From assembly GCA_027028505.1 (NCBI GenBank), contig JALVJE010000071.1, forward strand, positions 1 to 38,733: DNA of 38,733 bases. The letters are read 5' to 3'. Of this stretch, positions 1-38,733 are shown piece after piece. Position 1 is the stretch's first letter; the number at the start of each line of letters is the position of its first letter. The stretch is from Bacteroidales bacterium (lineage in GTDB: Bacteria > Bacteroidota > Bacteroidia > Bacteroidales > VadinHA17). The notes below the pieces were generated by a model. That model was given only the letters and a program-made list of their open reading frames with translations. It ran no database searches and was not told the DNA's origin. A program made the translations under genes and the position numbers.

Positions 1-123
1 CCCTTTAGGGGACCGAGGGGGTGCGAAGGGTAAATAGTGCAGTGGATGCGTCATAATGGAGTTGACTATTCATTGGTGTTCTGGTAAGAAAGGAATAATA
101 TTAATAATTAAGCATATAATAAA

Positions 124-1494
124 ATGAAAAAAGCGATCGATTACATTGAGAAGAACAGGGAGCGGTTCCTGGAGGAGCTGTTCGGACTGATACGTATTCC
201 TTCGGTGAGTGCCGATCCGGCGCACAAGGAGGATATGCTGCGTGCCACGGAGTACCTGCGGGACAACCTGCTGGCCTCGGGGGCCGGCAAGGCGGAGGTG
301 ATCCCTACCGAAGGGCATCCTGTCGTTTATGCGGAGAAGGTTATTGATCCTTCCCTGCCCACGGTGCTGATCTACGGGCATTATGATGTGCAGCCTGCCG
401 AGCCGCTGGAGCTGTGGGATTCTCCCCCCTTTGAGCCGGAGGTGCGTGGCGGCAAGATCTATGCCCGCGGCGCCGACGATGACAAGGGCCAGATGTTCAT
501 GCATGTGAAGGCCTTCGAGGCGATGGTGCAGACGGACACCCTGCCCTGCAATGTGAAATTCATGATCGAGGGGGAGGAGGAGATCGGCTCTCCCAGCCTG
601 AAGAAGTTCTGCAGCGATCACAGGGAGATGCTGGCTGCCGACGTGATCCTCATCTCCGATACCACCATGCTGGCACCTGATATCCCGTCCATCACGGTGG
701 GGCTGCGGGGGCTGGCCTATATGGAGGTGGAGGTGACCGGTCCCAACCGCGACCTGCACTCGGGGCTGTACGGCGGGGCTGTCATGAACCCGGCCAACGC
801 CCTGGCAAAGATGATCGCTGCCCTCACCGACGAGGATCACCGCATCACCATCCCCGGTTTTTATGATGATGTGCTGGAGGTGAGTGAGGAGGAGCGGGCC
901 GAGATGGCCAAGGCGCCATTTGATCCGGAGGCTTTCCGCCGGTCGATCGGCATTGAAAAAGAGGTGGGCGAGAAAGGCTTCACCACGCCCGAGCGCACCG
1001 GTATACGTCCTTCGCTGGATGTCAACGGTATCTGGGGCGGCTATACCGGCGAGGGGGCCAAGACGGTGCTGCCGGCGAAAGCCCATGCCAAGATCTCCAT
1101 GCGCCTGGTGCCCCACCAGCGGTCGGAGAAGATCGCAAAGCTTTTTGCTGAATACTTTCCCACCCTGGCTCCCGAGGGGGTGAAGGTGAAGGTGGAATAC
1201 CTGCATGGCGGAGAAGGGTATGTGAGCCCCATCACCTCCGTCGAATACCAGGCGGCTGCCAAAGCCATGGAAGAGACCTTCGGAAAGAAACCTATACCGG
1301 TACGCAGCGGCGGCAGCATACCCATCGTGTCCGTATTCGAGGATGTGCTGGGCATCAAATCGATCCTCATGGGCTTCGGCCTCGACGAGGATGCTATCCA
1401 CTCGCCCAACGAGAACTATCCGCTCTTCAATTTCTACAAAGGGATCGAGACCATCCCCTGGTTCTATCATTATTACAGGGAGATGAAAAAATAA
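124..1494 (+). CDS. M20/M25/M40 family metallopeptidase (dipeptidase)
   Basis: 456-aa ORF with M20 motifs (YGHYDVQPAEPLELW, ARGADDDKGQ, EGEEEIGSP, DLHSGLYGG). Confidence 0.93.
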   Translation: MKKAIDYIEKNRERFLEELFGLIRIPSVSADPAHKEDMLRATEYLRDNLLASGAGKAEVIPTEGHPVVYAEKVIDPSLPTVLIYGHYDVQPAEPLELWDSPPFEPEVRGGKIYARGADDDKGQMFMHVKAFEAMVQTDTLPCNVKFMIEGEEEIGSPSLKKFCSDHREMLAADVILISDTTMLAPDIPSITVGLRGLAYMEVEVTGPNRDLHSGLYGGAVMNPANALAKMIAALTDEDHRITIPGFYDDVLEVSEEERAEMAKAPFDPEAFRRSIGIEKEVGEKGFTTPERTGIRPSLDVNGIWGGYTGEGAKTVLPAKAHAKISMRLVPHQRSEKIAKLFAEYFPTLAPEGVKVKVEYLHGGEGYVSPITSVEYQAAAKAMEETFGKKPIPVRSGGSIPIVSVFEDVLGIKSILMGFGLDEDAIHSPNENYPLFNFYKGIETIPWFYHYYREMKK

Positions 1495-1570
1495 TAGGAT
1501 ACCCTGGCCTCAAGTCAACCCTAAAACAACGCATTACATAGCCTGTCCCGCCCCCCTGACCCCATAATAA

Positions 1571-1645
1571 GTGTGGAGGGTGGAGTTACGAGTTACGAGT
1601 TGAGTGTATCGAGTATCGGGTATCGAGTAACGGGTTGAGGAGTTA
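1571..1645 (+). repeat. Degenerate heptamer array, consensus GTNNNNR
   Basis: GTGTGGA GGGTGGA GTTACGA GTTACGA GTTGAGT GTATCGA GTATCGG GTATCGA GTAACGG GTTGAGG, contiguous 7-bp phase. Confidence 0.9.
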
Positions 1646-1845
1646 TTAATGAGATATATCCTCGTCACCTCATCGCTTTATTGCTTTATCTCTTCACCAA
1701 TCTTCCATTATTCCCTGCCTGCGGCAGGCAGGCATTATTCCACCATTCCATTTTTGTTGACCGAGGGGGTGCGAAGGGTAAGAGAATATTGGATACGTCA
1801 TATTGACGTGTCCCTTACCTATGGGGATTGGCTTTAAAAAATATA

Positions 1846-1903
1846 CCTATTTAAATAGGCATTTAAATAGGTAATTAAATAGATATTTAAATACCTATTT
1901 TTT
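1846..1903. repeat. AT-rich 12-mer array (core TTTAAATA)
   Basis: CCTATTTAAATA GGCATTTAAATA GGTAATTAAATA GATATTTAAATA CCTATTTTTT. Confidence 0.9.
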
Positions 1904-1919
1904 GACGGTATGAAATTCT

Positions 1920-1947
1920 GTAGAGACGCACAATTGTGCGTCTCTAC
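1920..1947. repeat. Perfect 28-bp palindrome GTAGAGACGCACAATTGTGCGTCTCTAC
   Basis: Reverse complement equals itself; 4 bp from the GT9 stop codon. Confidence 0.97.
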
Positions 1948-1951
1948 GTTG

Positions 1952-2968
1952 TTATAATTTACCGGTAAGGGATCTGTTCACCATTTCTGCCACCATCTCA
2001 GGGGTGATGCGGCGGAGGCAGGCCAGGTCGTCGCGGCGGCAGGATCCTTTTCCATAGACGGTGCAGGGACGGCAGGGCAGTTCCTCTTTGGGGATCTGTA
2101 CCTGAAGATTTTCGTCACTGCCCCAGGGGGCGAAGCCTGCATACGGGTGGGTGGCGCCCCACACGGACACCACGGGTACGCCCAGGAGGGCGGCCAGGTG
2201 CATGTTGGCCGAGTCCATGGAGATGACAGCATCCATCTGCCGCATCAGGGCCAGCTGTTGCGGGAGGGACAGGTGTGTGGTCAGGGTGGCCCGCCCGCCG
2301 GTGGCAGCGGCGAGCGTTTCCAGTTGCGACGCTTCCTCCTGTCCGCCGAAGAGATAAAAACGTATCTGTGGGTGTTGATCTGCCAGCAGCTGCAGCAGGG
2401 CGGCCATCCGGTCCAGGGGCCAGCTCTTCAGGGCATGCCGTGCCAGGGGGGCAATGCCCAGCGCCGGCGTGCCGCTGACCTGCTCCTCTTTCGTCTCTTT
2501 TATCCGGATCCAGGGTCCTCCGGTCTTACGGGGCGCTATCCCTGCTGCCCGGAAAACGTCCAGGTAGCGTTCCACCGTATGTGGCAGGGGGCGGAAGATC
2601 TTTCCTTTGACCAGGGCCCTTTTCTCTTTCCTGCCTTTGTCGATGACATATACCGGCAGGCCGGCCCGCCGGAAAAAGAAGCGCAGGACCTTGGTGCGCA
2701 GCACGTCATGCAGGTCGATGACGGCATCATACGTTCCCTGCCGGCGGATCTCACGGTAGAGACGCCGCAGGCCGGAGAGCCCTCTGTAGTTTTTCAGGTC
2801 GGGGGTGTACAGCTTGAGGCGGGGGATCCCTTCAAAGAAAGGGGCGAAAGCTTTGCGTGTCACCAGGGTGGCGCTGATCTCCGCATGAGGCTCCAGGACG
2901 GCCCGCAGGGCCGGCACCGTCAGGGCGACGTCGCCCATGGCCGAGAGGCGGAAGATCAGCAGGCGCAT
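1952..2968 (-). CDS. Glycosyltransferase family 9 (heptosyltransferase-like)
   Basis: MRLLIFRLSAMGDVALTVPALRA start and VISMDSANMHLAALLGVPVVSVWGATHP motif typical of GT9/ADP-heptose transferases. Confidence 0.9.
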   Translation of the reverse strand: MRLLIFRLSAMGDVALTVPALRAVLEPHAEISATLVTRKAFAPFFEGIPRLKLYTPDLKNYRGLSGLRRLYREIRRQGTYDAVIDLHDVLRTKVLRFFFRRAGLPVYVIDKGRKEKRALVKGKIFRPLPHTVERYLDVFRAAGIAPRKTGGPWIRIKETKEEQVSGTPALGIAPLARHALKSWPLDRMAALLQLLADQHPQIRFYLFGGQEEASQLETLAAATGGRATLTTHLSLPQQLALMRQMDAVISMDSANMHLAALLGVPVVSVWGATHPYAGFAPWGSDENLQVQIPKEELPCRPCTVYGKGSCRRDDLACLRRITPEMVAEMVNRSLTGKL

Positions 2969-2970
2969 GA

Positions 2971-3342
2971 TCAGTAGGGTTTGTAGGATTTCTCCTCGGT
3001 GAGACCCGAACCGGTCTTTTCGTTGATCTGCCTTTTCAGGGCGGCCCGCAGATCATTCTCCCGGTACACCGAGCGGGCGGTCTCGATGAACTCTTTTCCG
3101 AAGTCTTTGCGGCGTTCCAGCTCGCGGATGCGGTCCTCGATCTCCCACAGACGCAGATTGACCTCTTTGAGCTGCCGGTAGAGGGGATCCTCGCGGGGCA
3201 AGATGCCGGCGGCCTCCGTGCTGAGCAGATCATATTCCTTCGCAATGTTTTTGCGCTTGGCCGGGTCGGCGATCTTCTCCAGCTTGATCTCCAGGATGGT
3301 CAGCTTGTCTATGATCTCGCCGTTGGATACTTCGATCTTCAT
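2971..3342 (-). CDS. DUF6165-like small coiled protein
   Basis: 123-aa ORF MKIEVSNGEIIDKLTILEIKLEKI..., 2 bp upstream of the GT9 start. Confidence 0.75.
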   Translation of the reverse strand: MKIEVSNGEIIDKLTILEIKLEKIADPAKRKNIAKEYDLLSTEAAGILPREDPLYRQLKEVNLRLWEIEDRIRELERRKDFGKEFIETARSVYRENDLRAALKRQINEKTGSGLTEEKSYKPY

Positions 3343-3396
3343 AGTTCAGTGTGTTGTGATGAGGCCCGGTAGCAAAAGTAATGAAATCCGGGGAAA

Positions 3397-3452
3397 GTTA
3401 GGAGTTGTGAGTTGCGGGTATCGAGTATCGAGTTGATAGTTATTAGTTGTTA
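3397..3452 (+). repeat. Degenerate heptamer array GTNNNNR
   Basis: GTTAGGA GTTGTGA GTTGCGG GTATCGA GTATCGA GTTGATA GTTATTA GTTGTTA. Confidence 0.9.
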
Positions 3453-3571
3453 TCGTTAGACGATCATCGATAATCGATCATCCTTCCTTCTGCCTTTTGC
3501 CTTTCCTCGTCCGACGAAGCCACCAGCGTAGGCGGATGCCTTTTTACTTTTGCCTTATTACTTCTTACTTA

Positions 3572-6034
3572 TTACACCGGATCCACATCATTGACAAAAG
3601 ATATCCCTTTGAATCCCTTGCTGGTGCGGAGGTGTTCCTCGAAGGAGGTGAGGATCTTCCGGGCGCGGTCCTTGTCGGCGTTGCGTTCCAGCTTGAGAAG
3701 GATCAGCTTGATGTAGCGGTTGCGCATGCGGGGGATGAAAGCATATTCCGGCCCCAGCACATTATTGGCAAAAGCTTTCCGGAGCTGCTCCGCCAGCGTA
3801 GCGGCCGCCGCATCGACGGTCTCCCGTTTGCGGTGTTTCAGCGTGATGCGTATCAGCCGGTAAAAAGGAGGGTAGCGGAAGGCCTTGCGTTCTTTCAGCT
3901 GGGTCTGGTACATGTGGAAATAGTCATGGTTGAGCACGTCACGGATAACGGGGTGTTCGGGGTCGTAGGTCTGTATGTACACGATGCCCTGCTCTCCCTT
4001 CCTGCCGGCGCGGCCGCTCACCTGGGCCATCAACTGGTAGCTGCGTTCCCAGGCGCGGAAGTCGGGGAAGTGCAGCAGGTTGTCGGCGTTGAGGATGCCC
4101 ACCACGCGCACATGACCGAAGTCGAGCCCTTTGGTGATCATCTGTGTGCCGATGAAGATGTTGGTGCGGCCCTCCTCGAAGTCGTTGATGATCTTGAGAT
4201 AGCGGTTGCGGGTGCCGGCCGTGTCGAGATCGAGGCGGGCCGGCCGGGCGTCGGGGAAGAGGAGCCTGATCTCCTCCTCGATCTTTTCGGTGCCGAAGCC
4301 GCGGGTGTGGATGTGTGTGGAGCCGCAGGCGGGACACACATGGGGCACCGGCGCCGTGTAGCCGCAATAGTGGCATACCATCTTCCCCTCCTGGCGGTGG
4401 TAGGTGAGGCTGACGTCGCAATGCTTGCAGTAAGGGATCCACCCGCAGTCGGCACACTGTACATAGGGGGAGAAGCCGCGGCGGTTCTGGAAGAGGATCA
4501 CCTGCTCGCCTTTGTCGAGGGCTTCCCGGACAGCATTATAGAGGGGTGCCGACAGATGACCCCGCACACGCCTTTGCTTGTAGGCTTTTTTCATGTCTAC
4601 CACACGCACCTCAGGGGGCTGTATGTTGCCATAGCGTTCTTTCAGCTCCGTGAGACCATACTTGCCTGTGCGGGCGTTGAAGTATGTCTCCAGCGCGGGC
4701 GTGGCCGACCCCAGCAGCACCTTGGCGCCGGTGAGCAGTCCCAGCACCACGGCCGCATCACGGGCGTGGTAGCGCGGCGCCGTGGCGTCCTGCTTGTAGG
4801 AGGCCTCATGCTCTTCGTCAACGATGATCAGTCCCGGGTTGCGGAAGGGCAGGAAGACGGCCGACCGCACGCCCAGAACGATCTGCAGGGGTTTGTGGCC
4901 GTCGTGGCCCGCCAGGTTCTTCCAGGTCTCCACCCGCTCCCGGTCGTTGTAGCGCGAGTGGTAGATGCCGGCCAGGTCGCCGAAAGCCTTTTTCAGACGG
5001 TCGATCATCTGTCCTGTGATGGCGATCTCGGGGAGGAGGTAAAGTACCTGTTTGCCCTGCTCCAGCATCTCTTTGATGAGGTGGAAGTAGATCTCTGTCT
5101 TGCCCGATGAGGTGATACCATGGAGCAGCACGGTGTTCTTCTCCCTGAAAAGTTGCCTGATCTCGTTCAGCACCCTTTGCTGGCCGGTGTTCAGCTCGTT
5201 GAGTTGCATCCTGCCGGCTTCGCCCCTTTCGAGGCGGCTCACCGGCTCCTCATATTCTTCGAGGATACCTTTTTTTACCAGGTTCTTCAGTGCGGCGGGG
5301 GAGGGATGTCGCCGGAGCAGTTCGCTTTTGAGGCACACCGGCGGTGGCTCACCGGGTGTCCACCCTTCCGCACACTCTGTAAAGATCTCCCATTGCCGGC
5401 GGGCTCTTTTGAGTGTGTCGGGGAGCTGGTTAAGGGCCTCCTCAGTGAGGGCAGTCGAAATACGTATATACTTCTCCGTGCGGGGTTTATAGGTATCTAC
5501 CATCACCCCCTCCTCGAGGAGAGCCTTTTTGGCCTGGAGACTTTTGAGGAGGGAGGTCAGCTGTTTTTTGGAAAAATGTTTAAGCAGCTCCTCTTCGGTG
5601 ATCCCCGGCGTCTTTTCTATACGAAAGAAAAGGCTGCGTTCTTTATCTCCGAGGCTGCCCAGATCGCTGAAGGCAGGGTGGATGCGGTAGGTGAGATGAT
5701 GGGCCGGCTTGAGGCCCGCCGGCAGGGCGGCGTTCATCACCTCGCCGGGGCTGCAGAGGTAGTAAGAGGCCATCCATTCCCAGAAACGGAAATGGGTCTC
5801 CCCGACAAGGGGTGAGGGGTCCAGCACCTGCTCAATATCTTTAGGCACAAAGCCTTCGGGCGGGCGCTCGGCGAGCCGCCGTACCACACCCGTAAAGGAG
5901 CGTTTCTCACCGAAGGGCACGATGACACGTACCCCCGGTATTACCTGAGAGGCCAGATCGCCGGGGATGCGGTAGGTAAAGGTGCTCTGTACCGGCAGCG
6001 GCAGGAGGACTTCGGCGAAGGGGTTGGCGGCCAT
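3572..6034 (-). CDS. priA: Primosomal protein N' (replication restart helicase PriA)
   Basis: Walker A GITSSGKTEIY, DEEHEASYKQ, and zinc-binding CxxC clusters (CADCGWIPYCKHCDVSL...CHYCG...CPACGS). Start placed at MAANPF rather than the longest-ORF start. Confidence 0.95.
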   Translation of the reverse strand: MAANPFAEVLLPLPVQSTFTYRIPGDLASQVIPGVRVIVPFGEKRSFTGVVRRLAERPPEGFVPKDIEQVLDPSPLVGETHFRFWEWMASYYLCSPGEVMNAALPAGLKPAHHLTYRIHPAFSDLGSLGDKERSLFFRIEKTPGITEEELLKHFSKKQLTSLLKSLQAKKALLEEGVMVDTYKPRTEKYIRISTALTEEALNQLPDTLKRARRQWEIFTECAEGWTPGEPPPVCLKSELLRRHPSPAALKNLVKKGILEEYEEPVSRLERGEAGRMQLNELNTGQQRVLNEIRQLFREKNTVLLHGITSSGKTEIYFHLIKEMLEQGKQVLYLLPEIAITGQMIDRLKKAFGDLAGIYHSRYNDRERVETWKNLAGHDGHKPLQIVLGVRSAVFLPFRNPGLIIVDEEHEASYKQDATAPRYHARDAAVVLGLLTGAKVLLGSATPALETYFNARTGKYGLTELKERYGNIQPPEVRVVDMKKAYKQRRVRGHLSAPLYNAVREALDKGEQVILFQNRRGFSPYVQCADCGWIPYCKHCDVSLTYHRQEGKMVCHYCGYTAPVPHVCPACGSTHIHTRGFGTEKIEEEIRLLFPDARPARLDLDTAGTRNRYLKIINDFEEGRTNIFIGTQMITKGLDFGHVRVVGILNADNLLHFPDFRAWERSYQLMAQVSGRAGRKGEQGIVYIQTYDPEHPVIRDVLNHDYFHMYQTQLKERKAFRYPPFYRLIRITLKHRKRETVDAAAATLAEQLRKAFANNVLGPEYAFIPRMRNRYIKLILLKLERNADKDRARKILTSFEEHLRTSKGFKGISFVNDVDPV

Positions 6035-6068
6035 GGCACAGGCATAAAAGGTGAGAGCGGCAGGTTCC

Positions 6069-7049
6069 TCAGATGGAGAGGACGTTGGCAAACTCCAGGT
6101 ACTCTTTCTTCACCTCTTTGTGCAGCTTGACAGCTTTGTTGAAAGGTACGAGGGCGATCTCGTTGTTCTGGAGGCCCACCATGGCGCTCTGCTGGTCGTC
6201 CAGCAAGGCGTCGACGGCAGCATATCCCAGGCGGCTGGCCGTAAAACGGTCGAAAGCCGAAGGGGAGCCCCCCCGCTGTATGTGACCCAGCACGGTCACG
6301 CGCACCGAGTAGCCTTCAAAATCATCTTTTACGGCGTCGGCGACACCGAAGGCGCCGCCGGGGTAAGCTCCTTCGGCGACGATGATGATATTGCTCGATT
6401 TCTTGCGTTTGTAACCTTCCTCGAGGAACGCCCGCAGGTTTTTCACCTGGTCTTTCACCTCGGGGATGATGATGGCTTCGGCACCGCAGGCGACACCGCT
6501 GCGCAGGGCGATAAATCCGGCCTCGGCGCCCATTACCTCGATGAAGAAAAGTCGGTTGTGCGAACTGGCTGTGTCGCGTATCTTGTCTACTGCCTCGATG
6601 ACCGTATTCAGGGCTGTATCATAGCCGATGGTATAGTCGGTGCCGTAGAGGTCGTTGTCGATGGTGCCGGGGATACCGATGAGGGGGATGTCATACTCTT
6701 CGCCGAATATGCGGGCGCCGGTAAAGGTACCGTCGCCGCCGATGACCACCACACCGTCGATGCCACGCTCTTTGAGTCGTTCGTAGGCTTCTTTCCTGCC
6801 TTCCGGTGTGCGGAACCCCTCACTGCGGGCGGTCTTCAGGATGGTGCCGCCCCGCTGTATGATGTCACTCACGTGGAAGGTCTTCATCAGCTTGAAATAG
6901 CCGTTGATCATGCCGTCGTAACCGTGGCGGATGCCGATCACCTCGAGGCCGTGATAGAGAGCGGTACGGGTGACCGCCCGGATGGCAGCGTTCATGCCCG
7001 GAGCATCCCCTCCGGAAGTGAGCACGCCTATTCTCTTGATCTTTGCCAT
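6069..7049 (-). CDS. pfkA: 6-phosphofructokinase
   Basis: RIGVLTSGGDAPGMNAAIR, IGGDGTFTGA, GIPGTIDNDLYGTDYTIG motifs. Confidence 0.97.
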   Translation of the reverse strand: MAKIKRIGVLTSGGDAPGMNAAIRAVTRTALYHGLEVIGIRHGYDGMINGYFKLMKTFHVSDIIQRGGTILKTARSEGFRTPEGRKEAYERLKERGIDGVVVIGGDGTFTGARIFGEEYDIPLIGIPGTIDNDLYGTDYTIGYDTALNTVIEAVDKIRDTASSHNRLFFIEVMGAEAGFIALRSGVACGAEAIIIPEVKDQVKNLRAFLEEGYKRKKSSNIIIVAEGAYPGGAFGVADAVKDDFEGYSVRVTVLGHIQRGGSPSAFDRFTASRLGYAAVDALLDDQQSAMVGLQNNEIALVPFNKAVKLHKEVKKEYLEFANVLSI

Positions 7050-7102
7050 ACAGAAACGATTTTAATGGGATACAGGGAAATCAAATCAAGGACTAAAGGT
7101 AA

Positions 7103-7984
7103 TCAAAGATGGTAAAACTGCCGGATCTTTTCACGTATTTTTTCCATCAGCCATCCTGGGGTGGAGGTGGCGCCGCTGATGCCAATTTTTTCCGGATGGC
7201 CGGGGAGGGGCAGCTCGAGCTCTTCCGGCAGACTCACAAAGATGGTGTTGGGGTTGGTCCTGCGGCATATATCGTAGAGGTATTTACCGTTGGAGCTGTT
7301 GCGGCCGCTGACGAAGATCATCAGGTCGTGTTCGCGGGCGAAAGCCTCCAGCTCGGGTGCCCTGTTGGAGACCTGTGAGCAGATGGTGTTGTAGCTGATG
7401 AAAGGAGCGGGCTCCTGGTCGCCGGCTTCGCGTATGCGGCGCTGGATCTCTTTCTTCAGCTGCTCGTACTGGTGGATGTCGCGGGTGGTCTGGGAGTAGA
7501 GATACACCGGCTTGTGATAATCGATCTTCTCCAGGTCGTCCTTGCTGTTGATGACGACGGCTGTGTTGCCTGTCTGGCCGATGAGGCCGATCACCTCGGC
7601 GTGGCCTTTCTTGCCGAAGATGACCACCTGGCCATTTTCCTTGCTGATCTCGTCATAGCAGGTACGTATCTTGTTCTGCAGATGGGCGACGATAGGGCAT
7701 GTGGCATCGATGAGGTGTATGTTGTTCTCGCGGGCGATGCGGTAGGTTTCCGGCGGCTCGCCGTGGGCACGTATCAGCACGCGGGCATCATGCAGGTGCC
7801 GGTATTGCTCATGATCGATGGTGATGAGGCCCATATCCTCCAGGCGTTTGATCTCCATCTCGTTGTGGACGATCTGTCCCAGACAGTATACCGTATGGCC
7901 GGCACGCAGCTCCTTCTCGGCGATCTCAATGGCATTCTGCACTCCGAAGCAGAAACCGGCATGGTTGTCAAGATCTATCTGCAT
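7103..7984 (-). CDS. ispH: 4-hydroxy-3-methylbut-2-enyl diphosphate reductase
   Basis: LytB motifs: GFCFGVQNAIEIAE, DATCPIV, VSGRNSSNGKYLYDI, GISGATSTPGWL. Confidence 0.96.
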   Translation of the reverse strand: MQIDLDNHAGFCFGVQNAIEIAEKELRAGHTVYCLGQIVHNEMEIKRLEDMGLITIDHEQYRHLHDARVLIRAHGEPPETYRIARENNIHLIDATCPIVAHLQNKIRTCYDEISKENGQVVIFGKKGHAEVIGLIGQTGNTAVVINSKDDLEKIDYHKPVYLYSQTTRDIHQYEQLKKEIQRRIREAGDQEPAPFISYNTICSQVSNRAPELEAFAREHDLMIFVSGRNSSNGKYLYDICRRTNPNTIFVSLPEELELPLPGHPEKIGISGATSTPGWLMEKIREKIRQFYHL

Positions 7985-8690
7985 CTTTCTTTTCTTTTTC
8001 TTCCAGTTTTTTCCGGATCACTTCTTTGATCCATTCCATCTGTTCTTCGACGCTCATATCGGAGTTGTCCAGTACGAGGGCGTCGTCCGCTTTTTTCAGG
8101 GGGCTCACCTCCCGGCCCGAATCGATACGGTCCCTTTCCCTGACGTTCTCCAGCACCTCTTCGAAAGTGATCTCCACCCCTTTCTCTTTCAGCTCTTTGT
8201 ACCTGCGTTGTGCCCGCACTTCGGGGCGGGCGGTCATGAAGATCTTGATGTCGGCGTCGGGGAAGACCACCGTGCCTATGTCGCGGCCGTCCATGACCAC
8301 TCCACCGTGGCCGGCCAGCCGGCGCTGCTGCTGCACCAGATGTTCCCGTACCTCGCGGATGCGGCTCACCTCGCTCACCCACTGTGACACCTCCAGGCTG
8401 CGTATTTTTTCCTCCACATTGCGGCCGTTGAGGAGGGTCACCGAGGAGCCGGTGGCGGGGTCCTGTTCAAAAGAGATCCGTATCTCCGGCAGGGCGGCGA
8501 TGAGTTTTTTCCTGTCGAGACCTTTCTCACCGATGATGCCGTTCTCCATGGCATAGAGGGTGACGGCGCGGTACATCGCCCCGCTGTCAATATAAGTGTA
8601 GCCGAGCCAGCGGGCTATGGCTTTGGCAAAGGTGCTCTTGCCACAGGAGGAGTAGCCGTCAACGGCGATGATGAGGGAAGGAGAAGACAT
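7968..8690 (-). CDS. cmk: (d)CMP kinase
   Basis: IAVDGYSSCGKSTFAKAIARWLGYTYIDSGAMYRA and GHGGVVMDGRDIGTVVFPDA. Start set at MSSPSL; overlaps the ispH start by 17 bp. Confidence 0.95.
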   Translation of the reverse strand: MSSPSLIIAVDGYSSCGKSTFAKAIARWLGYTYIDSGAMYRAVTLYAMENGIIGEKGLDRKKLIAALPEIRISFEQDPATGSSVTLLNGRNVEEKIRSLEVSQWVSEVSRIREVREHLVQQQRRLAGHGGVVMDGRDIGTVVFPDADIKIFMTARPEVRAQRRYKELKEKGVEITFEEVLENVRERDRIDSGREVSPLKKADDALVLDNSDMSVEEQMEWIKEVIRKKLEEKEKKDADRS

Positions 8691-8707
8691 AAAGATGAGG
8701 TTTGGGG

Positions 8708-8715
8708 CAAAGATA
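8708..8715 (-). promoter_or_regulatory. Bacteroidetes-type -7 element (TATCTTTG) upstream of cmk-ispH
   Basis: + strand CAAAGATA, 18 nt upstream of the cmk start. Confidence 0.5.
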
Positions 8716-8744
8716 AGAAATATGAAACTCGAAGAGGAAATGTT

Positions 8745-8853
8745 TGAATGATTGAATGATTGAATGTTTGAATGCTTGAAAACCACCAACCACCAATCCG
8801 ACACCCGATACGTGATACTGGCAACTCGATACTCGATACTCCTAACTCTGAAC
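8745..8853 (-). repeat. Composite array: octamers TGAATGNT (+ strand) then heptamers YNNNNAC (= GTNNNNR on minus)
   Basis: TGAATGAT x2, TGAATGTT, TGAATGCT; then CACCAAC CACCAAT CCGACAC CCGATAC GTGATAC TGGCAAC TCGATAC TCGATAC TCCTAAC TCTGAAC. Confidence 0.9.
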
Positions 8854-8855
8854 TA

Positions 8856-9920
8856 TCAAAGTTCTCTTCCCGGGAAGAGGTTTTTCAGGTTGGTGGAGAA
8901 GGAGATGTGGTTGGAGGCGCCGGCGAGGTGGTAGGTGGCGCGGCCGTAGCTGATGCTGAACTTTTTCAGTCGCAGGGCGGCGCCTATGGAGAAACCCACC
9001 ATGCCGGCGCGTGCCGGCACCTGCAGCTCTTTGCGGCGGCGGTAGTTATAACCTATGCTCACGACGAAACTCTTTACCGGAATGAATTCAAGCCCCAGGA
9101 TGGTGTGGCGCATGGCATTCTCGGCAAAACGGCTGATGCCGGAATATTCTTTTTTTTCCGGAAAGGTGGCATCGGGATCCTCCGGGTTCTCGGGATAAGG
9201 ATAGAGGAGGTTGGGTTTTTGCAGGTCCTGCAGGGTGAAGACAAAGCGAAAAGGGGCGTGTCGCAGTTTGGCCGACAGACCGGCACGTATCTCGAAAGGC
9301 ACCGGCTCACGACGGCCTTTCACATAAGGGGTTACCTGGAAACCTACGTTGCGCAAAAGGAGTGCGGCGGTGAACAGCTCATCACGCGTGTGGTAGGAAG
9401 CCCCCAGGTCCATCACCAGCCCGAACGACTGGTATCTTTCCAGCACCGAGAGGAGGGGTTTGAGGCTGATCCCCACCGACAGCATGCTGTCCGGGAGGCT
9501 GTAAGAGGCGGAGAGGTGAAAGATATATTCGGCGGCAGAGAAGGTTCCGGTGATCGTGCCGGTCTCGTCGGCGGCCGTGAAGCTGCCGTAGTTGATGTAC
9601 TGCAATCCGGCAGCAAAACAGACCGGCAGGGGGGTACGGAAAGCATAGCCCACACTGCCGAAGTTGATATCGGAGAAATAGTTGATGTAATTGAGGATGA
9701 TGTTATTGTTGACAGCCTCCCCCAGCAGGGCCGGGTTGGAAAAGGCGAAGTTGAGATCTTCGGCAGGCATAGAAGTGATCTTGCTGCCCAGGGCTGCTAC
9801 ACGGCTGCTGTAGGGCAGGTCGAGGAAACGATACACCCTCGTCCCTCCCGTCTGGGCAATGAGTGGGCCCGGGGTGAGGGACAAAAAAAGAAAGAATAAA
9901 AATGTTAAAAGATGTCTCAT
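8856..9920 (-). CDS. porQ: Type IX secretion system protein PorQ-like
   Basis: Signal peptide, YRFLDLPYSSRVAALGSKITSMPAEDLNFAFSNPALL and beta-rich outer-membrane pattern; next to cmk. Confidence 0.85.
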   Translation of the reverse strand: MRHLLTFLFFLFLSLTPGPLIAQTGGTRVYRFLDLPYSSRVAALGSKITSMPAEDLNFAFSNPALLGEAVNNNIILNYINYFSDINFGSVGYAFRTPLPVCFAAGLQYINYGSFTAADETGTITGTFSAAEYIFHLSASYSLPDSMLSVGISLKPLLSVLERYQSFGLVMDLGASYHTRDELFTAALLLRNVGFQVTPYVKGRREPVPFEIRAGLSAKLRHAPFRFVFTLQDLQKPNLLYPYPENPEDPDATFPEKKEYSGISRFAENAMRHTILGLEFIPVKSFVVSIGYNYRRRKELQVPARAGMVGFSIGAALRLKKFSISYGRATYHLAGASNHISFSTNLKNLFPGREL

Positions 9921-10009
9921 CCTCTGCAGGCAAAATCCGTTAGTTAGTCAACGTCAAAAGAGGGTTAAAAGTATACAATCCGTTTTTCCCCTGCAAAAGG
10001 AAATATTTA

Positions 10010-10017
10010 TATTTTTG
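10010..10017 (+). promoter_or_regulatory. Bacteroidetes-type -7 element (TATTTTTG)
   Basis: TAnnTTTG match 24 bp upstream of the 10041 start codon. Confidence 0.4.
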
Positions 10018-10040
10018 GGGACTGTTATCAAAAGACCCGT

Positions 10041-11069
10041 ATGGAAAAATATGATGTGCTGATCATCGGTGCCGGCCCGGCCGGTCTTTTTTGTGCCGAG
10101 CACCTGGCGGGAAGCGATCTGCGTGTGCTGGTGGTGGAAAAGAACGATGTGCCGGGAGAGAAGGTCTGTGCCGGAGGGCTGACGGAGAAAGACCTGGAGC
10201 TGTTGCCTGTACCGGACGACCTCATCGAGGTGCGCATGCATGAGTCGGTGCTGAAAGCACCCCTCGTGGAGATGAGGACGCAACATCCCAAACCGGTGCT
10301 CTTTACCGTTGACCGTAAGCGACTGGGCGCCTGGCAGGCAGAACGGGTGCGGGAACGGGGCATTGAAGTACGCACCGGCGTACGGGTGCGGCAGATCGAA
10401 AAAGACCATGTGATCACGGCGGCAGGGGATGAGATTGGCTACCGTTACCTGGTAGGCGCTGACGGTCAGAGCTCCCTCGTCAGGAGATATCTGAAGTTGC
10501 CGGTGGAGAAGAAGATCTTCACCCTGCAGTACCGCATCCCCTGGCATGACGGTCCCCGTTTCGAGATCCACATGAACGGCCGGTATTTCCATTCGTGGTA
10601 CGGCTGGCTCTTCCCCCACAAGGATGAGCTGGTGGCCGGCACCGGCGGCGATGCACGTTATGTGTCCCCGCGATGGATGAAAAAACATTTTCACAAATGG
10701 CTGGAGAAAAACGGTCTGGATGTCAGCGAGGCGGTGTATGAGAGCTACCCCATCAGCTATGATTACCGGGGGTGGGATTTTGATCCGGTTTTCCTGGCCG
10801 GCGAGGCGGCAGGCCTGGCGTCAGGGCTCACCGGCGAGGGTATCTACCAGGCCCTGGTCTCGGGGAGGGCGGTGGCCGACAAGATCCTGAAGAAAAGAGA
10901 CACCTTCCCGGAGATCGACCGGATCTTACGGTATAACGCCATACAGCACAAGTTCCTCGGTTTTCTGATCAAGAGCGGGCCTTTCCGCAACCTGATTCTC
11001 AACGGTATCCTGCTTTATCTGAAAGCCAACAAGAAGATGAAAAAGAAGGTGTCCAGGACACTGACATAA
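10041..11069 (+). CDS. NAD(P)/FAD-dependent oxidoreductase (geranylgeranyl-reductase-like)
   Basis: DVLIIGAGPAGLFCAEHL dinucleotide-binding motif, VGADGQSSLVRR, FLAGEAAGLASGLTGEGIYQAL. Confidence 0.88.
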   Translation: MEKYDVLIIGAGPAGLFCAEHLAGSDLRVLVVEKNDVPGEKVCAGGLTEKDLELLPVPDDLIEVRMHESVLKAPLVEMRTQHPKPVLFTVDRKRLGAWQAERVRERGIEVRTGVRVRQIEKDHVITAAGDEIGYRYLVGADGQSSLVRRYLKLPVEKKIFTLQYRIPWHDGPRFEIHMNGRYFHSWYGWLFPHKDELVAGTGGDARYVSPRWMKKHFHKWLEKNGLDVSEAVYESYPISYDYRGWDFDPVFLAGEAAGLASGLTGEGIYQALVSGRAVADKILKKRDTFPEIDRILRYNAIQHKFLGFLIKSGPFRNLILNGILLYLKANKKMKKKVSRTLT

Positions 11070-11078
11070 GATTCTGAT

Positions 11079-11756
11079 ATGTGCTTTGTCCCCTCATCCT
11101 TTCCCGGTGCTGAGGATCTCCGTCTGGCGAAGATCCTGTGGGATTATCATCAACTGCATCAGGTTCCTGTTCCCTCGGATGTGATCTTTGTCCTGGGCAG
11201 CCACGACCTGCGTGTGGCGGAGCGGGCGGTGGAGCTTTACCGTCAGGGGCTGGCGCCGTATATCCTTTTCTCCGGCCGGCGGGGAGCCCTCACGCAGCAC
11301 TGGCCCGTAACGGAGGCAGAGCGTTTTGCGGCCCTGGCCCTGGAAAGGGGTGTGCCGCGGGAATATCTTCTTGTCGAGCCGGAAGCGACCAATACGGGCG
11401 AGAATATCCGGTTCGGCTACCGCCTGCTCCGCGAAAAAGGCTTGCAGCCTGCCCGGCTGATCCTGGTGCAGAAACCCTATATGGAGCGCAGGACGCGGGC
11501 GACGTTCCTGCAACAGTGGCCCGGGGAGGCGGTAGAGATCACGGTCACCTCCCCGCAGATCCCTTTTGAGGATTATCCTAATGAGGAGATCCCCATGGCG
11601 CAGGTGATCCATATCATGGTAGGCGATCTTTACCGCATCCGGGATTATCCGGCGCGGGGCTTCCAGGTGCCGCAGGAGATCCCGCCGGAGGTGATGACCG
11701 CCGCCGAGGAGCTGGTGCGGAGAGGATATACGGGGCATATGCCGGAGGGGAAGTGA
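11079..11756 (+). CDS. YdcF/SanA family (DUF218) protein
   Basis: VIFVLGSHDLRVAERAVELYRQGLAPYILFSGRRG and VEPEATNTGENIRF motifs. Confidence 0.85.
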   Translation: MCFVPSSFPGAEDLRLAKILWDYHQLHQVPVPSDVIFVLGSHDLRVAERAVELYRQGLAPYILFSGRRGALTQHWPVTEAERFAALALERGVPREYLLVEPEATNTGENIRFGYRLLREKGLQPARLILVQKPYMERRTRATFLQQWPGEAVEITVTSPQIPFEDYPNEEIPMAQVIHIMVGDLYRIRDYPARGFQVPQEIPPEVMTAAEELVRRGYTGHMPEGK

Positions 11757-11807
11757 AAAGGCAGAAGGAAGGGTGAAGGATGATCGATGAAGGTCGAAGG
11801 ATCAAAA

Positions 11808-11858
11808 GTCGAAAAGTCGAAAAATCGAAGAGTGGGAAAAGTGGTAAGAGTCAGCGAT
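11808..11858 (+). repeat. Octamer/nonamer array GTCGAAAA/GTGGGAAAA
   Basis: GTCGAAAA GTCGAAAA ATCGAAGA GTGGGAAAA GTGGTAAGA GTCAGCGAT. Confidence 0.85.
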
Positions 11859-11920
11859 GAGCGATGAGAAATGAGCTCCGCCTTCGCCTAGGCTACGGCG
11901 GATGAGAGATGAGAAAAAGC

Positions 11921-11957
11921 CCTGAACTCCACACTCCAAACTCCAAACTCATTTGAC
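11921..11957 (-). repeat. Heptamer array YNNNNAC ending in a nonamer
   Basis: CCTGAAC TCCACAC TCCAAAC TCCAAAC TCATTTGAC. Confidence 0.85.
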
Positions 11958-12112
11958 CCTGCCTCACCTTTGCGGACCTTTGCGGCCCCTTGGAGTAACA
12001 TTGCGGAACAACCTGAAGTAACATGAAAGAGCTGTTACGTAAAGCGCCGCAAAGCAGCGTGAAGAAACGCAGAGAATGACGAATGACGAAGGAGAAACGA
12101 TGATCGACTATC

Positions 12113-12175
12113 TATTGACCACCAACTACGAACTACCAACCACCAACCCGATACTCGATACTCATAACTCCAAAC
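12113..12175 (-). repeat. Degenerate heptamer array YNNNNAC (GTNNNNR on minus)
   Basis: TATTGAC CACCAAC TACGAAC TACCAAC CACCAAC CCGATAC TCGATAC TCATAAC TCCAAAC; starts 2 nt after the ankyrin gene stop on the minus strand. Confidence 0.9.
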
Positions 12176-12177
12176 TT

Positions 12178-12804
12178 TTATTTCTTCTTTACATACTGAT
12201 GCAGGTATTCCGCTACTTTGTAGTGGTTGTTCTTTTTGGCGAAGGATTCGGCATCATCGCCGTCCTTTTCTTTGATGGAGGGGTCGGCGCCATACTCCAG
12301 CAGCACCTTCACTACCTCCAGCTGTCCTTCGGCGGCGGCGAACATGAGGGCGGTCCATCCGTCTCCTTTTGCAATGATATCGGGATCAGCCTTGTGGTCG
12401 AGCAACACCTTCACCGTCTCGGGAAAAGGGCCTGAGGCGGCATAGATGAGGGCAGGCCGCCCCATCTCATCGACGAGATTGACTTTGGCACCCTTGCTGA
12501 GGAGGTATTTTACGATGTCAGTATGACCGTTGTATGAGGCCATCATCAGGGCGGTGCGTTCCCCCTCGCCCCGTATGTTCACATCCAGACCATCCCCGAC
12601 AAGTCTCTTTACTTTATCCGTATCGCCGTTCATGGCTGCTTCAAGGAGCTGGTCTGTCAGGTCGGCCGCAGTGATGGCGGACGGGGCGGTGGAGGCCGGT
12701 TCATTTGTTTTTTCTTTTCTGGTCCGGCATCCGCCCGGGATGAGTAAAAAAGCTATGAGAAGTGCCGGAATAAAAAATGGAGGGAGAAAGATCATTTTCT
12801 TCAT
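12178..12804 (-). CDS. Ankyrin-repeat lipoprotein
   Basis: N-terminal signal with lipobox LIPGGC, then ankyrin repeats (GERTALMMASYNGHTDIVKYLLSKGAKVN, DGWTALMFAAAEGQLEVVKVLLEYGADPS). Confidence 0.88.
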   Translation of the reverse strand: MKKMIFLPPFFIPALLIAFLLIPGGCRTRKEKTNEPASTAPSAITAADLTDQLLEAAMNGDTDKVKRLVGDGLDVNIRGEGERTALMMASYNGHTDIVKYLLSKGAKVNLVDEMGRPALIYAASGPFPETVKVLLDHKADPDIIAKGDGWTALMFAAAEGQLEVVKVLLEYGADPSIKEKDGDDAESFAKKNNHYKVAEYLHQYVKKK

Positions 12805-12837
12805 GATAAGTATTGTTATAGTTAATAAAGTATATTT

Positions 12838-13923
12838 TTACTTAACAACGGGTGAAGCCTGACCCGGATGTTTATGGTGAGGATGGTTGATATTCCGTAT
12901 GTCATAACCGCTACCCAGCAGTATGGAGATCCAGCGTGTCTCCGGTTGTGAATGTAGGACGATCTTCATCACCAGGGTGATAGGCAGGGCGAGAAACATG
13001 CCTACGGGTCCCAGCAGCCATCCCCAGAAAACGAGGGAAACGAAGATGATCAGGATGGAGAGGTTCAGGCCTTTGCCCATGATCCGGGGCTCGATGACAC
13101 TGCCTATGATGAAGTTGACCGCCGCAAAAAGGATGGTTACACCGATGGCATGTCCCAGGCCGAACTGCACGAGGGTGAGGATGATCGGCGGGATGGCGGC
13201 GATCAGGGAGCCTATGCTGGGGATGTAGTTGAGCATGAAGGCGATGAATCCCCAGAGCATAGCATAATCCACGCCGATGAGGGACAGAGCGCCCCACAGG
13301 ATGATCCCCGTGGCGGCAGATGTGAAGGACTTGATCATCATATAGTGGTTCAACTGGTCATCGATCTCCTGGAAATATCTGAGTTTTCTCTCATCATTAA
13401 GAATGAAGAGGAGTTTCCGGTTGAAGACACTCGACTCAATAAAAATGAAAATGATGGTGATCAGGATCAGCAGACCGTTGGAGAGAAGGTCGCTGAAACT
13501 ACGCAAGGCAATGGCTACATAGCCCATGATCTTCCCCGGGTCAAAGAGAGAGTTCAGCTCATCCTTCTCAATGTTCATGTGAAGTTTCTGAGCGAGTGCC
13601 AGGAGGTTATCCCTTTCTATGATCAGTTTTTGATTGTAAAAGGGAAGCCGGGCTGAGAAATTCTGCACCGACACGGTGATCATGGTCACCAGCAGTCCTA
13701 TGAACACCAGGATAAAGAGGATGATGATGGTCAGGGCCAGCCATGAAGGCACACCCCTTTTGCGCATGGCATTGGCAAAAGGTTTGAAGATAATGGTGAT
13801 AAAAAGGGCCAGCAGAAAAGGTACGATGATGTCGGAGGCGATCTTTACCCCTGCCAGGACGATCACCAGGGAGGCCAGGATCCCCAGTGTCGAGACGGTT
13901 TTGTAACTGTGTGTTCTTTTCAT
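12838..13923 (-). CDS. AI-2E family transporter (PerM-like), copy 1
   Basis: Multi-TM; FIAFMLNYIPSIGSLIAAIPPIILTLVQFGLGHA and FWGWLLGPVGMFLALPITLVMKI. Start set at MKRTHSYK (AGGA upstream) rather than 13989. Confidence 0.9.
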   Translation of the reverse strand: MKRTHSYKTVSTLGILASLVIVLAGVKIASDIIVPFLLALFITIIFKPFANAMRKRGVPSWLALTIIILFILVFIGLLVTMITVSVQNFSARLPFYNQKLIIERDNLLALAQKLHMNIEKDELNSLFDPGKIMGYVAIALRSFSDLLSNGLLILITIIFIFIESSVFNRKLLFILNDERKLRYFQEIDDQLNHYMMIKSFTSAATGIILWGALSLIGVDYAMLWGFIAFMLNYIPSIGSLIAAIPPIILTLVQFGLGHAIGVTILFAAVNFIIGSVIEPRIMGKGLNLSILIIFVSLVFWGWLLGPVGMFLALPITLVMKIVLHSQPETRWISILLGSGYDIRNINHPHHKHPGQASPVVK

Positions 13924-14223
13924 TTTTCCTGGGATTTGATTGATTAGCGAGGTAAAGGTATCCCAAATAATACAAAATGAAAAGAACATGGCAGGAACAG
14001 AGACAGACCACCGTGTGTTCCTGTTCAGTTATAAACCCAAAATCAGCAATAGAAAATCGCAAGCGCTTTTCATTGCTGATCGATTAAGGATTTCATCGGT
14101 TTTGGTTATTCACCAAAACCGTGAACTCCTAGATCGGGGTTAACCCCAGCTAACGCATTAGTTCAGCTATTTTTTAGCTTCCTAATGCGTAATCTGGGAT
14201 AAATTTTTTCCGGTCCGGTGTTG

Positions 14224-15276
14224 CTATGTTCCCTCCGGTATTTCTCCTATATCGTTCATCTCCTCCGTACCATCGCCCAGCAGGACGGCGATCCAGCGCG
14301 TATCCGGGTTGATGCCCAGGATGATCTTGAAAACCAGTGTTATGGGGATGGAGAGGAACATGCCTACCGGCCCCAGTAGCCATCCCCAGAAGATCAGGGA
14401 GAGGAAGACCACCAGTACGGAGAGCCCCAACCCTTTGCCCAGGAGCTTGGGTTCTATATAATTGCCGATGAGGAAATTGACCGCCAGGAAAATGGCCGCT
14501 ACTCCCAGGGCGCCTCCCACGCCGAACTGTACCAGGGCCAGGATGATGGGCGGAATGGCGGCAATGAGCGAGCCGATGTTGGGAATGTAGTTGAGCAGGA
14601 AAGCGATCAGACCCCAGAGGACCGCAAAATCAAGACGTATAGCTGCCAGCAGTCCGCCAATGATGATCCCCGTGGCCAGAGAAACATAGGTGTGGATCAT
14701 CATATACTGGTTGATCTGGTGGTTAATAACATTGAAATAATGAATGTTTTCCTTGTTCCGGGCAATGGCTTTTATTTTGCCGGGAAGGATCTTGGTCTCA
14801 ATGAAGATAAAAACGACGGTCAACAGGATAAGGATGATATTGGAAAGGATATCGCTGAAACTGCTGAGGGTGCCCGAGACAAAACCCATGATCTTTTCCG
14901 GGTTCAGCAGGTTTTTCAGGGATTCGTCATTCTTCAACCCTATTTTTTTTGCGAGCTCGCTGATCTCGTTGCCATAAAGTTGCAGTTTTTGGTTGTAGAA
15001 ATCCATATTATTGGTGAAAGCGTTCACCGAGCTGCTGATGATCAGTACCAACAGAAGGTTGAACAGGAAGATCACTCCCAGGATGATGGTGAAGACCAGC
15101 CAGGTAGGCAAGCCTTTGGCATGGAGGGCATCGTAAAAAGGTTTCGTGATGATCACCAGGAAGAGGGAGAGAAGGAAAGGCACTATGATAGGTGTGGCGA
15201 TCTTCACACCCGCCAGGACAATGACCAGGTAAGCCATAGCTGCCAGGCCTACACGTTTTTCTTTGGTTGCTTCCAT
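14224..15276 (-). CDS. AI-2E family transporter (PerM-like), copy 2
   Basis: Clear paralog of copy 1: LLNYIPNIGSLIAAIPPIILALVQFGVGGALGVAAIFLAVNFLIGNYIEPKLLGKGLGLSVLVVFLSLIFWGWLLGPVGMFLSIPITLVFKI. Confidence 0.92.
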   Translation of the reverse strand: MEATKEKRVGLAAMAYLVIVLAGVKIATPIIVPFLLSLFLVIITKPFYDALHAKGLPTWLVFTIILGVIFLFNLLLVLIISSSVNAFTNNMDFYNQKLQLYGNEISELAKKIGLKNDESLKNLLNPEKIMGFVSGTLSSFSDILSNIILILLTVVFIFIETKILPGKIKAIARNKENIHYFNVINHQINQYMMIHTYVSLATGIIIGGLLAAIRLDFAVLWGLIAFLLNYIPNIGSLIAAIPPIILALVQFGVGGALGVAAIFLAVNFLIGNYIEPKLLGKGLGLSVLVVFLSLIFWGWLLGPVGMFLSIPITLVFKIILGINPDTRWIAVLLGDGTEEMNDIGEIPEGT

Positions 15277-15313
15277 AGTAGTAGGGTATTAGGGTTTAAA
15301 GAAAGGATTTTTC

Positions 15314-17662
15314 TCAGTGGTTCGCCAGGGCCTGCAGGATATTGTTCCCTGCCGGGTTGCCGGGGTATTTCTCTTTCAACAGTGTGGCATAGTGACGGGC
15401 TTTTTCGCGGTCGTGCCTGTTCAGATAAAAGGTGGCTGCCGCATAGAGATAATCGTAATTGTCCGGCTCGGCTGCCAGGCATTTCTGCAGGTACTTTTCC
15501 GTCTCTCCGAATTTTCCCATCTGCTGGTAGAGGAGGGCTATGTTGTAGTTGATGCGGATGTATTCGGGCATCCGGCGGGCGGCTTCCAGGAGGTATTTCA
15601 GCGCTTCGTTGTACTCTTTCTTCTCGGCTTTCAGCAGCCCTATGTAGTAATATCCTTCGCCAAAATCCGGTTCTGCTTTCAGGGTCTCTCGCAGCATCTC
15701 TTCGGCTTTGTCGTTCTCTCCTTTCTGATTATACAGCAGGGCCAGGTTGATCCTGGCGGGGTAGAAAAGGTTGTCTATGCGGAGGGCCTCTTCATAGTTG
15801 CTGATGGCGTTGTCTGTTTGTCCCAGGTTGGAGTAAAGGATCCCCAGGTTATGGCGGCTGGCAGCGAAGTCGCCCATATAGAGCATGGCTTCTTTGTATT
15901 CCCGGAGGGCTTTGTCGAAAGCCTTCTGATATTTTGCCTCTATCTGTCGCCGGGGGAATGCCGATAGCCGGAAGGCTGCCTGTATGCGCACGGCTTTCAC
16001 GGGGTCGTTGAGCACAGGCTGGAGGGCTGTCCGCAAGGCCTGAGGGTTGTTGTTGGGCAGGCTGCGTACTGCTGCTTCGCGGATCAATGCCTCGGGGTCG
16101 GCAAAAGCTTTTGTGAGCGCAGCAAAGCTCTTTTCTCCGGGATAGTTCTGCAGAAGGGAGATGGCTGTAGCCCGTACGATGACGGGAAAGAGGATATCCT
16201 GCGACATCAGGATCAGGCTGTCGAGGGCGTCCGGGTCGCTGCGGCGGCCGCGGGCCAGCACCTCCCCGTAATGATGGCGGCGGCTGGTGCCATACCATTT
16301 GCGTATGTTCTGCTCTGCCCACCGGTCACTCTTGTCGGTGTGGCACATGGTGCAGGCGTTAGGCGTACCGTAGCGCATCGACAGGTCGGGCCGCGGGATG
16401 CGCAGGCTGTGGTCGCGCCGGAAATCGACACCCATGTAATAACGTCCCGGCATGTGGCAGTTGACGCATTTGGCCCCCTCGCCCACGGCCACGGTCTTAT
16501 GTCCATGGTCCAGGACCAGTGCCTGGCCGGGCTCCCCTGTTTTCTTGTGGAAAGTATGCCGGTACGTATCGTACACGTCAGCACGATGACACTGCAGGCA
16601 TAGCTGATTGTCGTCAATAGGCAGGATGACCTTGCCGCTGTGGACGTTGTGACAGTCGCTGCATTTTACCCTTACATGCTCCTGGTACATGTAACTCTGG
16701 GTAAAGGAACCCCACACGTAATCCTCGTCCAGGATCTGGCCGTCGGAGAAATAGTGGGGAGCGTTCAGCAGTTGGGGTACCATGTAATCGAGCATCTCCT
16801 CATGAAAATGATCCGGGGAAAAATCGCCCAGTACCGAGCGGCGGGCATGACAACGGGCACACAGTTTTACCTCGGCGGTGGTCTCCATGTTGCGGGTATT
16901 GACGGTGAGACCGTAGTTGATCCCTTCGGGGCGGTCCATCTCCGGCAGGTTGGCCCATTTGATGTGTTCGGATCCCGGGCCGTGGCAGGCCTCACAGTTG
17001 ACATCTATGTCCGTCCAGGTGGTGTGATAGGTGTGCCGGGCCGGATCATATCCTTTCTTCAGGTTGGTGGAGTGGCAGTCGGCACACATGCCGTTCCAGT
17101 TCTGTCCGTTGTTGGTCCAGTAGAGCCAGTTGTCGGGGGTGAGGTTCTCGTGTTTGTAGATGGAGTCGGGCAGGCTGTACCAGGTCTTGCGCAGGGTATC
17201 CCAGGCGATGGGCAGGCACTGCAGCCTTCCGCCGTCGAAAGGCACAAGGTACTGTTGCAGGGGGTGGACGCCGAAGGTGTAGGTGATCTCAAAATCACCG
17301 TATTTCCCCCCCGGACCTTTGGTATGCACGAAGTATTTCCCCTCTTTCCGGTAAAAACGGCTGCTGTCCCCTTTGCTGTCGGTGAAAGTAACATTGTTAA
17401 AGTTCCCTTCCACGCTCTCCGGTGTGGCAGGAGCCATGGCCAGGTCGTGGTCCGATCCTTTCCAGTCGTGGTATTCTTTGGTATGACATTCGATACACTT
17501 TTCTCCTCCCACATAGGTGGCCTCTCCGGTGGTGGCCGATGGGTGTTTTTTCTGCAGATGATATCGCAGCAGCCAGGCAGGGAAAGTAAGCAGCAGTGCC
17601 AGCGTGGCGATATAGGCGGCTTTCTTCCAGGGGGTGGTATGTAAGGGTTGCAGATCAGGCAT
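15314..17662 (-). CDS. Membrane-anchored octaheme c-type cytochrome with HEAT-like and TPR repeats
   Basis: Eight CXXCH motifs (CIECH, CADCH, CEACH, CARCH, CSDCH, CLQCH, CVNCH, CTMCH), one N-terminal TM, C-terminal TPRs (NAISNYEEALRIDNLFYPARINLALLYNQKGENDKAEEML). Confidence 0.92.
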   Translation of the reverse strand: MPDLQPLHTTPWKKAAYIATLALLLTFPAWLLRYHLQKKHPSATTGEATYVGGEKCIECHTKEYHDWKGSDHDLAMAPATPESVEGNFNNVTFTDSKGDSSRFYRKEGKYFVHTKGPGGKYGDFEITYTFGVHPLQQYLVPFDGGRLQCLPIAWDTLRKTWYSLPDSIYKHENLTPDNWLYWTNNGQNWNGMCADCHSTNLKKGYDPARHTYHTTWTDIDVNCEACHGPGSEHIKWANLPEMDRPEGINYGLTVNTRNMETTAEVKLCARCHARRSVLGDFSPDHFHEEMLDYMVPQLLNAPHYFSDGQILDEDYVWGSFTQSYMYQEHVRVKCSDCHNVHSGKVILPIDDNQLCLQCHRADVYDTYRHTFHKKTGEPGQALVLDHGHKTVAVGEGAKCVNCHMPGRYYMGVDFRRDHSLRIPRPDLSMRYGTPNACTMCHTDKSDRWAEQNIRKWYGTSRRHHYGEVLARGRRSDPDALDSLILMSQDILFPVIVRATAISLLQNYPGEKSFAALTKAFADPEALIREAAVRSLPNNNPQALRTALQPVLNDPVKAVRIQAAFRLSAFPRRQIEAKYQKAFDKALREYKEAMLYMGDFAASRHNLGILYSNLGQTDNAISNYEEALRIDNLFYPARINLALLYNQKGENDKAEEMLRETLKAEPDFGEGYYYIGLLKAEKKEYNEALKYLLEAARRMPEYIRINYNIALLYQQMGKFGETEKYLQKCLAAEPDNYDYLYAAATFYLNRHDREKARHYATLLKEKYPGNPAGNNILQALANH

Positions 17663-18197
17663 AGGTCTCCTGCGATTTACTGAAATGTTTGCGTTTGACG
17701 GGATGGCCCAGGTCCACCAGGATGCGGCCGTTCTCTATCTTCAGAGGATAGTAGTCAAGAGGCCTGGTAGCCGGCGGGTTGAGCACCTCTCCGCGGATGT
17801 CGAACATGGAATGATGGCAGGGACAAAGGAACTCTCCTTTGTCCTTGTCCCAGTCAATACTGCACCCCAGGTGGGTGCATACCAGCGAGACAGCGATGAA
17901 CCCGTCATCCTCCAGATGGCACACATAGAGCCGCCCCGACCGGTAGGGGAAGACCGATCCTTTGGGGATCTCAGTTACGGAGGCTATATCCGTGAAGTTC
18001 CCTTCCGTTTTCTTTTTTTCTTTTTTTCTCCCTGCCCCCAGGAAAGAAAGTCCCATATAGGTCAGCTCCGCGCCTGCCAGCAGTGCCAACCATCTCCAGG
18101 TCCTCCGGAAGAAAGAACGGCGCGAGGTGGTCTGCTCCTGCGGAGGCACCGCCGGCTCTTCCTTTTTTATCTTTTGGGTATTTTTTTTCTTTTTCAT
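17655..18197 (-). CDS. Rieske 2Fe-2S protein (quinol:cytochrome c reductase iron-sulfur subunit)
   Basis: CTHLGC...CPCHHS cluster motifs; N-terminal SRRSFFRR plus hydrophobic helix. Stop overlaps the octaheme gene start. Confidence 0.93.
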   Translation of the reverse strand: MKKKKNTQKIKKEEPAVPPQEQTTSRRSFFRRTWRWLALLAGAELTYMGLSFLGAGRKKEKKKTEGNFTDIASVTEIPKGSVFPYRSGRLYVCHLEDDGFIAVSLVCTHLGCSIDWDKDKGEFLCPCHHSMFDIRGEVLNPPATRPLDYYPLKIENGRILVDLGHPVKRKHFSKSQETYA

Positions 18198-18318
18198 TCC
18201 TTTGGTAATATTTTAATCTTTACGGCCCTTCCTGTCTGACTTGCGGCAGGTCATTATCGCTTTATCGCATCCTGCCTACCCTGCCTGCGGCAGGCAGGCA
18301 TCGCATTATCGCTTCATC

Positions 18319-19602
18319 TTATATTTTCCATGGCCACATCAGCATCATGCCCGGTCCGCGGAAGAAGATCCCTGTAAGGGAGAGTACCGTATAGGTGATA
18401 AGGAAAAATACGAAGACAGCCTGTACGGTCTCGCTGGGGGCCGGGGTATATTTTTTTTTCATCCAAAAGAGATATCCTGCAAAAATGAGCGTGTAGAGGA
18501 TCAGCGGAAAGATGCCATCGCTGATGAAGAGTGGCAGGGAGGGCATCCACTGGTTGAAGTGTATCCAGTATTCATCGGCGATGATGAGCAGGGGGGTCAG
18601 GAGCAGGGCGATGCCTGCGGATACCAGGGCCATCTTTTTCCCTTTGTCCGAATAGAAGGGTACCCCCTGCTTTCTGGGACTGTAGTTGATCCAGGGCAGG
18701 TAATAAAGGAACGTCAGGAATGTGAGGGGCAGCAGGATAGCTCCCAGCAGAGGATGAAAGTGCATCAGCATCTCCTGTATGCCCATGAAATACCAGGGGG
18801 CTTTGGCGGGATTGGGACTGTAGGCGGGGTTGGCCCGTTCACGGAGGGGGGCATCCAGGAAGAGAGCCAGGATGAAGATCACGGCCAGCAGCACCAGGGC
18901 CACGGCCAGCTCCCGCACCACAAGATGGGGCACGGTATTTACCTGGCGGGTGTCGCCGGTCCGGCCTCCCGGCCGGGGCGGTATCACACCTCCTGCACGA
19001 CGAACCCTCCAGAAATGAAAGGCCATGAGGATGATCAGGGTGAGAGGCAGGATCGCGGTGTGGAAATTGAAAAAAGTGAGGAGGGTGGTGGCATTGACCT
19101 CGCTGCCACCGCGCACCCATTCTGTCACGGAGGACCCTATCACAGGAATATATCCAAGCATGCTGGTGACCACGGTCACAGCCCAGTAAGAAAGCTGGTC
19201 CCATGGCATCAGATAGCCGGTGAAGTTGGAGAAAAGGATCAGCAGGAACATCGTCAGCCCGATGACCCAGTTGCCACTGCGTACGGGAGGATGGAAAGCC
19301 CCGGTAAAAAAGACGCGCAGGAGATGCAGGAAAGCCACGATCATCAGCAGCACTCCACCCAGATGATGGATGTTGCGGACAAACTGCCCGAAAGGAACCT
19401 CCTGCTCCAGAAAAAGGATGGAGTCGTAAGCCTGCACCGGCGAAGGAACATAAACAAAACGCAGCAGGATCCCCGTGACGATCTGCAGGAGGATCAACAG
19501 AGCTGCCATCCCTCCCAGTCCGAAGGTATGGGTGTACCTGAGCGTGGAGGCCGGGAGCTGTTCCGGGTGCAGGTGGAGGATGAAGTTGGTCTTGTTTGCC
19601 AT
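18319..19602 (-). CDS. Cytochrome b (fused b6/subunit IV type) of a bc-like complex
   Basis: FVRNIHHLGGVLLMIVAFLHLLRVFFTGAF, GYLMPWDQLSYWAVTVV, FNFHTAILPLTLIILMAFHFWRVRR, NPAKAPWYFMGIQEML. Confidence 0.94.
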   Translation of the reverse strand: MANKTNFILHLHPEQLPASTLRYTHTFGLGGMAALLILLQIVTGILLRFVYVPSPVQAYDSILFLEQEVPFGQFVRNIHHLGGVLLMIVAFLHLLRVFFTGAFHPPVRSGNWVIGLTMFLLILFSNFTGYLMPWDQLSYWAVTVVTSMLGYIPVIGSSVTEWVRGGSEVNATTLLTFFNFHTAILPLTLIILMAFHFWRVRRAGGVIPPRPGGRTGDTRQVNTVPHLVVRELAVALVLLAVIFILALFLDAPLRERANPAYSPNPAKAPWYFMGIQEMLMHFHPLLGAILLPLTFLTFLYYLPWINYSPRKQGVPFYSDKGKKMALVSAGIALLLTPLLIIADEYWIHFNQWMPSLPLFISDGIFPLILYTLIFAGYLFWMKKKYTPAPSETVQAVFVFFLITYTVLSLTGIFFRGPGMMLMWPWKI

Positions 19603-19649
19603 AACGGGAGAGAGCAGGGATTGAAGATGACCGAGGATAGCCTCAGATA

Positions 19650-19657
19650 CAAAGGTA
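19650..19657 (-). promoter_or_regulatory. Bacteroidetes-type -7 element (TACCTTTG) upstream of cytochrome b
   Basis: + strand CAAAGGTA, 47 nt upstream of the cyt b start codon. Confidence 0.45.
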
Positions 19658-19764
19658 AAAAATATGTGTGTAATACGGTAAAGGGAAGCTCGAAGTGCGA
19701 TGTCGAAGCGCAGCGGAGATCCCGGCTTGTCGGGGCTCGAAGGGCGAAGGTCGAAGGTCGAAAA

Positions 19765-19827
19765 GTCTAAAAAGTCTAAAAAGTATGAAGAGTCGGAAAA
19801 GTTAGAAAAGTGGGAATAGTTAGCGAT
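19765..19827 (+). repeat. Nonamer array GTNNNAANA
   Basis: GTCTAAAAA GTCTAAAAA GTATGAAGA GTCGGAAAA GTTAGAAAA GTGGGAATA GTTAGCGAT. Confidence 0.9.
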
Positions 19828-19875
19828 GTCCTTCGGTACGCCTTTGGCTACTCAGGATCCTGAGATGAGTAGGGA

Positions 19876-19915
19876 GCGATAAAGCGATGAAGAGATGAAG
19901 CGATAAGGCGATGAT
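19876..19915 (+). repeat. Octamer array GCGATRAR
   Basis: GCGATAAA GCGATGAA GAGATGAA GCGATAAG GCGATGAT. Confidence 0.9.
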
Positions 19916-19984
19916 GCACATTAATGACCATTGTTAACTACTGAGGGACAATCTATGACAATAAGATTACACGCAGTCAGGCGT

Positions 19985-20075
19985 AAATTTCGCGACCGAA
20001 GGGAGCTAATTTCACGAGCGATAGCGAGTTAATTTCGAGAGCACCAGCGAGCTAATTTCGGCTGCGAAGCAGCAA
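19985..20075. repeat. 22/23-bp imperfect tandem repeat anchored on AATTTC
   Basis: AATTTC at 19986, 20008, 20031 and 20054 (spacing 22, 23, 23). Confidence 0.85.
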
Positions 20076-20082
20076 ATAACTT

Positions 20083-20126
20083 TTTTAACTTTTAACTCCA
20101 CACTCCACACTCCAAGTACTCCACAC
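20083..20126 (-). repeat. Heptamer array YNNNNAC
   Basis: TTTTAAC TTTTAAC TCCACAC TCCACAC TCCAAGTAC TCCACAC. Confidence 0.85.
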
Positions 20127-20169
20127 TCCCTGTTGCAGGGTGGTCACGGGCATATTTATAAAAATATGG

Positions 20170-20177
20170 TATATTTG
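20170..20177 (+). promoter_or_regulatory. Bacteroidetes-type -7 element (TATATTTG)
   Basis: TAnnTTTG match 28 bp upstream of the 20206 start codon. Confidence 0.5.
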
Positions 20178-20205
20178 TTAGGAAAAATTTTTCAGGCGAC
20201 GTGAG

Positions 20206-21114
20206 ATGAGTGGAGGGAATGGACCTACATATACTTTTTTTGTCAATCCGGTTTCGGGGCGGGGTGACTGGTACAGGATGGTGAAACGGATCCGGGCTTA
20301 CTGTCGTCGTAATGGCTGTATCCCAGAGTTCCATTTCACAGGCGATGACAAGAAGATCAGCGAGATCCTGGACAGGAAGGAGAAAGAGGGAGCGCATGTG
20401 ATCTTTGCTGTGGGAGGTGACGGTACGGTGAATCAGCTGGCCCGTCTGCTGGTGGGCAGGGATCTTGTGCTGGGCATCGTTCCCGCCGGATCGGGCAATG
20501 GTCTGGCCGGCCACCTGGGGATCTCCAGGCATCCGCGCAGGGCTTTGTCCGTGCTTAAAGACCCGCAGGTCGAAGAGATAGACTATGCCAGTATCAACGG
20601 CATTCCTTTTTTTACCACGGCCGGCGTGGGTTTTGATGCTGAGGTGACACAACATTTTAACAAAGGATCGCGGCGCGGACTGATCGGATATATAGAATCG
20701 ATCCTGAAGGTAGTACAGAATTACAGATCGGATACATACAAGCTGCAATATGATGGTCAGGAGAAGGTGGTTAACGCTTTCCTGGTCACTTTTGCCAATG
20801 CTTCCGAATACGGTGCCGGGGCTTACATCGCTCCCGATGCCGACACCTCCGATGGATACCTGGATGTGAGCGTTCTCAAACCTTTTCCCCTGACGGCCGT
20901 TCCCGGTCTGGTGCTGCGTCTCTTCACCAAAAAGATCCACCGCAGCAAGTATGTAGAGACCCTCCGTGTGCGTAACCTGAAGGTGGTGAAGGACCAGCCC
21001 GGAAACATCCATTTTGACGGGGAGGGTCATTTCCATAATGGCGAAATAGAGGTAAGCACCATCCCCGGCAAACTGAAGGTGATGACGAAGAGAAGTTCGA
21101 AGGACGAAGGGTGA
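20206..21114 (+). CDS. Diacylglycerol kinase family lipid kinase (YegS-like)
   Basis: FFVNPVSGRG, VGGDGTVNQLARLLVG, GIVPAGSGNGLAGHLGI motifs. Confidence 0.93.
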   Translation: MSGGNGPTYTFFVNPVSGRGDWYRMVKRIRAYCRRNGCIPEFHFTGDDKKISEILDRKEKEGAHVIFAVGGDGTVNQLARLLVGRDLVLGIVPAGSGNGLAGHLGISRHPRRALSVLKDPQVEEIDYASINGIPFFTTAGVGFDAEVTQHFNKGSRRGLIGYIESILKVVQNYRSDTYKLQYDGQEKVVNAFLVTFANASEYGAGAYIAPDADTSDGYLDVSVLKPFPLTAVPGLVLRLFTKKIHRSKYVETLRVRNLKVVKDQPGNIHFDGEGHFHNGEIEVSTIPGKLKVMTKRSSKDEG

Positions 21115-21392
21115 GGAAGCTCGATGCGCGATGCGCGATGCTCGAAGGTTGAAAAGTGGGAAAAGTGTGAAAAGGTGCTGGGTGCTGCCCGCCCGTCCGC
21201 CCGGACGAATGTCCATTCGGACGGGGATGAACATCCGTTCGGACGGGGGTGCTGGGTGAACCACCATTAACGACTCCCCTTTGCGAACCTTTGCGTGCTA
21301 CTTTGCGGCTCTTTGCGTAATAGCCTTTCTGTGCTGAACTGTAAGCTGTTACGGAAAGTTTCGCAAAGGATCCGCAGAGTCTCGCAAAGAAA

Positions 21393-21436
21393 ATTTAACT
21401 TTTAACTCCACACTCCAACCTCTAGGCACTCCGCAC
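21393..21436 (-). repeat. Heptamer array with the same 7-7-7-7-9-7 layout as 20083-20126
   Basis: ATTTAAC TTTTAAC TCCACAC TCCAACC TCTAGGCAC TCCGCAC. Confidence 0.85.
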
Positions 21437-21446
21437 TTCCAAAATA

Positions 21447-21508
21447 GGTATTTAAATATCTATTAAACTACCTATTTTAATAACTATTTAAATAGGTATA
21501 TTGAAATA
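21447..21508. repeat. Second AT-rich 12-mer array
   Basis: GGTATTTAAATA TCTATTAAACTA CCTATTTTAATA ACTATTTAAATA GGTATATTGAAATA. Confidence 0.85.
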
Positions 21509-21593
21509 ACGAAGGATGACCAGCGAAAGACGAATAATAGTTGAAAGGTGGCATAAACGCTCGTTCAGCCGTTTCTACCCGATTCGGCCGTCT

Positions 21594-22520
21594 CTACCCC
21601 TGATAAGGAATCCCCGAGATCTTTTGCATGGTTTTTTTCAGGAAAGAGGCTTTGATCTGTGAAAGGAAGAGGCCGGCGATGACGATGGCAATACCGGTGA
21701 TCCTTTTCAAGTCGGGGACCTCATGGAGGAGGAACCAGGCGAACAGTGCGGTAATGGCCGGGATGAGGTTGGAGAATATGTTGGTTTTGGCGGCGCCGAT
21801 GTTTTTGATCCCTATGGCAAAAAGGACAAAAGCGAAAGAGGAGGCGAAAACGGCCAGCTCGAGGATGGGCCACAGCTCCTGCAGGGAGTGCTGAACTGAA
21901 AAGACCTTACGGTAATCGAGGATGAAAAACAACGGCAGGAAAAGAAGGGCCCCGAGGGCGTTCTGCCAGGTGACCAGCGAGAGGGCGTTGTAGCGGATCG
22001 AGAGCTTTGCCATCAGCAGGGTGTAGGCCACAGCGCAGAAGACGGCGAAAAAAAGCAGTGCCACCCCCTGCCATGAAGAGACCCAGGCTCCGGGCTGGTA
22101 AAGGATGAGGAAAACACCCCCGAAGGAGAGGAACATACCTGCATAGTTCATCAGCGACAGCCGCTCCCGCAGGAAATAGTGTGCGGCAAAAGGGGTGAAG
22201 AGGGGGATGGTGGAGATGATCACGGCCCCCGTGGTGGAAGAGACGTAGGTAAGACCGTAGCTCTCTCCAATGAAATAAAGGAAAGGATTGAAGAGGGTGA
22301 GCAGGAGGATGGCTCCGCGGTCGCGTGGTTGCAGCCTTTGCAGGGCGCCGGTGGCCCGGGAGAAAAGCCAGAGCAGCAGGGCGGAGAGGAGCAGCCGGCT
22401 CATGACGATGGTCACAGGAGGGAAGTGCGTATTGGCCATCTTGAACCAGATGAACGAGAGGGCCCAGAAGATCATGGCCAGGACGATGCCGGTGTATACC
22501 CAGAAAAGCTTGTGTTTCAT
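21594..22520 (-). CDS. DMT/EamA family transporter
   Basis: Ten predicted TM segments; FWALSFIWFKMANTHFPPVTIVMSRLLLSALLLW and internally duplicated EamA pattern. Confidence 0.9.
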   Translation of the reverse strand: MKHKLFWVYTGIVLAMIFWALSFIWFKMANTHFPPVTIVMSRLLLSALLLWLFSRATGALQRLQPRDRGAILLLTLFNPFLYFIGESYGLTYVSSTTGAVIISTIPLFTPFAAHYFLRERLSLMNYAGMFLSFGGVFLILYQPGAWVSSWQGVALLFFAVFCAVAYTLLMAKLSIRYNALSLVTWQNALGALLFLPLFFILDYRKVFSVQHSLQELWPILELAVFASSFAFVLFAIGIKNIGAAKTNIFSNLIPAITALFAWFLLHEVPDLKRITGIAIVIAGLFLSQIKASFLKKTMQKISGIPYQG

Positions 22521-22581
22521 GACGCCTGAAAATCGGCGAAAGATAATCTATTTCCGGATAACCATGAACTTTCCGGAGAGT

Positions 22582-22606
22582 AGAGACGCACGATGCGTGC
22601 GTCTCT
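22582..22606. repeat. Inverted repeat AGAGACGCACG-ATG-CGTGCGTCTCT
   Basis: Perfect 11-bp arms with 3-nt loop; same family as 1920-1947. Confidence 0.95.
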
Positions 22607-22838
22607 GTTCACTCCTCACGGACCCTTTTGAGGGGCACCTTCCATCCCGAAAAGCCGGACTGCCTGCTTTGTCGGTTATGCGATGTTATGTAAGACTTTT
22701 CGATGGGATTGTTCGTCGCTGCGCTCCTCACGGACCCTTTTGGAGGCCCCCTCCAACCCCCGAAAGCCGCATACCTGCGGTATTGACCGGCTTTTTCCGT
22801 CCTGCCCCGTCCGCAAGCGGCCGGTCAGGACAAAAAAA

Positions 22839-22860
22839 GCCGCTTCCTTACGGAAACGGC
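22839..22860 (-). terminator. Intrinsic terminator of tRNA-His
   Basis: Minus strand GCCGtTTCCgtaaGGAAgCGGC followed by TTTTTTT (22838..22832). Confidence 0.75.
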
Positions 22861-22872
22861 TTTCGGGGGTTG

Positions 22873-22947
22873 GGTGGAAGATGGGACTCGAACCCACGAC
22901 TCCTGGAACCACAATCCAGTGCTCTAACCAACTGAGCTACATCCACC
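22873..22947 (-). tRNA. tRNA-His (anticodon GTG)
   Basis: Minus strand GGTGGATGTAGCTCAGTTGGTTAGAGCACTGGATTGTGGTTCCAGGAGTCGTGGGTTCGAGTCCCATCTTCCACC; anticodon loop TTGTGGT and G-1:C73 pair fit tRNA-His. Confidence 0.93.
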
Positions 22948-23157
22948 GTATATCACAGCAAAAGAACATTCTCTTTTAGGGCATGCAAAGATAAGGATAT
23001 TTTTATTTTTCAAAAAATAATCATCCTGCTTAAAAAGATGCGGTGGAAGATTTTCATGTCCCTGTATTTTACAGATTGAATTATTCTTAGTATTTTACAG
23101 TTGTGAAATGAGATAACCACTTCTTCGCTTGAATATTAACCTGAAACACCTTCACCT

Positions 23158-24123
23158 ATGGCACTTTCACGCAGAGATTTCTTACGCAACGCTGTTCTGA
23201 CGGGTGCCGGGGCAGCGCTGGCTCCCTCCCTCCTCAGCTCCTGCACGGACGGTTCCGGTCTTTTTTTCAAGATTTCCCTGGCCCAGTGGTCGCTCCACAG
23301 GGCTTTTTTTGGCGAACCTATTCACTGGGAACTCCTGCAGACGGACCCGGATGCGATCCTGCAGGGTAAACTGGACCCGCTCGATTTCCCGGTCATCGCC
23401 CGCCGCGATTATGGCATTGATGCGGTGGAGTATGTGAACACCTTTTATTTTTCCAAGGCCCGTGACAAGAAATACCTGACGGAGCTGAAAAAACGCAGTG
23501 AGGGCGAGGGGGTGTACAATAACCTGATCATGTGTGACGCCGAAGGCAATCTCGGCGATCCGGATCCGGAGAAGAGACAGCAGGCGGTGGAGAACCATCA
23601 CAAATGGGTGGAAGCCGCCGCTTTCCTGGGATGCCGGCACATACGGGTGAATGCCCGCAGCCAGGGTAGCTGGGATGAGCAGATGAAACTGGCTGCCGAA
23701 GGCCTCAGGAAACTATGTGAGTATGCGGATCCATACAATATCAATATACTGGTGGAGAATCACGGGGGGCTCTCCAGCAACGGCGAGTGGTTGACGGGAG
23801 TGATGAAGATGGTGGATCATCCCCGTATCGGGACGCTGCCGGATTTCGGGAATTTCCGCATTAGCGAAACCGAGACCTACGACCGCTACAAAGGCGTGAA
23901 GGAGATGATGCCCTGGGCCAAAGGGGTCAGCGCCAAGACGCATGATTTCGATGCAAAAGGCAATGAGAAGGAGATGGATTACTACCGGCTGCTCAAGATC
24001 GTTAAGGACGCCGGATACCGGGATTATATCGGCATAGAGTATGAAGGGAGCCTGCTGAGTGAGGATGAAGGTATCCGGGCTACAAAAGCATTGCTGGAGA
24101 GAACGGGTGCGAGGCTGAGCTGA
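23158..24123 (+). CDS. Sugar phosphate isomerase/epimerase (xylose-isomerase-like TIM barrel), Tat-type lipoprotein
   Basis: [29 protein letters not shown] signal; [30 protein letters not shown]. Confidence 0.85.
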
Positions 24124-24265
24124 GACTTCTCAGGCGGGATGGTCCGGGAGGCGGACCCTCCGGGATGGCCGGGGAAAATTCTATCCAGGGAAAGATCTTT
24201 TTCCGGGATAGGCATGTATTTTGCATGGCTCTTAAATTAAATGCACTTTTACAAAAAATCCTGCG

Positions 24266-25609
24266 TTGAAGTTTCCAAAGCTGTTAAATAATATTTCAGG
24301 GCTCCAGCTGTACCAGATCATGCGGTTCAGCGCCTTCCTGTTCATCAGCATTATCTTCACGAAGATAGGTCTCAGCAAGCATGACATCGGTCTTTTTGAG
24401 GTGTTCATGTTCATCGCCAGCATCGTCAGCTTTTTCTGGGTGAGCGGTCTGGTGCAGTCGTTCCTGCCCCTGTATCACAGCAACCATACGTATGATGTGA
24501 CGGGGGAGCACGAAGAGGAGAGATCACCCGAGATCTTCAATGCTTTCCTGTTATTGTCCTTTTTCAGTTTTGTGGCTTTCGTTTTCGGGTTGATCATCAA
24601 GCACAATTTTTCGGTCTTTCACATCCATGGTAACGTGCCTTTTTTCAATTTGTTGCTGTTGTACGTTCTGCTCAGCAACCCTACGATCCTGGTGGAATAC
24701 ATCTATCTTCTGAAGAACAAGCCGGGGATGATCGTGCGTTACGGGGCGATCACCTATCTGATACAGCTGGCCATCGTGACCCTGCCGGTGGTCTTCGGCA
24801 AGCCGATCATCTGGGCCATCTATGGCATGCTGGCGACGGTTGTCATGCGCTTTGTCTGGCTGGGGGTGTTGCTGGTACGCTATGCCGAGTTCCGTATATC
24901 CGTTCCTTTCATGCGGGAGCATCTCTCCCTGGGGGCTCCGTTGATCCTGAGCACCCTGCTCAGCGGATCGGCCCAGTACCTTGACGGGGTGATCGTCACC
25001 AGCAAGTTCTCGGCCGATACTTTTGCCGTTTTCCGTTACGGGGCCAAGGAGCTGCCCCTGACCCTTATGCTGGCGGCAGGTCTGAGCAATGCCATGCTGC
25101 CTGAGTTTGGGCGGAAAGACCGGTTCAGGGAAAACCTGAGGAAACTGCGGCACAAGTCCATGCGCCTGATGAACACCCTCTTCCCCCTCTCCATCGTCAT
25201 CATGCTCTTCAGCCGCTGGCTTTACGTGCATATCTTTACACCCGCCTTCATCCGCAGTGCCGATGTTTTCATGGTTTACCTGATGCTGATCATCCCGCGT
25301 CTCGTTTTTCCGCAGACAATTCTCATCGGGGAGAAGAAGACCCGGGTCGTGCTGGTTGCCTCGTTCATAGGCGTCATTTTCAATATAATCCTGAGTCTCT
25401 ACCTGTTGCAGTTCTACAATGTGGTGGGTATCGCCCTGGCCACGGTCGTTGTATTTATCTTTGAAAAGGGCCTCCTGATCTTTTACCTTTATGTGAAAGA
25501 AGGAATATCTCCGGGGCAATACATTCCCGTGAAGCATGTGCTTGCCTGGTCGGCGCTGATCATCCTGGAATTTGTTCTGATCGACCACCGTATCATCAAT
25601 CTGGTATAG
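24266..25609 (+). CDS. Polysaccharide biosynthesis/flippase-like membrane protein (MATE/MOP type)
   Basis: 447-aa multi-TM ORF from a TTG start; LSLGAPLILSTLLSGSAQYLDGVIVTSKFSADTFAVFRYGAKELPL pattern. Confidence 0.8.
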   Translation: MKFPKLLNNISGLQLYQIMRFSAFLFISIIFTKIGLSKHDIGLFEVFMFIASIVSFFWVSGLVQSFLPLYHSNHTYDVTGEHEEERSPEIFNAFLLLSFFSFVAFVFGLIIKHNFSVFHIHGNVPFFNLLLLYVLLSNPTILVEYIYLLKNKPGMIVRYGAITYLIQLAIVTLPVVFGKPIIWAIYGMLATVVMRFVWLGVLLVRYAEFRISVPFMREHLSLGAPLILSTLLSGSAQYLDGVIVTSKFSADTFAVFRYGAKELPLTLMLAAGLSNAMLPEFGRKDRFRENLRKLRHKSMRLMNTLFPLSIVIMLFSRWLYVHIFTPAFIRSADVFMVYLMLIIPRLVFPQTILIGEKKTRVVLVASFIGVIFNIILSLYLLQFYNVVGIALATVVVFIFEKGLLIFYLYVKEGISPGQYIPVKHVLAWSALIILEFVLIDHRIINLV

Positions 25610-25665
25610 ATTTTGTAGCTTCCTGCCTGCCCTCGCGGGAGGGTATAGATTTCGAATGAAACTTA

Positions 25666-25673
25666 TATCTTTG
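25666..25673 (+). promoter_or_regulatory. Bacteroidetes-type -7 element (TATCTTTG)
   Basis: TAnnTTTG match 31 bp upstream of the 25704 ATG. Confidence 0.5.
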
Positions 25674-25703
25674 CAGGATCAGTTTGTCAAAAAAAAATGA
25701 ACT

Positions 25704-26450
25704 ATGAATACAGTAGCAGCGAGCGGCAATCCCGCTCTCAATGAGAAGGTTTTTAAGAAATATGCGATAGGTGCCGACCGGGAAGTGATGACGGTCGGAG
25801 GGACGGTCAACAAGACCTTTCTTTTGTTCTTACTGCTCATCGCCTCGGCGGCGTGGGTATGGAACCGGTTTGTGACTACCGGCGGAGGTACGGGCCTGAT
25901 GTGGGTTGGGTTTATCGGTGGTTTCATCCTGGCAATGATCACTGCCTTCAAGGTGGAGTGGTCGCCATATACGGCGCCGGTGTATGCGGTTTTCGAGGGG
26001 CTGGCCCTGGGTGGACTCTCTGCTTTTTTTGAGGCGATGTATCCCGGTATCGTGATGAAAGCCGTGGCGCTGACTTTCGGCGTTTTCTTCATGATGCTTT
26101 TCCTCTACCGGTCGCAGATCATCAAGCCTACCCAGCGTTTTACCATGGGAGTAGTGGCTGCCACCGGCGGTATTGCGCTGGTCTATCTGGTGAGCTGGAT
26201 CGCCTCCCTGTTCGGAGCCTCCCTGGGTTTTCTCAACAGCGGCTCCGGCCTCTCCATCGGCCTGAGCCTTTTTATCGTAGGCATCGCGGCACTCAATCTG
26301 GTGCTGGATTTTGCCTTTATTGACCGGGCCTCGGCCGCCGGCGCTCCGAAATTTATGGAGTGGTATGGAGGATTCGGGCTGATGGTCACCCTGGTATGGC
26401 TTTATATTGAGATCCTGAGGCTCCTGGCCAACCTGGCCAACCGCCAGTGA
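25704..26450 (+). CDS. Bax inhibitor-1/YccA family protein
   Basis: Seven-TM YccA-like protein, YTAPVYAVFEGLALGGLSAFFE and LDFAFIDRASAAGAPKFMEWYGGFGLMVTLVWLYIEILRLL. Confidence 0.92.
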   Translation: MNTVAASGNPALNEKVFKKYAIGADREVMTVGGTVNKTFLLFLLLIASAAWVWNRFVTTGGGTGLMWVGFIGGFILAMITAFKVEWSPYTAPVYAVFEGLALGGLSAFFEAMYPGIVMKAVALTFGVFFMMLFLYRSQIIKPTQRFTMGVVAATGGIALVYLVSWIASLFGASLGFLNSGSGLSIGLSLFIVGIAALNLVLDFAFIDRASAAGAPKFMEWYGGFGLMVTLVWLYIEILRLLANLANRQ

Positions 26451-26512
26451 TCCTTCTCCTGCCCGGGTGGGTGTAATATCCTCCGGTGGGATAAAAACAG
26501 AAAAAAAAGCAC

Positions 26513-27982
26513 ATGAGAGAGACAGAGAAACATTTTGAACCTTTCAAAAAGAATGTCATCGGGAATGACTTTGTGTATGAGACCCCTTACGGTCCGCAGA
26601 AGCTGAAATATTTTGACTGGATCGCCGGAGGGCGCCTTTACCGGCCCATCGAAGAGAAGATCAGCGACACCTTCGGGCCCTATGTGGCCAACACCCATAC
26701 CGAGACGAGCGAGACAGGTACGCTGATGACCCATGCCTACCATTATGCCCATCAGGTGGTCAAAGAACATGTGAATGCCGGTCCCGGCGATGTCATCCTG
26801 ACCCCCGGCTTTGGCATGACAGCGGCTGTGGTCAAGCTGCAGCGTATCCTGGGCCTCAAAGGGTGTGGCATCATGTCGCGCGGGGAATGTATCCACAAGG
26901 TGGAGAAGCCGGTGGTTTTCATCACCCATATGGAACACCATTCCAACCACACCTCCTGGCTGGAGACCAATGCCGAGGTGGTGGTGATCCCCCCGGGGCC
27001 TGGCAACCTGGTGGAACCAGCCGAATTGGAAAAACTGCTGGAGAAATATAAAGACCGCAAGCTGAAAATAGGTGCTTTTACGGCGGCTTCCAACATTACC
27101 GGTGTGATCCCTCCCTATTATGATCTGGCCCGGCTGATGCACCTGCATGGCGGTTATGCTTTTGTGGATTTCGCAGCTTCGGCCCCCTATGTGGATATAG
27201 ATATGCATCCGGAGGATCCTCTGATGAAACTGGATGCCATCTATTTTTCACCCCATAAGTTCCTGGGAGGTCCGGGAGCTTCGGGCGTCCTTATTTTCGA
27301 TTCGGCCATGTACCACAACATCGCGCCGGATCAGCCGGGGGGCGGTACGGTCGACTGGACCAACCCTTGGGGGGAGTATAAGTACATGGATGACATCGAG
27401 ATGCGTGAGGACGGTGGCACACCCGGCTTTATTGAAGCTTTCCGTACGGCCCTGGCCATCCGGCTGAAAGAGAAGATGGGCACGGATATGATCGCCCGCC
27501 GCGAGGAGGAGATCATCCCCGAAGCCATGCGTAGGTTGCGCAACATACCCGGGATCCATGTCCTTGCCGATAATGTGGAAAAACGGATCGGGGCGGTATC
27601 TTTTTATCATGACACGGTCCATTACAACCTGATCGTAAAACTGCTGAGCGATCGTTATGGTATACAGGTGCGGGGTGGATGTGCCTGCGCCGGCACCTAT
27701 GGTCATATCCTGCTGGGCATTGACCAGGAGGAGTCACACCGCATTGCCGCGATGATCGAGCAGGGTGATCTCTCCAAAAAACCCGGGTTTGTGCGCTGGA
27801 GCATCCATCCTACCCTGACCGACGAGGAGATAGACTATTTTGCAACAGCCATCGAAGAGATCGTGGCGAAGGCGGATGAGTGGGGGAAAGATTACACCTA
27901 TGATAAACATACCAACGAGTTCACTCATTATGCCGATAAGGGGGAGAAAAAAGAACAGGTGAAAGCGTGGTTCGAACTGTGA
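26513..27982 (+). CDS. Class V PLP-dependent aminotransferase / cysteine-desulfurase-like enzyme
   Basis: FVDFAASAPYVDIDMHPEDPLMKLDAIYFSPHKFLGGPGASGVLIF (PLP lysine region), RGGCACAGTYGHILL. Confidence 0.88.
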   Translation: MRETEKHFEPFKKNVIGNDFVYETPYGPQKLKYFDWIAGGRLYRPIEEKISDTFGPYVANTHTETSETGTLMTHAYHYAHQVVKEHVNAGPGDVILTPGFGMTAAVVKLQRILGLKGCGIMSRGECIHKVEKPVVFITHMEHHSNHTSWLETNAEVVVIPPGPGNLVEPAELEKLLEKYKDRKLKIGAFTAASNITGVIPPYYDLARLMHLHGGYAFVDFAASAPYVDIDMHPEDPLMKLDAIYFSPHKFLGGPGASGVLIFDSAMYHNIAPDQPGGGTVDWTNPWGEYKYMDDIEMREDGGTPGFIEAFRTALAIRLKEKMGTDMIARREEEIIPEAMRRLRNIPGIHVLADNVEKRIGAVSFYHDTVHYNLIVKLLSDRYGIQVRGGCACAGTYGHILLGIDQEESHRIAAMIEQGDLSKKPGFVRWSIHPTLTDEEIDYFATAIEEIVAKADEWGKDYTYDKHTNEFTHYADKGEKKEQVKAWFEL

Positions 27983-28023
27983 TCCCCCGGCATTTCGCAG
28001 GAGGAAAAAATAAATGCAGGCTG

Positions 28024-28055
28024 TTTGGTAAAGTTGTAAACAATATATATCTTTG
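28024..28055 (+). promoter_or_regulatory. Bacteroidetes-type promoter (TTTG-N20-TATCTTTG) upstream of rpmE2
   Basis: -33 TTTG at 28024-28027, 20-bp spacer, -7 TATCTTTG at 28048-28055. Confidence 0.65.
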
Positions 28056-28087
28056 CAACCCTGAAAAAATGCACTAAGATTAAGGAA

Positions 28088-28354
28088 ATGAAAGAGGGAA
28101 TACATCCGAAGAATTACAGGCTTGTGGTCTTCAAGGACATGTCCAACGGGTTTACGTTCATGACACGTTCCACGGCTCCGTCAAAGGAAACCATCAAGAT
28201 GGATGATGGCAAGGAATATCCTTTGATCAAACTGGAGATCACCAGCACATCGCATCCTTTTTATACGGGTAAGATGAAGCTGGTCGATACTGCCGGTCGT
28301 GTGGATAAATATATGAACCGTTACAAGAAGCATCTCGACAACAAGAAAAAATAG
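28088..28354 (+). CDS. rpmE2: 50S ribosomal protein L31 type B
   Basis: [30 protein letters not shown]...[20 protein letters not shown]. Confidence 0.96.
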
Positions 28355-28373
28355 AGATCCCAGGATCATCCAA

Positions 28374-28408
28374 GGAGAAGCCGCCTGGTAACAGACGGCT
28401 TCTTTTTG
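28374..28408 (+). terminator. Intrinsic terminator after rpmE2
   Basis: AGAAGCCG-N-CGGCTTCT hairpin followed by TTTT. Confidence 0.75.
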
Positions 28409-28455
28409 CTGGATGAGGGTGTGTTGGCAGGTGTTATCAACAGAAGGGCAAAACT

Positions 28456-30885
28456 TTGAAGCAGAACAAAAACAAGGTGAAAGAAATGTTTTTCTCTTCT
28501 TCGCTGGAAGAGGAGCAGGGAGGGATCATCCAGTTGATCTCCGAAGAGGAGGAGATGGATGATCCGGATCTGCAGATCCCCGAGCCCCTGCCTGTCCTGC
28601 CCCTGCGCAATACGGTCCTTTTCCCGGGCGTGGTGCTCCCCATCAGTGTGGGGCGTGACAAGAGCCTGCGTCTGGTGAAGGAGGCATACCGCAAAGACCG
28701 GATCATCGGCACCCTGTCGCAGAAAGACCCCGGCGTGGAAGATCCTGCCTACGAGGACATCAACCTCATCGGCACGGTGGCTTATATCCTGAAGATCCTG
28801 GAGATGCCCGACGGCGGTACCACGGCGATCATCCAGGGCAAGAGCCGTTTCGGGGTGGAGAAATGGCTGGCCAGTGATCCTTATTTTACGGTAAAGGCGC
28901 AAAAGCTTGAGGAGACCTATCCTCCCGAAGGGGACCAGGAGTTTGAGGCGCTGGTGCATGCCCTGAAAGATCTCTCACTGAAAGTGATCAACCTCTCTTC
29001 CCATATCCCCCAGGAGGCTTCTTTTGCCGTCAAGAACATTGAAAGCCCCAAATTCCTTATCAATTTCATCAGCGCCAATGCCAATGTCAAGAATTCCGAT
29101 AAGCAGCGGCTCCTCGATATCAGCGATCTGAAACAACGGGCGGTGCTCCTGCTGGAGTTCCTGACGCGTGAGGTGCAGATGCTTGAGCTGAAAAGTGACA
29201 TCGAGGCGAAGGTCAAGATGGATATGGAACAGCAGCAGCGTGAGTACCTGCTGCACCAGCAGATGAAGACCATCCAGGACGAGTTGGGCGGCAGCCCCAT
29301 GGAGCAGGAGATCGAAGAGCTGAAACAGCGGGCGGCTGAGAAGAAGTGGAGCAAGGAGGTGGCGAAGGTGTTCGAAAAAGAGCTGGACAAGCTGCAGCGT
29401 ATGAACCCGGCCGTGGGTGAGTACTCGGTGCAGATGAACTACCTGCAGACGCTCCTGGACCTCCCCTGGAACGAATATACGGAGGACAACTTTGACCTGA
29501 GAAGGGCTGAAAAGATCCTCAACGAGGATCATTATGGGCTGGAGAAAGTAAAAGACCGCATCCTGGAACATCTGGCCGTGCTGAAGCTGAAAGGGGATAT
29601 GAAATCCCCCATCCTGTGTCTGTATGGTCCTCCGGGTGTAGGGAAAACCTCTCTCGGTAAATCCGTGGCACGGGCCCTCGGTCGTAATTTCGTACGTATG
29701 TCGCTGGGCGGGCTGCACGACGAAGCAGAGATCAGGGGACACCGCAAGACCTACATAGGTGCCATGCCGGGCCGTATCATCCAGAACATCCGGAGAGCCA
29801 GATCTTCCAACCCCGTTTTCATCCTGGATGAGATCGACAAGATCGGCTCCGATTTCAAGGGGGATCCCTCTCATGCCCTGCTGGAGGTGCTGGACCCCGA
29901 GCAGAACAGCGCTTTTTATGATAATTTCCTGGAGCTGGAGTATGATCTCTCCCGCGTGCTTTTCATCGCCACTGCCAACTCGACAGCCACCATCAGTGCG
30001 GCCCTGCGTGACCGGATGGAGATGATCGAGATCAGCGGATATATCGTGGAGGAGAAGGTGGAGATCGCCCGGCGTCATCTGATCCCCAAACAGCTGGAGA
30101 ACCATGGCCTGAGTCGGAAGGATCTTTTCTTCCCCAAAAAGGTGATCGAGGACATGGTCGTTAACTATACCCGTGAGTCGGGGGTGCGTACCCTCGAAAA
30201 GCGGATCGCCCAGGTGATACGCCGTGTGGCGCGGAAAAAAGCTTTCGGCGAGGAGGTGCCCCGCAAACTGACCGTCGAAGATATCCGGGAATATCTCGGG
30301 AAACCCATGTTCTTCAAGGACGTATATCAGGGTAACGAGATCCCCGGTGTGGTGACGGGCCTGGCCTGGACGCCCGTGGGCGGCGAGATCCTGTTCGTGG
30401 AGACCAGCCTCAGCAAAGGCAAGGGTAAGCTTACCCTCACCGGTAATCTGGGAGAGGTGATGAAGGAGTCGGCTGTCATTGCCCTGGAATGGGTGCGGTC
30501 GCATGCCGGCTATCTGGGGATCGAAAATAATATCAGCGAAGAGTATGATTTTCATATTCATGTGCCGGAAGGGGCCATCCCCAAGGACGGGCCTTCCGCC
30601 GGCATCACCATGGTGGTCTCCCTCGCCTCAGCGCTCACAGGCCGTAAGGTGAGGAAAGGCGTGGCCATGACGGGCGAGATCACCCTCCGGGGCAAGGTGC
30701 TGCCCGTGGGCGGTATCAAAGAGAAGATCCTCGCCGCCAAAAGAGCCAACATCAAAGAGATCATCCTCTCCAAAGAGAATAAAAAAGATATCGATGAGAT
30801 CAACGATATCTACCTGAAAGGGCTCTCCTTCCATTATGTGGAAACCATCCGGGACGTTCTGGACCATGCACTGCTGAAGAAATAG
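28456..30885 (+). CDS. lon: ATP-dependent protease La (Lon)
   Basis: Lon N-terminal domain ([19 protein letters not shown]), [25 protein letters not shown] catalytic region. Listed start is TTG; a later ATG (28486) is possible. Confidence 0.97.
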
Positions 30886-31031
30886 TTCACAGTTCACAGT
30901 TCACAGTTCACAGTTCACGGTTCACGGTTCACGGTTCACAGTTCACGGTTCACGGTTCACAGTTCACGGTTCACGGTTCACGGTTCACGGTTCACAGTTC
31001 ACGGTTCACGGTTCACGGTTCACAGTTCATA
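30885..31031 (+). repeat. Tandem heptanucleotide array (GTTCACR)n, 20 exact-consensus units plus one variant
   Basis: Counted directly: 20 contiguous units GTTCAC[A/G] (30885-31024), then GTTCATA. First G is the last base of the lon TAG stop. Confidence 0.98.
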
Positions 31032-31168
31032 GTTTTTAGTTTCAAGCTTCGAGCTTCCCCGTCCGACCGGCGGTCGTCCGGGCGGGGAGCTTCAAGCTTC
31101 ATCCTTTGTTTTTCTCTCCCGGATAAAATTGTTACCTTTCGGTACTGTTTAGGATAATTTCTGGTATC

Positions 31169-31642
31169 ATGGAAAAGATAGCGGTTTTTCCGGGTTCTTT
31201 TGATCCCTTCACACTGGGGCATGAATCGATCGTGCGGCGGGGTCTGCAGATCTTCGATAAGATCATTGTGGCCATCGGTACCAACACGGAAAAAGCAGAC
31301 TATTTCCCGCTGGAGACACGGCTGGGGTGGATCCGCAAAGTCTTTGCCGGCGAACCCCGTATAGAGGTGGCTTCCTACAACAGTCTGACGGTGGATTTTT
31401 GTAAAAAGGCGGGTGCCCGTTTTTTGTTACGCGGACTGCGCACGGCCGCCGACTTCGAATATGAACGCGCCATTGCACAGGTGAACCATGCCATGGAGAA
31501 AGATATAGAGGTGGTCTTTCTGCTCACCCTTCCGGAACATACCTTCATCAATTCCACGCTGGTGCGGGAGGTGATCAAATACGGCGGCGATGCTTCTAAG
31601 TTCGTCCCTGCCGCCATCGATCTGAAAGAGGCGGAAAAATGA
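31169..31642 (+). CDS. coaD: Pantetheine-phosphate adenylyltransferase
   Basis: IAVFPGSFDPFTLGHESIVRRGLQIFD, LRGLRTAADFEYERAIAQVNH, TFINSTLVREV. Confidence 0.97.
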   Translation: MEKIAVFPGSFDPFTLGHESIVRRGLQIFDKIIVAIGTNTEKADYFPLETRLGWIRKVFAGEPRIEVASYNSLTVDFCKKAGARFLLRGLRTAADFEYERAIAQVNHAMEKDIEVVFLLTLPEHTFINSTLVREVIKYGGDASKFVPAAIDLKEAEK

Positions 31643-31655
31643 CATTTGCCGGACC

Positions 31656-33098
31656 ATGAGAAAGATCTTCCTTCTTTTATTCTTACTCTTTCCGCTTTTC
31701 CTCTATGGCGATCCTGCGCCGGTGACACTCACGGGTGACAGTGCACAGGCGTGGGCCGGCATGCGTTTTCCGGTGCTGGGCCGCAGCGACATGATCACCC
31801 ACCTGCAGGACACCCTGGGTGTGCTGGAGGTGAAAGAGGACGGCACGTTCCGCGTCACCTTTCAGGTACCGGATACCATGGAGGTCGATCTGTATCCCGG
31901 AGCTTACAAGCTGTATCTTTATGTGATCCCGGGGGAGACCTACCGGCTGCGTCTGCCTCCCCGCAAGGACAAGACGATCTCCGATATGCTGAACCCTTAT
32001 TTCAGGCCGGAGGTGTATCCCTGGCTGCCCAAGACGGACAGTGCGGGGGAGCTGAACTACCTGATCCTCCGTTTTGAGGAGCTTTACAATCCCCGCTTCT
32101 ACCGTCATGCCACCCTGGTGGCCCTGCAGTCGAACGATACCACCCTGCAGGATTTCATACAGGATGTCCGGGATACTTTTGCCACGGTCCGGGATCCTTT
32201 CTTTGCCGACTGGATGGCGGCGCGCCTGGCGATGCTGGAGACGATGAACCTGCCGGTACGTGAGCAGGTACTGGAGAAGTACAGGGATTTCGGAGAGCGG
32301 GTACGCCTGTACAACCCTGCCTATATGGAACTTTTCAATCAGGTCTTCCGGAATTATTTCAACTATCTCACCCGCCACCGGCATGTGAAGACCCTGGAGG
32401 CGGTGGTGGAGGCGGGCAACGGTGACAGCCTGCGGCTGCTCATAGAGGGGGATCTGCAGGTGCCCTACCGGGATTTTATCGATCTGGCCGGATTGAAAGG
32501 CATCTACGATGCATGGTACAACAAAACCTTTTCCGAAGATAAGCTGCTGGATCTGTTACGTTCCTTCACCCGGGGTATCGAGACCCCTGAGATCCGGAAG
32601 ATCGCCGGGCATGTTCTCCGGAGGTTCAACGCCCTGCGTCCCGGTACGCCGGCTCCCTTTTTCGTATTGAAAGGGCTGGACGGGAAGCGGTACCGGCCGG
32701 AGGACTTCCGGGGCAAATACCTTTACCTTAATTTCTCCAGCAGGCTCAGCTACAGCTCGCTGCGGCAGTTCCCCCTGCTGGCTGAACTACTTAATAAATA
32801 CGGTGATCATCTGGTCGTGGTGACCGTGGCCCTGGAAGACAAACCGCAGATGCTGAAGACCTTTGTCATAGATAAGGGATATCACTGGCCTTTCCTGCTA
32901 TGTGGAACCGATTGTTCGGTAGCTGCCAGGTATGAGGTACGGGGATACCCTACATATTATCTCATCGGTCCGGACGGCAAAATACTGCTGGCACCGGCGC
33001 CGGCGCCTACGGAGAACTTCGAAGAAAAATTCCGGGATATTCTGACGGAAGCAGGTCTCAGAAAGGAAGCAGCTTCGCCGCCCGCAGCACATCAATGA
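31656..33098 (+). CDS. Secreted TlpA/thioredoxin-fold-like protein with degenerate active site
   Basis: Signal peptide; C-terminal FVLKGLDGKRYRPEDFRGKYLYLNFSSRLSYSSLRQFPLLAELLNKYGDHLVVVTVALED...YEVRGYPTYYLIGPDGKIL resembles TlpA-like domains, with no CXXC. Confidence 0.75.
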   Translation: MRKIFLLLFLLFPLFLYGDPAPVTLTGDSAQAWAGMRFPVLGRSDMITHLQDTLGVLEVKEDGTFRVTFQVPDTMEVDLYPGAYKLYLYVIPGETYRLRLPPRKDKTISDMLNPYFRPEVYPWLPKTDSAGELNYLILRFEELYNPRFYRHATLVALQSNDTTLQDFIQDVRDTFATVRDPFFADWMAARLAMLETMNLPVREQVLEKYRDFGERVRLYNPAYMELFNQVFRNYFNYLTRHRHVKTLEAVVEAGNGDSLRLLIEGDLQVPYRDFIDLAGLKGIYDAWYNKTFSEDKLLDLLRSFTRGIETPEIRKIAGHVLRRFNALRPGTPAPFFVLKGLDGKRYRPEDFRGKYLYLNFSSRLSYSSLRQFPLLAELLNKYGDHLVVVTVALEDKPQMLKTFVIDKGYHWPFLLCGTDCSVAARYEVRGYPTYYLIGPDGKILLAPAPAPTENFEEKFRDILTEAGLRKEAASPPAAHQ

Positions 33099-33681
33099 CA
33101 GAAAGATAGGTGTTGCCCAGGATCAGGGTGACATCGTCGGGGACCAGCCAGATCACCTCGGTGATCTCCTCTTCCTCCTGGGGTGTAACATCTGCCTCGT
33201 TGCCGTTATAGGTCATCTCGTACCAGGAGGTCTTTTTAAGCACAGGCTGGCCGTTGAGGAGATATGTATGATAGGTGTCCGTGATCTTTTTGCCCAGGGT
33301 AAGGTCTTTGAGCCCGGTCTCTTCGCTCACCTCACGCAGAGCGGTCTGGGACGTCTCCTCGCCCTTGTCTACCTTGCCTTTGGGAAGGTCCCATTTGTCC
33401 CGGCGGTTGATCACCAGTACCTTGCCCGATGAAGAGCGCACGACACCACCGGCAGCTTCCACATAGGTGAAGAGGGAGGAAAAACGCCGGAAAAGATGCT
33501 CCAGGTCCTTGTGGACAATAAAAAGTTTTTTGATCTTGTTCAGATAACCGAAAAGCCGGACCAGTTCCCTCAGCTCATCGATGTCATAAAACTTGTAAAA
33601 AAGGCCATAGTTGTATTTGAATGCACTGGCAAAGTCATCCGTCAGGTAAACGATCCGGTTCTCAAAAAAAACTTTATACAT
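33058..33681 (-). CDS. NUDIX hydrolase
   Basis: Nudix box GKVDKGEETSQTALREVSEETGL. Start set at MYKVFFENR. Confidence 0.92.
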   Translation of the reverse strand: MYKVFFENRIVYLTDDFASAFKYNYGLFYKFYDIDELRELVRLFGYLNKIKKLFIVHKDLEHLFRRFSSLFTYVEAAGGVVRSSSGKVLVINRRDKWDLPKGKVDKGEETSQTALREVSEETGLKDLTLGKKITDTYHTYLLNGQPVLKKTSWYEMTYNGNEADVTPQEEEEITEVIWLVPDDVTLILGNTYLSVIDVLRAAKLLPF

Positions 33682-33684
33682 TTG
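33677..33684 (+). promoter_or_regulatory. Bacteroidetes-type -7 element (TACATTTG) for pyrE
   Basis: Four nucleotides separate it from the pyrE ATG; overlaps the NUDIX start codon. Confidence 0.55.
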
Positions 33685-33688
33685 CACT

Positions 33689-34324
33689 ATGGATACACAA
33701 AAACAATTGGCCGAAAATCTATTGCAAATTAAAGCAATAAAATTATCTCCTGCAAACCCTTTTACATGGGCGTCGGGGTGGAGATCCCCCATTTATTGTG
33801 ATAACAGGAAAACTTTATCCTATCCGGAGGTAAGAAATTTCATCAAAGAGTCTTTCGTCTCGCTGATCCGTGACAAGTTCCCTGAGGTTGAAGGGATCGC
33901 CGGCGTGGCTACGGGGGCCATCGGCATCGGGGCCCTGGTGGCGGACATGCTGGAGCTTCCCTTCGTTTATGTACGGTCGAAGCCCAAGGATCACGGTCTG
34001 GCCAATCTCATCGAAGGTGAGGTGGTGCCGGGGCGCCGTACGGTGGTGGTGGAAGATCTTATCTCCACCGGACGCAGCAGTCTGAACGCTGTGGCGGCCC
34101 TGCGTGATGCCGGCATGCCGGTGCTGGGGATGACCGCCATTTTTACCTATGACTTCCCTGTGGCAGCAGAACGTTTCCGTGAAGCAGGGTGTGATCTCTA
34201 CACCCTCACCGACTACCATCATCTCCTGGATGTGGCCGTAAAAACCGGCTATGTCGAGCCGGAAGCGCTGGAGACCCTCCGGGAATGGCGGAAAGACCCG
34301 GCAGGATGGGGAGGGGAAGCTTGA
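33689..34324 (+). CDS. pyrE: Orotate phosphoribosyltransferase
   Basis: ASGWRSPIYCDNRKTLSYPEVR, VEGIAGVATGAIGIGALVADML, RTVVVEDLISTGRSSL. Confidence 0.96.
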   Translation: MDTQKQLAENLLQIKAIKLSPANPFTWASGWRSPIYCDNRKTLSYPEVRNFIKESFVSLIRDKFPEVEGIAGVATGAIGIGALVADMLELPFVYVRSKPKDHGLANLIEGEVVPGRRTVVVEDLISTGRSSLNAVAALRDAGMPVLGMTAIFTYDFPVAAERFREAGCDLYTLTDYHHLLDVAVKTGYVEPEALETLREWRKDPAGWGGEA

Positions 34325-34379
34325 ACGATGAACGATGATTGACGAACTACGAATCACCAACTTTTAGCTTTTTACTTAC

Positions 34380-34805
34380 ATGTCCCAGACCTATCAGAGC
34401 AGGAGGGGGGAGACCCCCTATTCACCGGAGCAGGTATACGATTTCCTCTCCGATTTCCGGAATTTCTCCCATCTTATTCCCGACGGGAAGATCAGTAACT
34501 GGCAAACGGAGGATGAGAAATGCAGTTTTGACCTGCCGGGGGTAGGACGTGTAGGGCTGGAGATCACGGAGAAAAGACCTCCTGAGTATCTGCGTATCAG
34601 CGGAGACAGCAGTGCGAAGATCCCTTTCACGCTGGATATCAATATCCAAAGAACGGAGGGTGGCAGCCGGGTCGATCTGATGCTGGAGGCTTCCCTGAAC
34701 GTTTTTATCCGGGCGCTGGCGGAGAAGCCGCTCAAAGAGTTCCTGGAGATCATGATCTCCCACATCGAGACCTTCGATTTCAGCAGCGGCCGGCCGGCAG
34801 AATGA
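34380..34805 (+). CDS. SRPBCC/START-like domain protein
   Basis: YSPEQVYDFLSDFRNFSHLIPD...LEITEKRPPEYLRISG small START-like pattern. Confidence 0.75.
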   Translation: MSQTYQSRRGETPYSPEQVYDFLSDFRNFSHLIPDGKISNWQTEDEKCSFDLPGVGRVGLEITEKRPPEYLRISGDSSAKIPFTLDINIQRTEGGSRVDLMLEASLNVFIRALAEKPLKEFLEIMISHIETFDFSSGRPAE

Positions 34806-35561
34806 TCAGAGCTGCTGGTGCACTTCCTCCATGCCAAAAGGGTGTGTTGTACCGTCGGGCAGGGTGAGCAGCAGCCGGCCCCAGGGGTCGATACCTTGGA
34901 TAATTGCGGTGATCTCCCCCTTTTCTGTCCGGAAAGAGCTTTCTTCACCCCGCCCGTAAAGGATCGACTCATATTCTTCCTGCAAGGCCTCCACGCCTCC
35001 TTTTTCTGCCTTTTGCAGATAATCTCTCAGGAGGCCGGTGATCGTTGTGAGCAGCTCTCCGGTATCGTGCCTTTTTCCCGTGACCATGCGCAGCGAGATA
35101 GCTGTGGGCAGGGAGGGAGGGAAGTCGGTACCGTTGACATTGATGCCTGCACCGATGACGGCAGTATCGGTCAGACCCCGGCTGATCGTGGTCTCGATAA
35201 GTATACCGGCGATCTTGCGGCCGGCGACAAGGATGTCGTTGGGCCATTTAACGGACACATTCCCTGTGAAAGTACTGATGAGACGGGCTGTGGCCAGAGC
35301 TGCGGCCATGGAGAGGGCGAATTGCTGTGCAACGGGCAGACGGGAGGGATACCAGAGCAGGGAAAAGAGCAGGTCGTCGCCGGCCGCAGAGTGCCAGCGG
35401 TTGGTGCCACGCCCCCTCCCTGCCCGCTGATGACGGGCCGTTATCAGCAGGGGAGTGCGTGAGCGGCGTTCCTCCGCCAGCGCCCGGGCCACATCGTTGG
35501 TGGATCCGGTCTCAGCCAGACGGATGACCTCAATACCCTCTATATGCTCTTGTGCAGTCAT
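34806..35561 (-). CDS. birA: Biotin--[acetyl-CoA-carboxylase] ligase
   Basis: ETGSTNDVARAL, QRAGRGRGTNRWHS, VKWPNDILVAGRKIAGILIE, GAGINVN. Confidence 0.95.
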   Translation of the reverse strand: MTAQEHIEGIEVIRLAETGSTNDVARALAEERRSRTPLLITARHQRAGRGRGTNRWHSAAGDDLLFSLLWYPSRLPVAQQFALSMAAALATARLISTFTGNVSVKWPNDILVAGRKIAGILIETTISRGLTDTAVIGAGINVNGTDFPPSLPTAISLRMVTGKRHDTGELLTTITGLLRDYLQKAEKGGVEALQEEYESILYGRGEESSFRTEKGEITAIIQGIDPWGRLLLTLPDGTTHPFGMEEVHQQL

Positions 35562-35681
35562 TTGATGAGATGCTGTTTATTTACGAAGAGAGATCATCCG
35601 GTGAAAACAGATTCGTCCCCTTCCGTGACAAGAAAATAAAAATTGTGAAATTTTCATGGTTCGGAGCTTTTTTATTTTCAC

Positions 35682-35689
35682 TACCTTTG
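35682..35689 (+). promoter_or_regulatory. Bacteroidetes-type -7 element (TACCTTTG) for rsfS
   Basis: TAnnTTTG match 9 nt before the rsfS ATG. Confidence 0.5.
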
Positions 35690-35698
35690 CAGTTGATT

Positions 35699-36070
35699 AT
35701 GGGAGAAATAAGAGAAATCAGCTCTGAAGAGATCAGAGACAAAGTTATTGAAGGAATACAAAAGAAAAAAGGCCATGATATCGTTGTTCTGGACCTGGAG
35801 AAGATCGAAATAGCGGTATGTCGTTATTTTGTGATCTGCCATGGTGAATCGAACACACAGGTGTCGGCCATCGCCGAGTCGGTGGAAGAGGTGGTGAAGA
35901 AAGAACTGAAAGAACATGTTTGGCACCGGGAAGGTTACCGGAATGCACAATGGATCCTGCTGGATTACGGGGATGTGGTGGTGCATGTTTTTGAGAGACC
36001 GTACCGGGAGTTCTACGACCTTGAGGGGTTGTGGGCAGATGCGGAACGTGAGGATATCGGCGGGGAATAA
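35699..36070 (+). CDS. rsfS: Ribosome silencing factor
   Basis: HDIVVLDLEKIEIAVCRYFVICHGESNTQVSAIAESVEE...WILLDYGDVVVHVFERPYREFYDLEGLWADA. Start set at MGEIRE. Confidence 0.95.
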   Translation: MGEIREISSEEIRDKVIEGIQKKKGHDIVVLDLEKIEIAVCRYFVICHGESNTQVSAIAESVEEVVKKELKEHVWHREGYRNAQWILLDYGDVVVHVFERPYREFYDLEGLWADAEREDIGGE

Positions 36071-36089
36071 AAGTGCGGAGTGAACAGTT

Positions 36090-38249
36090 ATGACAGATAA
36101 TAAGCAGAAGAACATGCCGGGGCGTAAACCCGGCGGACAAATGCCGGAGAAAAAGCCCAGATTCAGTATCTACTGGATCTATGCCATCATTGCGGTGGGC
36201 TTTATCCTGGTGCAGTGGCTCTATACGGGGACGCCGGTACAGGAGATCTCCTGGCAGAAGGTGGAGAATGAGATGATCCCCCATCATGATATCGAGAAGA
36301 TCGTCGTGATCAACCACGACCTGGCAGAGGTGTATCTGACCGAGGGAGCGATCAAATCGGGACGCTACAAGGATGTCAAGGAGACTTCCCGTGGGGCATT
36401 CAGCAAGCCTTCGCCGCAGTACCGTTTTCATATCGGATCGGTGGAGACTTTCGAGAACAAACTGCACAAAGCGGAAGAAAAATACGGCTACAAGGACGAA
36501 GAGAGGATCGAGGTGAATTACCAGACCAAAGCCGATATCTGGGGTGGTCTGATGGCCTGGCTGTTGCCCTTCCTGCTCCTTATCGGCATCTGGATCTTTA
36601 TCTTCCGCCGTATGGGAGGCGGTGCCGGCGGTGGCGGAGGCAATATCTTCAGTGTGGGCAAGTCGAAGGCCAAGATCTTTGACAAAGACTCGCATGTAAA
36701 GGTTGACTTCAAGGATGTGGCAGGGTTGGAAGAGGCCAAGGTAGAGGTGAAGGAGATCGTGGATTTCCTGAAGAATCCCAGGAAATATACGAGTCTGGGG
36801 GGCAAGATCCCCAAGGGTGCTTTGCTGGTAGGTCCTCCCGGTACGGGCAAGACCCTCCTGGCCAAGGCGGTGGCGGGAGAGGCCAATGTGCCTTTCTTCT
36901 CCATCTCCGGTTCTGATTTTGTGGAGATGTTCGTGGGTGTGGGGGCCTCGCGTGTGCGTGACCTCTTCAAGCAGGCCAAGGAGAAAGCTCCCTGCATCGT
37001 CTTCATCGATGAGATCGATGCTGTGGGACGGGCCCGCGGACGCAATCCCAATTTCGGGGCCAATGATGAGCGGGAGAATACGCTCAACCAACTGCTCACC
37101 GAGATGGACGGCTTCGGCAGCAATGCCGGCGTGATCATCCTTGCCGCCACCAACAGGGCTGATATCCTCGACAAAGCCCTTCTGCGTGCAGGTCGTTTCG
37201 ACCGGCAGATACATGTGGAGCTCCCCGACCTCAACGAACGGAAGGAGATCTTCAAAGTACACATGAAACCCATCAAACTGGGTAAGGATATTGATGTGGA
37301 AATGCTGGCGCGGCAGACCCCCGGTTTTTCGGGAGCGGACATTGCCAACATCTGCAACGAGTCGGCTCTGATAGCTGCCCGGAAAGGCAAGAAGAGCGTG
37401 CATATGCAGGATTTTATGGATGCCATCGACCGCATCATCGGAGGGCTGGAGCGTAAGAACCGCATCATCACCATGGAAGAGAAGAAGACCATCGCCTATC
37501 ATGAGGCGGGTCATGCCACGGTGAGCTGGCTGCTCGAACATGCCCATCCCCTGGTGAAGGTGACCATCGTACCGCGGGGCCAGTCGCTGGGTGCTGCCTG
37601 GTACCTGCCCGAAGAGCGGCAGATCACCACCCGTGAACAGATGTTCGACGAGATCTGTGCCGCCCTGGGTGGGCGTGCCGCCGAAGAGGTGGTCTTCGGG
37701 ACGATCTCCACAGGCGCCCTCAACGACCTGGAGAAGGTGACCAAACAGGCGTATGCCATGGTATCCTACTTCGGAATGAGTGAAAAGATCGGCACGATCA
37801 GTTTTTATGATTCCTCAGGCCAGAACGAGTACGGTTTCACCAAACCATACAGCGAACGCACAGCCGAGATGATCGACCAGGAAGTGAAGGATCTGGTGGA
37901 GAAAGCATACGAACGGGCCAAGGATATCCTGAGAAAGAACAAAGAGAAGCACAGAGAACTGGCCGAGCTGTTGCTGGAGAAAGAGGTGATCTTCTCCGAA
38001 GACCTGGTGAGGATATTCGGAGAAAGAAAGAACATGAAAGACCTGCCCCTGGCTGTCAACGGGAAGAAAAAAGGTAAAACAGGCAGAGCCAAAACAGCTG
38101 CCGTTGACAGGGGGAAAGAAAATGTAACGGATGAACAGAAGAGTGCCGGCAGGGATGAAGCGCAGCAGGGTGTCCTGAAACCTTTTTCCGGGGATAACGG
38201 GAAAGAGAAAAAGACCGGAGAAAAAAAAGAAAGCGGGGAGAAAGCATAA
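36090..38249 (+). CDS. ftsH: ATP-dependent zinc metalloprotease FtsH
   Basis: [21 protein letters not shown] region, HEAGH zinc motif. Confidence 0.98.
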
Positions 38250-38258
38250 CAGGTAGCG

Positions 38259-38465
38259 ATGGAAAAGGATTGGGAAAAAATATTCACGACTTCACAGCCT
38301 TATCAGGCTGAGGTGGCGCGGCAGGTGCTGGAAGAAGCCGGGATACAGGCAGTAGTGATCAATAAAAAGGATTCCTCTTACCTGGCTTTCGGAGAGGCGG
38401 AGGTATATGTGCAGCAGGATGATGTGATCCGTGCAAAACAACTGATAAAAAACCTGGAGTATTGA
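38259..38465 (+). CDS. DUF2007-like putative signal transducing protein
   Basis: 68-aa ORF; FTTSQPYQAEVARQVLEEAGIQAVVINKKDSSYLAFGEAEVYVQQDDVIRAKQLI. Confidence 0.8.
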   Translation: MEKDWEKIFTTSQPYQAEVARQVLEEAGIQAVVINKKDSSYLAFGEAEVYVQQDDVIRAKQLIKNLEY

Positions 38466-38733
38466 ACAGTCTCCTCAAAAGGACCCTTACCGGTACCCTG
38501 ATCGTCGGTGTTATTCTGGCAGGGCTGCTGATCAACAGCCTTTCCTTTTTTATCGTCTTCCTGGTGATCATGGCGGTTACCCAGTGGGAGTTCTACCATA
38601 TGCTGCATCGTATTAAGGTCAGGGCCCAGGCAACTTTTGGCATCGCCATGGGCGTGACGATGTACATTCTCACCTTTATGGTAGCCATCCATGCCCTGCC
38701 GGAAGAGTACATCTCCCTGATACTGCTTTTCTT
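38462..38733 (+). CDS. cdsA: Phosphatidate cytidylyltransferase, N-terminal part (truncated by window end)
   Basis: Open frame from TTG at 38462: LNSLLKRTLTGTLIVGVILAGLLINSLSFFIVFLVIMAVTQWEFYHML... No ATG start, so absent from the ORF track. Confidence 0.7.
   Translation, partial: MNSLLKRTLTGTLIVGVILAGLLINSLSFFIVFLVIMAVTQWEFYHMLHRIKVRAQATFGIAMGVTMYILTFMVAIHALPEEYISLILLF

Follow-up and report, generated by a model that had tools for sequence, protein, structure and literature searches.

Organization of the locus

The window, a 38,733-nucleotide stretch of DNA from a draft Bacteroidales MAG (275 contigs, 92% complete), carries three neighboring genes whose ORF coordinates were re-derived and which all lie on the minus strand. 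They encode a cytochrome b (18319–19602; 427 aa), a Rieske [2Fe-2S] protein (17655–18197; 180 aa), and an octaheme cytochrome c that is anchored in the membrane and contains HEAT and TPR repeats (15314–17662; 782 aa). ORFs, Pfam matches, and AlphaFold2 models agree with the original prediction that a cytochrome b and a Rieske protein are followed here by a membrane-anchored cytochrome with eight CXXCH motifs, HEAT-like repeats, and TPRs. The cytochrome b and Rieske genes are spaced by 121 bp. The stop of the Rieske gene and the start of the octaheme gene overlap by exactly the predicted 8 bp (17655–17662, minus strand), an arrangement that likely couples their translation. The genes past the trio in the window are two AI-2E_transport genes and an ankyrin gene; thus, no NAD(P) oxidoreductase subunit adjoins the trio. 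Neither a porin nor an outer-membrane cytochrome is encoded close to it. The source genome also contains a second Rieske/cytochrome b unit, which is fused to 11 hemes.

Cytochrome b and the Rieske protein

The cytochrome b (Pfam Cytochrome_B, 2.8e-46) is a single chain in which a b6-type N-terminal half is joined to a subunit-IV-like C-terminal half. Its heme b ligands are H79, H93, H181, and H196. These axial histidines are kept throughout the cytochrome b comparison set: H79 in 51/51 and H93 in 52/52 of the sequences covering those positions, and both H181 and H196 in 53/53. The heme ligands of helix D are 13 residues apart in bc1 complexes and 14 residues apart in b6. The spacing was the b6-like 14 residues in all 53 cytochrome b sequences. 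The Cys that would attach heme ci is absent, as the YCLGG segment of Nostoc b6 aligns with FGLGG here, placing a Gly at the Cys position, and none of the compared cytochrome b sequences has a Cys there. The Qo motif reads KAPWYF (core APWY) and is conserved in the set, as compared with PEWY in mitochondria (PMC9162462). Judged by its sequence, the cytochrome b of the trio is b6-like. The top NCBIfam model was ExtP (NF040969), which scored 255.7 bits and thus stayed under its cut-off of 290, followed by ExtQ, which matched the C-terminal half. ExtP is also the top model for b6-like cytochromes b from unrelated units. In other words, the ExtP match says only that the protein is b6-type.

The Rieske protein (Pfam Rieske, 8e-11) begins with a twin-arginine-like SRRSFF sequence and contains the cluster boxes CTHLGC and CPCHHS. 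The corresponding CxHxxC and CxCHxS boxes are present in every Rieske sequence of the comparison set.

The octaheme-HEAT-TPR protein

The 782-aa protein matched Cytochrome_C554 (2.9e-12), HEAT_2 (1.3e-10), and several TPR models (down to 1.4e-16) in Pfam. Its eight CXXCH motifs start at residues 56, 193, 223, 268, 334, 355, 399, and 437. The AlphaFold2 model (pLDDT 90.6, pTM 0.86) predicts a single N-terminal membrane helix at residues 11–38 (17549–17632; this and the following segments on the minus strand). The octaheme domain, delimited by alignment and the model, covers residues 56–441 (16340–17497), and a predicted beta domain (residues 76–163) separates heme site 1 from heme site 2. By Pfam and the model, HEAT-like helical repeats occupy residues 446–566 (15965–16327) and a TPR superhelix residues 576–781 (15320–15937). 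All eight heme sites are invariant across 73 relatives, including a stand-alone subfamily with only 25–28% identity. Members with seven hemes are only apparent, because CX3CH replaces CX2CH at heme 8, or a similar change is found, and no heme is lost. In the same 73-relative alignment, only six or seven His residues outside the CXXCH motifs are invariant or nearly so, for eight hemes.

Which solved protein does the heme domain resemble? TPR proteins dominated the Foldseek hits of the full model, and the heme domain was therefore modeled separately. Without the repeats it gave a poor model (pLDDT 64). The poor lone fold would be consistent, weakly, with packing of the heme domain against the repeats, although its alignment had less depth as well. 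OcwA came out as the nearest solved heme protein, with E values of 3.6e-20 for the profile and 1e-6 for the fold; this match leans mainly on the independent profile search because the fold query was the poor lone model. Weaker matches by profile and fold were to c554, MccA, and NrfA-type cytochromes. OcwA (6i5b) is the outer cell wall nonaheme cytochrome of Thermincola potens. It differs from the trio protein in its heme number and in having no HEAT-TPR region, shares about 16% identity with it in the fold alignment, and, unlike the trio protein, shows no cytochrome b link in the data compared here. As for the TPR, docking of a partner and packing of the heme domain are equally compatible with the models, and it may serve either role.

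Conservation and spread of the trio

A scan with one genome per species returned more than 570 relatives, of which the best 80 were examined. Gene order was scored only at the 59 loci with 1.8 kb or more of upstream DNA. Cytochrome b and Rieske genes lie upstream of the octaheme gene on the same strand in 53 of these 59. The best 80 relatives belong to Bacteroidota, Desulfobacterota, Calditrichota, Ignavibacteriota (Ignavibacterium), Gemmatimonadota, some gammaproteobacterial bins, and others, and the trio is present in no fewer than five or six bacterial phyla. Carriers include the Desulfobacterota isolates NaphS2, Desulfoluna spongiiphila, and D. butyratoxydans as well as the isolate Thermophagus xiamenensis. 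Furthermore, pairwise distances are correlated among the three proteins (Mantel r 0.83–0.85; 0 of 2000 permutations as high), a measure that gauges shared history of the proteins and not contact between them.

Within the bacterial family of the window, near-full-length cytochrome b orthologues (48–100% identity) directly precede the Rieske and octaheme genes in 20 of 20 genomes. At the level of the taxonomic order, a strong cytochrome b match was found in 13 of 198 genomes, and six of 11 other loci opened there have the same trio. Four loci of the order are Rieske-first operons whose 7–8-heme cytochrome is a different one and consists in part of class I cytochrome c domains; at one further locus, the cytochrome b relative has no octaheme relative within a 14-kb stretch. 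A search beside the trio revealed no conserved downstream partner or acceptor gene; of the genes downstream, the AI-2E-type permeases and the ankyrin gene are kept only in near relatives.

The octaheme-TPR protein also occurs alone. Five orthologues with about 50% identity (L094, L102, L107, L118, and L139) have no cytochrome b nearby, and their genomes contain only other cytochrome b types, not that of the trio. In the tree, these five form one supported clade nested among the linked orthologues; thus, the loss of linkage to cytochrome b looks like one secondary event. A deeper stand-alone subfamily (25–28% identity), found within the window's bacterial family, likewise lacks a cognate cytochrome b. 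The existence of this subfamily suggests that the heme-HEAT-TPR architecture may be older than its pairing with cytochrome b. The TPR fusion was therefore not invented for the cytochrome b complex, and obligate membership of the octaheme-TPR protein in that complex can only be inferred.

Other redox genes in the genome

The lack of a c1-type gene that had been remarked on at the locus extends to the 92%-complete genome, in which the cytochrome c1 domain (PF02167) found no match; a control search detected the Caulobacter protein. The cbb3-type monoheme domain (PF13442) was likewise unmatched in the same genome. Thus, no canonical c1 turned up elsewhere while the gene order proved conserved, so that the outcome named beforehand as refuting the original prediction did not occur. 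Cytochrome f is absent from the operon of the trio. NrfA was rejected as an acceptor, as the genome has no PF02335 match. Cytochrome c oxidase was rejected too: the subunit-II-like protein neighboring one heme-copper subunit of the genome has no CuA cysteines. Together, these results revealed no enzyme known to accept electrons from a small cytochrome c. The genome encodes a quinol-type NO reductase-like protein. Its only NrfD-family protein belongs beside a PhsA-like molybdoenzyme, so there is no sign of an alternative complex III that could substitute for the trio.

Comparison with known Rieske/cytochrome b systems

Multiheme partners of Rieske/cytochrome b had been said to be known in other phyla, and two precedents uphold this. 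In Kuenenia stuttgartiensis, a hexa- or octaheme cytochrome replaces cytochrome f in the complexes Kustd1480-1485 and Kuste4569-4574 (PMC12954380). These complexes share with the trio a b6-like cytochrome b, a Rieske protein, and a membrane-anchored multiheme cytochrome c in the place of cytochrome f. However, they have a separate subunit IV and heme cN, whereas the trio has one fused chain and no ci Cys. They also have an NAD(P) oxidoreductase subunit, and one has an HAO-like subunit, whereas no NAD(P) subunit lies next to the trio. HEAT-TPR regions, both present in the trio, are not reported for the Kuenenia multiheme subunits in the passages considered.

The ext cluster of Geobacter sulfurreducens (ExtO-ExtP-ExtQ with ExtM/ExtN; PMC5877670, PMC2825233) likewise combines a Rieske protein, a b6-type cytochrome b with an ExtQ-like half, and multiheme cytochrome c partners, with no c1. 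Unlike the trio, it includes a porin as well as several c3-like cytochromes that are soluble and carry 10 or 12 hemes. The octaheme-TPR protein differs from ExtM/ExtN, and the cytochrome b of the trio falls under the ExtP cut-off. In the nap cluster of Caldithrix abyssi, Rieske/cytochrome b genes without c1 are linked to NapM and epsilonHAO, not to an octaheme-TPR protein, and multiheme acceptors have been proposed (PMC5317091). For such acceptors, its authors refer to Dibrova et al. 2013 (DOI 10.1016/j.bbabio.2013.07.006). Finally, the trio shares with b6f and bc1 complexes the four heme-b histidines and the Rieske boxes, with b6-like helix-D spacing, but differs in having no c1 or, within the operon, cytochrome f, no heme-ci Cys, APWY instead of PEWY, and a fused subunit IV.

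The Kuenenia and Geobacter precedents mean that the idea of multiheme Rieske/cytochrome b partners is not new. The further suggestion of a distinctive TPR-fused variant holds in part: the fusion is real, but it is widespread and not peculiar to the source genome, and stand-alone heme-HEAT-TPR proteins exist. An octaheme-HEAT-TPR protein as a Rieske/cytochrome b partner, with its spread over phyla, was not found in the searchable literature, and specialist surveys may already list it. The trio is a real, widely conserved variant of the Rieske/cytochrome b complex that is apparently undescribed.

A model for the complex and its alternatives

The preferred reading, to which a probability of roughly 80% is assigned, is that the trio forms a menaquinol-oxidizing Rieske/cytochrome b Q-cycle complex in which an OcwA/c554-like octaheme cytochrome with HEAT-TPR repeats takes the position of c1 or f. 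The case for the octaheme protein as a subunit comes from gene linkage, the gene overlap, the membrane anchor, and co-divergence. The Qo site of the b6-type cytochrome b would oxidize menaquinol, sending one electron by way of hemes bL and bH to quinone at the cytoplasmic face and the other by way of the Rieske cluster to whichever heme of the anchored octaheme cytochrome, at the c1/f place, lies closest. The heme chain of this cytochrome would then pass that electron on to an acceptor in the periplasm or the outer membrane. The HEAT and TPR repeats would provide the heme domain with a rigid scaffold, which may set the domain's orientation or attract the acceptor. This biochemical mechanism, with the physical complex, the direction of electron flow, the quinone type, the acceptor, and the TPR role, we infer from homology; menaquinone is proposed because the hosts are anaerobic.

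A bolder version, rather improbable, would make the trio a self-contained quinol-oxidizing respiratory enzyme in several phyla, its octaheme-TPR subunit replacing c1 and at the same time acting as the terminal or near-terminal reductase. An open heme on that subunit, or an acceptor recruited by its TPR, would couple a proton-translocating bc core to a periplasmic or extracellular substrate without a small cytochrome c, in sulfate reducers included.

Could the octaheme-TPR protein instead work on its own in the periplasm, as an electron-transfer protein or terminal reductase, and meet a co-expressed two-subunit cytochrome b/Rieske complex by collision? The stand-alone relatives without cytochrome b fit this explanation, and several of the cytochromes it resembles (OcwA, then more weakly c554, MccA, and NrfA-type) are terminal reductases; six or seven candidate His ligands for eight hemes also make an open heme possible. 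It is nevertheless unlikely, given the membrane anchor, the overlap with the Rieske gene, the tight linkage, and the co-divergence over phyla, and the cytochrome b and Rieske genes adjoin no other c-type candidate. Equally doubtful is extracellular electron transfer as in Geobacter Ext, with electrons running from quinol through the octaheme protein to an outer-membrane conduit. The OcwA-like heme domain and the ExtP and ExtQ matches (255.7 bits for ExtP, under 290) favor it, but the ExtP model tops b6-like cytochromes b of unrelated units as well and signals only the b6 type, and neither a porin nor an outer-membrane cytochrome lies near the trio.

Less probable again is that the complex runs in reverse or serves quinol-dependent detoxification (of NO, oxygen, or sulfur species) and not main respiration. 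The genome does encode, besides a PhsA-like molybdoenzyme with NrfD, subunits of quinol-type NO reductase-like and heme-copper proteins that lack a CuA motif, but these candidate enzymes are on other contigs, are not conserved with the trio, and can take quinol directly. A chance neighborhood or assembly artefact, conceivable in a draft MAG of 275 contigs, is refuted because dozens of independent assemblies, among them isolates and complete chromosomes, share the gene order, and its likelihood is negligible.

The preferred reading, a Q-cycle complex with the octaheme-TPR protein in place of c1 or f, can be put to a direct test, as carriers are available in culture (Desulfoluna spongiiphila, D. 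butyratoxydans, NaphS2, and Thermophagus xiamenensis). If it is true, the trio would be a recurrent and widespread form of the bc machine in anaerobic Bacteroidota and sulfate reducers whose output is a repeat-scaffolded multiheme wire and not c1, and its carriers would gain an energy-conserving quinol-to-cytochrome step.

Genes surrounding the trio

The cytochrome b, Rieske and octaheme-TPR genes are followed in the window by a tandem pair of AI-2E-type permease genes and a gene encoding an ankyrin-repeat protein (12178-15276), an arrangement whose conservation is limited to near relatives. Two other kinds of neighbor were seen at related loci. Of the 80 examined, the best of over 570 relatives, 14 by raw count have a sulfatase-family gene no more than 3 kb from the core genes, in both Bacteroidota and Desulfobacterota (L072, L080, L097, L118, L128, L130, L139, and others). 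This gene matched PF00884 where scanned, its product often carries the motif WGDDIGQ, and it is sometimes accompanied by a HAD hydrolase. A family of small exported or membrane-anchored proteins (about 150-190 aa) with the motif RPDGGY...DAGYFNP adjoins the trio in seven loci (L080, L091, L097, L099, L111, L121, and L131); the one member scanned had no Pfam match.

Other Rieske/cytochrome b units

The genome of the window carries a second Rieske/cytochrome b unit (locus L053, contig C15:1-20000), in which a gene for a short Rieske protein (7963-8373) precedes one for a 912-aa cytochrome b fused to an 11-heme domain (8658-11396). The 11-heme domain is ExtM-like (220 bits, under the model cut-off). 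A Rieske gene adjoins a cytochrome b-like frame of about 850-1060 aa in ~10 further genomes of the family; for one of these, the sister genome G013 (L158), direct reading showed the 11-heme fusion. Another unit type in the order runs from Rieske through cytochrome b to a 670-730-aa cytochrome with 7-8 hemes (L152-L155; L044:4450-8371). Class I cytochrome c domains make up part of this cytochrome in L152, and in L044 it adjoins a divergently transcribed octaheme-TPR gene. A third type of unit, found in the sister genome (L157, G013:C93, 4618-7679), consists of a Rieske protein, a 347-aa cytochrome b with a canonical PEWY motif, and an octaheme protein of 512 aa that is a relative of HAO/hydrazine dehydrogenase (PF13447), a composition that recalls anammox complexes.
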